Below are positions 1 through 64,000 of a stretch of DNA of 64,000 nucleotides, one piece after another; positions within the stretch are counted from its first letter, which is position 1, and each line of letters opens with the position of its first letter. Source of the DNA: Pedosphaera sp. GTDB taxonomy: Bacteria; Verrucomicrobiota; Verrucomicrobiia; Limisphaerales; Pedosphaeraceae. A program made the position numbers and the translations under genes. The notes under the pieces were generated by a model. It saw only the letters and a program-made list of their open reading frames with translations, did not search any database and was not told where the DNA came from. The stretch spans positions 1 to 64,000 of the forward strand of contig JAQGPC010000101.1 of assembly GCA_028293285.1 (NCBI GenBank), given 5' to 3'.

Positions 1-1
1 G

Positions 2-472
2 AACGGTTCGGGCGTCAATGACGCGGTTCAGGCCGGCGCGGGCATTGCCTACGGCGGCACCCTGAACCTGGCCAACATCAGCGGCGCCCCGCTGGCGGTG
101 GGCAACAGCTTCCAAATCTTCAGTGCGCCAAGCTATACCGGCTCATTTGCCAACATCACTCCCCCCACCCCCGGCGCGGGCCTCGTTTGGAACCTGACCC
201 AACTGGGCAGCGGCAAACTGAACGTCGCTGCCGCTCCTTTGCAGCCGAGGGTGAGCGGCGTCCTGGCACAGGGCGGCGATTTGATCCTGAACGGTTCCAA
301 CGGTGTGGCTGGTGCCGGATATTATGTTCTGGCTTCCACCAATCTGGAAATTCCCCTGGCCAGTTGGACCATGCTTGCCACCAACAACTTTGACATGAAT
401 GGAACCTTCCGCTTTACCAACCTTCTCGCTCCAGGCGGAGGACAACGGTTCTATCGCATTCAAGTGCGTTGA
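2..472 (+). CDS. C-terminal part of an autotransporter-associated beta-strand repeat type secreted protein (5' end outside window)
   Basis: Frame 2 is open from base 2 (NGSGVNDAVQAGAGIAYGGTLNLANISGAPLAVGNSFQIFSA...) through the listed ORF at 98..472; 'FQIFSAPSYTGSFANI...P..GLVWN...L..GKLNV' is typical of these repeats. Confidence 0.7.
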   Translation, partial: NGSGVNDAVQAGAGIAYGGTLNLANISGAPLAVGNSFQIFSAPSYTGSFANITPPTPGAGLVWNLTQLGSGKLNVAAAPLQPRVSGVLAQGGDLILNGSNGVAGAGYYVLASTNLEIPLASWTMLATNNFDMNGTFRFTNLLAPGGGQRFYRIQVR

Positions 473-503
473 ACTTGAAGCCGCCAGCCAGTAAATAAAT
501 GAT

Positions 504-1193
504 ATGAACGCCACCCGATTAATTCTTCCGGCACTGCTGGGTTTCGCCTCGCTGGCCAGCGCGCAATCAGCCAGCCTTCCACCATTGGCGAGAGAATCCA
601 TCGAATGGTGCGACATCTGGATTTCTCATGCCAACGAGACGAATTTCCCGCGCGTACTCTTGATCGGCGATTCTATAACACGGGCGTACTATCCTGAGGT
701 GGAAAGACAACTGGCCGGCAAGGCTTATGTTGCGCGATTTTCCACTTCGCGTTTTATTTCCGACCCGGTTTTGCTTCAGGAAATTGCCCTGGTGTTGGAT
801 AATACAAAGTTCAACATCATCCATTTCAACAATGGCATGCACGGCTGGCAGCATAGTGAGGAAGAATATCGCAAGGCGTTCCCGGCATTTCTCGCGGCCA
901 TTAAAGGCCATGCGCCCGCCGCCAAATTGATCTGGGCGAACACGACCACGTTCAAAGAGTCCAAAGTTATGCACCCGGACAATCAACCGCGGTCGTCAGA
1001 TGAGCGCGTCAACGCCCGGAACGACATCGCGCTGGCACACATTAAAAAAGCGGGAATTCCCGTCGATGATCTCAATACGCTCGGCAAAGGGCATCCGGAA
1101 TATCACAGCGACAATGTGCATTTCAATAAACAGGGAATCGACTTGCAAGCTGCGCAAGTTACCGCGCACATCAAAAAAATGCTGCCGCCTTGA
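504..1193 (+). CDS. SGNH/GDSL-hydrolase family secreted protein
   Basis: Signal peptide, 'RVLLIGDSITRAYYPEVERQL' GDS block and 'DDLNTLGKGHPEYHSDNVHFNKQG' C-terminal D..H block. Confidence 0.8.
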   Translation: MNATRLILPALLGFASLASAQSASLPPLARESIEWCDIWISHANETNFPRVLLIGDSITRAYYPEVERQLAGKAYVARFSTSRFISDPVLLQEIALVLDNTKFNIIHFNNGMHGWQHSEEEYRKAFPAFLAAIKGHAPAAKLIWANTTTFKESKVMHPDNQPRSSDERVNARNDIALAHIKKAGIPVDDLNTLGKGHPEYHSDNVHFNKQGIDLQAAQVTAHIKKMLPP

Positions 1194-1749
1194 ACTAACC
1201 GGAGAACGAATGACCGCGCGAATTATTTTCCCCTGTTCCAGCGGCCATAAAGTACCGCCGTGACGGCGGGATTGATCGCGGATTATAATAATCTTCAAAA
1301 TAATGTCATAAAAGAGACCGCCAGAAGAGCCGGATCGTTTTCCTCTCCGTCCTGCATGCGGGAGTGAGGTGGTCCCCGATAAGCTCTGCCCACTACTGCC
1401 AGATAAACAACATTCTTTTTACAGTGCGTTATAATCGGCAGAAAACAAAATGACGCGAAGTTGCCAAAAGCCAGGCGGTATTTGTAACCTGCCTCGGTGA
1501 GGCTGACCAGATGAACAGTGGAAATGTTCGCCGCGAACATCGCCAACCCGATGACCGGCCATGCGAGTGCGTTGCCCGCGAGAAAATAATATCCGACCTC
1601 GCCGCTACGCCAAGTCCAACTGCTGCCAGCAAATAAACGGCAATGATTGTCTAATCCAGGCTACCCATCGGATTATCCATTTTCCCAGGAATTCGATTTC
1701 GCCGCAGATGGGAGCATCGTTTTTTAAAAGCCAATTTTAGTTTCGTTGG

Positions 1750-2850
1750 ATGATATTTATGAGGTTTAAAAATGCGGACAGGGAAATCTTGCATTATTGT
1801 TCGGCGAAGAATATTGAACATAGTGTGACGACAAAACCGACTTATCAGACGCGCCGCATCCGCTACGAAATTGACCGTTGCGAACCGCAGAACCGCGCGA
1901 TTGAAACGGGCAAAATCAATTTTCATGCACTGACGAAGGGACATTATCCAGGTACCCGTGTTCCCGAAAATATTCTGCCGGGTTTGAACAGCATTGGTTT
2001 CTGGAATGCCGGCGGTGCACAGGATTGGGGGGAAGATCCGCATCGCAATGAGGGCGTGGAAATCACATTCCTTGAAACCGGCACGATGGTTTTTGTTGCC
2101 GACCAGAAAAAATACAACCTGCGCGCGGGACAGTTCACCATCACGCGCCCATGGCAGCTTCACAAACTCGGCGCGCCCAATATTGGGCCGGGACGATTGC
2201 ACTGGCTGATCCTCGATGTCGGCGTGCGGCGACCGCACCAGAACTGGCATTGGCCGCCGTGGATGGTGCTGACCAAAGATGATCTCGCCAAACTCACGCG
2301 CAAACTGCGCCACAATGAGAATCCCGTTTGGCATGCCCCGCCGGCCATCACGCAATGCTTTCGCGAACTCGCCCGCACCGTGGAAGCCTGGAACCAGCCG
2401 CATGCCATCTCACGGCTGGCCACCAATTTGAACCAGCTTTTTTTGAGCATCCTTGACGCCTTGTCTGAACAGCAGACACAGGAAACCCCCAACCTGACTT
2501 CGCGCCAGCGCACGGTGGAATTGTTCCTGCACGAAGTCGAAAATAATCCGGCAACCAGCGGCAAATTGTGGACCATCAAGAGCATGGCCGAACATTGTGG
2601 CATGGGCGTAACGGCTTTTTCAAAGTATTGCCGCGAACTGGTGAATGCCGGGCCCATGGAATTTCTGAACGGTTGCCGCCTCGATCGCGCTGCACACCTG
2701 TTGCGGGAAAAGTCCGGCCTTTCCATCACGGAAATCGCGCTGGATTGCGGCTTCAATTCCAGTCAGTATTTCGCCACCCGTTTCCGCCAACGTTTTCAGA
2801 TTTCTCCGAGAGGGTTTGTTTCAACACCTAATTCCGTCGTCAAAAAATAA
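1750..2850 (+). CDS. AraC family transcriptional regulator
   Basis: C-terminal double HTH: 'SMAEHCGMGVTAFSKYCRELVNAGPMEFLNGCRLDRAAHLLREKSGLSITEIALDCGFNSSQYFATRFRQRFQISPRGF'; N-terminal cupin-like sensor. Confidence 0.85.
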   Translation: MIFMRFKNADREILHYCSAKNIEHSVTTKPTYQTRRIRYEIDRCEPQNRAIETGKINFHALTKGHYPGTRVPENILPGLNSIGFWNAGGAQDWGEDPHRNEGVEITFLETGTMVFVADQKKYNLRAGQFTITRPWQLHKLGAPNIGPGRLHWLILDVGVRRPHQNWHWPPWMVLTKDDLAKLTRKLRHNENPVWHAPPAITQCFRELARTVEAWNQPHAISRLATNLNQLFLSILDALSEQQTQETPNLTSRQRTVELFLHEVENNPATSGKLWTIKSMAEHCGMGVTAFSKYCRELVNAGPMEFLNGCRLDRAAHLLREKSGLSITEIALDCGFNSSQYFATRFRQRFQISPRGFVSTPNSVVKK

Positions 2851-2981
2851 ATGAACGGGTGGTTGCATTGGCGCTGGCCGCGAATTGATTCAAATCATGC
2901 TGAGACACGGAACTGCTGTCCTGTTCGAACGGTGGCGGACACGTGGACTACGGTGCGATTAATAAATGATCAACACCACCT

Positions 2982-5381
2982 ATGATAAAAAAAGCAAGCA
3001 TCCTGCTTTGGATTTTACTTTTCGTTCGGATACTTGCGCTACCCCTGTTCGCGGCTGCAAATAAATCCATATCGCCGGAAACGACAATCTGGTTCGACGC
3101 GCCAGCAAACGATTTTACGGAATCATCGCCGATGGGCAACGGACGATTGGGAGCGATGATGTTTGGCGGCGTGGACGGCGAGCGGATTGTGCTGAACGAA
3201 AGTTCCGTTTGGTCCGGCTCACGTCAAGATGCCGACCGCCCGAACGCCTACAAAGAACTGCCCGAAATCCGACGCTTACTGCTCGAAGGAAAAAATCCCG
3301 AGGCCGAGGCCCTGGTAAACGCCAATTTCACCTGCAAAGGACCGGGGTCGGGTGGCGGCCAATATGGATGTTATCAGGTGCTCGGCAATCTGCATTTGAA
3401 TTTTTTGCCAGATCGCACTAATGCGCCTGCGACCGATTATCACCGCGAACTAAATCTCGATGACGCGGTGACCCGTATCTCGTTCAACCGCGGCGGAGTT
3501 GAATTCAGCAGGGAAATGTTTGTCAGTATGCCGGATGAGGTGATGGTGTTGCGCCTGAACGCAAATCAATCCGGCCGGATTTCCTTTGAAGTGAAGCTCG
3601 ACCGCCCGGAGCGTTTTCAAACGGTCGCCGAAGGGCATAATGGATTGCTGATGACCGGACAGCTCGACAACGGGGTGAACGGCAAGGGAGTGCGTTACGC
3701 GGCGCGCGTGCGCTTGTTGAACCGCGGCGGAAAAGTGTCCATCCACGAAAATGTCCTGAGCGTGCGGCAGGCGGATCAGGTCATTTTGCTGATCACCGCC
3801 GCGACGGATTATCAAGGATTCGCGGGACGCCAGGCAAAGGATCCCGAAGCCGTTTCGTTTGAGGATATGAAACGCGCATCGAATAAGTCGTATGCTTCAT
3901 TGCGCAGGGCGCACATCGCGGATTACCGGAAATTTTTTCGACGCGTCGCGCTTCACCTCGGTCCGGACGATTTGCCAGCTTCTCGCAAGTCCACACCCGA
4001 ACGCGTCAAGGCCTTTAAGTCTGGGCTGCCGGATCCCGCGCTGGCCGCGCTGTATTTTAACTTTGGCCGCTACCTTTTGATATCTTCCTCCCGGCCGGGC
4101 GGTTTCCCCGCGAATCTTCAGGGCATTTGGGCCGAGGAGACCAGCACTCCCTGGACCGGAGACTGGCATTTGGATGTCAATGTGGAGATGAATTATTGGC
4201 CTGCCGAAGTCGGCAATCTTTCAGAGCTGACCCAGCCGCTGTTTGCCTTGGTTGATTCGCTACAGGAGCCGGGAACAAAAACTGCGCGCGAGTATTACTC
4301 CGCCCGAGGCTGGGTGGCCCACGTCATCACCAATCCATGGGGTTTCACCTCGCCCGGCGAATCGGCTTCCTGGGGCGCAACTACAGGTGGCTCCGCCTGG
4401 TTATGCCAGCACCTCTATGACCATTATCTATTTACGCTTGATCGCAAATTTCTTCAGTGGGCCTACCCGATTATCAAAGGTTCGGCGCAGTTCCATGCGG
4501 ATATGCTTATTGAAGACCCCAAACATCATTGGCTCGTGGTTGCTCCCGCCTATTCTCCGGAAAATCATTTCCGCATGGCGGATGGCAGAGAGGCCGCAAT
4601 CTCACTCGGAACCACCGTCCACGCTCAAATGCTGCGCTACCTCTTTGGCGCCTGCATTGAAGCGTCCAAAATTCTGGGCGCGGACGAAGAATTTCGGAAG
4701 GAATTGACAGAAAAGCGCACGCGCTTAATGCCCACGCCCATTGGTTCCGACGGGCGAATCATGGAATGGCCGGAGGAATATACGGAACCCGACCCGCATC
4801 ACCGTCATATCTCGCACCTATGGGGGTTGTATCCGGGTGATGAAATCTCGCCGGACACCACTCCCGAGCTGGCCAAAGCCGCCCGCAAGACTTTGGAAGC
4901 CCGGGGCGACGACGGCGTGGGGTGGTCACTGGCGTACAAGGCGGTTCTATGGGCCCGGCTTGGCGACGGCAATCATGCGTGGGCAATTGTGCGTCACGAG
5001 TTAAATCCAGTCGTGACCCACGAAATGAATTACGACACCGGTGGCGGGATTTATCCCAATCTCTTTGACGCCTCCCCGCCATTTCAGATCGATGGAAACT
5101 TCGGCGCGACTGCCGCGATCGGCGAAATGCTGGTTCAAAGCCAGAACGGTGTCATCCGATTGCTGCCTGCGCTCCCGGATGATTGGCGCGAAGGACAGGT
5201 ATCCGGCTTGCGCGCGCGGGGAGGATTTGAAGTGAGCATGCGATGGAATAACGGCCGGTTGACGACGGCCACGATCCGCTCAGAATCTGGCGGAACCTGC
5301 CGCATCAGCTACGGCGGCAAAACCGCGGAATTAAAAATCAAAAAAGGAAGATCGATCACCCTGAACGGCCTTCTAAAGTAA
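2982..5381 (+). CDS. Glycoside hydrolase family 95 (alpha-L-fucosidase-like), secreted
   Basis: 'SSPMGNGRLGAMMFGGVDGERIVLNESSVWSG', 'GGFPANLQGIWAEETSTPWTGDWHLDVNVEMNYWPAEVGNLSEL', 'FQIDGNFGATAAIGEMLVQS' are GH95 motifs. Confidence 0.9.
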   Translation: MIKKASILLWILLFVRILALPLFAAANKSISPETTIWFDAPANDFTESSPMGNGRLGAMMFGGVDGERIVLNESSVWSGSRQDADRPNAYKELPEIRRLLLEGKNPEAEALVNANFTCKGPGSGGGQYGCYQVLGNLHLNFLPDRTNAPATDYHRELNLDDAVTRISFNRGGVEFSREMFVSMPDEVMVLRLNANQSGRISFEVKLDRPERFQTVAEGHNGLLMTGQLDNGVNGKGVRYAARVRLLNRGGKVSIHENVLSVRQADQVILLITAATDYQGFAGRQAKDPEAVSFEDMKRASNKSYASLRRAHIADYRKFFRRVALHLGPDDLPASRKSTPERVKAFKSGLPDPALAALYFNFGRYLLISSSRPGGFPANLQGIWAEETSTPWTGDWHLDVNVEMNYWPAEVGNLSELTQPLFALVDSLQEPGTKTAREYYSARGWVAHVITNPWGFTSPGESASWGATTGGSAWLCQHLYDHYLFTLDRKFLQWAYPIIKGSAQFHADMLIEDPKHHWLVVAPAYSPENHFRMADGREAAISLGTTVHAQMLRYLFGACIEASKILGADEEFRKELTEKRTRLMPTPIGSDGRIMEWPEEYTEPDPHHRHISHLWGLYPGDEISPDTTPELAKAARKTLEARGDDGVGWSLAYKAVLWARLGDGNHAWAIVRHELNPVVTHEMNYDTGGGIYPNLFDASPPFQIDGNFGATAAIGEMLVQSQNGVIRLLPALPDDWREGQVSGLRARGGFEVSMRWNNGRLTTATIRSESGGTCRISYGGKTAELKIKKGRSITLNGLLK

Positions 5382-5451
5382 TACCACTATATGGGCGTCC
5401 AAGACCGGAGTTGTTTATCATTCGCCAGCCCTTGACACGGATCCATCAGGC

Positions 5452-5871
5452 ATGTATGGTTCATATGTGAATGAAAAGATCGCTTACTCTTTGATATATG
5501 CCGCCCACAGTATTGAGGGCCACTTTGAGAAGGCGTTGGCGAGCGTTAACTTGTCTGGCCCGAAGTTTGCCGCCTTGTCCGTCCTGGTAGCAGAAGAACA
5601 GCCCCTCAGCCTGAGCGAGTTGGCTGAAAAGCTCACCTGTGTGCGCTCCAATGTCACCCAATTGGTGGATCGCCTGGAGGCAGATGATTTGGTGAAACGA
5701 ACCGACGATCCGTCTGATCGCCGGGGAGTGCGGGCTGAAGTGACGAAGCTCGGCCGAGAGCGTCACGCTGCCGGGTTAAAGGTAGTCAACAAGGTTCACG
5801 AGGAAGTTGCAAAACAGCTCTCGGCGGTTGATCAAAGCGTCTTGAAACGCGTCTTGGACACCATCCAGTAA
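5452..5871 (+). CDS. MarR family transcriptional regulator
   Basis: 'PLSLSELAEKLTCVRSNVTQLVDRLEADDLVKRTDDPSDRRGVRAEVTKLG' winged HTH with DxRxxR wing. Confidence 0.9.
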   Translation: MYGSYVNEKIAYSLIYAAHSIEGHFEKALASVNLSGPKFAALSVLVAEEQPLSLSELAEKLTCVRSNVTQLVDRLEADDLVKRTDDPSDRRGVRAEVTKLGRERHAAGLKVVNKVHEEVAKQLSAVDQSVLKRVLDTIQ

Positions 5872-5896
5872 ATTTTTTTAGAACAATGGTTTATAT

Positions 5897-6574
5897 ATGA
5901 ATTATACAACGCTGAATGATGCAACACTGAAACAAAAAGAAATGAGAACAAAAATGAAAAACATCCTGTTCATCCAAAGCAGTCCGAGGGGATCGGAATC
6001 CTACTCTCAAAAGGTCGCCCGATCCATCGTCAGCGACCTTGAAGAACGTTACCCCGGCGCGAAGGTTGTCGTTCGCGACCTGGCTCAGAATCCGCCGCCG
6101 CATGTCGGCGAAGCGTTTGTCGGTGGGCTTTCGACCGGATCGGAGCAACGCACGCCGGAGCAAACCAAGGCATTGGCTTTATCCGATGTGTTGATTGATG
6201 AGCTATTGGCGGCCGACGTTATTGTGCTGGCAGTCCCCATGCACAACTTCGGCCCTCCCTCAACGCTCAAAGCTTGGATTGATCACGTGGTGCGCATCGG
6301 ACGCACGGTTTCCTACTCGCAAAAGGGGCCTGAGGGAATGCTCAAGGGCAAGCGCGCCATCCTCGTCCTTGCGCGTGGCGGGGTCTATTCGGACGGCCCG
6401 GCCAAGCCGATGGACTTCCAGGAACCGTATCTCCGAACCGTTCTCGGATTCATCGGCATCACTGACATTGATGTCGTGCCTGTGGAAGGACTCGCCAGGA
6501 GCGCAATCGGTCCCGAAAAAGCTGTGGCCTCCGCGATGGCACGGTCGAGGGAGATTTTATCGCAGGCCGTCTGA
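5897..6574 (+). CDS. FMN-dependent NADH-azoreductase / NAD(P)H quinone oxidoreductase family (start probably at MKNILFIQSSPRGS, ~5954)
   Basis: 'ILFIQSSPRGSESYSQKVARSI', 'VLAVPMHNFGPPSTLKAWIDHVVRIGRTVSYSQKGPEGMLKGKRAILVLARGGVYSDGP' match the AzoR flavodoxin-like fold. Confidence 0.9.
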   Translation: MNYTTLNDATLKQKEMRTKMKNILFIQSSPRGSESYSQKVARSIVSDLEERYPGAKVVVRDLAQNPPPHVGEAFVGGLSTGSEQRTPEQTKALALSDVLIDELLAADVIVLAVPMHNFGPPSTLKAWIDHVVRIGRTVSYSQKGPEGMLKGKRAILVLARGGVYSDGPAKPMDFQEPYLRTVLGFIGITDIDVVPVEGLARSAIGPEKAVASAMARSREILSQAV

Positions 6575-6589
6575 AACCGCTCTCATTTT

Positions 6590-6970
6590 ATGAAAATCAC
6601 CGCTCCGATTACCCGGATTATCCTGGGTTGCGTGTTCGTCTTTTTCGGACTGAACTTTTTCCTGCAATTCCTTCACATGCCGCCGCCACCAAGCGGCCCA
6701 GCCGGCGACTTTGTCAAGGCACTGTTCGTCAGTCACTACCTTTACGCGGTGGGAGCGTTGCAATTAGTCGGGGGCGTGCTCTGCCTGGCTGGACGATTCG
6801 TTCCGCTCGGATTGACGTTGCTTGGCCCCGTCATCGTCAACATTCTGTTGTTCCACATCCTGCTCAATCCCGCCGGGCTGCCGCTGGCCATTGTCGTTTC
6901 TGTGCTTGCACTGATTGTCTTGTGGCATCATCGCGCCGCTTTCGCGGGATTGGTGAAAAGCGGTGCCTGA
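6590..6970 (+). CDS. DoxX-like small integral membrane protein
   Basis: Four hydrophobic helices; 'ITRIILGCVFVFFGLNFF', 'LFVSHYLYAVGALQLVGGVLCLAGRFVPLGLTLLGPVIVNILLFH'; same-strand tight spacing after azoreductase. Confidence 0.7.
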   Translation: MKITAPITRIILGCVFVFFGLNFFLQFLHMPPPPSGPAGDFVKALFVSHYLYAVGALQLVGGVLCLAGRFVPLGLTLLGPVIVNILLFHILLNPAGLPLAIVVSVLALIVLWHHRAAFAGLVKSGA

Positions 6971-7179
6971 TCATGCGGGATGGCTTCAAGCCCACAATTT
7001 TTCGAACCAAAATCACATGGTGCACTTTCTAAAAACACATCAATCACAGGTCGGCTTCTTCAGGTTGTCGCCTTCGGTGCCGGCAGCTTCAGCATCGATA
7101 GTCGCCTCGCCGGTTCACGTCGCGCGCCGCGTGCGGCCGCATAATTCAAACAATAATCATACAAATTAAAGGATACAAA

Positions 7180-8025
7180 ATGACACTCTCTCATAAACAA
7201 ACCCCTGCTGCACAAACGACCATACGCCGGATTGCGCAGCGCACCCGAGGCCGGAAGCATGGCCCAGCCACACGCTTGATGAGCCCGTCCGATTTCGGCG
7301 AATTGCTGAAGCCGTTCGTGTTTCTCGATCTGTTCGAGTACGAGGGGCCTCCCTTCGAAGCGGGGCTTCATCCCCATTCAGGCATCGCCACTCTGAGCTA
7401 CGTAACGGAAGGCTCGGTCAACTATGTCGACCCGGATAACGGCAAGGGCGTCCTGCCTGCCGGCGGCGTCGAATGGATGCGGGCTGGACGCGGCATGTGG
7501 CATGGTGGCGGAATCGGCGAAGGCCGGACGCGTGGCTTCCAACTCTGGATAGCCTTGCCGCCGGAACTTGAATTGGAACGGGCCATAAGCCTCTATCAAC
7601 CTCCCGAAGAAGTGCAGATCGACGGCCCGGCACGAGTCCTCCTCGGCAGTTACGGCTCGGCATCGAGCGTGATCGAATCCCCGTCACCGATCAATTATCT
7701 TGCTGTGCGCCTGAAAGCTGGAGAGCGGTGGCGCTACGAACCACCGGCAGGTCACACGGTACTATGGGCCGCCATCTCATCAGGCATTATGTCAGTTCCG
7801 GACGTGCTGCGGCAAGGCGATTTGGCGGCTTTCGAGGCATCGAACGAAGCGGTCGAATTTGAGGCGGTGTCCGATACTGAATTCATGCTCGGCTCGGCCG
7901 TTCCGCACGACCATGAACTCGTGCTCGGCAGCCACTCGGTACACACAAGCCCTAACGCATTGCGCGAGGGCGAGGCCCAAATCTCGGCGATCCGCAGGCG
8001 GCTGGTTCAAGAACGCCGACTTTGA
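7180..8025 (+). CDS. Pirin family protein
   Basis: 'FVFLDLFEYEGPPFEAGLHPHSGIATLSYVTEGSVNYVDPDNGKGVLPAGGVEWMRAGRGMWHGG' pirin cupin core. Confidence 0.9.
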   Translation: MTLSHKQTPAAQTTIRRIAQRTRGRKHGPATRLMSPSDFGELLKPFVFLDLFEYEGPPFEAGLHPHSGIATLSYVTEGSVNYVDPDNGKGVLPAGGVEWMRAGRGMWHGGGIGEGRTRGFQLWIALPPELELERAISLYQPPEEVQIDGPARVLLGSYGSASSVIESPSPINYLAVRLKAGERWRYEPPAGHTVLWAAISSGIMSVPDVLRQGDLAAFEASNEAVEFEAVSDTEFMLGSAVPHDHELVLGSHSVHTSPNALREGEAQISAIRRRLVQERRL

Positions 8026-8161
8026 GCATTCGTTATTTCTCCGTTCGTTCGGGATTGAAGACCATGCCTTCGACGCCAACGTGGTTCATCGCTCCGCAAC
8101 CCCGGTAGCTGATCGCTCCATTAATGGGGATAAATATCTTCGGTTGTTCCAAGCAGCAAAA

Positions 8162-10618
8162 TCACTGACTCGTTACCCGATAAATGCATTGCGCACCCGT
8201 CAAATTATCGACAATCCGCTTGCGTGTGCCATCGCCTGATACAGTCATAAGCGTTTGCCAATTTGCGAGATCGTTGGTCTTGAACTGAATCACATGCGTG
8301 ACGGCTGCTTGTGAATCGAATTCAAACTGCAGCTGTCCATTGGTGATCGCCACGCTTACAAGCTTTACCGGCTCCGGCTTGCTGGCGTGAACCGCGAATT
8401 CAAACACGCCTAGAAAACCAACACTGGCAGTTCCACCTTCACTTCCAACGACTCTCACGCCATTTATTCCCGGTTGAGGATCGCTCAACTGAAAATGGGT
8501 AGTAACATGCGTTGGCGGGCCAGAAACAACTGCTGGCAACTGGTGCCCATTGAGCATCTGCAAATAATCCGAAGTGCGTGCCACTGTTAACCATGAGCTT
8601 CCACCATTAGTCGTGACCTGCACCATCGGTTCGATCAAATGCAATGCAGCCGAGAGCACGCCTCCCGCCCCTGGCCCGGCATTGTTCACTCCAAACCAAC
8701 CACCATCGGAGAAAATGGCGAGGCTCAATTCCAAACGGACTATTGGATTCGTAATCGGTTGGCTCCATATTACTCCCACAAAACTGGCGGTGTCCGTTCC
8801 AGTCCCATTAAAAGTATCCACGCGCGTGGACGAATCACCATCATTAATGCTCCCAACCACACCCGCATGAATCAACGAAGTTTCTGTGCCGCTGTTAAGC
8901 GCCGCTTTAGTCCCAAGAATTCCCGTCCCCTGCGGTGCGATGTCTGGCGAAACAAATAAATTCGTCTGCTCCAACAGTCCAAAAATCGACAGGCTGTATT
9001 GCCCGCCAATATAAACTTTTCCGTTGGCGATCGTAGGCACGGCAAATTTAGTGCCAGTTGGAAGCTGATCCCGATTTCCCGGCGCGTTTGTGCTGTTATA
9101 AAGTTCCGTCGTCAAATTCACCGGGTCATAAGCTGCCAATATCGCCGGAGTCCCCATCTGCACCGTCCAGATAATTCCGCCATTGGTTCCGTTCGCCGTC
9201 ACGCTCGGCGTTGAGCCTGGAAACCCGAAGGTGCGCGGTCCCACAGAGACTGGAGTGGTGACAAGCAATCCGTTATTGAGTGCAAAGGCCTTGAGTTTGT
9301 CCCCCGTAGCCGCGTAGTAAACTCTTCCGTTGAAATAAGCAGGAGTATCAAAGGACCCTTTTATCTGGCCAGTAATCGTCTGCAGGACATAGTCCACCGT
9401 TCCTGTGGAGTTGTAATGATGATTGCCCGCAGTCATCTGGTCGCGATTGATCAGATAAATTTTGCCTTCCTTTCCCGCCCCAACCAACAAATGCGGAACA
9501 GCCCCTGGCTGATCAGGAAGTATCAACACCCCGCCAGAACCAAGATCTCTATCAGCATCCTGCAAGGCCTGTTGATTGTAAGGAGCAAAGTAATCCGTCA
9601 CTGCCAGCCCGTTCACAGTTGAAAGCCGGATGAAACTATCACCATACTCCGTGCCTCCCGAATTATTTGTCGCGTTGAAAATTCCGTTGCCAACCTCGAA
9701 ATACAGGTTGGTATTGGCATCGACTGCCAATCCTCCCCCTGCCATCCAAATTCCGCCCTCGCCGGCATTCGCTCCATAAGCCGCTGTCGTGCTGTTGGGT
9801 GTCGTATTGAAAACATAATTGGCAAGCTGTTGGAGTGTGCCCGGATCATATCCAATGACCCAGCCATGATACGGATCGGTATCACCATACCCGCAATACG
9901 CGAGATAAAGAATTCCACCAGCAAGCGTCAAAGCACATCGTTGAAGCTGCTGCTTTGCTTGAAATATTTGTCTTCCGCCGACGCTTCCCGCTCCCACTCC
10001 CGGTATGGACACACCAACTACCACAGGACTGTTCGTTCGCTCTGTTCCGTTGGTGATATTGAGCGCATGCAAGCGATGAAAATAGTTTGCCCCCTCGTGC
10101 GTAAACGCATCGACAAAGAGAGTTCCTGAAGCCAGATCAATCACCGGCGTCCCGGTAATTCCCACCTCCGGCTGAATGTCGGGAAATGGTTGATAACGGT
10201 TGCCGAAATCATTATTAGGCGTGATCGCGGATGGTCCAAGATTTGTCTGCCAGATCAATCCCCGCGTCGGGCCGGCATTGCTGTCCGCATCAAACGCATA
10301 AACCGTATTGTGCTGGGTGGCAACAAACACAACGTTATGCACGCCCTTGCCGGGAATCGGCAGATTGGAAACATAAAGCGGCTGGGCATAAACTTGTCCA
10401 TCCACACTATAGGAGCCGAGCTTGCCAAACGTTGTTTGATTGGCATTCGTCGGCGTCAGGATGGTCTCATTCAGATTTTGCCCGGTCCGACCGTTATCAT
10501 TGTGATAGGTGAGAACATTGACTTGGGCGAAGGCACTGGTGACGGCGAGAAGAGAAGCAACCATCCCGCATGCAATCCATTCACGACGATCCATCATAGA
10601 ATAATTGGAGTTTTGCAA
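8162..10618 (-). CDS. Secreted PQQ/beta-propeller-like protein with C-terminal discoidin-like module
   Basis: 'VLTYHNDNGRTGQNLNETILTP', 'HNTVYAFDADSNAGPTRGLIWQTNLG', 'PVIDLASGTLFVDAFTHE' propeller-type repeats; C-terminal 'DTFNGTGTDTASFVGVIWSQP...' module. Confidence 0.75.
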   Translation of the reverse strand: MQNSNYSMMDRREWIACGMVASLLAVTSAFAQVNVLTYHNDNGRTGQNLNETILTPTNANQTTFGKLGSYSVDGQVYAQPLYVSNLPIPGKGVHNVVFVATQHNTVYAFDADSNAGPTRGLIWQTNLGPSAITPNNDFGNRYQPFPDIQPEVGITGTPVIDLASGTLFVDAFTHEGANYFHRLHALNITNGTERTNSPVVVGVSIPGVGAGSVGGRQIFQAKQQLQRCALTLAGGILYLAYCGYGDTDPYHGWVIGYDPGTLQQLANYVFNTTPNSTTAAYGANAGEGGIWMAGGGLAVDANTNLYFEVGNGIFNATNNSGGTEYGDSFIRLSTVNGLAVTDYFAPYNQQALQDADRDLGSGGVLILPDQPGAVPHLLVGAGKEGKIYLINRDQMTAGNHHYNSTGTVDYVLQTITGQIKGSFDTPAYFNGRVYYAATGDKLKAFALNNGLLVTTPVSVGPRTFGFPGSTPSVTANGTNGGIIWTVQMGTPAILAAYDPVNLTTELYNSTNAPGNRDQLPTGTKFAVPTIANGKVYIGGQYSLSIFGLLEQTNLFVSPDIAPQGTGILGTKAALNSGTETSLIHAGVVGSINDGDSSTRVDTFNGTGTDTASFVGVIWSQPITNPIVRLELSLAIFSDGGWFGVNNAGPGAGGVLSAALHLIEPMVQVTTNGGSSWLTVARTSDYLQMLNGHQLPAVVSGPPTHVTTHFQLSDPQPGINGVRVVGSEGGTASVGFLGVFEFAVHASKPEPVKLVSVAITNGQLQFEFDSQAAVTHVIQFKTNDLANWQTLMTVSGDGTRKRIVDNLTGAQCIYRVTSQ

Positions 10619-10768
10619 AGCGTGTTCAGATTCGTCTCATCGATCCCATGCGTGAATAACATTTCGGGTCGTAATGGTAAAGTGGCGGGAGCGTTTAAGC
10701 ACTCCCGCCAGCTCAATCCCAAGCCAGCCATTCGAACCCAGATGGCCGCCTAACTCTTGAAACAAAAC

Positions 10769-13700
10769 TTACGGCAGACTGAGCCGATAAAACCGGTTGC
10801 CGCCGGTTATAGGAACCACCACCTGATTCTGGCCATCAATCAGCGTAACCGGACTGGTCACCTTTACCCAACTCGCCGTGTCCACGGCCGTGTTTTGTTG
10901 GAGCACAAAGCCTCCAGCAGAAGCAAGCCATGAGAACACGAACGTATTGGTGCCTGTGGTTTGCACGGACAATCGCGGCAGGCTTACAAACGAGAAGTTG
11001 CTGATTATCTGGGTGGAGGCCACGCCTCCACTGGCGCCGGTGATGCCAACATAAGCCGTATTGGTCCCGACGATGGATGGCAGATTAGCGATGTAATTAG
11101 TGCTGAACGACAGACCAGTCACCGCATCCGTCAATGTCAACGACAGGGTTGCCCCATCATAATTGAGGTTCACCCCAATCGGATCGCCACTGGCAATGTT
11201 GACGGGAGTTGTCGGGGAGTAGGGTGCCCCGGTAGCACCATTGCTGCGCAAGGCAATCCCTGGTGTGTTCGGACCGTAGATGTTGAATTCAAGCGCAGCG
11301 CTCGGTGTAATTCCGCCGTAACCCAAACCACCACCGCCGGCGCCGAGTGCCGATGGACCTGCTGCTGAATTCTGCAGCACAAACGTCGCACCATCAGCCC
11401 CGCCACCGCCCACATCCTGATACGTGAACGAAGCTCTAAACGCTCCAATGTATTGTGGATAATTCAGGAAGCTGCTCCGCGCTTCATTGCCCTGACCATC
11501 AATCAATGTCAGCACATTATTGCTGATCACGGCGCCGCCATTTTGCGTCCAGCCGCCACCGTTGTTGAGGACGATCCTGGAGACTGCCAGGGTGGCGACC
11601 GCACCGGCATTGTTCCCCGCACTATTGGTCATGAATAGTTGGTAGGTTCCCGCGTCACTGGCAAATACCTGGGCAATAGTTAAAACGTTGGAGTGAGCCC
11701 CGCTGATGTGACCGTTATCCGTGAGATTGGTTCCATTAAACTTCCACTGATAGGTTATGGGCTGGGTTCCCGTGACATACACGGAGTACGTAAGCGGTAA
11801 TCCACTCGGATACGTCTGCGAGAGGGGCGCAACATCCAGCAAAATCTGTGGCGCACCAGCAACATTGGTATACGCATTCGCGGGAACTCCGAACGAACTC
11901 AGTTCTGAGATGGAAAGGAACTCAGCCGCCGGAGCAATGCCGGTCTTGGCCGATGCCAAAGCGTTAGCAGGCACGCCACCCACCGCCCAACCATAACCGG
12001 TGCGTTGGCTGGCAGGCAGGTGCGACAGGTCGAATGCTATCGGGCTGTTGACCGGAGCACTGCCATTTGGCGCATCGATTTCCCAGGAGAAGATGTTTCC
12101 ACTCACGAGTGTGGCTGGAACTGCCACCCAGCCTCCACCGCTTTCCGGAGGTGTTTGGCTCGGATCCTGGGGGCTCTTCAGCAGATAAAGGGTTGGCTGC
12201 GCCGACCAGTCCCCACCATCGCCGAACTGGTGGCCGAGATCAACTTTGACCACTCCAAATACTTGAGGCTGATTATAGATCAATCCCACGAAATCACTCA
12301 GTCCCAAGTTGCCGCCAAACGTATCCACATTATCCGTGTTGGCATTACTGATATATTGAGCCACTCCATTGGTCAGCGCAGATAACATTGCCGCCCGTCC
12401 TTGATGATACTGATTTGCGACCAGATTCAGTGCTGGCCAGCTCTTAGAAAAAACCGGCACTGTTTGCGTCCCAAGGGTGTTGCCAAACGTATCCATCACG
12501 CCCGAAACTGTCACGGTAAGATTCGAAACACTGGGAGTCCCTGAAACCGGCAGGTTCACTCGCAATTGATATGCGTCCTGGCTGATACCAACAATCGCCA
12601 AGCCGGGATCATTAAGAACGTAATTAGCGCTATTTTGCGCAGTACCCGGATCAACCGGCTCATCGAACCACACGTCCACATTGCCAACCAAGTCAATCGT
12701 GGCAGCAGCCACGATCGGCGGCGTGGTTCGAGGCGTTATCGTGAGCGTCGCCACCTGGCTGGTGATCGAAAGCAAGGCGTTGCTCGCAATCAAACTGAAG
12801 TGCGCCCCGTTATCGCCGGTCGTTGTCTGCGTCGTGGTATAGATCGCATTGGTGGCGCCATCGATGGCGATACCATCCCGCAGCCACTGATAATTGATGG
12901 CGAGAAAATTTGTATTGATGATCCCCGAGAATATCGCCCGCTGTCCAGCCACCACGGTGATATTCGTCGGCTGCTGCACGAACACTACAGAATTGCTCGC
13001 TGGGAAACCGTAGGCGCGCATTTCACTGAATGACAGGAACCCATTGGCCCCCGCTCCTCTGACACCTCCCACCGCCCAGCCATAACCAGTTCTTTGATTG
13101 ACGGGCAGGCTGGACAGATCAAATACAATCGGCGTGTTCGGCGATGGATTGGGATCGACACCGGTCGCTGGAAATTGACTGCCGCTGATAAGATTGGCTG
13201 GCACTTTTATCCAGTCATTCGTATCCGCCTCTGGCCGGGTCGTATTGGAATCAACCGGATTTTTCAGAATATAAACATTGGGCTGCGCCTTCCAATTCCC
13301 ACCGTCGCTGAATTGCTGGCCGAGATCCACCTTGATTTCACGCATGTCCACGGCCGAGGGATAAAGCATCCCGCCGAACTGTGTCAGCAGGGCGTTCGCC
13401 GCCCCGTCAAAGGTGTCAAATCCCGCTCCGTTGCCATTGGCCGTGGTATTCACGAGGCCGTTATTCATCGCGGTAAAATCCACGCTGCGAGTTGGAGAAA
13501 CATGATAAATATTGGCCAGCACGTTCACGGCGGGAAGCCGGACTCGAACCGGAATGTTCGTGGCGGTGCTGTTTCCGCCGGGATCCTGGACTCCACTGAC
13601 AGACAAGGTCGCATTGGTCGGCACCAATCCTCCGGAAATCCCCAGAACGACGCGCAGACCGCGATTGCCGAGGGTCGCATTGGTTATGCTAAGGCCGGGT

Positions 13701-16141
13701 GCATTGTTCAATATATAATTGGCCAGATTGGTTGCGGTTGGTGTGGTCACGGCCGCGTTGAACCAGACATCAATGGTCGTCAGTGCGCTCGCGGATGGCG
13801 CATTATCGGCCATCGCGATGGAGGCACCGGGACTGACATCGTTGTTAAAAATGGTAACGGTATCGTTGTCCGCATCACCAATGGTGTAGTTCGTATTGCC
13901 GATGAGCATGAGATTGACCGTCTCCGAGGATTGCTGGAACGCGAAGTCAATCGGCTTCACAAACACCTGCGCGTTGCTCGCTCCCGCAGGAATGATCACC
14001 GAACCGGAGAGATTGGTGTAGGCCACGCCATTCGTGGCCGTTCCTCCCAAGGCGTATAATACAGTCAGGGGACTGTTCGTGCTGCCTGAGCGGGTAACGG
14101 TAAATACGCCTGGTGGAGTGGCCTTCTCAGCCGTGGTAGGCACCGTTGCCACCACGTTAACTGGCGGAATCGAAGGGCTGGAATCGTCCGATCCACCCCC
14201 GGAAGCCAGAGCCAAAATCGCATCCGGACTCAGGGCTCGATTGTAAATCCGCACATCATCCATCTTTCCCTGAAAATAACCGTCTTGTGGGAAATCGCTT
14301 CGCCCTACATAGCAATTGGTTCGTGTCACCACATTCGGCACACCGGAAAGCGTGCCGCTGGCCGCCACCGTGCCGTTCTTATAGATGACGACATTTCCAG
14401 AGGCATCCATGGTAACTGCAAAATGCTGCCATTGGTTCAGAAGCAAGGCTCCAGGCGCAGTGACTTGTCCTGCGGTAGGGAAGCCCAGGCGCACCTCAAA
14501 GGTCAGGTCGGCGCTGTTCCCGTTGCGGGAAAAAATAATGTTGTTATTATCAGGACCGTTGCCCAGGTCAATGAAGCGCGCCCAACTTGTCAGGCTCGTG
14601 GTGGGATTAGCCCACAACGCCACGGTCATTCCCTGTGAAAAGTTGCTATATCCATTTTGCAGAGCAATGTGACCGGCCTGCCCGTCAAACTTTACCGCCC
14701 GCAGAACCTTTCCGGTATAACCCGGCAACGCACCATTCACCAAAGTGCCATTCCTTCCATTGCCGGAGAAATCGCCGATTATCGTTCCAGTTGTTTCATC
14801 CAGTCGGAACCAGGTATTCAGGTTTTGCTCGACACTCACCGAGCTGCTTGGCGCAATGGGATTCAAGGCGAGATCTTTTACATTGTTCACTGTCACGGTA
14901 TAAGCAACTCCTGGAGTTACCCCGGAAACCCGCAGCAATACCGTGGCCGGGTCAGGACCAATTTGGGCGCTGGTAATCGTCACACCATTATTAATGGCAT
15001 AGTTGCTGATATTAGTGCCACTCGCCGGATCAACTCCTTCGCTGAACACCACCGAGATGTCGCTCGCGAGATTTCCCAGAATGAGCGCATCAACCAGAGT
15101 AGGAGGCGTAAAGTCAGGTTGAACAGAAATGGTTGTCGAAGCGCTGGCCGTGCCAAGGTTGTTGGTGACGGTAACACTGTAAACCGTTCCATCCTGCCCG
15201 GTGCCTACGCGTGGGATGTGATAGGTCAATAGATTGCCATTGGCTACTGCCACACCGTTGCTGAACCATTGAACAAACGCTGGCTGAGTCGCTTCGGCTG
15301 TGATGGTCAGGTCAAGCGGACGGCCATTCACAACCAGGGTGGGATTGGCCAGCGCCGTTACTGGCACTCCCAGATAATCCGTCAAAATCGCCGGCGCTTT
15401 GGCCAGTGGCGGATAGGAGGGATCATTCAAATCCACCGGGTACGGCCACAGATGGTTGCCTGAAATGATGTTTTCGTAACTCCCATCCGGCAAAGTCCAG
15501 GTCACTTCGCAATGGTCTCCTCCCACCCCCTCCTTGTGAAACATTTCAAAATAATACTTTTGGCCAGCCACCAGGGAAATCGGTGCTGATTTTTGCCCCG
15601 CATTTTGCGAAAACGTTAAGAACCCAACCGCCGTAGCATTTTCACAGATTTGAACCCGGTTGGCTGGATTTTCATTAGTGCTCAACCAGAATTGCCCCTC
15701 ATCATCACTGGCAAGTGCGAAAGTGTATTGCCCCGTTTGTGGTGCTTCAATGAACCCGCGCGTCCAGGCACCGTAATTATCAGCAAAACCTTGCGATTCT
15801 TGAAGCCCATTGGCCAGCACCTCATAAATAGTTGGCGCGCTGGGGAAACTCGGATCGCTCGTCAGATTGCTTACTGTATTTCCCGGAATGGGATCGTAAA
15901 AGAGTTTCAAGGCCACGCCAGCGCGAGCTGGCAAAGCTGCCACCGCCAACAACGACACAAGCGCCACGAAACCAGTCAAATATCTGATTGGATTACTCGC
16001 GATTTTTAGACATCCCGCTGGGGTCACGCCCTGAGGAGGCAATGCAGATGAATTTTTGCAGGTTCTTTTCATATTAGTAGAGTTGGGGGATTTTTTAAAT
16101 ACGTGGCTTGATGTTCCAAAGTAGCGGAATGTTGCTGCCAT
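10769..16141 (-). CDS. 1790-aa secreted multidomain protein (PA14-like, Ig-like, LamG, Calx-beta-like, Big/SwmB-like domains)
   Basis: 'TRGFIEAPQTGQYTFALASDDEGQFWLSTNE' (PA14), 'MTVALWANPTTSLTSWARFIDLGNG...VRIYNRALSPDAI' (LamG), repeated 'YQWLRDGIAIDGATNAIYTTT' (Ig), signal peptide region after Met at start. Confidence 0.8.
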   Translation of the reverse strand: MAATFRYFGTSSHVFKKSPNSTNMKRTCKNSSALPPQGVTPAGCLKIASNPIRYLTGFVALVSLLAVAALPARAGVALKLFYDPIPGNTVSNLTSDPSFPSAPTIYEVLANGLQESQGFADNYGAWTRGFIEAPQTGQYTFALASDDEGQFWLSTNENPANRVQICENATAVGFLTFSQNAGQKSAPISLVAGQKYYFEMFHKEGVGGDHCEVTWTLPDGSYENIISGNHLWPYPVDLNDPSYPPLAKAPAILTDYLGVPVTALANPTLVVNGRPLDLTITAEATQPAFVQWFSNGVAVANGNLLTYHIPRVGTGQDGTVYSVTVTNNLGTASASTTISVQPDFTPPTLVDALILGNLASDISVVFSEGVDPASGTNISNYAINNGVTITSAQIGPDPATVLLRVSGVTPGVAYTVTVNNVKDLALNPIAPSSSVSVEQNLNTWFRLDETTGTIIGDFSGNGRNGTLVNGALPGYTGKVLRAVKFDGQAGHIALQNGYSNFSQGMTVALWANPTTSLTSWARFIDLGNGPDNNNIIFSRNGNSADLTFEVRLGFPTAGQVTAPGALLLNQWQHFAVTMDASGNVVIYKNGTVAASGTLSGVPNVVTRTNCYVGRSDFPQDGYFQGKMDDVRIYNRALSPDAILALASGGGSDDSSPSIPPVNVVATVPTTAEKATPPGVFTVTRSGSTNSPLTVLYALGGTATNGVAYTNLSGSVIIPAGASNAQVFVKPIDFAFQQSSETVNLMLIGNTNYTIGDADNDTVTIFNNDVSPGASIAMADNAPSASALTTIDVWFNAAVTTPTATNLANYILNNAPGLSITNATLGNRGLRVVLGISGGLVPTNATLSVSGVQDPGGNSTATNIPVRVRLPAVNVLANIYHVSPTRSVDFTAMNNGLVNTTANGNGAGFDTFDGAANALLTQFGGMLYPSAVDMREIKVDLGQQFSDGGNWKAQPNVYILKNPVDSNTTRPEADTNDWIKVPANLISGSQFPATGVDPNPSPNTPIVFDLSSLPVNQRTGYGWAVGGVRGAGANGFLSFSEMRAYGFPASNSVVFVQQPTNITVVAGQRAIFSGIINTNFLAINYQWLRDGIAIDGATNAIYTTTQTTTGDNGAHFSLIASNALLSITSQVATLTITPRTTPPIVAAATIDLVGNVDVWFDEPVDPGTAQNSANYVLNDPGLAIVGISQDAYQLRVNLPVSGTPSVSNLTVTVSGVMDTFGNTLGTQTVPVFSKSWPALNLVANQYHQGRAAMLSALTNGVAQYISNANTDNVDTFGGNLGLSDFVGLIYNQPQVFGVVKVDLGHQFGDGGDWSAQPTLYLLKSPQDPSQTPPESGGGWVAVPATLVSGNIFSWEIDAPNGSAPVNSPIAFDLSHLPASQRTGYGWAVGGVPANALASAKTGIAPAAEFLSISELSSFGVPANAYTNVAGAPQILLDVAPLSQTYPSGLPLTYSVYVTGTQPITYQWKFNGTNLTDNGHISGAHSNVLTIAQVFASDAGTYQLFMTNSAGNNAGAVATLAVSRIVLNNGGGWTQNGGAVISNNVLTLIDGQGNEARSSFLNYPQYIGAFRASFTYQDVGGGGADGATFVLQNSAAGPSALGAGGGGLGYGGITPSAALEFNIYGPNTPGIALRSNGATGAPYSPTTPVNIASGDPIGVNLNYDGATLSLTLTDAVTGLSFSTNYIANLPSIVGTNTAYVGITGASGGVASTQIISNFSFVSLPRLSVQTTGTNTFVFSWLASAGGFVLQQNTAVDTASWVKVTSPVTLIDGQNQVVVPITGGNRFYRLSLP

Positions 16142-16147
16142 GAATGT

Positions 16148-17029
16148 TTATTTGGGAGATCGTTGCAATGGATCCCAAAAGTGAGAATTAACCAGGCTAA
16201 GGGAGGAGCCGCCAGCGGGATCGGCTGGCGGGTTGATGGATTGATCCTTGCGCGGTTCCGAATGGCCGTCGTTGAAGACGACTACACCAGTGCCTAAATG
16301 CCGTATGGGATCAATGCCTTCATGTTGCCCGCTGGTGCTTTTGCCCGGATCTGGGTCCATGCAGGCATTAGGCCACCAAAGACTGGAAGACCACTCATCA
16401 TATTGCACCGGGTTTTTATCCCCGATCAGCAGATTTTCACTCGGGCGCACAATGGAAGTGCGCTTGAATTGGGTTTCAAAAGTGAAATTGATCCCAACCA
16501 CCGAAATACTGCCGGAAGTATAAGGATAATGCCCTAAAAAGAATCCGTTATATCCATAACCGACATGGTCGCAATCAAAGTTCCACGCCCAAGTCACTCC
16601 ATAGGTCACATTCTTGGGCTTGAGGGCAGGACACCGAAAGAGATTGGACTGGCTTTGTGAATAACCAATGATGCAACTACCCCACCAATTCGTAAGCGCC
16701 GTCGCATGGTTGTCTGCTTCGTTCTGATTGCGATGCGCCGGAAAGAATTCACGATTATCGTCGGTATAAAGCTGCATGAATATTGAAACCTGCCGAAGGT
16801 TGTTTAGACAGGAGATACGGTTCGCCTTCGATTTGGCTCTGGCAAGCGCAGGCAAAAGCAAACCGGCTAAAATCGCTATGATCGCAATGACCACGAGCAG
16901 CTCGATCAAGGTGAATCCCCCTCGCTGGCGTTTAACCTGTAATGGTGCCTGCGGTGAACTGCACTCCTCCTTGCTCAACTTCAAACGATAGGTTTTCATT
17001 TGCCTAAGCTTTATTCCAATTACGATCAT
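16148..17029 (-). CDS. Type II secretion/pilin-like protein with prepilin N-terminal cleavage/methylation motif
   Basis: '[48 protein letters not shown]' motif. Real start probably [10 protein letters not shown] (~16999). Confidence 0.9.
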
Positions 17030-17271
17030 GCGGTACGGCCAGCGATACGCTTTCAGCCATTGACTCTCGTCAGCACATTATTTAATGGGGTCGATCCAAT
17101 TAAACCTTCTTCAGCGGATTTTGGGAATGAGCTTTCGCGCAAATCATTTAAGATTTTTAACCGGTCACCAGTATTTACCCTCGGGTTCCATTAAGACACG
17201 CTTTGCCTTTTGCAAAGCCCTCGATGGCTTTGCACCTTTGCACACCCCTGTAGCCGGCTGCGACAAAGCCA

Positions 17272-18594
17272 TTGACTGGCGCGGTCTTCTCCTGCTATTC
17301 CATGATGACTAAATACCCTCACCTTCTGTGCCGGATGATTCAGAGTGCGAGTGGACAAGATGAAGTGTTCGGAAAACGTGGCGTGACCCAGCCTCAAGAG
17401 CACGCGGTTGGTCACCGTTCCGCAGATCGTTACATGAGCAAACGCAGGGAAGTTGCGCTACTGATCGAAACCTCGAATGCGTATGCGCGGGGCATCCTCC
17501 AAGGTGTGGTCAGATATATTCGAGAAAATTCCCGATGGTCATTTTACATTCCTGAACAGGGCCGGGGCGACATCCCTCCCGGCTGGCTGGCTAACTGGCA
17601 GGGCGATGGCATCATTGCCCGCATCGAGAATCAGGAAATTGCCCGCTCAGTCGCGGCATCGGGTCTGCCCGCTGTGGATGTCAGTGCGGCCCGCTTGTTG
17701 CCTTCCCTGCCATGGGTTGAAACCGACGATCAGGCCATCGCCCAACTGGCCGCCGAACACTTGCTGGACCGCGGCTTCAAACATTTCGGCTTCTGTGGTG
17801 ATTCCCGTTTCAACTGGTCAAACTGGCGTTCGGACCACTTTGAGCAAGCCGTCCAGAAGGCCGGGCGCGGATGCCATCTTTACCGGTCAAGCATTTCACC
17901 AACGGCCCCCCTGGAAAATCAAGTTGCTGAAATCGCCCAGTGGCTCATCAACTTGCCGAAACCGGTGGCTATCATGGCTTGCTACGACATTCGCGGCCAG
18001 CAGGTGTTAGATGCCTGCCGCAATGCTGGTTTGGCAGTCCCCGATGAAGTCGCGGTAATTGGCGTCGATAATGACGCCCTTCTCTGCGATCTTTCCTCTC
18101 CCCCCCTCTCCAGTGTCGTACCTAACGCACAACGCACCGGCTACGAAGCAGCCGCCCTGCTCGACCAGATGATGTCAGGCGTGAAGGTGCCATCCGAAGC
18201 ACATTTGATCACTCCGCTTGGAGTCGCCACCCGCCAGTCCACCGATGTCCTGGCCATCGACGACCGGCATATTGCTCGCGCCACGCGATTCATCCGGGAG
18301 CACGCGCATGAACAAATCAATATCGAGGATGTATTAAAGGTTGTGCCACTGTCACGCCGCATCTTTGAAAGTCGCTTCAAAAAGATTTTGGGGCACACGC
18401 CTCATGAAGAAATCATTCGGGTCCGCATGAACCGGGTCAAAGAGTTGCTGACGGAAACAGAACTAAATCTCGCCGTCATCGCCGAACGAACCGGATTTGA
18501 ACATGTCGAATATCTCAGCACTGCCTTCAAAAAGAAAGTCGGCCTCTCTCCTAATCAATATCGCGCACAAAACCGTAAATTGCTGCACCACTGA
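17272..18594 (+). CDS. XylR-type transcriptional regulator (LacI-like sugar-binding domain + AraC HTH); start probably MSKRREVALLIETSN (~17434)
   Basis: 'REVALLIETSNAYARGILQGVVRYIREN' periplasmic-binding-like N-terminus; C-terminal 'SRRIFESRFKKILGHTPHEEIIRVRMNRVKELLTETELNLAVIAERTGFEHVEYLSTAFKKKVGLSPNQYR'. Confidence 0.88.
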   Translation: MTGAVFSCYSMMTKYPHLLCRMIQSASGQDEVFGKRGVTQPQEHAVGHRSADRYMSKRREVALLIETSNAYARGILQGVVRYIRENSRWSFYIPEQGRGDIPPGWLANWQGDGIIARIENQEIARSVAASGLPAVDVSAARLLPSLPWVETDDQAIAQLAAEHLLDRGFKHFGFCGDSRFNWSNWRSDHFEQAVQKAGRGCHLYRSSISPTAPLENQVAEIAQWLINLPKPVAIMACYDIRGQQVLDACRNAGLAVPDEVAVIGVDNDALLCDLSSPPLSSVVPNAQRTGYEAAALLDQMMSGVKVPSEAHLITPLGVATRQSTDVLAIDDRHIARATRFIREHAHEQINIEDVLKVVPLSRRIFESRFKKILGHTPHEEIIRVRMNRVKELLTETELNLAVIAERTGFEHVEYLSTAFKKKVGLSPNQYRAQNRKLLHH

Positions 18595-18957
18595 AACAGC
18601 CTGTGTGAATGGCTTCCTCAACGAAGTTAACTGCGTCTGCATGCGGTAGAATTTTTTGCGGCAGAACCGGGGTGCTCACAACAGATGCCACGGAGCTATT
18701 GGTGCTCCAAGGGCCAGCGATATTGGTGGCTTCCAGCAGTTTGCCGTCTCATGTTCATTCAAATCTACACGCTCTGTTCCGCGCCCACGGCCAGCATCAG
18801 CACTGCCATAGTTTTCTCGCGACTGGAAAACTCCCGAAACCAATTTGGGCTGATTCGTGCAGCGGCAACGGTTGGTTGGATGGGAGGTTGCTGGTTGCAT
18901 GCTCACTGCAATTTTTACAACTTCAATTTGCCATTTTCCCATGGTGCATTTTCGCTG

Positions 18958-21900
18958 TTAATGACTTGAATGCAGGACCAATGGCAATCGGTGGCTGAAG
19001 TCGTCGTAGAGCAGGACTGCCGGCTGGGTCATCACATTCTCATCTCGTGCTGCCGTTACCGCCAGCACGCAGATGCGGGGATTGACCGGGAGGGTCATTG
19101 CTTTGGTGCCGGGCGACACGTCAATGCGGTACTTAAACAGGTAGCAGTAAGTGTAAGCCTGATCGCTCCCATCGCGCTGATGGCGATGGGAACAGAACCA
19201 TGCCAACGGGTCGCGTTTGGTGAAGCCAGCGTCGATGCGTTCCAGCGGATTCTTAATGGAATAAGTTAGCTGTTCCACATTGCCTTGAAATACCGGGGTG
19301 TCCCAGCCACCAATAAAGCCACTCCAATCCTGGATACGCAGGGTGACGGTGCGCTCATCCAAAGTGAAAGTACCATCAGTGTCGCCGTAAACAGCCATCG
19401 CCAGCAGGTAAACCTGATTGAAGTCGCCGTCGGGCAACGTGAGCTTCTGTCCATCGCAGGAAACCGCATTTTGTTTCCCGTTCTCACGCGGCCCGATCTT
19501 GAAATTGATTCCTTCCGATACCACCGTGTCGCTGATCATCTCCGCCGGAATGGTCGCGCCCTGCTCATCGCAGGCACCGTCGGACTTTGCCTCATTGAAA
19601 CTGAAAACATCGAGGTTGTAAGGCAATTCCACCGACATGGAGGCGGATGGGCTTAGCGTCAAAGGTGGTTTGAGGTCACAAGCGAGTGAGCGGATTTGAT
19701 ACGGCTTGAAATCCAGCATCATCTTTTTACCGGAACTTGCCACTGGCTGGAGGACTTGTTCAACCCCGTTGATTTCGGTTACGCCTGCCAGGCCCTTGGA
19801 AGTCTGAAGCTCGACCGCCGACACGGCGAAACCATGCAATTCCTGTAGTCGCACCACGACTTTATCGCTCTCTTCCGCCAGCTTCATGGTTCGCATCGCG
19901 ATCTGGTCAGAACTGGTTCGTAATAGGCTGAAGGTTCGGCCGAGTTTGCCGGAATGCGGCACCGTGCGAAAAGCCTGCAACGGCTGGCTCAGGCGGGCAG
20001 CTTCCCAATCCGCTTTGCCGGAGCGCCAATCACCACGATGGCCCTGAAGCGCATAAGTAAATTCGTGACGTCCCCAGTCCTGGTAGCGCTGTTCGTAATA
20101 GTCACTGTTCTCACGAACACCGGGCGTATAAAGGAGAGTCAGGCGCAAGGTGTGGTCGTTCGGTTTATCGCTGCCGTATTTGCTGTCAGTCAAGACGGAG
20201 ACGCCATAATCCTTTTTGGCATCGGTCAGATCGAACCAACCATGACTCGGCACCTCGTATTTTTTCGGGTCATTATTGCCACGCTGAATTTTCCCAATCT
20301 CCCAGTTATAAGTCGCCAACGGATTGGTGACGCTCAACGGAAACTCCGCTTTCAGCGAACACGCCCTGCCCTGCCATGCCACGTGATTGGCCACTTCCAC
20401 CCGGTCACCGGCCGCCCCAGCCGCCAGGCGTATGGTTTGAATGAACACAGAATTTTCCGCCTGACGCTCCACCTCAATGGCCACCCGCACGGGGCCATGC
20501 TCGACAATACGAATTTTGGCCACTCCTCCCACGTAACTGCGCGGGGGATTGGCGCGGTCATTCCAGTCCATGTTCCACGCCGGAAAATTAGTGAGGTTCT
20601 CAGAAAGAATGGCCAGACGCGCCGGTGAGTCCAGTAATTCCCGATGAGCCGACTTGTCGAAAATGCCGGCGATGTCGCCGGCGTCATTCAGGGTAACTCG
20701 ATAACGAAGGTTCTCTAGCAAGCGGTCGTTAACCTTGAGCTCTGATGAGCGAGCTAAGCGGGTAGCCAAAATTAATGTCACATCCAATCACTAAAGGACG
20801 CGTAAACATTGATGTTATTCCGCCCCACATTTGACATTTAAAATGGCAACCTGCTTAGCGCCTCACCGCTGCTGGCTTCATAAACCGTAAAGCCTATCGA
20901 AGGAGCCTTTGCGAGAAATAAAAGGTGTCGCTTGGCGCCTTCAGTCGAAAGCACCTGTGTTGGCACCGGGTTGCCATTCCCATCGTGAACCGTCGCACCG
21001 GTTGATCCGGCGGGCAATTCCGCTTCCACCACATCTTCACGATCAATGGAAAGTGGGTTAAAGACAATCAGCGGAATACCTTTGGTTTGGGTATTCATTG
21101 CTCGGGCCACGCCCCCCACTGCATTCTCCAGGACGGACGCAAAGCAATTCATTGCGATGATTTCGTCATTCCAGGAATATTCGTAGCACTTGGGCAAAGA
21201 AGTGCCGGCGAGGATATCGTGAAATTGCGCACCGAGGACAAGTTTCCAAGCTTGGCTGAGTTTCTCACGTGGATACGGAGTCGCCCCCAACAGATGAGCC
21301 GCCACTGACGCCTTCTCCGCCGCATCAGCGAGGTTTTCATTCATATGATTCCAACGCTTCAGGTAAGCTTGGGAGGTAAGCGTTCCTGCCAAATGTTCGG
21401 TCAGGAGCAAGTCGCCCTGGTATTTTGGCAGGCGCGCTTTTTGTGCGTCGGTGAGGTCGCAAAATAATTGGTCAGCCTTGGCTGAGACAACGCGCACCGC
21501 ACCGGTGGAGGTCGCACTTTTTTCCACCCATTGCACCGATTCCTCGGGTGGCGCTCCTCCCCGATCACCCACACCATAATATTGATAGTCAGCAAAGACG
21601 CCGCTCATGGAGCCGTTGGTGTTCAAGCGTTCACGCCATAGGGCGCTCACGCTTAAGTCCTCCTTCACCTGCGTATTGTAATCGTTCGCGTTCAGCGCGG
21701 CGATGACCGACCCGCCGTCCAGCCCGGCCCATACGCCGAGATTAAAAGGTATCCCGCTGGCGGAGCCCCAGGTGAGTTTCTGCGTGGAAAATCCGCGAAT
21801 ACCGCAATGCGCCAGCACGGAGGGGAGCGACGCCGGAAAGCCGAATGAATCAGGCAGCATGTATTCGTGGCTCTCGGTATTAAACTCCTTTTTAAAAAAC

Positions 21901-22082
21901 TGCCGACCATAAAGAATTTGCCGGATAAGTGATTCGGTTGAAGGAATGTCAACATCATTCTCTTCCCACGATGACCCGGCGGGAAACCAACGACCCCGGG
22001 CAACCCATTTGCGCACCTTCGCAAAATCGGCCGGGTAATATTCCTGCATCATCCGGTAACGATTGGCCCCGGTGAAATTAAA
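18958..22082 (-). pseudogene. Broken GH38-type alpha-mannosidase: N-terminally truncated at ~22,080 and split by stops at ~20,788-20,838
   Basis: Two ORFs (20838..22052 and 18958..20787) read consecutively as one protein ('LPDSFGFPASLPSVLAHCGIRGFSTQKL', 'VLGAQFHDILAGTS', then 'ENLRYRVTLNDAGDIAGIFDKSAHRELL'). The His-rich catalytic N-terminus expected for GH38 is absent. Confidence 0.75.
20772..20840. repeat. Imperfect inverted repeats (ttaatgtcacatc / catttgacattta) bounding the segment that interrupts the GH38 frame
   Basis: Read directly; arms 20772-20784 and 20828-20840, about 10 of 13 positions complementary. Confidence 0.35.
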
Positions 22083-23903
22083 GACGGCTCGCCAATAAAT
22101 GGTGCGACTACCTCGACGTTAACCTTGCCGGGTCTCACTGCAACGGATGCCGCTAATTACACCTGCACTGTCAGCAACGCCGGTGGGCCGACAACCAGTT
22201 CAAGTGCTGCGCTCACCGTATTGCCCTTGCCGGCCGGAGTTGCCGGTGCGGTAATCACTGATCTGCCGTTGGCTTATTACCGGCTCAATGAACCGGGCCC
22301 GGTAGTGCCGGATGTGGCCACTAATAGCGGCAGTTTGGGAACCGCAGGCGACGGCACGTATTTTCCCGGCGGATTGCATCAAGTGCCCGGTGCCTTGGCG
22401 GGTGATCCCGATACGGCTGCAGGTTATACTGGAATCGATGTCAATTCCGAGGATGGCACCGTTCCCACCATTGTTCCTTACAATGCCGCATTAAATCCCA
22501 ATGGTTCCTTTACTATTGAAACCTGGCTTAAACCGACGCTGCAGGGAAATCTCGGAAACGCGCAGGCACCACTTAACAACCAGTACGATGACGGCAGCGG
22601 CAACCGTTTTGGTTGGGACTTCTTCCAACGCGCTGCCGCCACGCAAACGCCAGATGGCAATGGCCCTGGCTACAGCTTCCGAATGTTCAACGGAACTGCC
22701 GGTTCCGGCGCGAAATTGTTCAACATCACCGGCGGCTTGTATCAGGTCGGAGCCTGGAGTCATTTGGTTGCGGTTTACGACGCCTCGGTTCCATCGGCAA
22801 CCCTCTACCTCAACGGCGTGCAAGTTGCCCAGTCCACCACACATAACGGAAGTTACGCCTCGAACCCATCGTCGCCGTTATCCATTGGCGGTTATCCCGA
22901 TGGCACCCAGAATCCGTTCATTGGATCAATGGATGAAGTTGCCTTATACACGAACGCGTTGACCGCCGCGCAGGTTCTGGACCATTACCAGAATGGCACC
23001 AACGCCGCGCGCGGCACGCCCTATCCCTCGCTGATAATTGCGGATGGCGCAGCCGAGTATCTGCGACTGGATGATCCAGCCCATAATACAGCGGTCAACA
23101 ACGGCAGCCTTGGCTCACTTGCCGATGGCACTTATTCCCACACTATCAACGGTGTGGCAGGACCACAGCCACCCACGTTCACCGGCTTTGAATCCACCAA
23201 TCTCGCAGTATCGTTTAATGGCACCAATAGTTATGTTGAATTGGAAAATCCAGCCGGGCTGAACTTCACCGGTCAAGTCACCCTCGAGGCTTGGATTCAA
23301 CCGGGCGCAGCTCAAGGCTTTGAATCCTATATCATCGCCCATGGCGGCAACGATGATTTCAGTGGCGAAACTTCGCTCCGCATCGAAAATGGCGTATATC
23401 AAATCGGATCGAATCATGGGCATGCGGCTCTCCCGGTTCCGGCGGGCGACTTGGGCGGCGGTCAATGGGTGCATTTGGTCGGCACGTATGATGGCGTCAA
23501 TTGGAATCTCTACCGCAACGGTGTGCTGAGCGCCTCCAGCGCGGACAACATTGGGCCATTCCTGGTCAATAATGCCAACTGGGCCATTGGAGCGCGTGGC
23601 AAATGGAGATACGCGTTTGGTTATCCGGATGCCGGTTTGGATCGTCAATTCAACGGCCTTATTGATGAAGTGGCTTTTTACAATTATGCATTAACGCCCA
23701 GCCGCATTCAGGCCCACTTCGCCGCGAGCGCCCAACCGCTAAAGATCAGCCGCTCGGGCGGACAGATAACTCTCACCTGGCCCGCAGGCACGCTTCAACA
23801 AGCGGACAATGTAACCGGGACATACAGCGATGTGGCTGGCGCCACTTCGCCTTATACGATATCTGCCAGCGTGGCACAAAAGTTCTACCGGATTAGATTC
23901 TAA
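22080..23903 (+). pseudogene. 5'-truncated Ig/LamG-domain secreted protein (two LamG domains)
   Basis: Frame upstream of the listed start reads KDGSPINGATTSTLTLPGLTATDAANYTCTVSNAGG, i.e. mid-Ig domain, and stops being Ig-like at ~22,080; no start codon or signal peptide. LamG: 'GSFTIETWLKPTLQGNLG', 'GQVTLEAWIQPGAAQGFESYI'. Confidence 0.7.
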
Positions 23904-23939
23904 GAATCAGCCATCCAACACACAGCAGAAGGCTTACGT

Positions 23940-23978
23940 GCATAATGCCTTTGCGGCATAACCGCAAAGGCATTATGC
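23940..23978. repeat. Perfect 16-17 bp stem palindrome with CATAA loop
   Basis: CATAATGCCTTTGCGG-CATAA-CCGCAAAGGCATTATG read directly, directly downstream of the LamG gene; no U-tract. Confidence 0.8.
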
Positions 23979-24245
23979 GCTGCTCGGTTGAAGCAGAAGC
24001 ATTAGGGAATGATGCAACAGAATCTTCTTTTGGTGCAGCAGGCAAGATGGCAGCTTGTCCACCATGATTCCGCCGGGGCCCACGATTAAATTGCCCGCAT
24101 CGTATCGCTGGACTGGATTGCGGGTATCTGGCCTGGCTGCTGGGCCAGGGCCGGAAGGGCCTGAACCTGCCTGATAAACATAACGGCACTCTCAGTGACC
24201 GGCCCCCTTACGACCCCCCTTACGTACACTGCGAAATTCATGTAA

Positions 24246-25331
24246 TTGCCCTATGGCGCGATGACGCACAAAGGGGCGACTTTCTCATCGCAGGTAGGAG
24301 GGCATCACCTCTTGGAAAACAAGGACGATTCGAGGATAAAATCTATGGGTGAAACGTTGCCTCACAAAATTGATCACGGTCTCTTTTCTGAATGCCCGGT
24401 TCCAAGCAAGCCCGGGCAGGATCATGCCATCAAAAAATTCATGCAATGCCTGCGCCGACGCTTGGTTGCCTCCATCACGCGTCTTTATCCTTTTTACAGC
24501 GGGTGCGGCACCATGGCCAATTGCCGCGTCGTCCGCGCCCTCGCCGGCCGCAGCACCGGCCCCGATTGGGTTCGTCTCCGACAAGGTCCTTACCTTCGCG
24601 TCATGCTTGGCGACTACCTTTCCAATGCGGTTTACTTTTCTCGCGACTGGGACCGTAAGATTTCCTGGGTTTGTGAGCGTCTGCTTCGTCCTGGCGACAC
24701 GGCCTTGGATATCGGCGCCAACCTCGGCCTCGTCACCTGCCAGATGGCGGCTCTGGTCGGATCCACTGGCCAGGTTCACGCTTTCGAACCCAACCCGTCC
24801 ATGAGTGACCTGCTCCGGCAGTCCCTCGCCCATAACGGCTACACGCACGTCACGTCCCACTGCATGGGCCTCGGTGACAGGGAACAAGAGCTCGAACTGA
24901 CCATTCCCCACAACCTTCAATGCCTCGCGACGCTCGCCCGCGATGCCGAAGGCATGAGAATTCGGATACCGGTCAAGACCCTCTCAGGATGGTTCAACCA
25001 GTCGAACGTTACCCAAATCCGCCTCATGAAGATCGACGTTGAAGGCTTCGAAGCCCAAGTCTTCCAAGGCTCGGAACACCTCTTCAAAGCCTTGCGGCCT
25101 GACGCCATTCTCTTCGAGCTCAACCATTATGACGGCCCTTTTGACGCGCATCCCGTCGTCCGGTTTTTGAAACTCAAAGACTACAATTTCCTCACGCTCC
25201 CTAAAAAACTCTTACGCATGAGTGCCAAACGGTTGCCATCCGCTGCAATTGCCGGTTCGCCTTCCAACGACCTTATCGCCGTCCCCCGGGGCAAGATTTA
25301 CGACGAAATAGCCCTCCGCTTGCGGGCGTGA
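24246..25331 (+). CDS. FkbM family methyltransferase (start uncertain; MGETLPHK ~24345 is an alternative)
   Basis: 'PGDTALDIGANLGLVTCQMAALVGSTGQVHAFEPNPSMSDLLRQSLAHNGY', 'IRLMKIDVEGFEAQVFQGSEHLF...ILFELN'. Confidence 0.85.
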   Translation: MPYGAMTHKGATFSSQVGGHHLLENKDDSRIKSMGETLPHKIDHGLFSECPVPSKPGQDHAIKKFMQCLRRRLVASITRLYPFYSGCGTMANCRVVRALAGRSTGPDWVRLRQGPYLRVMLGDYLSNAVYFSRDWDRKISWVCERLLRPGDTALDIGANLGLVTCQMAALVGSTGQVHAFEPNPSMSDLLRQSLAHNGYTHVTSHCMGLGDREQELELTIPHNLQCLATLARDAEGMRIRIPVKTLSGWFNQSNVTQIRLMKIDVEGFEAQVFQGSEHLFKALRPDAILFELNHYDGPFDAHPVVRFLKLKDYNFLTLPKKLLRMSAKRLPSAAIAGSPSNDLIAVPRGKIYDEIALRLRA

Positions 25332-25783
25332 CACTGCTGTCCAAGATAGCCGATTCTGGGCCCGCAAACCGTCGGTTTTATTGGGCTTGTTGAGGCGACA
25401 TTTCGCAACGTCAAAAGAGGTTGGCTTGGACAGCGGGCGTTTCATCAAAACGGGAAAACCCCCGCGAATCGCGACGAAACCACGTTTTGTGGTGGGATCG
25501 CGATTCCTATTTGGACAGTAGTGAGGCCAAGTTTTTCTGCCAGAGCAGCGGAGAAACCAACAAATGGGCTTCCGAACTTTTGGGCGAACGCTGGATGGGC
25601 ATCACCAGCACAAACGTAGGCAACGCTTGTTTTATAACGCCAACTCTCCCCCAACCAAGCGAAGCAAAAAGAACGTGGGTGAATACCCATGATGGCCTCC
25701 AAATCGTGGAGGCACTATTTTTGTGATGAGGAAAGGAGCTGGGTCAAATGCTTTTGGAGTGGTTTGGCCAAAAAAGCTGAAGT

Positions 25784-26884
25784 ATGAACCGAACATTTCT
25801 TCTGACCATGCCGGCGACAAGTACGCTCGGGAGTGGAAGGGACGCCTTGTACATCCGTGAACCGCTCGTTGCGCTGTCCCTTTGGGGTATATGCATGGCC
25901 ACAGTTGCGGTTCTCCTGCTGTCTGCCGCGGCAGGTTTCTGGCTGGGAAGGTATCAAGGCCGGCACTCAGAAATAATGCAGAAGGTGCCCATGGCTGAGA
26001 TTGTTGGAGCGATGTTTGGATTGCTTGCGTTCATGCTGGGTTTCACGTTCAGTCTGGCAGCCACCCGCTTCGATGCCAGAAGGGCCTTGGTCGTGGATGA
26101 GGCCAACGCCATTGGTACGACCTACCTGCGCGCCGGACTGCTCCCGGAACCTTACCGTGCGGAGATTCGCAAACTGCTGCGCGAATATGTGAAGCAACGC
26201 CTTATGTTCGCACAATCGGGCGAAATCGCACAGGGGATTGCGCAGGCCGAGGAGATGCAGGGACGGCTCTGGGCTGAGGCGGTGACGGCAGGTGAGAAGA
26301 ATCCGGGCTCGATTGTCACCGGCTTGTTCATCTCCTCGCTGAACGAGGTGATTGACCTTCACGCGAAACGAATAGCGTTCGGTCTTAGAAACCACATTCC
26401 AACCAGCATCTGGGCTGCGTTGTATTTCCTTGCGATCTGCACCATGGGCATGATGGGCTGCCACATGGGGCTGGCTGGTGCTCGCAGGCTCCTGGCAATT
26501 ATTCCACTGGTGCTCACCTTTTCCGTGGTTATGTTCTTGATCGCGGATCTCGACCGTCCCCAGAAGGGATTGCTCAGAGTAAGCCAGCAAGCCCTGACTG
26601 ATCTTCTGGACAAGTTGAATGCCGAGGGCGCCGAATCAAGGTTGCCTCGCGTTTGCAACGTCCTAGTCCAAAACGATGATACGGAAACGTATCAACGAAA
26701 TAACCAATACCAATTCACCAGCAGGGCGAATGGAGATCAGAATAAATGTGCCGAGAAAATCGCCGCGAGGCATCTGTCTCGGTCGTTTCGGGCAAATACC
26801 CGGCACTGCTTCTGCGGAGGAAGTCGCACCAATTATAACCTCTACGAAAGCAGGCCATGGAAGCAGCGACCTTGGAAATTCTAA
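25784..26884 (+). CDS. Bestrophin-like/DUF4239-type membrane protein; C-terminal ~80 aa probably not native
   Basis: 'AEIVGAMFGLLAFMLGFTFSLAATRFDARRALVVDEANAIGTTYLRAGLLPEPYRAEIRKLLREYV' and 'LIADLDRPQKGLLRVSQQALTDLLDKL'; residues after that lack coherence. Confidence 0.75.
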   Translation: MNRTFLLTMPATSTLGSGRDALYIREPLVALSLWGICMATVAVLLLSAAAGFWLGRYQGRHSEIMQKVPMAEIVGAMFGLLAFMLGFTFSLAATRFDARRALVVDEANAIGTTYLRAGLLPEPYRAEIRKLLREYVKQRLMFAQSGEIAQGIAQAEEMQGRLWAEAVTAGEKNPGSIVTGLFISSLNEVIDLHAKRIAFGLRNHIPTSIWAALYFLAICTMGMMGCHMGLAGARRLLAIIPLVLTFSVVMFLIADLDRPQKGLLRVSQQALTDLLDKLNAEGAESRLPRVCNVLVQNDDTETYQRNNQYQFTSRANGDQNKCAEKIAARHLSRSFRANTRHCFCGGSRTNYNLYESRPWKQRPWKF

Positions 26885-27249
26885 AACATGTGGAGCATCT
26901 GTTTGAACGACTCAACGGACCTTTCTCGTTTCGACTCATCATCCAACCGCTGGTTGCTGTCGTTCTCGCGGTCCGCGCCGGGTTGAAAGACGCACAAGAA
27001 GGACGCCCCGCCCACGGTTGGGCCATCATCACCGATTCAGCCAATAGAATCAAGCTGCTGCAGGAAAGCTGGAAAGATGTTGCCAAGGTTTTCATCGCTG
27101 CGGTCACCATTGACATCATCTACGAAATCATCGTCTTGCGGCACATTTACCCAGGCCAATCGCTGATCGTTGCGACTACCCTAGCTCTAATCCCCTACTT
27201 GATAATCCGCGGACCGGTGAACCGGATAGCCCGGCACTGGCAACATTGA
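26857..27249 (+). CDS. 130-aa membrane protein of unknown function
   Basis: Open frame with hydrophobic segments (FIAAVTIDIIYEIIVL, SLIVATTLALIPYLII), ends just before next gene. Confidence 0.6.
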   Translation: MEAATLEILKHVEHLFERLNGPFSFRLIIQPLVAVVLAVRAGLKDAQEGRPAHGWAIITDSANRIKLLQESWKDVAKVFIAAVTIDIIYEIIVLRHIYPGQSLIVATTLALIPYLIIRGPVNRIARHWQH

Positions 27250-27263
27250 AAGGAGTTACGACC

Positions 27264-27833
27264 ATGAACGAAGCGAACATTAAAAAAGCGGGCTTGAAGC
27301 AGAAATTCGTCCGCGAGCTGATGGAGTATTGGATCACCTTTTTGTACCTAGCCTTTTTTTTCGGCGCGTTTGCCTGGTATCGAAGACTGGTACTGGCCGA
27401 GTATCAAATCAGCTACTTGCATTATGGGGTGGCCGTGGTGGAAGCGTTGGTTTTGGCCAAAGTCATCCTGGTGGGAGACGCATTGCACCTTGGTCGCAGG
27501 CTCGAAGAAAGGCCTTTGATTATTCCAACCTTATACAAGACGGTTGTGTTTTGCGTGTTTGTAGGGCTGTTTGGTGTGCTTGAGCATACCATCGGCGGAC
27601 TGGTGTATGGGAAGGGCCTGGCGGGAGGCTTTGATGAACTGCGGAGTGAAGGCATTTATGAATTGCTCGCCCAGTGTTTGGTGACCTTTTTCGCTTTCAT
27701 GCCCTTCTTCGCCTTCAAGGAATTAGGACGGGTGCTGGGCGAGGGCAGGATACGCAAACTGTTTTTCCGAAATAGAGCGGCCACAGAATCCGGGTTCTCT
27801 ACAGGATCGAGTCCGGAACAGGCGGCAGGTTGA
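27264..27833 (+). CDS. Membrane protein of unknown function (ATG at 27264 preceded by AAGGAG)
   Basis: Listed ORF 27246..27833; the ATG at 27264 has a good Shine-Dalgarno (gaaaggagttacgaccATG); four hydrophobic helices. Confidence 0.65.
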   Translation: MNEANIKKAGLKQKFVRELMEYWITFLYLAFFFGAFAWYRRLVLAEYQISYLHYGVAVVEALVLAKVILVGDALHLGRRLEERPLIIPTLYKTVVFCVFVGLFGVLEHTIGGLVYGKGLAGGFDELRSEGIYELLAQCLVTFFAFMPFFAFKELGRVLGEGRIRKLFFRNRAATESGFSTGSSPEQAAG

Positions 27834-27886
27834 CAGGGCACTCGGTGGCATTGAGGTTTAATTGTCGGAAACAAGGAGATCAGCTT

Positions 27887-28147
27887 ATGAAATTCTTCAG
27901 CAAATTCCAAAAAACACTCGGAGCGTTCAACGTCCACTTACGCCCAAACGCTTCCTCAACCTGCCTCGGCGGCTGTGTCAGACAGAGACGCGCAGGTATG
28001 GCTCAACAACAAGCGATGACACAACAACAGGCCGCCCAGCAACAAACGCTTTCGCAACAACAGGCAGTGGATCAGCAGAAGCTTGATGCTTATAAACGCG
28101 CCTTTGAGGCATCCATGGAAGGTAAAGGTTACTCCGTCAAATGGTGA
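27887..28147 (+). CDS. Small Gln-rich protein ending in KRAFEASMEGKGYSVKW
   Basis: ATG at 27887 preceded by AAGGAG; Q-rich linker (QQQAMTQQQAAQQQTLSQQQAVDQQ). Confidence 0.5.
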   Translation: MKFFSKFQKTLGAFNVHLRPNASSTCLGGCVRQRRAGMAQQQAMTQQQAAQQQTLSQQQAVDQQKLDAYKRAFEASMEGKGYSVKW

Positions 28148-28332
28148 ACGAAAGAAAGCTCCCATCCGGCAGCGCGGGCTCTTGGAATCGACGCTGAGGC
28201 GTAGCGAATCGCGACAATCAATTCTTGAAGATAAAAATTAAAAATTCGTACAACCGCTCGTCTTATGATGGGCGCGGTTTTGAAACACATCATCGAACCA
28301 ACAAATAATAAACAGAAAGTAGTAAAGGAATT

Positions 28333-28866
28333 ATGAAACAAAAACTCGGTAACGTGGCATTGGCCGCTTTTCTTGTGATAGCGGTGACTCTCACCGCCCG
28401 TGCGGCGGACGATTTGAAGACCGAAGCGGAGCGGGCTATTAATAGATTCAAGGAGGTGGATCCTGGGTTGCAGACATTCTTCGACAAGTCGGCGGGCTAT
28501 GCGGTCTTTCCCAGCGTGGGCAAAGGCGGATTGATCATCGGCGGCGAGCGCGGCAAAGGCCTGGTGTATGAGAAAGGCAAACCCGCCGGGGAGGCCATAT
28601 TGACGGAGGCCAGCATTGGCGCGCAGGTCGGGGGGGAAGTCTTCTCTGAAATTATTTTTTTCGAGACTCCGGACATGCTCCAGGAATTCAAACGGGGCAA
28701 GTTCATGGTGGACGCGCAATTGAACGGTGTGGTCGCGGCTGAAGGAGCGGAACAGCATGCCAGATTCGAACACGGGGTAGCGGTGTTTGTTCTGCCCAAG
28801 AAAGGGCTGATGGGGCAAGCTTCCGTGGGGGGGCAGAAATTCCAATTCATACCGTTGTCGCAATGA
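28333..28866 (+). CDS. SYLF (Ysc84-like) lipid-binding domain protein, secreted
   Basis: 'FFDKSAGYAVFPSVGKGGLIIGGERGKGLVYEKGKPAGEAILTEASIGAQVGGEVFSEIIFFE' SYLF signature; signal peptide; RBS aaagga. Confidence 0.9.
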   Translation: MKQKLGNVALAAFLVIAVTLTARAADDLKTEAERAINRFKEVDPGLQTFFDKSAGYAVFPSVGKGGLIIGGERGKGLVYEKGKPAGEAILTEASIGAQVGGEVFSEIIFFETPDMLQEFKRGKFMVDAQLNGVVAAEGAEQHARFEHGVAVFVLPKKGLMGQASVGGQKFQFIPLSQ

Positions 28867-29344
28867 TGGACTATCCGCCAGGGGCTGGCCTTGCCCCTCC
28901 CATAATTTAAATCCACAGCGCCCGTAACCGGCAGCAATGGTGATCCATAGCGAAGAAGCTTGATCCCGATTTCCTCCACCTTGTCAAAGTCCGTGCTCCA
29001 TTGTTGATAATGACACAACTTTCCAACTCATCTATGCGGGACGCGGCCATTTTGGATCGTGGGAATGCTGTTCTCAACTCCAGTGGCGAACATAAAGTTA
29101 TTTTCCGATCTCTTTTTCATAAACAATTTCACTCCTTATACTGCTAACGTTCTTTCAATCCCGGTGCTGCCAAACAGCTTTCTCCTTAACCAAGCCTCTT
29201 CGCCCTGCCTGCCAACGCGCCAACGTAAATTGCATGGGACATGGCTTCAAGGGAGCGTAACAATGGTTGGCGCAGCATTTCGGGTTTCTCCCCATCGTGC
29301 GATGGGTTTTTATCGATTAGCGCTATATGTAAGGGGTTAAGGGG

Positions 29345-32113
29345 TTGGCAATAGTTAACATAATGTCGTTCTCCAATTCCATTCTGGCGCGAACGCTACG
29401 CAGATTGGCAGAGGTGGTTTCCAAGCACCCCAAGTGGTTCATCTATCCGCAAATTGTTCTCTCGGTCCTGTGTGTAGTCTACACGATTCACGGGTTAAAA
29501 CTGGATATGAACCGTGACAATCTGATTGGGCCCGGAGTGAAGTCCCACGAGATCTACATGAATTTCCGGAAAGAATTTCCAAACGAGGATCAATTGGTGC
29601 TGGTGGAAGGTGATCGGTGGGAACGCAACCGCCAATTCATGGAGCGATTGGCGACACGGATCAAATCGGAAACCAACCTCTTCGCCGGAGTTTTCTACAA
29701 GGGTGACCTGGCCACACTCGGTCCCAAAGCATTGCTGTTGGCGCCAACCGCCGATCTGGAACAAATGCGCAAGTCTGTTGGCGAGTACCGGCCTTTTCTC
29801 CAGGACTTTGCGCAGGCGACCAATCTCGATTCGCTTTTCGGCATGGTGAATCAGCGATTTCTTAATGCGCGGGGCGAGACGGCAGGTCAACGCGAAGCTC
29901 TGCTGAAAGCCCTCCCGTTTTTCGAAAGCATCCTGGTGGATGCAAATCAAAGTATGTCCGCACCGGGCCAACCACCACCACCGCCGGGGATTGAGTCTCT
30001 CTTTGGGGGAGGAACGAGAGGCGAGCAGCAGCTTTATCTGACTTTTGATAAAGGCCGAATCTTTATGCTGACATTCCGGCCCAAGAGCGAAGCACTTGCC
30101 CCGCAGGCGATTGATCGTTTACGGCATTTGATGTGGGAGACGCAAAATGAAGTGCCTGGCGTAAATGCCGGGCTGACTGGCGGGGTGGTGCTGGATTACG
30201 ATGAAATGCGCCAGTCTGAACGTGATTCGATCATCGCGGGCCTGGCCGCGCTCATTATTTGCTCGCTCATTTTCATAATTGCATATCATGAAGTGAGCCG
30301 TCCACTGATGGCCGCTTTTTGCCTGCTTATCGGTTTCGGCTACACGCTGGGTTTTACGACTCTGACGGTTGGCCACCTGAATATTTTGAGCATCACGTTC
30401 GCGCCGATGCTCATTGGATTGGGCATCGATTTCGGCGTTCAATTCATCACCCGTTATGAAGAGGAGATGCGTAATCGCCGCACGGTGGTTGAGGCGATCT
30501 CCAAAGCGATCATCTTTACAGGACAGGGAATCATCATCGGCGGCGTGACCACCGCAGTTGCCTTTCTCGCAATGGGATTGACCAATTTCAAAGGGATTCG
30601 GGAGATGGGCATCATTTGCGGAGGCGGGCTGCTGCTCTGCTTGATTCCAATGATGACAACACTGCCTGCTTTACTGGTCCAAGGCCAACAAAATGTGGGC
30701 CATCAAGAAATTGGCATCACTGGCCAGGTTCGCCGACAAATTGAAAAATCCTGGTTGCAGCATTCGGCGGTCATAGTTCTGGCCGCGCTCCTGCTTTGTG
30801 CAATTGCCGCGCTGCAATTTCGACATGTGTATTTTGATTATAATTTGCTCCGAATGCAGAGCAGGAATCTGGCTTCGGTGGCGTACGAACGCAAACTACT
30901 CCATTCGGCTGGCCGGTCCGTGATGTTTGCCGCCGTTATTGCTGATTCTCCGCAGCAGGCCCGGCAGTATGAAGAGAAGATCAAGACGTTGCCTTCGGTC
31001 TCGGGCGTGGACTCAGCGGCCGGGTATTTTACAGAAGATCAGGGCAGGAAGTTGGAGTTAATCCGCTCGCTCAAAAGCGATTTGGCGGACATCAATTTTG
31101 CTCCAATAGACAAGCAAGCCGTGCAAATTGAAAAACTGAGTGCGACATTGTGGTATTTGACGGGTTATCTTGGATTGGCGGCGGAAAATGTGCAGAAAGA
31201 TAACCCGGACTTGGCCAGACAATTGCGCTCTTTCCGGGAGCGCATTCAAGAATTCCGGAAAACGATACTCAGCGGCCAGCCCCAAATTCCAGAACGGCTC
31301 CACCAGTATCAGGAGACCTTCTTCAAAGAGTTCCGCAACACGGTCGAAGCACTTAAGACTCAGGATGCCAGCAGTCCCTTAAGTCCTTCAGACTTGCCAT
31401 CAGTTTTGCGCGACCGCTTCATCGGGATGACGGGTAAATATCTGCTGCAGGTCTATCCCAAAAAAGACATATGGCAGCATGAAAACCAGCACGAGTTCAT
31501 CAAGGAGTTGGAATCGGTTGTTCCACCGGAGAAAGTAACTGGCCAGCCCACTCAGATTTACCAATACACCAGCCTCCTCAAAGTTAGCTACCAGCAAGCC
31601 GCCTGGTATTCGCTGGGTGCCATCACTATCATGCTTTTCCTTCATTTCCGTTCGCCAGTCCCTGTGATTCTTGCCTTGCTCCCGGTGGGAATTGGTTCCG
31701 TTTGGCTGCTGGGCTTTATGGGCGCAGCCGGCATTCCTTTTAATCCGGCTAACATTATGACTCTGCCTTTGGTGGTTGGGATTGGAGTTACTAACGGCAT
31801 CCAGATATTAAACCGCGTCGCCGAAGAACATGAACCGGGCGTCTTTGCCAAAAGTACCGGTAAAGCGGTGCTGGTTTCCGGACTAACGGCCATCACCGGT
31901 TTCGGCACTCTGCTTCTGGCCAAACATCAGGGAATCAAAAGCCTTGGCGAGGTCATGCCTCTTGGCATCGCCGCCTGCATGATCGTCGGCCTGACTTGTT
32001 TACCTGCGATGCTAAGCATCCTTGCCCGGTTGGGATGGACGATGAAATCCGACCGAGAGCGGCAGGCGGAAGATCATGTAGGATGGCACTGGCTGAGGTG
32101 GCACCGCCATTGA
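29345..32113 (+). CDS. MMPL/RND-superfamily transporter (HpnN-like)
   Basis: 12-TM pattern, 'FAPMLIGLGIDFGVQFITRYEEEM', 'LVVGIGVTNGIQILNRVAEEHEPG'; start probably MSFSNSILARTLRR (~29363). Confidence 0.85.
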   Translation: MAIVNIMSFSNSILARTLRRLAEVVSKHPKWFIYPQIVLSVLCVVYTIHGLKLDMNRDNLIGPGVKSHEIYMNFRKEFPNEDQLVLVEGDRWERNRQFMERLATRIKSETNLFAGVFYKGDLATLGPKALLLAPTADLEQMRKSVGEYRPFLQDFAQATNLDSLFGMVNQRFLNARGETAGQREALLKALPFFESILVDANQSMSAPGQPPPPPGIESLFGGGTRGEQQLYLTFDKGRIFMLTFRPKSEALAPQAIDRLRHLMWETQNEVPGVNAGLTGGVVLDYDEMRQSERDSIIAGLAALIICSLIFIIAYHEVSRPLMAAFCLLIGFGYTLGFTTLTVGHLNILSITFAPMLIGLGIDFGVQFITRYEEEMRNRRTVVEAISKAIIFTGQGIIIGGVTTAVAFLAMGLTNFKGIREMGIICGGGLLLCLIPMMTTLPALLVQGQQNVGHQEIGITGQVRRQIEKSWLQHSAVIVLAALLLCAIAALQFRHVYFDYNLLRMQSRNLASVAYERKLLHSAGRSVMFAAVIADSPQQARQYEEKIKTLPSVSGVDSAAGYFTEDQGRKLELIRSLKSDLADINFAPIDKQAVQIEKLSATLWYLTGYLGLAAENVQKDNPDLARQLRSFRERIQEFRKTILSGQPQIPERLHQYQETFFKEFRNTVEALKTQDASSPLSPSDLPSVLRDRFIGMTGKYLLQVYPKKDIWQHENQHEFIKELESVVPPEKVTGQPTQIYQYTSLLKVSYQQAAWYSLGAITIMLFLHFRSPVPVILALLPVGIGSVWLLGFMGAAGIPFNPANIMTLPLVVGIGVTNGIQILNRVAEEHEPGVFAKSTGKAVLVSGLTAITGFGTLLLAKHQGIKSLGEVMPLGIAACMIVGLTCLPAMLSILARLGWTMKSDRERQAEDHVGWHWLRWHRH

Positions 32114-32205
32114 TCTGATGCCACTTGTGCGGGATTTCACTGGCAGTCAGCCGATTGACACCAACTTTTGGAGAACCCGTCGTTGAGGATCAACGACTGC
32201 CAAGG

Positions 32206-32280
32206 TGGCTCCAAAGGTAGGACTCGAACCTACAACCGATCGGTTAACAGCCGATTGCTCTACCATTGAGCTACTTTGGA
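32206..32280 (-). tRNA. tRNA-Asn (anticodon GTT), CCA encoded
   Basis: Reverse complement TCCAAAGTAGCTCAATGGTAGAGCAATCGGCTGTTAACCGATCGGTTGTAGGTTCGAGTCCTACCTTTGGAGCCA folds as a cloverleaf. Confidence 0.95.
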
Positions 32281-32344
32281 TACCAAACGGACGCGCAATT
32301 TACAAAGCGTTTGCCTACGCGTCAACTGATTTTACCCCTATTCC

Positions 32345-33196
32345 TCAACGCTGGCAACGGGGACAGTAAAAGGTGCTTCGAGCCGCCTGGACGAATCGTT
32401 TGATGCCGGTACTGCATCTGGCGCAGGGCTTTCCGTGGCGATCATAAACCAAAAGACGCTCCTGATAAAACTCGGAGGCGTTCCCGGCATTGCCATAATA
32501 AAAAAGTCCATCGCGGCTCCCGCTACCCTCAAAATCCAAGGGCAAGGTGCTGCCACATTTGATGGCTTTATTGAGGACGTCGCGAATGGCCTGCCGGAGG
32601 AGTTTGATTTGCGGGGGTTTTAATTTATTGGCGGCGAGGCGCGGAGAAATACCGGCGCGATACAGGGCTTCGCTGGCGTAAATGTTGCCAACGCCGGCGA
32701 CCAGGCTTTGGTCGAGGAGTTTGATTTTGATGGGCTGGCTCGAACGCTTGAGGGCTGTGGCAAAATAGGCGGCGGTGAATTCCGGGCCGAGTGGTTCGGG
32801 ACCCAAGGCGGCGATGGAAGATGTATCGAGGGTGAGTCGTCCGAAGTAGCGGGTGTCTTCGTAGATGAATTGGACTTGGCCGAGATCCATGGTGACGGCG
32901 GCATGTTTGGGCAAGGGAGCTTTTTTGGACAGGAGATACATGCGGCCGGTCATGCCGAGATGACCGAGCAGTGAGAGCGGAGTGCGTTGGTCGGCTTTGC
33001 GCAGGGTGAAGAGGAGATATTTGCCGCGACGGGTGACATCGATGAATTTTGCGCCGGAGAGAGTTTGTTTTAATTCGCGCTCGGAGGTGGGAGCGATGAC
33101 TTTGGCACGGCGGACTTCGACGTTGCGAATGGTCCGACCTTTTATTAATGGCGAAAGGTGGCGAATTAAAATTTCAACTTCGGGTAATTCGGGCAT
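32345..33196 (-). CDS. mutM: Formamidopyrimidine-DNA glycosylase
   Basis: N-terminal 'MPELPEVEILIRHL', 'QSLVAGVGNIYASEALYRAGISP', C-terminal zinc finger 'KPCARCSTGIKRFVQAARSTFYCPRCQR'. Confidence 0.95.
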   Translation of the reverse strand: MPELPEVEILIRHLSPLIKGRTIRNVEVRRAKVIAPTSERELKQTLSGAKFIDVTRRGKYLLFTLRKADQRTPLSLLGHLGMTGRMYLLSKKAPLPKHAAVTMDLGQVQFIYEDTRYFGRLTLDTSSIAALGPEPLGPEFTAAYFATALKRSSQPIKIKLLDQSLVAGVGNIYASEALYRAGISPRLAANKLKPPQIKLLRQAIRDVLNKAIKCGSTLPLDFEGSGSRDGLFYYGNAGNASEFYQERLLVYDRHGKPCARCSTGIKRFVQAARSTFYCPRCQR

Positions 33197-33557
33197 GAGA
33201 ATTTTTTCAGAAGCTTCGAGCGGGTTTGAGGGAACTGCAAGTAAAAGTCACGAGGATTACCAAAGTGGAGAGACACGAATTGCACGAATTTACACAAATA
33301 AATCATTTCATCGGAACTAAAAACACTCCGGGCCTGTTGTTATAACGTTCTTCAAAATGAATGTCTAAACGAAGCGAGCGATTGCCCCCCCATCCCGGCC
33401 TTCTTCCTCCCGCATGCGGGAGATGGGGAGAAGGAGAAGAAAGCAAGGCCGTGAGTATTTTTCCATGGGCTCGATAAATGACATTTATTTTGATGATTGT
33501 TATAAATCCGAATTATTTTTTGCCGAGTTGAGACAACGCCTTTAACCCATTGTCACA

Positions 33558-34190
33558 TTAAATTGCCGGAGCTTGGAGAAGGGCAAGAACTTCTTCGTCG
33601 GAGGTTTGCGAAAATGAGGAATAGTATTGGCCGACGGCGGCAAAATCGGGATCGGATTCGAGCACGATTACCTCGCGGGCAATTCGAGCCAGCCGATCCG
33701 TAGCGGTCACGGAGGCAACCGGGGCAGCGACTATAACGCGGGCAGACCCTTGCTCCCGGGCGGACGTCACTGCCGCCTCGGTGGTAGCGCCAGTTGCCAA
33801 GCCGTCATCCACGATAAGAACATTTTTTCCGGAAAGTGATGGGGCAGCGGCGTGATGGAATTTAGCGCGGTAGTTTTTTAAACGTTCAGTTTCCTCGGCG
33901 ATGACATCCTCCAATTCGGAACGGGAAACTCGCGTTTCCTCCATCGCGACCCGATCCAACAGGACGACGCCGTGTTCAGCCAGCGCGCCGACGGCAAATT
34001 CGCGGAACTGTGGATGGCCAATTTTCCGAACCACGAGGACATCCAAGGGAAGTTTCAAAATATGCGCCACCTCGGCTGCGACCACAACACCGCCACGCGG
34101 CAATCCTAAAACAATATCTGCCTCTACGCCCCGTTTCAAGAGGTGCTGGCCGAGTTGGACGCCTGCTGCTTCTCGTGATGAGAAGATCAT
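33558..34190 (-). CDS. Phosphoribosyltransferase-family protein
   Basis: 'DIVLGLPRGGVVVAAEVAHIL', PRPP loop 'NVLIVDDGLATGATTEAAV'. Confidence 0.88.
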   Translation of the reverse strand: MIFSSREAAGVQLGQHLLKRGVEADIVLGLPRGGVVVAAEVAHILKLPLDVLVVRKIGHPQFREFAVGALAEHGVVLLDRVAMEETRVSRSELEDVIAEETERLKNYRAKFHHAAAPSLSGKNVLIVDDGLATGATTEAAVTSAREQGSARVIVAAPVASVTATDRLARIAREVIVLESDPDFAAVGQYYSSFSQTSDEEVLALLQAPAI

Positions 34191-34192
34191 AT

Positions 34193-34216
34193 AAAAAAAT
34201 CGCCTCGCTTCGGCGA
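34193..34216 (-). terminator. Short GC stem-loop + U7, directly abutting the phosphoribosyltransferase start (terminator/attenuator-like)
   Basis: Minus strand: TCGCC-GAAGCGA-GGCGA-TTTTTTT-AT-ATG. Confidence 0.45.
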
Positions 34217-34237
34217 AAAATCAATAGCTGCAAGAAT

Positions 34238-34307
34238 GGAGTGTTGGAGTGTTGGAGTGTTGGAGTGTTGGAGTGTTGGAGTGTTGGAGTGTTGGAGTGT
34301 TGGAGTG
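34238..34307. repeat. 8-bp tandem repeat (GGAGTGTT), 8 perfect copies plus a partial
   Basis: Counted directly: units start at 34238, 34246, ... 34294; partial GGAGTG at 34302-34307. Confidence 0.95.
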
Positions 34308-34359
34308 GAAATGAATGTTCCAGCTCCAAAACTCCGCTAAACGCTTACTGCGTCTTTTG

Positions 34360-35148
<789 letters not shown>

Positions 35149-35230
35149 TCAAAGCCCTCGCGCGTCCCATTTTCGTATAAAGAAATGGAAAAGCAAACGT
35201 TGAATCCGTATTTCGCGCGGGGTTGACGAA

Positions 35231-37693
35231 GTGAAGACCGGGAAATCGGCTGGCTTACTTTTCCTTGTCAGTTTCAAGGGTAGTTATCTACGATGGAGGG
35301 GATGGCCACCCAACTTTTCAATGAGCAAATCTAGCGATTCCCGTCGGGATTTGTTGATTTACTTGCTGCTGGCGCTGGTCACTGTGGTTTTGTACTTACC
35401 CCTGGCAAGCTTTGAGTTTAACAACTACGACGATGCCCAGTATATAACCGACAATACGCGCCTTCAATCCGGGCTCACAGCCGAAAATCTGGCATGGGCG
35501 TTCACGAGTGGATATGCGAGCAATTGGCATCCCTTAACCTGGATCTCGCACATGCTGGATTGCCAGATTTACGGTCTCAAACCGGGCGGCCACCACCTGA
35601 CAAACTTACTGTTCCATGTGGCCAACAGCTTGCTGCTTTTTGGATTATTGCGTCGTTTGACGGGGGCTTTTTGGCGGAGCGCGATGGTGGCCGCACTTTT
35701 TGCATGGCATCCGGTGCATGTGGAATCGGTGGCGTGGGTGGCCGAGCGCAAGGATGTATTAAGCACATTTTTTGCGCTGCTGACCGTGTGGGCTTACGTG
35801 GCTTATACGAAAACACCGACGCGGGCGCGCTACTGCCTGGTGATAATCTATTTTGCCCTTGGCCTTATGGCCAAACCGATGCTCGTTACCCTGCCCCTCG
35901 TTTTGTTATTATTGGATTATTGGCCGTTGCACCGCCTGCGAGTATTTCCGGTTCAGCCGTTCCGTTCGTACATGCCGCTGGTGCGGGAAAAATTGCCGTT
36001 GTTTGTTTTAACAGCAGTTTTGTGTTGCGTGACGTTTTTAGTCCAGAAGGCTGGCGGCTCGGTGGCGCTCAGCGGGCTGCCTTTCCCTTACCGCGCGGAG
36101 AATGCGTTGGTTTCCTGTGTGCGGTACATCGGGAAGATATTTTGGCCGACGCATCTGTCGATATTTTATCCCTATCCGCCCAGCCTGCCACTATGGGAGG
36201 TGTTGGGAGCGGGTTTATTGTTGGTTGGGATTTGTGCATGGGCAGGACGTTGCGCACGAAACCATCCCTATGTGGCCGCAGGCTGGTTTTGGTTTTTGAT
36301 CACGCTGATTCCGGTGATTGGCCTGGTGCAGGTGGGTGATCAAGCCATGGCTGACCGTTATACGTATATTCCAGCCATTGGCTTATTCCTGATCGTGACG
36401 TGGGGAGCAAATGAATTGGCGATGCGTTGGTCTCGTACAAAATGGCTAATGGGCATGGCGGCCGTGCTGGTCCTGGCAGGTTGCCTGGTTGGCACGACAT
36501 TGCAGGTGCGTTATTGGCGGAATAGTTTCACCTTGTTCAACCATGCCCTGGAAGTGACTACAGACAATGCGGTCGCACATTCCAAACTGGCAGAAGCTTT
36601 CGCAACGAAAGGAGATTTCAAGGAGTCGCTGGCGCATTATAACGAAGTTTTGCGGATTAAACCGGGCGATGCAGAGGCGGAAAACAGCATTGGCACGCTA
36701 TTCTATCAGCAAAATAAGTTTGAGGAGGCATCGGCGCATTTTAACGCGGCACTAAAGGTTCGTCCCAATTATGACATGGCTTATTACAATTTGGGTTTGT
36801 TGCTGCTGCAGGAGGGTAAACCCGGTGAGGCCATCGAAAAGTTTCAGAGCGCTTTGAAATTTAATGCGCGTCATGACAAGGCCCGTACCAGCCTGGGGCA
36901 GGCGCTGACCCAACAAGGAAAGCTTGATGAAGCCATCGAGCAGTACCGGGAAGCGCTCAAATATGCGCCGCAGAACCCTTATGCGCAAAACAGCCTGGCC
37001 GATGCGCTTGATCGAAAGGGCAAATTGGAAGAAGCAATTCCGCATTATCTCGCAGCGCTGCAAAGCAAGCCCGACCTCGTGGAAGCACATTACAATCTTG
37101 GCAATGCCTTGATAAGCCAAGGGAAGATAAACGAGGCGGCGGGACATTACTCCGAAGCGGTCCGCTTCCGCCCCGATTATATGGAGGCGCATTTCAACCT
37201 CGGCAATATTTTGATCCAACAGAAACAATGGGACGCGGCCGTGGGTCATTATGCAGAGGTCCTGCGACTAAAACCGGATTTTGTGGATGCTCATGCTAAT
37301 ATGGGCATCGCATTGACCCGCCAAGGCAAAACCAGCGAGGCCGTTGCTCATTATCGCGCAGCATTGCAATTAGATCCGCGATCTGTCACGGCACTTAAAA
37401 AATTGGCGTGGATTCTGGCGACGAATCCGAATGCCAAACTTCGGGATGGCGCGGAAGCGGTCCGGTTATCCGCGCTGGCACTAGAGGTTAACGGAGCGGC
37501 TGATGCGAATGCGTGGGACATTCGCGGAGCAGCTTGCGCAGAAGCCGGGCAATTCGCGGAAGCGGCAAGTGCGGCGAAAAAAGCCATTGACTTGGCCACG
37601 GCTTCGCAACATAAGGAAGTAATCACCGAAATGCAAAATCGCCTGCGTTTATATGAAGCCGGGCAGGCTTTTCACGAAAGCGCCACACCGTGA
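35231..37693 (+). CDS. Multipass membrane + TPR protein (TMTC-like)
   Basis: ~10 TM helices with 'FNNYDDAQYITDN', 'WHPVHVESVAWVAERKDVLS', followed by ~9 TPRs. Start probably MSKSSDSRRD (~35321). Confidence 0.85.
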   Translation: MKTGKSAGLLFLVSFKGSYLRWRGWPPNFSMSKSSDSRRDLLIYLLLALVTVVLYLPLASFEFNNYDDAQYITDNTRLQSGLTAENLAWAFTSGYASNWHPLTWISHMLDCQIYGLKPGGHHLTNLLFHVANSLLLFGLLRRLTGAFWRSAMVAALFAWHPVHVESVAWVAERKDVLSTFFALLTVWAYVAYTKTPTRARYCLVIIYFALGLMAKPMLVTLPLVLLLLDYWPLHRLRVFPVQPFRSYMPLVREKLPLFVLTAVLCCVTFLVQKAGGSVALSGLPFPYRAENALVSCVRYIGKIFWPTHLSIFYPYPPSLPLWEVLGAGLLLVGICAWAGRCARNHPYVAAGWFWFLITLIPVIGLVQVGDQAMADRYTYIPAIGLFLIVTWGANELAMRWSRTKWLMGMAAVLVLAGCLVGTTLQVRYWRNSFTLFNHALEVTTDNAVAHSKLAEAFATKGDFKESLAHYNEVLRIKPGDAEAENSIGTLFYQQNKFEEASAHFNAALKVRPNYDMAYYNLGLLLLQEGKPGEAIEKFQSALKFNARHDKARTSLGQALTQQGKLDEAIEQYREALKYAPQNPYAQNSLADALDRKGKLEEAIPHYLAALQSKPDLVEAHYNLGNALISQGKINEAAGHYSEAVRFRPDYMEAHFNLGNILIQQKQWDAAVGHYAEVLRLKPDFVDAHANMGIALTRQGKTSEAVAHYRAALQLDPRSVTALKKLAWILATNPNAKLRDGAEAVRLSALALEVNGAADANAWDIRGAACAEAGQFAEAASAAKKAIDLATASQHKEVITEMQNRLRLYEAGQAFHESATP

Positions 37694-37735
37694 AGACCGA
37701 TCATTTCAATCATCGCGCCGTGCTAATCATCCGTC

Positions 37736-38989
37736 ATGGGATTGCCAGTTAAAGTAGCCGTTTTGCAGAAAGCCGATCGCTGGTGCTTCGGGCCGTTTTG
37801 CTTTTTGTTGACGGTGGTGCGGAAGTTGGGCGGACTTTTTGGAGCACGAACGGAGTCGCGACCGCGCAATATTTTATTCGTTAAATTGGCGGAACAGGGT
37901 TCCACGGTTTTAGCGGCACCGACACTTCGGCGGGCAGTGGAGATGGTTGGGCGGGAGAATGTTTACTTTCTTTGCTTCGAAGAGAATCGGTTCGTCCTGG
38001 ATATGATGGAAATTATTCCACCGGAGAATGTGCTGACGGTTTCGACGGAAAGTCTCTTTACGATGGCGAGCGGGACATTGCGAGTGATTGGACGGATGCA
38101 GCGCATGGGGTTGGATGCGGCGATTGATCTGGAATTTCTGGCAAGGTTCTCAGCGGCGTTGACGTATTTGAGCGGAGCGAGATTGCGAGTTGGAATGCAT
38201 GCGTTTCATGGCGAAGGGCCGTATCGCGGCGATTTGATGACGCATCGGATTCCCTATAATCCGCATCTGCACACCACGCAGATGTTTCAAGTGATGGTGG
38301 AGGCTTTGAATGCGCCAAGTGAGTTATTTCCGACTTTTAATTACACGGTTCCGCCGCTGGAATTTTACGAGCCGTCGTTTCGCGCAAGTGCGGAGGAATT
38401 GCGGCGGATGGAGGAACTGATTCGCAAGGAGACTGGCAAGGTATCGTTACCGCGCGTCATTTTGCTGAACCCGAATGCGAGTGATTTGTTGCCGCTGCGA
38501 CGCTGGCCGACGAATCGTTATGTGGAATTGGCGAAGCGGTTGCTGGCGAAATTTCCGGAGGTTTATATCGCGTTTACGGGAGCGAAAGAGGAGACGGTGG
38601 CGAATGAACAACTGGTGCGTGAGGTGGGGTCGGAGCGGTGTTTTTCGGCGGCGGGCAAGACTACGCTGCGGGAATTGCTGGCGCTCTATACACTTTGTGA
38701 TGTGCTCGTGACGAATGACAGCGGACCGGCGCATTTTGCATCGCTGACGCCGATTCACGTGGTGACGTTGTTCGGACCGGAAACCCCTGCCCTATTCGCG
38801 GCGCATACGTCGCGGCATGTGGCGTTATGGGCGGGGATTGCGTGCAGTCCTTGTGTGAGTGCATTGAATAACCGGCAATCGGCATGCAAAAATAATTTGT
38901 GCATGCAGGCGATTTCGGTGGATCAGGTGTTTGCGCAGGTGTGTCGGGGGTTTGTGGGGAGAGAGACGGATTGTGCGAATTTGCGGTGA
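37736..38989 (+). CDS. Glycosyltransferase family 9 (ADP-heptose:LPS heptosyltransferase-like)
   Basis: 'ILFVKLAEQGSTVLAAPTLRRAVE', 'CDVLVTNDSGPAHFASLTPIHVVTLFGPETPALFAA'. Confidence 0.85.
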   Translation: MGLPVKVAVLQKADRWCFGPFCFLLTVVRKLGGLFGARTESRPRNILFVKLAEQGSTVLAAPTLRRAVEMVGRENVYFLCFEENRFVLDMMEIIPPENVLTVSTESLFTMASGTLRVIGRMQRMGLDAAIDLEFLARFSAALTYLSGARLRVGMHAFHGEGPYRGDLMTHRIPYNPHLHTTQMFQVMVEALNAPSELFPTFNYTVPPLEFYEPSFRASAEELRRMEELIRKETGKVSLPRVILLNPNASDLLPLRRWPTNRYVELAKRLLAKFPEVYIAFTGAKEETVANEQLVREVGSERCFSAAGKTTLRELLALYTLCDVLVTNDSGPAHFASLTPIHVVTLFGPETPALFAAHTSRHVALWAGIACSPCVSALNNRQSACKNNLCMQAISVDQVFAQVCRGFVGRETDCANLR

Positions 38990-39084
38990 AGGATTGGGTG
39001 GAGGTTGGCTCGATGATTGGATTGAGCGCTTGTTTCGTTTTGACGTTCGGCGCGGTGAGGACACTGCGGCCCTACCTCCTGAAA

Positions 39085-39114
39085 ACAAAAAAGGGCGTCC
39101 CGAAGGACGCCCTT
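39085..39114 (-). terminator. Rho-independent terminator of rpsB-tsf
   Basis: Minus strand AAGGGCGTCC-TTCG-GGACGCCCTTTTTTGTTTTC, just after tsf stop. Confidence 0.9.
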
Positions 39115-39135
39115 GTGAAAGATTACGCGAATTAA

Positions 39136-39984
39136 TTAAGCGGCTGGGCTTTCGCCGATTTGGAACCGGACGAAGTTGCGGATGGTGATTTCATCGCCCA
39201 ATTGCTTGGCGACGGAACCGACATGTTCCTTGACGGTGACTTCGGAATTTTTCTTCACGAAGCCCTGGTCCACGAGGCAGTAGGTCTGGTAAAACTTGTC
39301 GAGCACGCCTTGGAGAATTTTTTCCAATGCGGCGGCCGGCTTGCCTTTCAGGCGGTCGGACTGGGAGGCGATTTCACGTTCCTTGGCGATGACGTCGGCA
39401 GGGACGTTTTCGCGGGAGACAACGTAAGGATGACCAGCAGCGATCTGCAGGGTGATGTCGCGGACGAGTTGCTTGAAATCTTCGCTGGCGACGGTGGCTT
39501 CTTTGCCCGCGCCGACTTCGACCAGCACGCCAACCTTGGCGCCGGTGTGAATGTAGGCGGCAATGAGACCATTACCCGTGACTTCCATGCGATGGAAGCG
39601 GGGAATCTGGATATTCTCGCCGATCTTGGCAACTTGCGCGGTGCGCACGGCTTCCAAGTCAGCCTTGGGGTTCGCGAGCAGAGTGCGGGCGATTTCATCG
39701 CAGAAAGCCTGGAAGCTTTCATTACGGGCGACGAAGTCGGTTTCGCAATTGATTTCGACGAGGATGCCGGACTTGGCACCGGAAGCGATGGCTTGGGCGA
39801 TGACGCCTTCATTGGCGGCGCGGGAAGATTTCTTGGCGGCAGAGGCAGCGCCTTTTTTGCGGAGAACGTCCACGGCGGCATCGATATCGCCATTCGACTC
39901 GGTGAGGGCTTTTTTGCAATCCATGAGACCGGCACCGGTCATTTCCCTTAATTTACCAACTGCACCAGCAGTAATTTCAGCCAT
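39136..39984 (-). CDS. tsf: Elongation factor Ts
   Basis: 'AGAVGKLREMTGAGLMDCKKALTESNGDIDAAVDVLRKKG', 'CETDFVARNESFQ'. Confidence 0.97.
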   Translation of the reverse strand: MAEITAGAVGKLREMTGAGLMDCKKALTESNGDIDAAVDVLRKKGAASAAKKSSRAANEGVIAQAIASGAKSGILVEINCETDFVARNESFQAFCDEIARTLLANPKADLEAVRTAQVAKIGENIQIPRFHRMEVTGNGLIAAYIHTGAKVGVLVEVGAGKEATVASEDFKQLVRDITLQIAAGHPYVVSRENVPADVIAKEREIASQSDRLKGKPAAALEKILQGVLDKFYQTYCLVDQGFVKKNSEVTVKEHVGSVAKQLGDEITIRNFVRFQIGESPAA

Positions 39985-40075
39985 AAAATTGTGTGATTAA
40001 AAGTTAAACGTTGAGAGTTGAAAATGATGGAACGCGGTGAGACCGCTTGGGCCTGAACCGCGTTCCATCGAGAAA

Positions 40076-40882
40076 CTATGCCTGGAGACTTGCTACTTGC
40101 TCGGGAGTCGCGGGAGCTTCCGCGGCGGGCGCAGGAGCCGGAGCGGGTGCAGCAGCGGCTTCAGCTTCCGCAGTCTTGCGGCGGGCATACTTCGCTTCGT
40201 ATTCAGCCTGGGCCTGAATGATGGTCTGGCCAACGGTGGTCAGGACCATGCGGACGGAACGAATCGCGTCGTCGTTGCCGGCGATAGGATAATCCACGAG
40301 ATCGGGATCGCAGTTCGTGTCCACGAGGGCCACGACAGGGATTTTCAAGCGGCGCGCTTCAGCGACGGCGTTGTGTTCGCGCTTGACGTCCACGACGAAC
40401 ATCGCAGCAGGATACTTGTCCATGGCGCGGATACCATCAAAATACTTGAATTGGCGGGCATGTTCGCGACGAATCGCTGATTGCTCCTGCTTCACGTATT
40501 TATTGATGCTGCCGTCGGTTTCCATCTTCTCGATACCCTTCATGCGGGCGATGGATTTCTTGACGGTCTGGAAATTGGTGAGGGTGCCGCCGAGCCAACG
40601 TTCGGTGACATAAAATTGACTGCAATCCTTGGCCGTTTCCTTGACGGCTTGTTGGGCTTGCTTCTTGGTGCCCACGAACAGGATGCGACCGCCCTTGCTG
40701 ACGGTGGTGGTCAGGAAATCACAAGCAGACTGGAGGCCGGCGAGTGTTTTGCTGAGGTCGATGATATGAATGCCGTTGCGAGCATCGAAGATGAACGGTT
40801 TCATCTTGGGGTTCCAACGCTTCGTCTGATGTCCGAAATGGACGCCTGCTTCTAATAATTCTTTTACGCCGATACTAATCAC
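40076..40882 (-). CDS. rpsB: 30S ribosomal protein S2
   Basis: 'VKELLEAGVHFGHQTKRWNPKMKPFIFDARNGIHIIDLSKT', 'VVALVDTNCDPDLVDYPIAGNDDAIRS'. Confidence 0.97.
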   Translation of the reverse strand: MISIGVKELLEAGVHFGHQTKRWNPKMKPFIFDARNGIHIIDLSKTLAGLQSACDFLTTTVSKGGRILFVGTKKQAQQAVKETAKDCSQFYVTERWLGGTLTNFQTVKKSIARMKGIEKMETDGSINKYVKQEQSAIRREHARQFKYFDGIRAMDKYPAAMFVVDVKREHNAVAEARRLKIPVVALVDTNCDPDLVDYPIAGNDDAIRSVRMVLTTVGQTIIQAQAEYEAKYARRKTAEAEAAAAPAPAPAPAAEAPATPEQVASLQA

Positions 40883-41218
40883 AATTTTCCTTTGTTAAGA
40901 GCCCGCTTTTTTAGCGAACCATTCCGCGGAAGACGGAATTTATTTCAGTGTTATTGTGGTCACCCGCACTCGCATGAGCATGGGCATATTTAAGACCGTT
41001 TTCCCTCCTCACGTTCCGGTGACCGGTTCCCGCGAAAGGGCCGAACAAAATAGCAAAAGCACTCTAAGTAGCAACTCCTATTTTAAACCATGATTAGGAT
41101 TGTGCCAGAGACAAGTTCGACTGAAGGGGAATGCCCAAATGCTTCAGAATTGCACCGGTTAGGGCTTTAAGTTAATAAAGCGCATGTTGCGGCGGCCATT
41201 TATCAGCCCTAAAGGGCA

Positions 41219-41797
41219 TTGTTTCCGATGAAAAGTGCTAAGCTACATAACTTTAACGTTGAAGTTTTCATCTTAGCGGGTGGTTTGAGTAGCCGGATGG
41301 GACGAGATAAGGCGAAGTTGCGGTTGGGGCGGCGGACAATGCTGGGCCATATACGTCGGCCTGCCAAGGAGTTGGGTCTGCCGGTTCGTATACTGAGAAA
41401 GGATGTGATTTCGCGTTGTGGGCCTTTGGGCGGGATTTATACGGGATTAATCAAGAGTCGGGCGGATGCGGTGCTTTTTCTGGCTTGTGATATGCCGTTT
41501 GTGTCGGCGGGGCTTTTGGAGGAGATCATTGAATCGTTGGGAGCTTCGCGGAAGGCGGTTTTTTCCCGGTATGGAGATTTGGCGGGGTTTCCCCTGCTCT
41601 TGCGACGTGAGGCGTGTTTGCCGGTGGTTGAGGAGCAGATTGAGAAAAAGGAATTTTCGCTGCAATCGCTGGCGAGGGTTCTTAAAGCCAAGGTGCTGCG
41701 ACCAGAGCGGACGCGCGCCGAAGAATTGGAGAATATCAATACGCCTGAGGAATTGGAAAAGGCGAGGGAGCGATTGCGGTATGCGGATTCCAAGTAA
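41219..41797 (+). CDS. mobA: Molybdenum cofactor guanylyltransferase-like protein
   Basis: 'VFILAGGLSSRMGRDKAKLRLGRRTMLGH', 'CGPLGGIYTGLIKSRADAVLFLACDMPFVSAGLLEEI'. Confidence 0.8.
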   Translation: MFPMKSAKLHNFNVEVFILAGGLSSRMGRDKAKLRLGRRTMLGHIRRPAKELGLPVRILRKDVISRCGPLGGIYTGLIKSRADAVLFLACDMPFVSAGLLEEIIESLGASRKAVFSRYGDLAGFPLLLRREACLPVVEEQIEKKEFSLQSLARVLKAKVLRPERTRAEELENINTPEELEKARERLRYADSK

Positions 41798-42042
41798 TTC
41801 GGTCGGATAGATTATGCGAGGATTAATGTGTTTGCTTGGATTAGAAAGCTGCAGAATTGGTTCATCGTCTGGAAAAGCCTGAGAATCTTGTCTGTTTAAC
41901 ATTGCTGCGCCCGGGACGGTCGCTCTCCGGAAATTGGGCTGCTACAGGCGAGATTTGTTAAGCTAGTGTAAAATATGGCCCCGCCCGGTTAAGCAAATGT
42001 AAAAGAGCTTTCACTGGTATCTATTCGCGCAATGATGCGGAC

Positions 42043-43422
42043 ATGGAAACCAAGAACTCCCGCAAAATAGCCGCCGTCGTGGCGGCGTTTGCGTTTGGTG
42101 TAACAGTCGCACAGGGGCAATTGCCCGCTGGTTCGTCAATCAACATCGCTCGAGGCATGGGTCAGACGCTCGGGAGCATCACTGTGAACGATCCGGGCAA
42201 TCATGTATGGGTGCTGCAGACGTCCACAAATTTCATCACCTGGGCGGGAGTGGACTCATGGAAGATTCATAACGGAAATTATCATGTCAGCCTGAGCCGA
42301 GCGGGAGCCGGGCCGAATCTTTATTATCGCGCCATCTATGACGGGGCGCAGCAGAGTATTTTAAGCACCACAACGAATGCGCTGCTGCTGCCGGGAACGA
42401 ATTTCAATTATGCCGCGCCGACACTGCCGCCCAACTTTTTGGTGCCACCCATCAGTAACCAGGACAACACTCCGTCAACGAATGTGGTGACCGACCCGGC
42501 AGCAACTTTGGGGCGGGTGTTGTTTTATGACAAGCGACTTTCGACGAACCAGACGGTGGCATGTTCGTCGTGTCATGTGGCGAAGTATGGATTCTCGGAC
42601 CCGAACCGGTTCAGCACCGGTTTCAACGGGAGCAAAGGGACGCGCAACGCGATGGGGCTGTCGAATGCGCGGTATTATCAGCGTGGACATTTTTTCTGGG
42701 ATGAGCGGGCGGCGACGCTGGAGGATCAGGTGTTGCTTCCCATCCAGAACCCGATTGAAATGGGAATGACCCTTCCGGCGCTGCTGCCGCGATTGGCGGC
42801 GGAACCGTTCTACACGAATCTGTTTACGAAAGCGTTTGGCACGCCGGACGTGACTTCCGGCCGGGTTTCCCGCGCGCTGGCGCAGTTTGTGCGGTCGATT
42901 ATTTCAACCAAGTCCAAGTATGACCAGGGTTTGCCAGTTAATTTCGCGAATTTCACAGCACAGGAGAAGCTGGGGCGGCAGATTTTTCTGGGGCAAGTGG
43001 GAAATGCGACCTGCGCGGCTTGTCATGGCACGGATAATTTTGTGCCGGGAGCGGTGGCGAATAACAATGGCCTGGAGTTTCCGTATGTGGATAAAGGAAT
43101 CGGCGGCATAACGGGACGCGCGCAGGACATGGGATTGTTCAAGGTGCCTTCGTTGCGGAACATTGAACTGACGGCGCCGTATATGCATGACGGACGGTTT
43201 GCGACGCTGGAAGAGGTGGTGGAGTTCTATAACTCCGGCATTGTGAATGGCACGAATCTGTCCCCGCCGCTGAGAACGCCTCCGGGTCAGCCGCCAGGGG
43301 TGTTGCGCTTGAATTTGACGGTCACACAAAAGGCTGCGTTGGTGGCGTTCCTGAAGACATTGACGGATACGAGTGTTATGACAGATGAGAAGTTTTTGGA
43401 TCCGTTTAATTACGGGAATTAA
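42043..43422 (+). CDS. Di-heme cytochrome-c peroxidase/MauG-like secreted protein
   Basis: Two CxxCH motifs ('VACSSCHVAKYGFSDPN', 'TCAACHGTDNF'), 'FKVPSLRNIELTAPYMHDGRFATLEEVVEFYN'. Confidence 0.9.
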   Translation: METKNSRKIAAVVAAFAFGVTVAQGQLPAGSSINIARGMGQTLGSITVNDPGNHVWVLQTSTNFITWAGVDSWKIHNGNYHVSLSRAGAGPNLYYRAIYDGAQQSILSTTTNALLLPGTNFNYAAPTLPPNFLVPPISNQDNTPSTNVVTDPAATLGRVLFYDKRLSTNQTVACSSCHVAKYGFSDPNRFSTGFNGSKGTRNAMGLSNARYYQRGHFFWDERAATLEDQVLLPIQNPIEMGMTLPALLPRLAAEPFYTNLFTKAFGTPDVTSGRVSRALAQFVRSIISTKSKYDQGLPVNFANFTAQEKLGRQIFLGQVGNATCAACHGTDNFVPGAVANNNGLEFPYVDKGIGGITGRAQDMGLFKVPSLRNIELTAPYMHDGRFATLEEVVEFYNSGIVNGTNLSPPLRTPPGQPPGVLRLNLTVTQKAALVAFLKTLTDTSVMTDEKFLDPFNYGN

Positions 43423-43556
43423 GTGGGGTGAAGAAAAGTTTGAAACCAACTTCAATTCCTTCAGCACAAACCCTCTCCCTTGATTGGGCGAGGGTTTCGC
43501 AATTATGGGACAGCATTCAATCGTCCCGCTGGGACTCGGGGCCATGCCGGATTGCT

Positions 43557-43601
43557 CCCGGCAATGAATTGCCGGGCTATTTCAAATGCCCCGCCGGGGC
43601 A
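43557..43601. repeat. Two adjacent perfect palindromes/hairpins
   Basis: CCCGGCAATGAATTGCCGGG (43557-43576) and TGCCCCGCCGGGGCA (43587-43601). Confidence 0.8.
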
Positions 43602-43667
43602 AAGACCGGAGCTTGCGCCATTGCCGGATTAAAATTTTAAACCGTAAATCGCCGTAAGCAGAGCAGC

Positions 43668-44042
43668 CTAATCGAAATGCCACCACTCGGTCTTTGCTGC
43701 AGATCGCTTGTTTTTGGCGAGGCGGCTGCGGAGGACCTTGATCTCGGCTTTGATGGTTTCGATTATTTCGGGAGACTCTTCGTAAATGTCCAATTTGGTT
43801 AACTCCTCCAATTTCGATGCGGCCAGTTCCAAGTGTTCGTCGAGTTTATCGACCGGCCAAACGAAGTTATGGCCCAGCAAGAGGATTACGGCAGCGGCGG
43901 CGCGAATTTCTTCGTAGCCATCCTCGGCATCGAGTTGCAACGCTTCTTCCACATGATCAGCCAATTCCGTCTTGTCGAAAAGCTCTCCGAACCAGTCGGC
44001 GGCGCCATCATTGCCCCAAGGTAAATTGCCCCATGTTCCCAT
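43668..44042 (-). CDS. DUF4259-like protein
   Basis: 'MGTWGNLPWGNDGAADWFGELFDKTELADHVEEAL' matches the family's N-terminal pattern as I recall it. Confidence 0.7.
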   Translation of the reverse strand: MGTWGNLPWGNDGAADWFGELFDKTELADHVEEALQLDAEDGYEEIRAAAAVILLLGHNFVWPVDKLDEHLELAASKLEELTKLDIYEESPEIIETIKAEIKVLRSRLAKNKRSAAKTEWWHFD

Positions 44043-44072
44043 ATAATTATTTTAGGTTTTGGATTCTTCTTT

Positions 44073-44345
44073 TTATTCTGCGAGTCGTCCCGCAGCCCGT
44101 CGCTTTTTATAGTCAGCCACGGCAAACGCGTCAATTTTTTCGATCAAAGCTTCATCGTGCTCCGGCAGCTTTGCTTCAAAGGTTACATAGTAAAGCTTGG
44201 AAAGCTCACGCAGGAATTGCGCTGAATCCATCCGTTTTGTGCCGGACAGGGAAAGATGCTTGAGGTGTAGTTCCCGCAGGCCATCTTTTTCCCAAATGTT
44301 GCATTGGTCATCGGAGAACAAATCTTTGAACGCGGTTTTTTCCAT
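44073..44345 (-). CDS. 90-aa hypothetical protein, same strand and just upstream of DUF4259-like gene
   Basis: Complete ORF, 30-nt gap to next gene. Confidence 0.45.
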   Translation of the reverse strand: MEKTAFKDLFSDDQCNIWEKDGLRELHLKHLSLSGTKRMDSAQFLRELSKLYYVTFEAKLPEHDEALIEKIDAFAVADYKKRRAAGRLAE

Positions 44346-44577
44346 GGCCTCACCGGGTTAGTTATCAAAGGAGGCGGGCTTTTCAAACACATTTTACCAG
44401 GGACGAAAAGAAAACACCAATTGGCGTGGAAGTTATGCAAGGTTTTGGAGAATAACGCGCCGGGCCTATTCAAATCGCTGCGCCCGGGACGGGCGCTCTC
44501 CGTTTGAAAAATGTCGCGCTCGGTTTTCGTCGGTAGTTTGTTTTGTTAAGCGGCTGCGCAGATATCAAATTTATTAG

Positions 44578-45498
44578 TTACTGGCCGGTGATGAGCTTGT
44601 TTAAGAAGACTTGCTGCCGGAGCAAGAGCCGATGATCAATGGACTGAGCGGCTTCCTGGGGATGGGCTTTGTAAGGCACGAGGCTAAATGCATTGCAGGT
44701 ATCGCTGCCCACGGAACCATTATATTCGTATCCTTCCAGCTTCTTAAGCTGATCTTTCAACTTGGCGGAATCAGAATCTTTACAAATGACGCCCACGAGA
44801 AATGGATATTCTGAATCGTCAATCACAACTTTTTTGGTGGTGATACCGGCGTTCCGGGCGGCAAGTTGGATGGCATCCAGCAACCCCTTTTTGGTGTACT
44901 TGGCATCCATGTTTGCCGGTGGCTGGACAGGTTCTCCCAGATATGCGAGGAGCGCCTGATTAGGGCCGGACCCTGACTCCGGTTTTTCCGAGGAACTGCC
45001 GGTGGCGGTATGATCAGGGTGGCTGAACCCTTTATGATGAAGAACCCGGTTTCCCTGGCCGAAATACAGCCCTCCGAATGCGCTGCCTGAAGGAACGGGA
45101 TAGAAACTGACGTGAAGATAGCCATCTTCCTGAAGCGTCTTAACTAAGTGGAAAGAACCTGTGCCTTTTTTGATGTGAACGTGTTGTTTCGAGTCGATCG
45201 CGGTGCGCATGGCCGAATTGACAGTGGCGTGCAAGGCGAGGTCAGCTTCATCCTGTGAAACCAAGGTATAAGTGCCATCCACACTATACGTTCCACCAAC
45301 TGCGATGGTATCGCTGGTTCCGCTCACCTGCTGGATGGTGATGCTGTCGCCAGGAGCGAATTGCACGTCGCCCAATTCAAACCTGACTGCGTGGAGCGAG
45401 CTCACATCAGTTCCGTCTGCGACCGCAAATCCACAGGTCATGGTAAGGGTCAATAGAGCCGTGAAGAATCGAAACCGAAGTGCAGATGATATTTTCAT
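44578..45498 (-). CDS. Secreted protein of unknown function (ORF listed to 45570; likely start MKISSALRFRFF ~45498)
   Basis: Signal peptide 'RFRFFTALLTLTMTCGFAVADG'; follows sigma/anti-sigma genes on the same strand. Confidence 0.6.
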   Translation of the reverse strand: MKISSALRFRFFTALLTLTMTCGFAVADGTDVSSLHAVRFELGDVQFAPGDSITIQQVSGTSDTIAVGGTYSVDGTYTLVSQDEADLALHATVNSAMRTAIDSKQHVHIKKGTGSFHLVKTLQEDGYLHVSFYPVPSGSAFGGLYFGQGNRVLHHKGFSHPDHTATGSSSEKPESGSGPNQALLAYLGEPVQPPANMDAKYTKKGLLDAIQLAARNAGITTKKVVIDDSEYPFLVGVICKDSDSAKLKDQLKKLEGYEYNGSVGSDTCNAFSLVPYKAHPQEAAQSIDHRLLLRQQVFLNKLITGQ

Positions 45499-45520
45499 AA
45501 TGGTATTATCCTTAATTTGT

Positions 45521-46063
45521 TTACTGAATAATTTCCTGGTCAGGGATGCGATGCGTTGCACTAGCGACAACGGTTTCGAATGACAGGGTATCCACCACGA
45601 AGTTGCCTTCCTGGCGGGACTCGCAAACTGGCAGGCGATACGAAACCTCTATGGAAAGGGCGGAACGGTCATTAGAGCGCACCATTTTGATTTCGTGGAC
45701 TCTTGCGCCGGAGAAATAGTTGAACAACAGAAGGGCTCCGAGTAGCAACAGGGAGGCCGAAATCGCTACAGGCAATCGAAAACGGCGCCATAGACCAATA
45801 ATGGATTCCCAAGTCGTGGGCGACGCGGATTTATGCTCAAGGCCGCTCATGATGCGAAGCTGGACATGCGGGGGGAGCGTTAAAGTTTCAGTGGCTTGCT
45901 GGAGGCGGCCGGACAGGAATTGCGCCATTTGTTGTTCCTGACGCACGGCTTGTCGGCAGGTGCTGCACTGTGCCAGATGCCTGTCAGCTGCGGCCTGCAT
46001 GCCGAGGGAGAGGCTTCCCTCAACATATTCGAACAATTGCTTCTGGAAACGTGAGCAGTTCAT
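45521..46063 (-). CDS. Anti-sigma factor with zinc-finger (zf-HC2) N-terminus and single TM
   Basis: 'MNCSRFQKQLFEYVEGSLSLGMQAAADRHLAQCSTCRQAV' H-x3-C-x2-C; TM 'LPVAISASLLLLGALLLFNYF'. Confidence 0.85.
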   Translation of the reverse strand: MNCSRFQKQLFEYVEGSLSLGMQAAADRHLAQCSTCRQAVRQEQQMAQFLSGRLQQATETLTLPPHVQLRIMSGLEHKSASPTTWESIIGLWRRFRLPVAISASLLLLGALLLFNYFSGARVHEIKMVRSNDRSALSIEVSYRLPVCESRQEGNFVVDTLSFETVVASATHRIPDQEIIQ

Positions 46064-46635
46064 CTCTTCTGTATCTCCTCTGTGCCGCAGACGCCAAAAA
46101 GGTTCAATTCATCGGGCAGGAGCTTCCGCATCTCCCCGATAGCGTAGTGGAGCCGGGATTTGACGGTTCCCTTGGAAATCTTCAAGTGCCGGGCAATTTC
46201 GTGAATCTTCATATTTTCGTAGTAGCGCAGAACAATCACTTCGCGATGAGTGTCGGAAAGCCGGTCCAAGGCTTCCCAGAGCGCCGAAGAGGCTGTACCG
46301 GCATCCAGTTGGGCCGGATTTTCGTCCGGCGCAGGAATCTCGCGGTTGGCCAACTCCTCGTCATAGACAATCCGTTTACGGTCGCGATGATAGTGTCGGG
46401 TCAGGTTGAGAAGGATGGCATGAAGCCAGATGTAAACGGTGGAACGGCCCTGAAACCGGTGAATTGAGCGAATGGCCTGGAGGAAAGTGTCCTGCACAAT
46501 GTCTTGGGCTTCGGTTTCATTACGACAGTGTGAGAAGGCGGAACGAAGCAAGCGATCCCCGTAAGAGTTGACCAAGGCCTTGACGGCGGCAGGGTCCTGA
46601 CCTTTAAGGGCGGCAACGAGTTGTTCCTCATCCAT
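46060..46635 (-). CDS. ECF RNA polymerase sigma factor
   Basis: 'ETEAQDIVQDTFLQAIRSIHRFQGRSTVYIWLHAILLNLTRHYHR', sigma-4 'LPDTHREVIVLRYYENMKIHEIARHLKISKGTVKSRLHYA'; 4-nt overlap with anti-sigma gene. Confidence 0.92.
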   Translation of the reverse strand: MDEEQLVAALKGQDPAAVKALVNSYGDRLLRSAFSHCRNETEAQDIVQDTFLQAIRSIHRFQGRSTVYIWLHAILLNLTRHYHRDRKRIVYDEELANREIPAPDENPAQLDAGTASSALWEALDRLSDTHREVIVLRYYENMKIHEIARHLKISKGTVKSRLHYAIGEMRKLLPDELNLFGVCGTEEIQKR

Positions 46636-47505
46636 GTCGCTTTTGTGCCACTAGAAGGAAAAAGGTTCAAGAGAACAGCGAAAATCTGCACATGAGGTGA
46701 AACGGGACGGTTGGTTGGGAAAGAGTGAGCATCGCAGCGTTAGATGGGATGAAGGGTATTTAAGGACTTAACGCGCCGGGATGTTTGGGGATTGCTGCGC
46801 CCGGGGACGCATGTCCTCCGTTTGAATAAAGTTGACGAGCCGTGTAACGGGTGTTATTTATATGGCGTTATTGCAGTTCTTTGACAATTTATTGGCAGGA
46901 ATGGCCCGCAGCCCGTTGTTTGGCCAACCGACGGATGCGAGGATTACGGTGAAGCAGTCCCGCATGCGGACCGCGCTCCTAAATCGAACAGTTGTGAGCT
47001 AGTACGACCCGGTACGAGTAGCAACGAGTTAAACCACGAATGGAAAAGATGCCAAATAGCCGCGAAAGGGCGCAGAGAGCGCAAAAGGAAAAGGATGAAG
47101 AACAAAGCTCAGAATGGAGAGGATGGAAGATTGAGGATAGAAGATGGCGATGGCTCGAACATCGAAGCGGGACGGAAATTAATACGTATACCTGTGTATC
47201 GAGTGAAAAGGAGAGTTAAAGAGACTTAAGTAGGGTTAAGGAGAGATAAAAATTTAAAGTTGAGATACGAATTGCACGAATGAACACGAATTAGGAGTTG
47301 CTGATGAAAACCAGACGCGAAGGCGCGAAGACTAATGGCCACGAAAAGGCACAAGGGGGCACAAAAGGAGGAAAGCCGGAAGAGAGTAAGATTAGGATTA
47401 TGAGTAACCACCGCAATCGCGGGGCAGGGATTAAGAATGGAAAGGAACTCGCCGACAGGCTGTCGGCGCTCCGGGAGAAGGAAATTAATACGTGTATGGT
47501 ACTAT

Positions 47506-47541
47506 CTCGAGTTAACTCGACTTAACTTGAGTTAACTCGAG
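47506..47541. repeat. Nested palindromic element CTCGAGTTAACTCGA-cttaac-TTGAGTTAACTCGAG
   Basis: Arms 47506-47520 and 47527-47541 complementary except one position; each arm is itself nearly palindromic. Confidence 0.85.
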
Positions 47542-47851
47542 TAAAAAAATTTATGAATGAATCGGGATTATTGATTCTCACACCCCTCCGGGGTGTCGAG
47601 GTTTGTTTGTCTGGTCCGGTGGCTGCAGCCGTCCCGCAGACGGAACGACTTTGCCAGCGGCTAATTTCCTGCGCGCCTCCGGAGCGGAGATCCGAATAAT
47701 CAAGGAGATTAGGATTAACAAATCGAAGCCAATTGAGATGTTTAATTTGGCGCAATTCTTGCGAGAAACAGCGTAGCAGAATCATAAATTATATGAAAAC
47801 TTTGTGTAAGCGCCGCTTGTCAAAGGTGCGCAACGCCAGTAAGGTCAGGAC

Positions 47852-48859
47852 ATGTTAAAACAGACTGTTGTATCATTAGTTCTGCTTTCTTTTGGCTGGC
47901 AGGTGGCGGTCGCGGATGTGGTCCAGCTCAAGGACAAGTCGGCGGTCACAGGCAAGATTTTGGCCGAGAAGCGCGACGCGGTGGTCGTGGACATTGGCTA
48001 CACGGTATTGGTCATTCCCAAGAACCAGGTGGCGAAAGTTTCCAAGGCAAATGACAAGGAAACAGCGGTGACGACTGCGGTGGCAGTGGCACCGGTTGCA
48101 CCGACGCCCGCTCCGGTCGCGATTACTCCGGCCGACATAAAAGCGGGCGGTTACCAAAGTGGCAATGCGCAAATGCCGCTTAAAGATGTGCGTGAATTGG
48201 TGAATTTGCTGGGTGAATCGGTGGTGCAAGTGCGCACGCCGGGCGGATTGGGCTCAGGATTCATCATCAATGAAGACGGCTTCCTGATCACGAATTTTCA
48301 CGTGATTGAAGGGGAAACCCAGATTTCCGTGGAGGTCTATCATCAAAAGGCGGGGCAGCTTGAGCGGAAGGTTTATAAGGATGTAAAAATCATCGCCATG
48401 AACAAGTTCGAGGACATGACGTTGCTCAAGATTGACGACAAGGATGCGCCGAAATTTGCGAAGGTGTTGCTAGGCGATTCCGATGCCTTGGCCGTGGGTG
48501 AAAGCGTGTTTGCCATCGGCAGTCCATTGGGGCTCGAACGCACAGTGACCGAAGGCATCGTGAGCACGAAGACGCGGCAATTGCAGGGCGAGCTTTATCT
48601 GCAAACGACGGCGCAGATCAATCCAGGCAACAGTGGCGGCCCCCTGTTCAACATGCGCGGCGAGGTGATCGGCGTCACGAACATGAAAATCACTTTTGGC
48701 GAAGGCCTGGGCTTTGCGATTCCCATCGGGTCGGTGAAATTTTTCCTGGATCATCGGGATGCATATGCCTATTCCAATGATAATCCCAGCAATCCGTATC
48801 GCTATCTCGAACCGCCGAGCCGCACCAAACAACAAGCGACAGTCGCGGCCAAAAAGTAG
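47852..48859 (+). CDS. HtrA/DegP-like trypsin-type serine protease, no PDZ domain apparent
   Basis: 'GLGSGFIINEDGFLITNFHVIEG', 'FEDMTLLKID', 'TTAQINPGNSGGPLFNMRGEVIGV' catalytic H/D/S. Confidence 0.92.
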   Translation: MLKQTVVSLVLLSFGWQVAVADVVQLKDKSAVTGKILAEKRDAVVVDIGYTVLVIPKNQVAKVSKANDKETAVTTAVAVAPVAPTPAPVAITPADIKAGGYQSGNAQMPLKDVRELVNLLGESVVQVRTPGGLGSGFIINEDGFLITNFHVIEGETQISVEVYHQKAGQLERKVYKDVKIIAMNKFEDMTLLKIDDKDAPKFAKVLLGDSDALAVGESVFAIGSPLGLERTVTEGIVSTKTRQLQGELYLQTTAQINPGNSGGPLFNMRGEVIGVTNMKITFGEGLGFAIPIGSVKFFLDHRDAYAYSNDNPSNPYRYLEPPSRTKQQATVAAKK

Positions 48860-48957
48860 GCCAGTCTTTTAAAAACGGGATGCGTGGAATGAAACTATTC
48901 GTAATCACCGATGTTAACCCAAGGAGTGTGTCCAAGACCTGCAATTATTTATAGCCC

Positions 48958-50889
48958 ATGAAAAAAATCCTAACTGTTCTTACCACATTGGTTTGCCTGG
49001 CCTTAAGCGCCACGGCGGCCATCCTACCCGCAGAAAAAGTGTTGCCGGACGATACGCTGTTCATGTTCACCATTCCGGACTTCATGAAGGCGAAGGATAT
49101 TTACAGCAACTCGCCGCAAGGCCAGTTGTGGAGCGATCCTTCCTTGAAGGCGTTTAAAGATAAATTTCTAGGCAAGCTTAAGTCGGAATACCTGACTCCG
49201 ATGGAGCGCGATTTGGGAATTCACTTTGAGGATTATACTGGATTATTGAAGGGACAATTTACTTTTGCCGTGACGCAAAACGGATGGGATGGCAAGGACA
49301 AGACCCAGGAACCGGCGTTGTTGTTGCTGATTGATACGAAGGACAAAAGCTCGCAATTGAAAACCAACCTGGCCGACTTGAAGAAGAAATGGGTGGATTC
49401 CGGCAAGTCGGTCAAGACGGAGAAGATTCGCGATATTGAATTCTCTGTTGCGGTGTTATCGAGCAACGACCTGCCCAAGTCTTTGAGAAAGAGTTTGTCG
49501 GGCGGTTCGGCGGAGGCGGAGAAGGACAAGGCAGAAGAATCGGATGCGAAGAAACCAGCTACGAAGAAGCAAATTTATATCGGACAGGCAGAGTCCATGT
49601 TGATCATGGGCAATTCTCCCAAGGCGATTGAAAAGATTTTGGCGCGCATGTCAGGCGGTTCGGTGAAGAGCCTGAGCGAGGTGCCGATTTATGAGGCCAA
49701 TCATAATGCGATGTTCCGGGAGGCACCGTTATTCGGCTGGATAAATGCCAAGGCTTTCATCGATGTTTTGAGTCGAGAAGATGCGAGCGCGTCGGATGAT
49801 TCGGCGTCGAATCCATTTGCGTTTAAACCCAGCAAGGTCATGGCGGCAGCGGGCTTGAATGGCCTGAAAACAATTGCTTTCAATTATCTTTATTCCAATG
49901 ACGGCGCGCAGTTCAACCTGTTCCTTGGAGCGCCGGAAACGACGCGGTCGGGCCTTTTCACCATTCTGGCGGGAGAGCCGAAGGAATACATTCCGCCGAC
50001 GTTTGTGCCGGCGGATGCGGTGAAGTTTCAACGCTGGCGCATTGATGGGCAGAAAGCGTGGGCGACGCTGCAGAAAATGTTGAATGACATTTCTCCGCAA
50101 ACTCTGAACAGCCTTAATTTCGTCCTAAGCACGGCTGAAGCCGGAGCCAAGGAGAAGGACTCAAGCTTCGATATCAAAAAGAACCTATTTGGAAATCTAG
50201 GCAATGACATCATCAGTTATTCCAAGTTGCCAAAAGGAAGTTCTATGGCGGATCTGGATTCGGCACCGTCCATTTTCCTGGTTGGTTCTTCCAATCCGGA
50301 CCAACTCGCGAGCGCTTTGAAAAACACTTTCAGCTTCCTCCTCCAACAAGGGGGAGCGCCTACTGAGCGTGAATTTTTGGGCCGCAAAGTTTACTCGCTT
50401 CCTTTGCCGGGTTCAGCGACAGCAAAGGGCGAAAAAGCTCCGGCACGCAGCATGAGCTTTGCGGGAAGCGGCGGATATGTCGTCATCAGCACCGATACGG
50501 GCATGCTGGAGGAATATTTGCGGAGCAATGAGAAGCAGGGAAAATCATTGCGCGAAGCGCCGGGATTGAGCGAGGCGATGCAGAAGGTTGCCGGCAGCAC
50601 GACCACGTCATTCGGTTTTTCCAATGACAGTGAATCGATGCGGGTGACGCTGGAAGCCTTTAAGAAAGATTTCGGCTCACCTGAGTCCATGGGCACGCTG
50701 GGGCCATTGGCCGCAATCATGGGCATGAGCGACCCAGCCAAGGTCAAGGATTGGGTGGATGTTTCACTGCTGCCCACCTTCGACAAGGTTTCGAAATATT
50801 TTTACTTCACGGTCTATAGCGGCAGTGCGACGAGCGAAGGTTTAAGTTGGAAAGTGTTTGCGCCCACGCCTCCGCAGATGAAGAAATAA
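48958..50889 (+). CDS. Large secreted protein of unknown function (DUF3352-like)
   Basis: Signal peptide 'MKKILTVLTTLVCLALSATAAILPAEKVLPDDTLFMFTIPDF'; complete ORF followed by terminator. Confidence 0.65.
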   Translation: MKKILTVLTTLVCLALSATAAILPAEKVLPDDTLFMFTIPDFMKAKDIYSNSPQGQLWSDPSLKAFKDKFLGKLKSEYLTPMERDLGIHFEDYTGLLKGQFTFAVTQNGWDGKDKTQEPALLLLIDTKDKSSQLKTNLADLKKKWVDSGKSVKTEKIRDIEFSVAVLSSNDLPKSLRKSLSGGSAEAEKDKAEESDAKKPATKKQIYIGQAESMLIMGNSPKAIEKILARMSGGSVKSLSEVPIYEANHNAMFREAPLFGWINAKAFIDVLSREDASASDDSASNPFAFKPSKVMAAAGLNGLKTIAFNYLYSNDGAQFNLFLGAPETTRSGLFTILAGEPKEYIPPTFVPADAVKFQRWRIDGQKAWATLQKMLNDISPQTLNSLNFVLSTAEAGAKEKDSSFDIKKNLFGNLGNDIISYSKLPKGSSMADLDSAPSIFLVGSSNPDQLASALKNTFSFLLQQGGAPTEREFLGRKVYSLPLPGSATAKGEKAPARSMSFAGSGGYVVISTDTGMLEEYLRSNEKQGKSLREAPGLSEAMQKVAGSTTTSFGFSNDSESMRVTLEAFKKDFGSPESMGTLGPLAAIMGMSDPAKVKDWVDVSLLPTFDKVSKYFYFTVYSGSATSEGLSWKVFAPTPPQMKK

Positions 50890-50911
50890 TTAATTGTTCA
50901 ACGCATCAAAG

Positions 50912-50942
50912 AAAAAGGCGGGCAAAGTTGCCCGCCTTTTTT
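50912..50942. terminator. Bidirectional rho-independent terminator between convergent genes
   Basis: AAAAAGGCGGGCA-AAGT-TGCCCGCCTTTTTT. Confidence 0.92.
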
Positions 50943-50970
50943 ACATCGTTGAAGAGCAAACCGCCCTGCT

Positions 50971-53307
50971 CTATTGCTGCGGATAAACTAGAATGCGATC
51001 GTGCACGAGAATGACCAGATCGTTCTTTTTATCGCCCGTCACGTCGGTGACCAGTGCTTCGCGAGGTTCGGGCATATCGCCACGGCGACCACGGAAGGTG
51101 CGCTCTTCAAAGACCTGCCAGCGATTGGCTGGGACGAGCTTGCGGTTGGCGTCGAACGTCACGATATCGAGATAGTTTTTCCCGGTTTCCAGGAAGACCA
51201 GATCTTTGCGACCATCGTTGTCCAGATCGCCGGAGACCACATCATTCAGGTGACCGTCCTTGATAGGGGTTTCATAGCTATCGAGTTCAGTGAATTCCCA
51301 CACCTTGCCTTGAAGCGGCATCCAACCAACCGCATCCTTGCCCAAAAAGGCGATGCTGTTCAGATTAGTATTGCTCAGAGCAATTGATTGCACGCTATTG
51401 AAGGCCGTATATGGCAGGGAAATGTTGCGGACAACCTGCCAGACGCCGGCTTTATCACGCTCGCAAAGAGTCAAAGCCTTGCGCTCGGCATCGAGCAGGA
51501 ACAGAGAGTTAACGGCATTGGTGCCATTCGGAACGGTGGCAGCTCCCACGAGGCGGGAATTGCTGCCCGCGCCGTTGATTTGCTCTTTCACGCTGAACAC
51601 CCATCCGCCGCGGTTGGTGGAATTTTGCGCGGAAGCTTCCTGCTTCAGCACCACGGCACGAAGGAAATTCTTTTGAGCCAGCAACAACTCCGGCTTGCCG
51701 TCGCCATCGACATCCGCCGCACTCATCCAAGGCTCTTCCACACTGCCGCCGGGAGGAGCGATGTCCTGTTCGTCAAAATCCTTGTCCTTCACCTGGAGCA
51801 TCACTTTGATTTTCTCGTACGGAATCAAGACTACCAAATCTGTCAGGCCATCCTGATTCACATCCTGGAAAGCGATAGACGTAGGATTCGATTTGAAATT
51901 TTCATTCAGCTTTTGGGTTTTACTTTTGCCATCAGGAGTGCGAGTCACCAATGAGCGTTTTCCATCCTGGTCCACAATCACGGCCAGCACGGGCTTGCCA
52001 TTGGGCTGAAGCCGTCCGACTGCCATGGACAAAGGTTTGCCCTCGAGAGGAATCAGCGTGGGGAAAGGAAGCCTCCCCTTTTCATCCAACTGGGCCACGC
52101 CAATCTGTCGTTCGTCGCCGCTCAGCAGAAAAATCTCAGGCTTGCCATCCCCGTTCCAATCGGCAACCGCCAAATCGCTCACACCGGTGAGTGTGGAAAA
52201 AGTCTTGGGGGCTTCGAGCGTGCCATCCTGTTTTTGCAAATAGATGTTGATTTGCCCGCTTTCCGGCTCTGCAACCAGCAGGTCAGGCAACTTGTCACCA
52301 TTCACGTCAGCCCAGAGCAAGCCGCGTCGAGACTTGTCACTCTTGTTCAGAGGCATGACCTGGAACTGTCCTTTCTTGAAGGTGCCGGAAAGATCTTCCG
52401 CTGCTTTGCGAGTAAACTCTGCAACTTGCGACCGTCCGGAATTTTGAGCAATGGTAATAATTTGAGTTTTGTCATTCGCCTCCAAATTATCAGTCCAGTA
52501 GGAACGCAACGGAGGAAGGGTGAAGTAAACTTCAGGCCCGAGTTGGCCGGAATCGTTTTGCAGACGGAAACGAAATGGAGTCGGGCTTTCCCAATTCACA
52601 AGCAGTAGATCACTGCGACCATCGCCATCAATATCGAGCACCTGCACGGCCTTGACAGTCCCCGAATAGGGAATCTTCTCCGGTTCGCCGAGAGTATGAT
52701 CTTTCTTCTGGCTAAGGACATAGATTTGGGTATCACCCAACAGCACCAAATCCGTGAGGTGATCGCCATTCACATCGCCTGTGACCAGGGCATTGCCGGT
52801 CACTTGCCCGTCATCAATGGGCCAGCGTTTGGGCGCGCTCCAGCCATTTGTGCCCTGATTATACTGCACGACCAATTCCTTCGGCTCACCGTAATAGGCA
52901 ATATCAGGCTTTCCATCGCCATTAAGATCCGCCACTACGAGCGCGGAAATGCGCTTTTCCGAAGCGATGGATTCGAGACGGAAACGCGCGTCCATGGGCA
53001 ATTCATTCAATTCCTGTTTGCCTTGGAATTTGACCGCTTTAATGGCATTGGTATTGCCAGTTTGATTGTAAAGCAGGTTAATTTTTGAGCGGGCATTATT
53101 GACCACGATAAGGTCATTATACCCGTCGCAATCCAAGTCAGCGGAACGCAGGAGGGAAATCTGGTTATCAATCGGAAAAATCTCCGGACCGGTAAAACCA
53201 AAGCGGTTGGTAGTGATATCTTCGGCGTGCGAAATCAGGGCAAAGAGAACTGCGCTGAGCACTGTCCCGGCACGAACGAAAGATGGGATTAGATTGGATT
53301 TTTGCAT
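50971..53307 (-). CDS. Secreted FG-GAP/VCBS-repeat beta-propeller protein (start at ATG 53307, not 53475)
   Basis: Repeated 'DLDCDGYNDLIVVNN', 'DLNGDGKPDIAYYG', 'DVNGDHLTDLVLLG' Ca-binding FG-GAP motifs; signal peptide after MQKSNLIPSFVRAG. Confidence 0.9.
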   Translation of the reverse strand: MQKSNLIPSFVRAGTVLSAVLFALISHAEDITTNRFGFTGPEIFPIDNQISLLRSADLDCDGYNDLIVVNNARSKINLLYNQTGNTNAIKAVKFQGKQELNELPMDARFRLESIASEKRISALVVADLNGDGKPDIAYYGEPKELVVQYNQGTNGWSAPKRWPIDDGQVTGNALVTGDVNGDHLTDLVLLGDTQIYVLSQKKDHTLGEPEKIPYSGTVKAVQVLDIDGDGRSDLLLVNWESPTPFRFRLQNDSGQLGPEVYFTLPPLRSYWTDNLEANDKTQIITIAQNSGRSQVAEFTRKAAEDLSGTFKKGQFQVMPLNKSDKSRRGLLWADVNGDKLPDLLVAEPESGQINIYLQKQDGTLEAPKTFSTLTGVSDLAVADWNGDGKPEIFLLSGDERQIGVAQLDEKGRLPFPTLIPLEGKPLSMAVGRLQPNGKPVLAVIVDQDGKRSLVTRTPDGKSKTQKLNENFKSNPTSIAFQDVNQDGLTDLVVLIPYEKIKVMLQVKDKDFDEQDIAPPGGSVEEPWMSAADVDGDGKPELLLAQKNFLRAVVLKQEASAQNSTNRGGWVFSVKEQINGAGSNSRLVGAATVPNGTNAVNSLFLLDAERKALTLCERDKAGVWQVVRNISLPYTAFNSVQSIALSNTNLNSIAFLGKDAVGWMPLQGKVWEFTELDSYETPIKDGHLNDVVSGDLDNDGRKDLVFLETGKNYLDIVTFDANRKLVPANRWQVFEERTFRGRRGDMPEPREALVTDVTGDKKNDLVILVHDRILVYPQQ

Positions 53308-53374
53308 TTTAAATTCAAATTCATTATCATTAAGACTAACGGGAAAGTGCCACTGGTTGCACATCTTGGCTAGC

Positions 53375-53797
53375 TTATTCCCCGATAAAATGGGCTGCAA
53401 CACGTCGTGAATGAGGCTGTCGGCGATGCTCCCAAACATAAATGCCCTGCCATGTGCCCAGCGCCAGACGTCCATTTTGGATCGGGATGCTGAGATTTAC
53501 CGTAGTCAAAGCCGTGCGCACGTGCGCTGGCATGTCGTCCTCCCCTTCTTCGGTGTGCTGAAACAATGGATCACCATCAGGTACCAGGCGGGAGAAGAAT
53601 CGTTCAAAATCACGCCGCACTTCTGGATCAGCATTTTCCTGGATCAATAGGGACGCGGAAGTATGGCGCAAATGCAGCGTGAGTAATCCATTTAGGATAC
53701 CGCTTTCATGAACCCAAGCTGATACCTGTTGGGTAATTTCATAAAAACCGCGCCCACGCGTAGCCACAACGAATTCGTGCAGTCCTTGACTTAACAT
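53375..53797 (-). CDS. YjbQ/UPF0047 family protein
   Basis: 'GLLTLHLRHTSASLLIQENADPEVRRDFERFFSRL', 'LALGTWQGIYVWEHR'. Confidence 0.92.
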   Translation of the reverse strand: MLSQGLHEFVVATRGRGFYEITQQVSAWVHESGILNGLLTLHLRHTSASLLIQENADPEVRRDFERFFSRLVPDGDPLFQHTEEGEDDMPAHVRTALTTVNLSIPIQNGRLALGTWQGIYVWEHRRQPHSRRVAAHFIGE

Positions 53798-53845
53798 TTC
53801 TACTTAACGGACAGTCGCTTTTTATTGCCGGACCACACCGACCCT

Positions 53846-55768
53846 TCACTGAGAGGTCGCGGAAGCCGTCTTGGTGGAGTCCAGCAGTTTTTCCAATTCA
53901 AGATTATGAGGGTGACCGGCGGCCAAAGCCTTTTGATAGTGCCAACGGGCCAGTTCAACCAAGGGTGGCCTCTGGGTGACATAAACTACAGCGAGATTGT
54001 TATGTGCGCTGCCATAACTGGGCTCAATTTGAATGGCTTTGCGCAGGGCAGTTTCCGCCGGCCCGCGCAGGCCTTTATGACTAAGCGTAATGCCCAAATA
54101 ATTTTGGATTTCAGCGCTTTGGGGGTCGAGTTGAGCCGCGTGACTTAAGGTATCCAATGCTTCATCATAATTTGCCTGCTGGAATTGAATGCGCCCCAGG
54201 AGAGAAAGAGTATAAGCATCATTAGGCTCCAAGGCGATAGCCTGCTTGGCATTTTTTTCAGCATCGGGCAACTGGTTCCGCTCGATTTGAATGGCAGCGA
54301 GATTAGCCAGCGTAAACACGTTCTTACTGTCCTGCTTCAACACCTCGAGATACTTCTCTTCGGCCTTATCAAATTGCCGGGCGGCAAAATAACGTTGAGC
54401 TTCCACCACCATTTTTCCAGCAGTGGGCGATAATTCCTTATGAGTTTTTTTGCCGGTATTAGCATCTGTTGCTGTCAGGTTGCTTCCCGGTTTATTAAAC
54501 AAGGCCAGCTCTTCTGTCGTATACGGAACCTTTTTGGCTTCCAACACATCGATTCGCGCACGCAATGTGGCCAATTGCCTGGTCATATCATCGATCCGGG
54601 TAGCGGTTTCCTTCCCCTTCTTGCGTCCACGTAATTCCTTGGTCGCTGCATCGAGGCTTTTTTGTAATTCATCGCGTTGCAGTTCCAAAACCCTGATTTT
54701 TTCGAGGCTCGCCGTATCAATGGCAGCGGGTGCATTGGTTGCGGCCATGGCGGTAACGTGCCGCAACCGATTTTCCAACGCGATTTTCTCGAGGCGCAAA
54801 ATGTCCTTGTCAGATTGCAAAGTTGCAATCTGTGCCTGGGCTTGAAGCAGCTTACGATTTGCATCTTCATCTTTCGCCATAGCGCCGGGCTTGCTCTTTA
54901 ACCCGGCCAATTCCTTCTTCAGGATTTCATTTTCCGCACGCAAGGCGATAGCAGCTTCATCAGAGGACGAACTCAGAGTTTTCAACCGCGCCTGCATGGC
55001 TTGTTTTTCCATCGCCAAATTAGCGTTTGCCTCAGAGAGCTGGGTCAACTTGCGATTGGCTTCCGCCAGTGCTTGACGAGCCTGTCCCAATGCAGCTGGA
55101 TCAACTTGGGGGACAGCGTTTGTTTTGGTGTTTTCCAACCCAACCTTGAGCAAATCATTTTCCTTTTGTAACTCCCGGATTTTCTGTTCCGCCTTGGCTA
55201 GTTCACGAGGATCAACGGAGGCAGGTTGCGCGCTTAGGGCTTCTTTCAACTTCGCTTCGAGTAATACCTTGTCAGCTTCCAGGCGGTGTACTTGTTCCTG
55301 CAAGGCTTTCATCGGCCCTTCCATGTCGCGCAAGGCCGCAGGAGGAGCAGCATTAGTTGGCGGAGGTGGAACAGATTCCAGCGGTTCAGTTGCGCGTGGT
55401 GGAGTGGGCGCAGATGCAGGGACTGGAACCGGAGCCGGCGCGTTTGTTTGGGGATTGACTGTTTTTTTAACGGGAGCGGGTGCGGACTGGTTTGTCGAAA
55501 GCTGAGCTATTTTACCTTCCAAATAATTCAGCCGGAATTTTACCACCTTTGCATTCCAATCTGGATTTACGGTTTGGAACTTTTTTAAGGTGGATTGCGC
55601 CTCAAGATACTTGGCCATGGCCGGTCCGGACTGGCCCCTTTCGCTCAGCGCGTCAGCTTGCTGGATCAGATTATAAATATTAATATACTGATCGTCCGGT
55701 CCTTGCGCCCGAGCCATGGGTGACATGGCAAGGAGAAGTAAAATCATCAACGTGAACAAACGTTTCAT
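53846..55768 (-). CDS. Secreted coiled-coil + TPR protein
   Basis: Signal peptide 'FTLMILLLLAMSPMARAQG', long heptad region, C-terminal TPRs ('AEEKYLEVLKQDSKNVFTLANLAAIQIERNQLPDAEKNAKQAI'). Confidence 0.85.
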   Translation of the reverse strand: MKRLFTLMILLLLAMSPMARAQGPDDQYINIYNLIQQADALSERGQSGPAMAKYLEAQSTLKKFQTVNPDWNAKVVKFRLNYLEGKIAQLSTNQSAPAPVKKTVNPQTNAPAPVPVPASAPTPPRATEPLESVPPPPTNAAPPAALRDMEGPMKALQEQVHRLEADKVLLEAKLKEALSAQPASVDPRELAKAEQKIRELQKENDLLKVGLENTKTNAVPQVDPAALGQARQALAEANRKLTQLSEANANLAMEKQAMQARLKTLSSSSDEAAIALRAENEILKKELAGLKSKPGAMAKDEDANRKLLQAQAQIATLQSDKDILRLEKIALENRLRHVTAMAATNAPAAIDTASLEKIRVLELQRDELQKSLDAATKELRGRKKGKETATRIDDMTRQLATLRARIDVLEAKKVPYTTEELALFNKPGSNLTATDANTGKKTHKELSPTAGKMVVEAQRYFAARQFDKAEEKYLEVLKQDSKNVFTLANLAAIQIERNQLPDAEKNAKQAIALEPNDAYTLSLLGRIQFQQANYDEALDTLSHAAQLDPQSAEIQNYLGITLSHKGLRGPAETALRKAIQIEPSYGSAHNNLAVVYVTQRPPLVELARWHYQKALAAGHPHNLELEKLLDSTKTASATSQ

Positions 55769-56082
55769 CGCCTCATATTATCCACTTTATAGAACTTTTG
55801 GCAATCCTTACATCGGTTGGAATTCCCTGACTGGGACGGAGGAGTATTCTATTGTTTGCACTAGTTAAGAGGATTTGCAACCCTGTTTTTATGGATTAAA
55901 GTGTCAACTCCCCAGGTTGATGGCGGCCGATGTTGCTGATTTAAAGAATTTTTCTTTTTTCCGGGATTAAATATGGGCAAACTTAGCTGTTTGATGAGCA
56001 ATTTGAAAAAGTTATCGAGGATTCGACTTATTTGCGGAAGTTTCGCTATTTCCTGCCGGAGCGCTTTTAATACAGTTCAACT

Positions 56083-58329
56083 ATGACCGTGCTCAACGTC
56101 AGACCAGAAATTAATCAAGGCATGGAAACCAAGCCGCATACGGCATGGCATGGATGGATAATTTACATCCTTTTGGCCCTGATCACCTTTTTTATTTTTT
56201 TACCCGCAGTCCGGTTTGATTTTGTTAAGTTGGACGATGCGGATTATGTCACTGAAAACGCCCGAGTGATTAGCGGAGTCAGTTGGGCAAACGTGAAGTG
56301 GGCATTCACGACTGGTTACGCCAGCAATTGGCATCCGCTGACCTGGCTTTCGCATATGGTTGATTGCCAGTTTTATGGATTAAAGCCCGCCGGACATCAC
56401 CTGACTAACCTCTTATTCCATGTTGCCAATACACTTTTGCTTTTTGGCCTCTTACGGCAATTAACCGGGGCAACCTGGCGCAGTGCCATGGTTGCAGCGC
56501 TCTTTGCCTGGCATCCTTTGCACGTCGAATCAGTGGCTTGGATATCTGAGCGCAAGGACATGCTAAGCACATTTTTTTGGTTATTAACCACGCTGGCTTA
56601 CGTCTGGTATGTCCGGCGTCCACATGCTTTTCGTTATGGATTGATGCTTCTTCTTTTTACGCTGGGCCTCTTATCCAAGCCAATGCTCGTTACCCTGCCC
56701 TTTGTTTTGCTGCTGCTGGATTACTGGCCACTAAAACGCATTGCAAATCAGGCGTTGCGAATCCCTGATTCCGGAACTATGAATGCAACTTCCACTAAAA
56801 TGTTAACTTTGGGAGCTTTGGTGATGGAAAAGCTTCCTATGTTTGTTCTGGTGATAATTTCATGCGTAGTAACTTTTATCGTGCAACAGCACAGCGATGC
56901 GGTCATTTCATTCAATGATCTCCCGCTTTTTGCGCGTGTGACCAACGCACTGGTTTCGTATTCGCGTTATATCGGCAAACTATTCTGGCCGCAACATCTG
57001 GGTATTTGCTATGTACATCCCGGCCACTGGTCTCTTTGGATTGTGGCTGGCGCATCTGCGTTTTTACTTGTCGTCTCTGAACTCTGCATTTCACGTGCGC
57101 GCCGCAGACCATACCTCCTTGTTGGCTGGCTGTGGTTTGGAGGCACGCTGGTGCCGGTCATCGGTTTAGCCCAAGTGGGATTGCAAGCCATGGCAGACCG
57201 CTATACTTATGTACCTTTAATTGGGATCTTCATTATTATTGCCTGGGGAGGTTTTGAGCTTTTAAAGAATTGGTCTTATCACAAATGGATTTTAGGCTTG
57301 TGTAGTGCAGGCGCGCTTATGGGTTGCCTTATATTGACTTCAATCCAACTGCAATATTGGAGAAATACTGAAATTCTTTGCAGACACGCCTTAGAAATCA
57401 CTTCTAGTAATCCGGTCGTGCAGGCACTGCTTGCCATGTCCCTGGATGACCAGAACAAAACCGAGGAGGCGATACTTCACTACAAGCTGGCCTTACGGAA
57501 CCAACCCGCGTTTTATGAAGTACATTACAATCTCGGACGAAATTTGGCACAACAAGGGAAATTGGAGGAAGCAGCAACGCACTATTTAGTGGTGTGCCAA
57601 GCACGTCCAGACTATTGGCTGGCACATCGCGACCTGGGTTTTGTGCTCACGAGACAAGGGAAATTGGAAGAGGCGATTGAACACTACCTGGCTGCTCTCA
57701 AGACCAAAACGAATTCTGCAGATACCTACAACGGCCTCGGGGTTGCTCTGAAATTGCAGGGCAAAATTGAAGAGTCCGTCGATCAATTTTCTGCAGCTTT
57801 GAAAATAGATCCTCATTTCGCGGAAGCACATTTCAATTTGGGCGATGCCCAGGCAGCACAAGGAAAACTGGATGACGCGATTGCTCATTACTCCGAAGCC
57901 CTCCGTCTTAAACCTAGTTATGCTGAAGCCCATGGCGGTTTGGGGTTGGCGCTGATGGGTCAAGGCAAAGTCAAAGAGGCGATTGCGCACTATCGCCAGG
58001 CATTGAAACTGGCACCCGACCTCGCCGAAGTTCTCAATAATCTGGCCTGGATACTGGCAACCAACTCTGATCCCGCTATTCGCAACGGGCCCGAAGCTGT
58101 GCAACTGGCGCAACGCGCCTGTAAATTGACTGACAATCAACAACCCTTACTGCTCGGAACTCTCGCTGCAGCACTGGCTGAAGGCGGGCGCTATTCAGAA
58201 GCCGTTGCAACCGCAACTAAAGCCCGCGAATTGGCAGTTGCCGCCAATCAAAATGAGATAGTCCAAAAGAATGAGCAATTAATTGAAATTTACCGCTCAG
58301 GAAAAGCCTATCATGAAGAATCTCGATAG
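56083..58329 (+). CDS. Multipass membrane + TPR protein, paralog of 35231..37693 (TMTC-like)
   Basis: 'VKLDDADYVTENARVISGVSWANVKWAFTTGYASNWHPLTWLSHMVDCQFYGLKPAGHHLTNLLFHVANTLLLFGLLRQLTGATWRSAMVAALFAWHPLHVESVAWISERKDMLSTFF' followed by TPRs. Confidence 0.88.
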   Translation: MTVLNVRPEINQGMETKPHTAWHGWIIYILLALITFFIFLPAVRFDFVKLDDADYVTENARVISGVSWANVKWAFTTGYASNWHPLTWLSHMVDCQFYGLKPAGHHLTNLLFHVANTLLLFGLLRQLTGATWRSAMVAALFAWHPLHVESVAWISERKDMLSTFFWLLTTLAYVWYVRRPHAFRYGLMLLLFTLGLLSKPMLVTLPFVLLLLDYWPLKRIANQALRIPDSGTMNATSTKMLTLGALVMEKLPMFVLVIISCVVTFIVQQHSDAVISFNDLPLFARVTNALVSYSRYIGKLFWPQHLGICYVHPGHWSLWIVAGASAFLLVVSELCISRARRRPYLLVGWLWFGGTLVPVIGLAQVGLQAMADRYTYVPLIGIFIIIAWGGFELLKNWSYHKWILGLCSAGALMGCLILTSIQLQYWRNTEILCRHALEITSSNPVVQALLAMSLDDQNKTEEAILHYKLALRNQPAFYEVHYNLGRNLAQQGKLEEAATHYLVVCQARPDYWLAHRDLGFVLTRQGKLEEAIEHYLAALKTKTNSADTYNGLGVALKLQGKIEESVDQFSAALKIDPHFAEAHFNLGDAQAAQGKLDDAIAHYSEALRLKPSYAEAHGGLGLALMGQGKVKEAIAHYRQALKLAPDLAEVLNNLAWILATNSDPAIRNGPEAVQLAQRACKLTDNQQPLLLGTLAAALAEGGRYSEAVATATKARELAVAANQNEIVQKNEQLIEIYRSGKAYHEESR

Positions 58330-58405
58330 TTAATTTACCAAGTTTTCTTTGAGCTTAGGAGACTCGCATTTCTCCTCGAATTCATGGCATGGAGCAAGAG
58401 TTGTT

Positions 58406-59230
58406 TCAGGGGACCTTCTTCTCGACTCGTCGCGCGAACCATAAGTCTGGGGCAGCAGCTGGATTCTGCGCCTGTCCCATAGGATCGGGATTATTGCCCC
58501 AGAATATATCTGGTGCCTTCAGTGGGATTAGTTCCCAATCATGGCGCAATCCTTCGCGATTATATGCCGGCCAATAGACAAAGGACACCTCCCGCCGTAA
58601 TACCGCAAAACGCGGCAGTGTTTTTGCATCATCTTCCACTCGGAAAGCAGTCATCCCGCCCCTAATCGGATTAGGCAGATAAAACATTAGTGGAATATCT
58701 TCATAGTTGATGAGGATTTCATCGGTTGAAGCGGCATTCTCCTTGAGCCAGTCGATGACCAGCCGGTTAGGATCGGGTTGATGGCCAAACACGGAGATAC
58801 ACAGCGTTTTCAACTCAGGCCGAATCAATATTCCGACTCTGGCCCATGCTGGCAGCTTGATCAGTATAAGTGGTGGGAGGCTCAGCAAGGGAGTAAAAAT
58901 GAGCACTAATGCGCCTGCCAACGCACTCATCCCTGCATTTGGGACGGATAACAGATTCGCGCCTCGCACAAAGACCCACGCAGCCAACATACAACCGACC
59001 GGCGTTGCCAGCACTACGTAGCGTAGGAATGATATTGGGGCCACAGTAGGCACCCAAAATAATAATCCGATAATAATACTACAGCCAATCAGAGTAAGCC
59101 GCCGCTCAACCACCTGAAGTTTATTCCAACGCCATATGAGCAAGCCTGTTGCAGCAATAATAACCAGCACGGGAACAACGTATTGATTGATATTAAAGAG
59201 ATTATTTGAAAAACGTTGCCCCCATGTTCC
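58406..59230 (-). pseudogene. C-terminal fragment of a multipass (GT39/PMT-like) membrane protein, truncated by the adjacent IS
   Basis: Frame continues upstream of the listed start (GTWGQRFSNNLFNINQYVVPVLVII...) up to the IS end at 59231. Confidence 0.6.
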
Positions 59231-60522
59231 CAGGGCAGACGCATTTAAATCTTTGTGAAGAACTGCGGCGTAAGTGCGACAATTTGGCGCTGTACTTTTG
59301 TGGACCTGTGATTAAATAAGAAGGGATGCAAAAGCATCCTGAAGGACAAACAAACCAGCTGGCAACAAGTAGTCTGGTGGCGCATCTTGCCCGGGTGCCG
59401 GACCCGCGGATCAACCGCAATAAAGACCATGACTTGGTGGACATCCTCGTGATTGCCGTCTGCACGTTGTTGTGCGCGGGAGAGACGTTCAACGACATGG
59501 ATGATTTTGGCCAAGCCAAGCACGCTTGGTTTAAGACCTTCCTCAAACTGCGCAATGGCATTCCCTCGCATGACACTTTCAACCGCGTCTTCGCGGCTTT
59601 GGACCCCGCGCATTTTCTGGATTGTTTTCTGGGTTGGACGCAGAGCGTGCGCGAGGCGGTGGCGCAGGAAGTTGTCGCGCTGGACGGCAAAGCATTGCGG
59701 CGGGCATTGAACCGGGATCAGAGCGTTAAAATACGTGGTCAGCGCCTGGGCGGAAAGCAACGGGCTGGTGCTGGGCCAGTTGAAGGTGGCGGACAAGAGC
59801 AACGAAATCACCGCCGTGCCCGAACTGCTGCGCGTGCTGGAGTTGAGCGGTTGCATTGTGACCCTCGACACGGATGGGCTGCCAGAAGCAGATCGCCAAA
59901 GAGATTGTGGAGGCCGATGCCGACTATGTGCTGGCGCTCAAAGGCAATCAGGAACGGGTGCATGAGGAAATGAAAACCTTTTTGGATCAAACGGTCGCGG
60001 AAATCCAAATCCGCGCCCGCCGGGAGCCAAACTGTCCGGAGCAGCGGCCAGGCTGGCCTGCCTGGAGACGGTGGACAAGGACCACGGACGCTTTGAAATC
60101 CGCCGCTATTATCAGAGCACCGAACTGGCTTGGTTTGCCGACCAGGCAAAATGGGAGGGGCTCCAGTCCGTGGGCCTGGTCGAATCGGTCCGCACAGTGG
60201 CGGGCAAGACCACGGTCGAACGCCGCTACTATCTGTCGAGCCTGCCCCTGGGAGTGGCGACCTTTGCCCGCGCCGTGCGCGGCCGCCATTGGGGTGTTGA
60301 AAACAAACTCCACTGGGTCATGGAGGTTTGCTTCCGCGAGGACCAAAGCCGCGCCCGCACGGGCTACGCAGCGGAAAACCTCGCCACCTTGCGCCGTCTC
60401 GCGCTCAACATGCTTAAACGGGAGAAAACCAAAAAGCGCGGCATCCGAGGCAAACAACTCAACGCCAGCTGGGACCATCCCTATTTGCTCCGCTTACTAG
60501 GAATTTAAATGCGTCTGCCCTG
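59231..60522 (+). mobile_element. ISAs1-family insertion sequence, 1292 bp, transposase frameshifted
   Basis: Perfect 20-bp terminal inverted repeats CAGGGCAGACGCATTTAAAT (59231-59250) and ATTTAAATGCGTCTGCCCTG (60503-60522); transposase pieces in frames of 59326, 59735, 59874 and 60071 ('LARVPDPRINRNKDHDLVDILVIAVCTLLCAGETFNDMDDFG...', 'RRYYLSSLPLGVATFARAVRGRHWGVENKLHWVMEVCFREDQSRARTGYAAENLATLRRLALNMLK'). Confidence 0.93.
59326..60508 (+). pseudogene. ISAs1-type transposase with at least three frame changes
   Basis: Contiguous transposase homology spread over three reading frames. Confidence 0.85.
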
Positions 60523-60569
60523 AAAAAGGACCGGCCAGACATTGACATACCTTTCAACAGTATGTTAGC

Positions 60570-61214
60570 TTGCGCCCCAACACGCTGGTTATGAATTCAT
60601 TTCTAAACCAACATGTGCTGGTGCTCAACCGATTGTGGCAAGCGGTGAACATCTGCACTGCCCGGCGAGCCCTCACCTTGCTATTTGAAGGGCATGCCCA
60701 GGTTGTCCTTGATGCGGAAGATGGTTCATTCCAAACCTTTAGCTTCAGTCAATGGCAGGATTTTTCAGAGCAACAACCACATCCGGAGAGCATTCACACC
60801 ATTTCCTTCAAGATTCGCGTTCCAAGGGTTATTTTGCTGGTAATGTTTGACAGGTTGCCGAAGAAGGAAGTTAAGTTCACCCGCCACAACATTTTCGAAC
60901 GAGACAACAATACTTGTCAGTTTTGCGGCAAGGTATTTGATCGCAAGGATCTTAATCTCGACCATGTCATTCCCCGGGATCGTGGCGGCCCCACCACATG
61001 GGAAAATATTGTCTGCTCTTGCATTCCTTGTAATACACGCAAGGCAAATCATACTCCGCAGGAAGCGGGAATGCATCTCATTCGCAAGCCCAAACGCCCC
61101 AAATGGCGGCCGTTTGTACAAATCAATTTGGGACTGCATCATCACGACAGTTGGAAACATTTTCTGGATCTTGCTTATTGGAATGTCGAGCTTGGTGAAG
61201 ATGTCCAGAAGTGA
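60570..61214 (+). CDS. HNH endonuclease family protein (start may be MNSFLNQHVLVLNRLW)
   Basis: 'NIFERDNNTCQFCGKVFDRKDLNLDHVIPRDRGGPTTWENIVCSCIPCNTRKANHTPQEAGM' with CxxC pairs and HNH core. Confidence 0.92.
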   Translation: MRPNTLVMNSFLNQHVLVLNRLWQAVNICTARRALTLLFEGHAQVVLDAEDGSFQTFSFSQWQDFSEQQPHPESIHTISFKIRVPRVILLVMFDRLPKKEVKFTRHNIFERDNNTCQFCGKVFDRKDLNLDHVIPRDRGGPTTWENIVCSCIPCNTRKANHTPQEAGMHLIRKPKRPKWRPFVQINLGLHHHDSWKHFLDLAYWNVELGEDVQK

Positions 61215-61264
61215 TAACGAGCAGAAAGCTGTCCGGTTCAGAATTGTTCACGGAAGAAAGGAGC

Positions 61265-61645
61265 CTACGAGTTTACGCCCTTATTTGTCGCACTACGGGC
61301 TGCTTCGATTAATTCCCAAAATTTGGGATTTTTCTGGAGCGCCTCATCTTCCTGGAGCTTCAACCCGGACCGGAAATAAAAATCCTTCAGTGTGTGCCGG
61401 CTGAGAATCCGGTGCACAACCAAACCAAGGTCATGGCGTTCAAAATAGACCCGGTAGTCCCCCACCCGGAACCGGTGCAAGATCCGGCCTGCACGCTCCA
61501 GCTTGCCAAATTCGTCCAGCTCAGTATTCATAACCTGTTGTGGCAGGCCCCTGAATTCTCCCAGGATATTAAGTTGTAACTCCTTGGGCATATGGGCGAG
61601 TTCCGCCGCACTAGTTGGATTAAAAATAATTTGGAACGGGCGCAT
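61265..61645 (-). CDS. RelE/ParE-type toxin-like protein (ATG at 61645)
   Basis: 'MRPFQIIFNPTSAAELAHMPKELQLNILGEFRGLP...GKLERAGRILHRFRVGDYRVYFERHDLGLVVHRILSRHTLKDFYFR' matches the RelE fold motif 'R.R.GDYRV.....'. Confidence 0.75.
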   Translation of the reverse strand: MRPFQIIFNPTSAAELAHMPKELQLNILGEFRGLPQQVMNTELDEFGKLERAGRILHRFRVGDYRVYFERHDLGLVVHRILSRHTLKDFYFRSGLKLQEDEALQKNPKFWELIEAARSATNKGVNS

Positions 61646-61657
61646 GCTGCTTAAAAT

Positions 61658-61732
61658 TGGTAGCGCGTACGGGAATCGCACCCGTCTTTCAGCCTTGAGA
61701 GGGCCGTGTCCTAACTGATAGACGAACGCGCC
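61658..61732 (-). tRNA. tRNA-Glu (anticodon CTC), CCA encoded
   Basis: Reverse complement GGCGCGTTCGTCTATCAGTTAGGACACGGCCCTCTCAAGGCTGAAAGACGGGTGCGATTCCCGTACGCGCTACCA; loop CTCTCAA gives anticodon CTC. Confidence 0.9.
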
Positions 61733-61786
61733 ACACCGATTACACCAAGATGATTAGCAGTAAAGTCTGGCATGTCAATCCTGGTA

Positions 61787-61813
61787 CAAAAAAAAGCCGC
61801 CCTTTCGGGCGGC
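61787..61813 (-). terminator. Rho-independent terminator after the PEP-CTERM gene
   Basis: Minus strand GCCGCCC-GAAA-GGGCGGC followed by T9. Confidence 0.9.
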
Positions 61814-61832
61814 CTGAATAAAATACACTAGC

Positions 61833-62453
61833 TTACTTGCGACGGCGGAAGAGCAGCAATGCTGCAGCACCGAGGCCGCCCAGAGCAATCGTAGAAGGCT
61901 CAGGAACTGGCGAGATGGTCAGACCGGTGAAGGCTGTGCCCAAAGTGCTGGCCGGCGTTTCAGGAGGTGAACCAGCGCCGCCAGTATGGGCGCTGAACAT
62001 GGTTGACACTCCAATGTAGCCAGTACCAGCGGCATAGGCAGCTTCATAGCTCGCGAAGTTACCCGACCAACCTCTTACCTGGAATACTGCATCTCCACTG
62101 GGAGGAGTGCCGTTGCCCGTAACCCAGAGTGCAGTGCCGCCACTAAACCGTCCAGGCAAAGCTGGGCTTAAGCCGCCTACAGAAGTTGTGCCAGTACCGG
62201 TAGCCGCAATCACAACCAGCTGGGCTTCGGTTGAGCCAGTTATGCCCCAATAAAGAGCGACATGAAAGAATGTTGACGCCGCAAGTCCCGTATGACCCTG
62301 GAGATCATTCGTTCTTACGAGGTCGGTGTTATAAGGTGTCGCAGGCGTCGTGTTAGTATTCTGAACGCCGTTGGCGAACTTAATTGTTCCTTGAGCAAAA
62401 ACACTGGCGCTTAAGCCAACTGTCAAGGCTGCTAATAGTATTGCTTTTTTCAT
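61833..62453 (-). CDS. PEP-CTERM sorting-domain secreted protein
   Basis: C-terminus 'PVPEPSTIALGGLGAAALLLFRRRK'; signal peptide at N-terminus. Confidence 0.93.
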   Translation of the reverse strand: MKKAILLAALTVGLSASVFAQGTIKFANGVQNTNTTPATPYNTDLVRTNDLQGHTGLAASTFFHVALYWGITGSTEAQLVVIAATGTGTTSVGGLSPALPGRFSGGTALWVTGNGTPPSGDAVFQVRGWSGNFASYEAAYAAGTGYIGVSTMFSAHTGGAGSPPETPASTLGTAFTGLTISPVPEPSTIALGGLGAAALLLFRRRK

Positions 62454-62476
62454 ATTTTGTAGGTTTGAGATTTATA

Positions 62477-63142
62477 TTACTGGACGTTGAAAGTACGAGT
62501 CCATTTATAGCTGGACGATGTCAGGATGAAGAATGATTCACCAACTGCCAAGACCGGTTCAGTTCCACCATCCCAGAACTCAGCACCAGCAGGAACCGTC
62601 GGCGAAGCGTAGTAGGTGTTAAGGGAGTATTGCCCGTTAGCGAAGGTGTAAACAGTATCCTGATCCTTCACCTGCATACCCAAGGAACTAATCAAGCCAC
62701 CACCCTGAGGCACTTGCGAAGCCTTGATTGAGAAACCATTGGGAATACTGTTGGTCAAATTACCCTGAAGAACTTCACCCGTGAAGGTCAAGGTTTGCGC
62801 GCCAGGACTGTAAATAAAGAAGCCTTCGCCAGGATTAAGAGTCACTGGACCATCCCAAATATTTGCGCCCTGAGCAATGAAAGTAGCGACGGCGCTGTAA
62901 CTATGAGACGCGTTATCGTATTGGTAGACCGTGGTACCATCCAGACAATTGGTCCCGATTGTCGATTCAAGGCTATTACCACTTGCGACATTCAAAGGAT
63001 TTTGAATCAGGCTAAACCCGTTTGCGACTGGAACGTTAACATAACCAACTACGTTCAGTGAGTAAACGTTCGATTGCGCCATGGAGGTGGCGACACCTGC
63101 TGCGGCTAAGGCAGCTGTTACGAGCAATGTTTTTGTTCTCAT
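62477..63142 (-). CDS. Secreted protein of unknown function ('SLNVVGYVNVPVANGFSLIQNPL' type)
   Basis: Signal peptide 'MRTKTLLVTAALAAAGVATSMAQ', complete ORF, 23 nt upstream of PEP-CTERM gene on same strand. Confidence 0.7.
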   Translation of the reverse strand: MRTKTLLVTAALAAAGVATSMAQSNVYSLNVVGYVNVPVANGFSLIQNPLNVASGNSLESTIGTNCLDGTTVYQYDNASHSYSAVATFIAQGANIWDGPVTLNPGEGFFIYSPGAQTLTFTGEVLQGNLTNSIPNGFSIKASQVPQGGGLISSLGMQVKDQDTVYTFANGQYSLNTYYASPTVPAGAEFWDGGTEPVLAVGESFFILTSSSYKWTRTFNVQ

Positions 63143-63354
63143 TTTGTTTGTTGTTGTTCCGTGTGTGGACGCAATATCCCAAAATCGATACTTTATGTCA
63201 ACAGTTTTCTAAGTTTTTTTTGAACGTCTAAAACCAAACTGTTTCTACAACACATTTCACTCATTTCAGGTACGCATTTGGCCATAACTTGAGCAATCTG
63301 GCTGCCAACTTATTAACAAAAGCTCTAAGCTTAATACAACTTTTTTCTCGATTA

Positions 63355-64000
63355 CTACTGAGTAATAACGATTTTTAATGAATCAGGGCGCGGTTTTGCT
63401 GCCAATTCGACTGCTTTAGCAGTATGCTCCAAGTGGAATTGATGAGTAACCAGCCTTCTTACATCAAGCTTTCGAGAAAAAACAAGGCTGGCGACTTGTT
63501 TCTGAAGCGTAAAATCCGATGAATAGCTGCCCATGATGTCCTTTTCATCGACACATATAGTGGAAGGATCTATTTCCAGCCGATCACCACGCTTAGTGTG
63601 GGCAAAAAGCAACACTTGGCCTCCTCCTCTTAATAATTGTTGAGCCTGAATTACTGCAGTATTTGAAGGAACAGCAATGATTGCGGCATCCAGCCCCCTG
63701 TTTGACGTTATTTTAAGCACTTTTTCAGCAAAATCAGGTTCGTCCGCCTTAACTACCCATTTTGCACCCCATTTAAGGGCCAATTTCAATCGTGGCACTA
63801 ATAAATCACTGGCGACTACGTTCGCCCCCTGTAAAGCCAATATTCGAGTAAACATGAGGCCAATTGGCCCCTGGCCAGCTACTAAAACCGTATCTCCTCG
63901 TAATAATGGAAGTTTTTTCACTGCTTTAAGCACGGTATTTACTGGTTCCTGCATGGCACCTTCGACAAAAGTGTTCCGCTTGGGGATTTTAACCACCCCG
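63355..64000 (-). CDS. Zinc-type alcohol dehydrogenase family, partial (5' end outside window)
   Basis: 'MQEPVNTVLKAVKKLPLLRGDTVLVAGQGPIGLMFTRILALQGANVVASDLLVPRLKLALKWGAKWVV' Rossmann region of MDR dehydrogenases. Confidence 0.88.
   Translation of the reverse strand, partial: GVVKIPKRNTFVEGAMQEPVNTVLKAVKKLPLLRGDTVLVAGQGPIGLMFTRILALQGANVVASDLLVPRLKLALKWGAKWVVKADEPDFAEKVLKITSNRGLDAAIIAVPSNTAVIQAQQLLRGGGQVLLFAHTKRGDRLEIDPSTICVDEKDIMGSYSSDFTLQKQVASLVFSRKLDVRRLVTHQFHLEHTAKAVELAAKPRPDSLKIVITQ

Follow-up and report, generated by a model that had tools for sequence, protein, structure and literature searches.

A partner-less RelE-fold core gene of Verrucomicrobiia and its probable expression from a tRNA-Glu transcript in Limisphaerales

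RelE proteins are familiar as toxins that must be paired with an antitoxin. In the window considered here, a stretch of 64,000 nucleotides from Pedosphaera sp. (order Limisphaerales, also known as Verrucomicrobia subdivision 3), a gene for a RelE-like protein begins directly behind tRNA-Glu(CTC) and is accompanied by no antitoxin, raising the questions of how the gene is expressed and what kind of protein it encodes. The original prediction, made from the letters of the window, described it as a solo toxin whose mRNA may be produced by processing of the tRNA 3′-end. The locus contains the following features.

61794..61815, minus strand: predicted intrinsic terminator (sequence prediction, rated good) that closes the PEP-CTERM gene and separates it from the tRNA unit
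61750..61778, minus strand: predicted sigma-70-like promoter of the tRNA-Glu/relE-like unit, TTGACA-N17-AATCAT or TTGACA-N16-TAATCA
61658..61732, minus strand: tRNA-Glu(CTC) with encoded CCA, first cistron (ARAGORN; Rfam RF00005)
61646..61657, minus strand: 12-nt spacer ATTTTAAGCAGC, with no predicted promoter, terminator, or Shine-Dalgarno (SD) sequence (from the sequence)
61265..61645 including the stop codon, minus strand: RelE-fold protein of 126 aa, predicted second cistron, extended at the C-terminus by a region that bears the near-invariant F109-W110 (ORF, alignment, and model)
60570..61214, plus strand: HNH_5 endonuclease gene, convergent, a conserved neighbour lying outside the relE transcript (Pfam-type domain match)

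The proposed order, running from the terminator of the PEP-CTERM gene (Pfam PEP-CTERM) through tRNA-Glu(CTC) and 12 nt to the ATG, is confirmed by ARAGORN, by the ORF coordinates, and by the terminator predicted at 61815-61794. On the minus strand the junction reads ...CGCGCTACCA-ATTTTAAGCAGC-ATG, and 12 nt separate the CCA from the ATG at 61645. The spacer holds no predicted promoter; the sole promoter-like site on the minus strand here lies upstream of the tRNA, at 61778-61750. The stop codon of the relE-like gene is approximately 50 nt from the end of the convergent HNH_5 gene, and the ORF list of the window contains no antitoxin-type ORF on either side. A 138-aa version of the ORF with a GTG start was rejected, since translation would begin within the tRNA and the GTG is not a conserved start. 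The lack of a convincing SD sequence had been noted as well; it is indeed absent, but only 5 of the 40 long ORFs in the window have an SD at their first start, equal to the rate at random positions (12%). Since the ORFs of the window show an SD at the random rate, its absence before the relE-like ORF carries no weight and was rejected as an argument for a tRNA-dependent mRNA, being uninformative in this lineage.

Two further observations concern the flanks. An apparent IS transposase gene, split into overlapping frames, adjoins the HNH gene at 59326-60508 on the plus strand (ORF list). Upstream of the tRNA, positions 61833-63142 on the minus strand hold the PEP-CTERM gene and a second secreted-type gene, a pair that recurs at 33-41% identity in 12 of the 35 genomes in which the relE-like gene is linked to tRNA-Glu and that is apparently an old part of the same block.

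The RelE/ParE-like nature of the protein was examined on a predicted structure. AlphaFold performed poorly on the single sequence (pLDDT 45), and an alignment of 67 sequences was used instead, yielding a model with a pLDDT of 82.4 and a pTM of 0.79. This model is predicted to have the compact RNase-T1-like fold of the RelE/ParE superfamily. In agreement with the original prediction, its top Foldseek matches in the PDB are RelE toxins (probability 1.00, TM by target 0.60-0.68), the best including M. tuberculosis RelE1, T. thermophilus RelE, RelE2, and archaeal RelE. The family profile also matches the archaeal M. jannaschii RelE3 (E 9e-6). Resemblance to the Pfam family PF05016 (ParE_toxin) is weak: 28 of the 32 class members match it at E ≤ 1 (best 5e-6), and the window protein scores 14.6 bits, below the gathering cut-off of 23. 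No curated family was matched above its own cut-off, NCBIfam models gave no convincing match, and PADLOC returned a single weak match, to its CARF-RelE model. The RelE superfamily fold is thus supported by the predicted model.

The alignment with E. coli RelE was read by eye from HMM and family alignments, not by superposition. Read in this way, the key RelE positions are mostly kept or conservatively replaced. R58 and R65 are invariant in the family and align with RelE K54 and R61, respectively. R83 aligns with R81 and is replaced by K in most families outside Limisphaerales, while F89 occupies the position of Y87; the equivalent of K52 is not conserved. In E. coli RelE, activity was lost in the R61A, R81A, and Y87A mutants and almost abolished in the R81A/Y87F double mutant, while K52A, K54A, and Y87F stayed active, the last of these in vitro (PMC2807027). 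Given this residue set and the mutant data, the active site appears compatible with RNA cleavage, which is not proof of it. M. tuberculosis RelE1 cuts 16S rRNA just before the anti-SD (PMC12620021). Relative to RelE toxins of 85-95 aa, the protein carries approximately 25-30 extra C-terminal residues, predicted to form helices at 99-105 and 107-124 and containing the F109-W110 (FW) motif in at least 90% of family members.

The distribution of the gene departs from the solo toxin of the original prediction, which would be an oddity of one genome. In a phylum-wide sample, the gene occurs in 125 of 127 Verrucomicrobiia genomes, essentially always as a single copy; outside the class there are four matches, all marginal at E about 1e-4. 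Among good Limisphaerales genomes it is found in 108 of 111, almost always once. A profile search recovered it at full length from 95 of 96 class genomes at E ≤ 2e-28; the best match outside the class reached 2e-8 over about 80 residues, as expected for an ordinary RelE/ParE protein. In a weakly resolved gene tree of 104 rows, the Limisphaerales proteins form one side of one branch. Pairwise dN lies at about 0.07-0.13, with dS values that exceed 1 or are saturated, and measurable pairs give a dN/dS of 0.03-0.09; so few amino-acid changes in a class-wide single-copy core gene are unlike a patchy toxin-antitoxin (TA) toxin. The absence of an antitoxin extends beyond the window, as neighbour clustering in the other orders of the class found no conserved neighbour and no recurring small ORF. 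Neighbours there differ by clade, for example a TPR protein or alanine racemase (each clade-specific), and the only frequent neighbours in Limisphaerales are tRNA-Glu, HNH_5, and PEP-CTERM-type genes. No relatives were found in viral contigs, which argues against a phage gene. A type II TA toxin is expected to have a cognate antitoxin adjacent in its operon and to be patchy, mobile, and multi-copy. The relE-like gene has no such antitoxin and is not filed as a TA toxin, since it is single-copy, near-universal, and without a recurring small ORF nearby. As judged from the sequences, it is a class-wide, single-copy, vertically inherited core gene without a conserved partner. The literature searches made found no study of this gene or of the tRNA-Glu/relE pair.

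The pairing with tRNA-Glu is likewise conserved in relatives. tRNA-Glu(CTC) lies upstream of the relE-like gene, always on the same strand, in 35 of 71 Limisphaerales genomes, with 25 family labels represented. A second scan, whose set partly overlaps the 71 genomes, found the linkage in 24 of 80 named loci; tRNA linkage is absent from the other orders of the class. Since the adjacency recurs in 35 of the 71 genomes, always upstream and on the same strand, it is not due to chance, and the link is ancient in Limisphaerales. The gap between CCA and ATG measures 4-19 nt in 18 genomes, 29-121 nt in 14, and 576-611 nt in 3, and the shortest spacers are 4 nt (L040) and 7 nt (L080 and L091). At least 17 state changes of the linkage are required on the weakly resolved gene tree. 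Coupling to the tRNA is neither obligatory nor unique, and it is dispensable because about half of the order lacks the linkage. An HNH gene is also found within about 1.5 kb of the relE-like gene in 48 of the 71 genomes, 73-95% identical in most. Adjacency alone is therefore no proof of coupling, because the locus keeps its synteny in any case, including a convergent HNH gene that cannot share the transcript.

The placement of predicted signals bears on whether the two genes share a transcript. A strong sigma-70-like promoter (TTGACA-N16/18-TAnnnT, typically TTGACA-N16-TAGCAT) is predicted just upstream of the tRNA in 33 of the 35 linked genomes; the same pattern occurs in 22 of 710 random 100-nt stretches. 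A strong promoter-like site is absent from all 14 longer spacers (29-121 nt), and no terminator was seen between tRNA-Glu and the relE-like gene in the short spacers. Among unlinked relE-like genes, 7 of 36 have a strong promoter-like site of their own. With one predicted promoter before the tRNA and neither promoter nor terminator before the ORF, the unit has the layout of a tRNA-mRNA dicistron. The simplest reading is probably a single transcript that is split by tRNA 3′ processing. In a fold prediction for a construct with the 4-nt spacer, the tRNA fold remains intact and the start codon unpaired; so short a gap would leave the processed mRNA almost without a leader. In P. acnes, endonucleolytic cleavage a few nt past an encoded CCA has been mapped (PMC3848588). 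The suggestion that expression is tied to transcription and processing of tRNA-Glu is thus very probable from the conserved anatomy, but the link is confined to one order and has been lost in about half of it.

Close spacing of a tRNA and an ORF is not peculiar to this locus. Elsewhere in the genome, a pterin-binding (folP-like) ORF starts 10 nt after tRNA-Arg(TCT) (G000:C29, L137) and secE starts 14 nt after tRNA-Ser(TGA) (G000:C160, L132). Such short gaps of 10-14 nt suggest that tRNA-mRNA dicistrons may be a general habit of this genome. The CTC gene is the only tRNA-Glu gene among the tRNAs checked in the assembly, which is about 93% complete. Dense clusters of 7-8 tRNA genes were observed in G000:C136 (L174) and G000:C308 (L175); these duplicate tRNAs found elsewhere in the assembly and are possibly phage- or element-borne arrays.

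The 3′-end of tRNA-Glu(CTC) also looks like an integration hotspot in Limisphaerales. Locus L182 contains a full tRNA (1122-1196) and a 33-nt copy of its 3′ part (5345-5377), 4.15 kb apart, and fragments of the tRNA 3′-end (30-36 nt copies) lie upstream of the relE-like gene in L180/L215, L219, L236, and L255. In three genomes (G518, G575, and G544), the tRNA is found 3.7-7.3 kb upstream of the relE-like gene on the same strand. No integrase was identified at the split tRNA-Glu loci. A recurrent sequence (ccaatagaatcaa...gtgagttttaa...gtgctaaaaag) follows several of the split tRNAs. The linkage would have been lost in several genomes because insertions at the tRNA 3′-end sever relE from the promoter, while relE survives.

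Taken together, we think it probable that a RelE-fold gene for an RNA or ribosome factor belongs to the core of Verrucomicrobiia and is expressed in Limisphaerales from a tRNA-linked transcript. In this model, the RelE-fold protein would have turned into a housekeeping gene product that has left a TA pair or never belonged to one. RNA polymerase would initiate at the TTGACA/TAnnnT promoter, which lies a few nt before tRNA-Glu(CTC), and transcription, meeting no terminator, would cross the tRNA into relE as the second cistron. Processing of the tRNA 3′-end just past the CCA would then yield an mRNA with a leader of 4-20 nt, to be translated without an SD. We infer this co-transcription and release, together with an action on RNA or the ribosome, from the gene arrangement and the fold. 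As with RelE, binding to the ribosome or to RNA is most likely, and a controlled ribonuclease role is plausible given the surviving active-site set. Toxicity may be avoided through a low level of the protein or through the C-terminal helices acting as a shield. A more specific proposal, that the protein is an antitoxin-free RelE-fold ribonuclease and an undescribed conserved ribosome/RNA-maintenance factor, whose mRNA in Limisphaerales arises through tRNA-Glu maturation so that its level follows tRNA transcription and processing, is rather doubtful.

What the protein does can be read in several ways. A RelE-fold protein that binds RNA or the ribosome without nuclease activity, such as a hibernation, ribosome-assembly, or 30S-binding factor, is a serious possibility that we place a little short of even. 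The gene behaves as a core gene, Phe replaces Y87, the K52 equivalent is not conserved, most families outside the order have K where RelE has R81, and the extra C-terminal region bears the near-invariant FW. However, the invariant R58 and R65 correspond to positions by which RelE holds and cleaves RNA (PMC2807027; PMC12620021), and the K52A and Y87F mutants of RelE still cut. A non-catalytic role is about as likely as a nuclease role. Alternatively, the protein could be a genuine type II toxin with a class-wide antitoxin gene located at another place in the genome: the fold is that of RelE, R61 and K54 have invariant counterparts in R65 and R58, R81 is represented by R/K83, and the change of Y87 to F89 corresponds to a mutation that left E. 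coli RelE active in vitro (PMC2807027). Known RelBE pairs, in contrast, are adjacent and patchy, whereas the relE-like gene is single-copy and near-universal and has no conserved neighbour, making a distant antitoxin improbable. Even less credit is due to the idea that the gene arrived as cargo on a mobile island that inserted at the 3′-end of tRNA-Glu, the gene being what remains of a TA system. tRNA-Glu 3′-ends do serve as integration sites in the order (L182, and the fragments in L180/L215, L219, L236, and L255), but the insertions leave relE on their chromosomal side, and the gene is inherited vertically across the class and is not near tRNA-Glu in other orders; class-wide single-copy orthology largely refutes this origin, which we regard as very improbable.

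The linkage itself could reflect plain synteny, in which tRNA-Glu, the relE-like gene, and HNH merely stayed neighbours, relE is driven by a weak unrecognised signal of its own, and the tRNA has no regulatory meaning. The convergent HNH gene, for which co-transcription is impossible, is retained in 48 genomes against 35 for the tRNA; the PEP-CTERM pair persists upstream in 12, spacers range from 4 to 611 nt, and relE genes survive unlinked, 7 of 36 with a strong promoter-like site. This explanation is nevertheless unlikely, as spacers below 20 nt leave no room for a promoter in 18 of the 35 linked genomes, and the longer spacers (0 of 14) offer no strong promoter-like site and no terminator is seen between the genes. 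A shared transcript that begins before the tRNA is therefore preferred for the linked genomes.

As a RelE-fold gene that nearly every genome carries once and that lacks a partner, it would clearly exemplify the conversion of a toxin fold to a housekeeping role; its class-wide spread includes the group of one sampled genus, probably Akkermansia. It raises the question of how a RelE fold stays harmless without an antitoxin. The core-gene status of an antitoxin-free RelE fold is more surprising than the tRNA link, and it is invisible from the window alone. Limisphaerales also provide a natural experiment, with close relatives that do or do not have a tRNA promoter upstream of the same gene.

Among known systems, the closest are the RelE toxins of type II RelBE pairs (E. 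coli RelE; P. horikoshii and M. jannaschii aRelE; T. thermophilus RelE, 2khe), which the protein resembles in its predicted fold and in the Arg or other basic residues at the sites used for holding and cutting RNA. It differs from them in having no antitoxin gene and in being a single-copy core gene of a whole class, and its product differs in the roughly 25-30 extra C-terminal residues with FW and in the Phe at the Y87 position. M. tuberculosis RelE1 (9g12) is the best Foldseek match in the PDB (E 2e-4, probability 1.00) at 22-25% identity; RelE1 is adjoined by RelB1, whereas the relE-like gene has no such neighbour. The likeness to PF05016 remains weak, with the window member below the cut-off. 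Bacterial tRNA-mRNA dicistrons such as E. coli tRNA-tufB combine a tRNA with a protein gene that follows it in a single transcription unit. The Limisphaerales locus shares this order of tRNA and then protein gene, but here the second cistron encodes a RelE-fold protein and the gap falls to as little as 4 nt.
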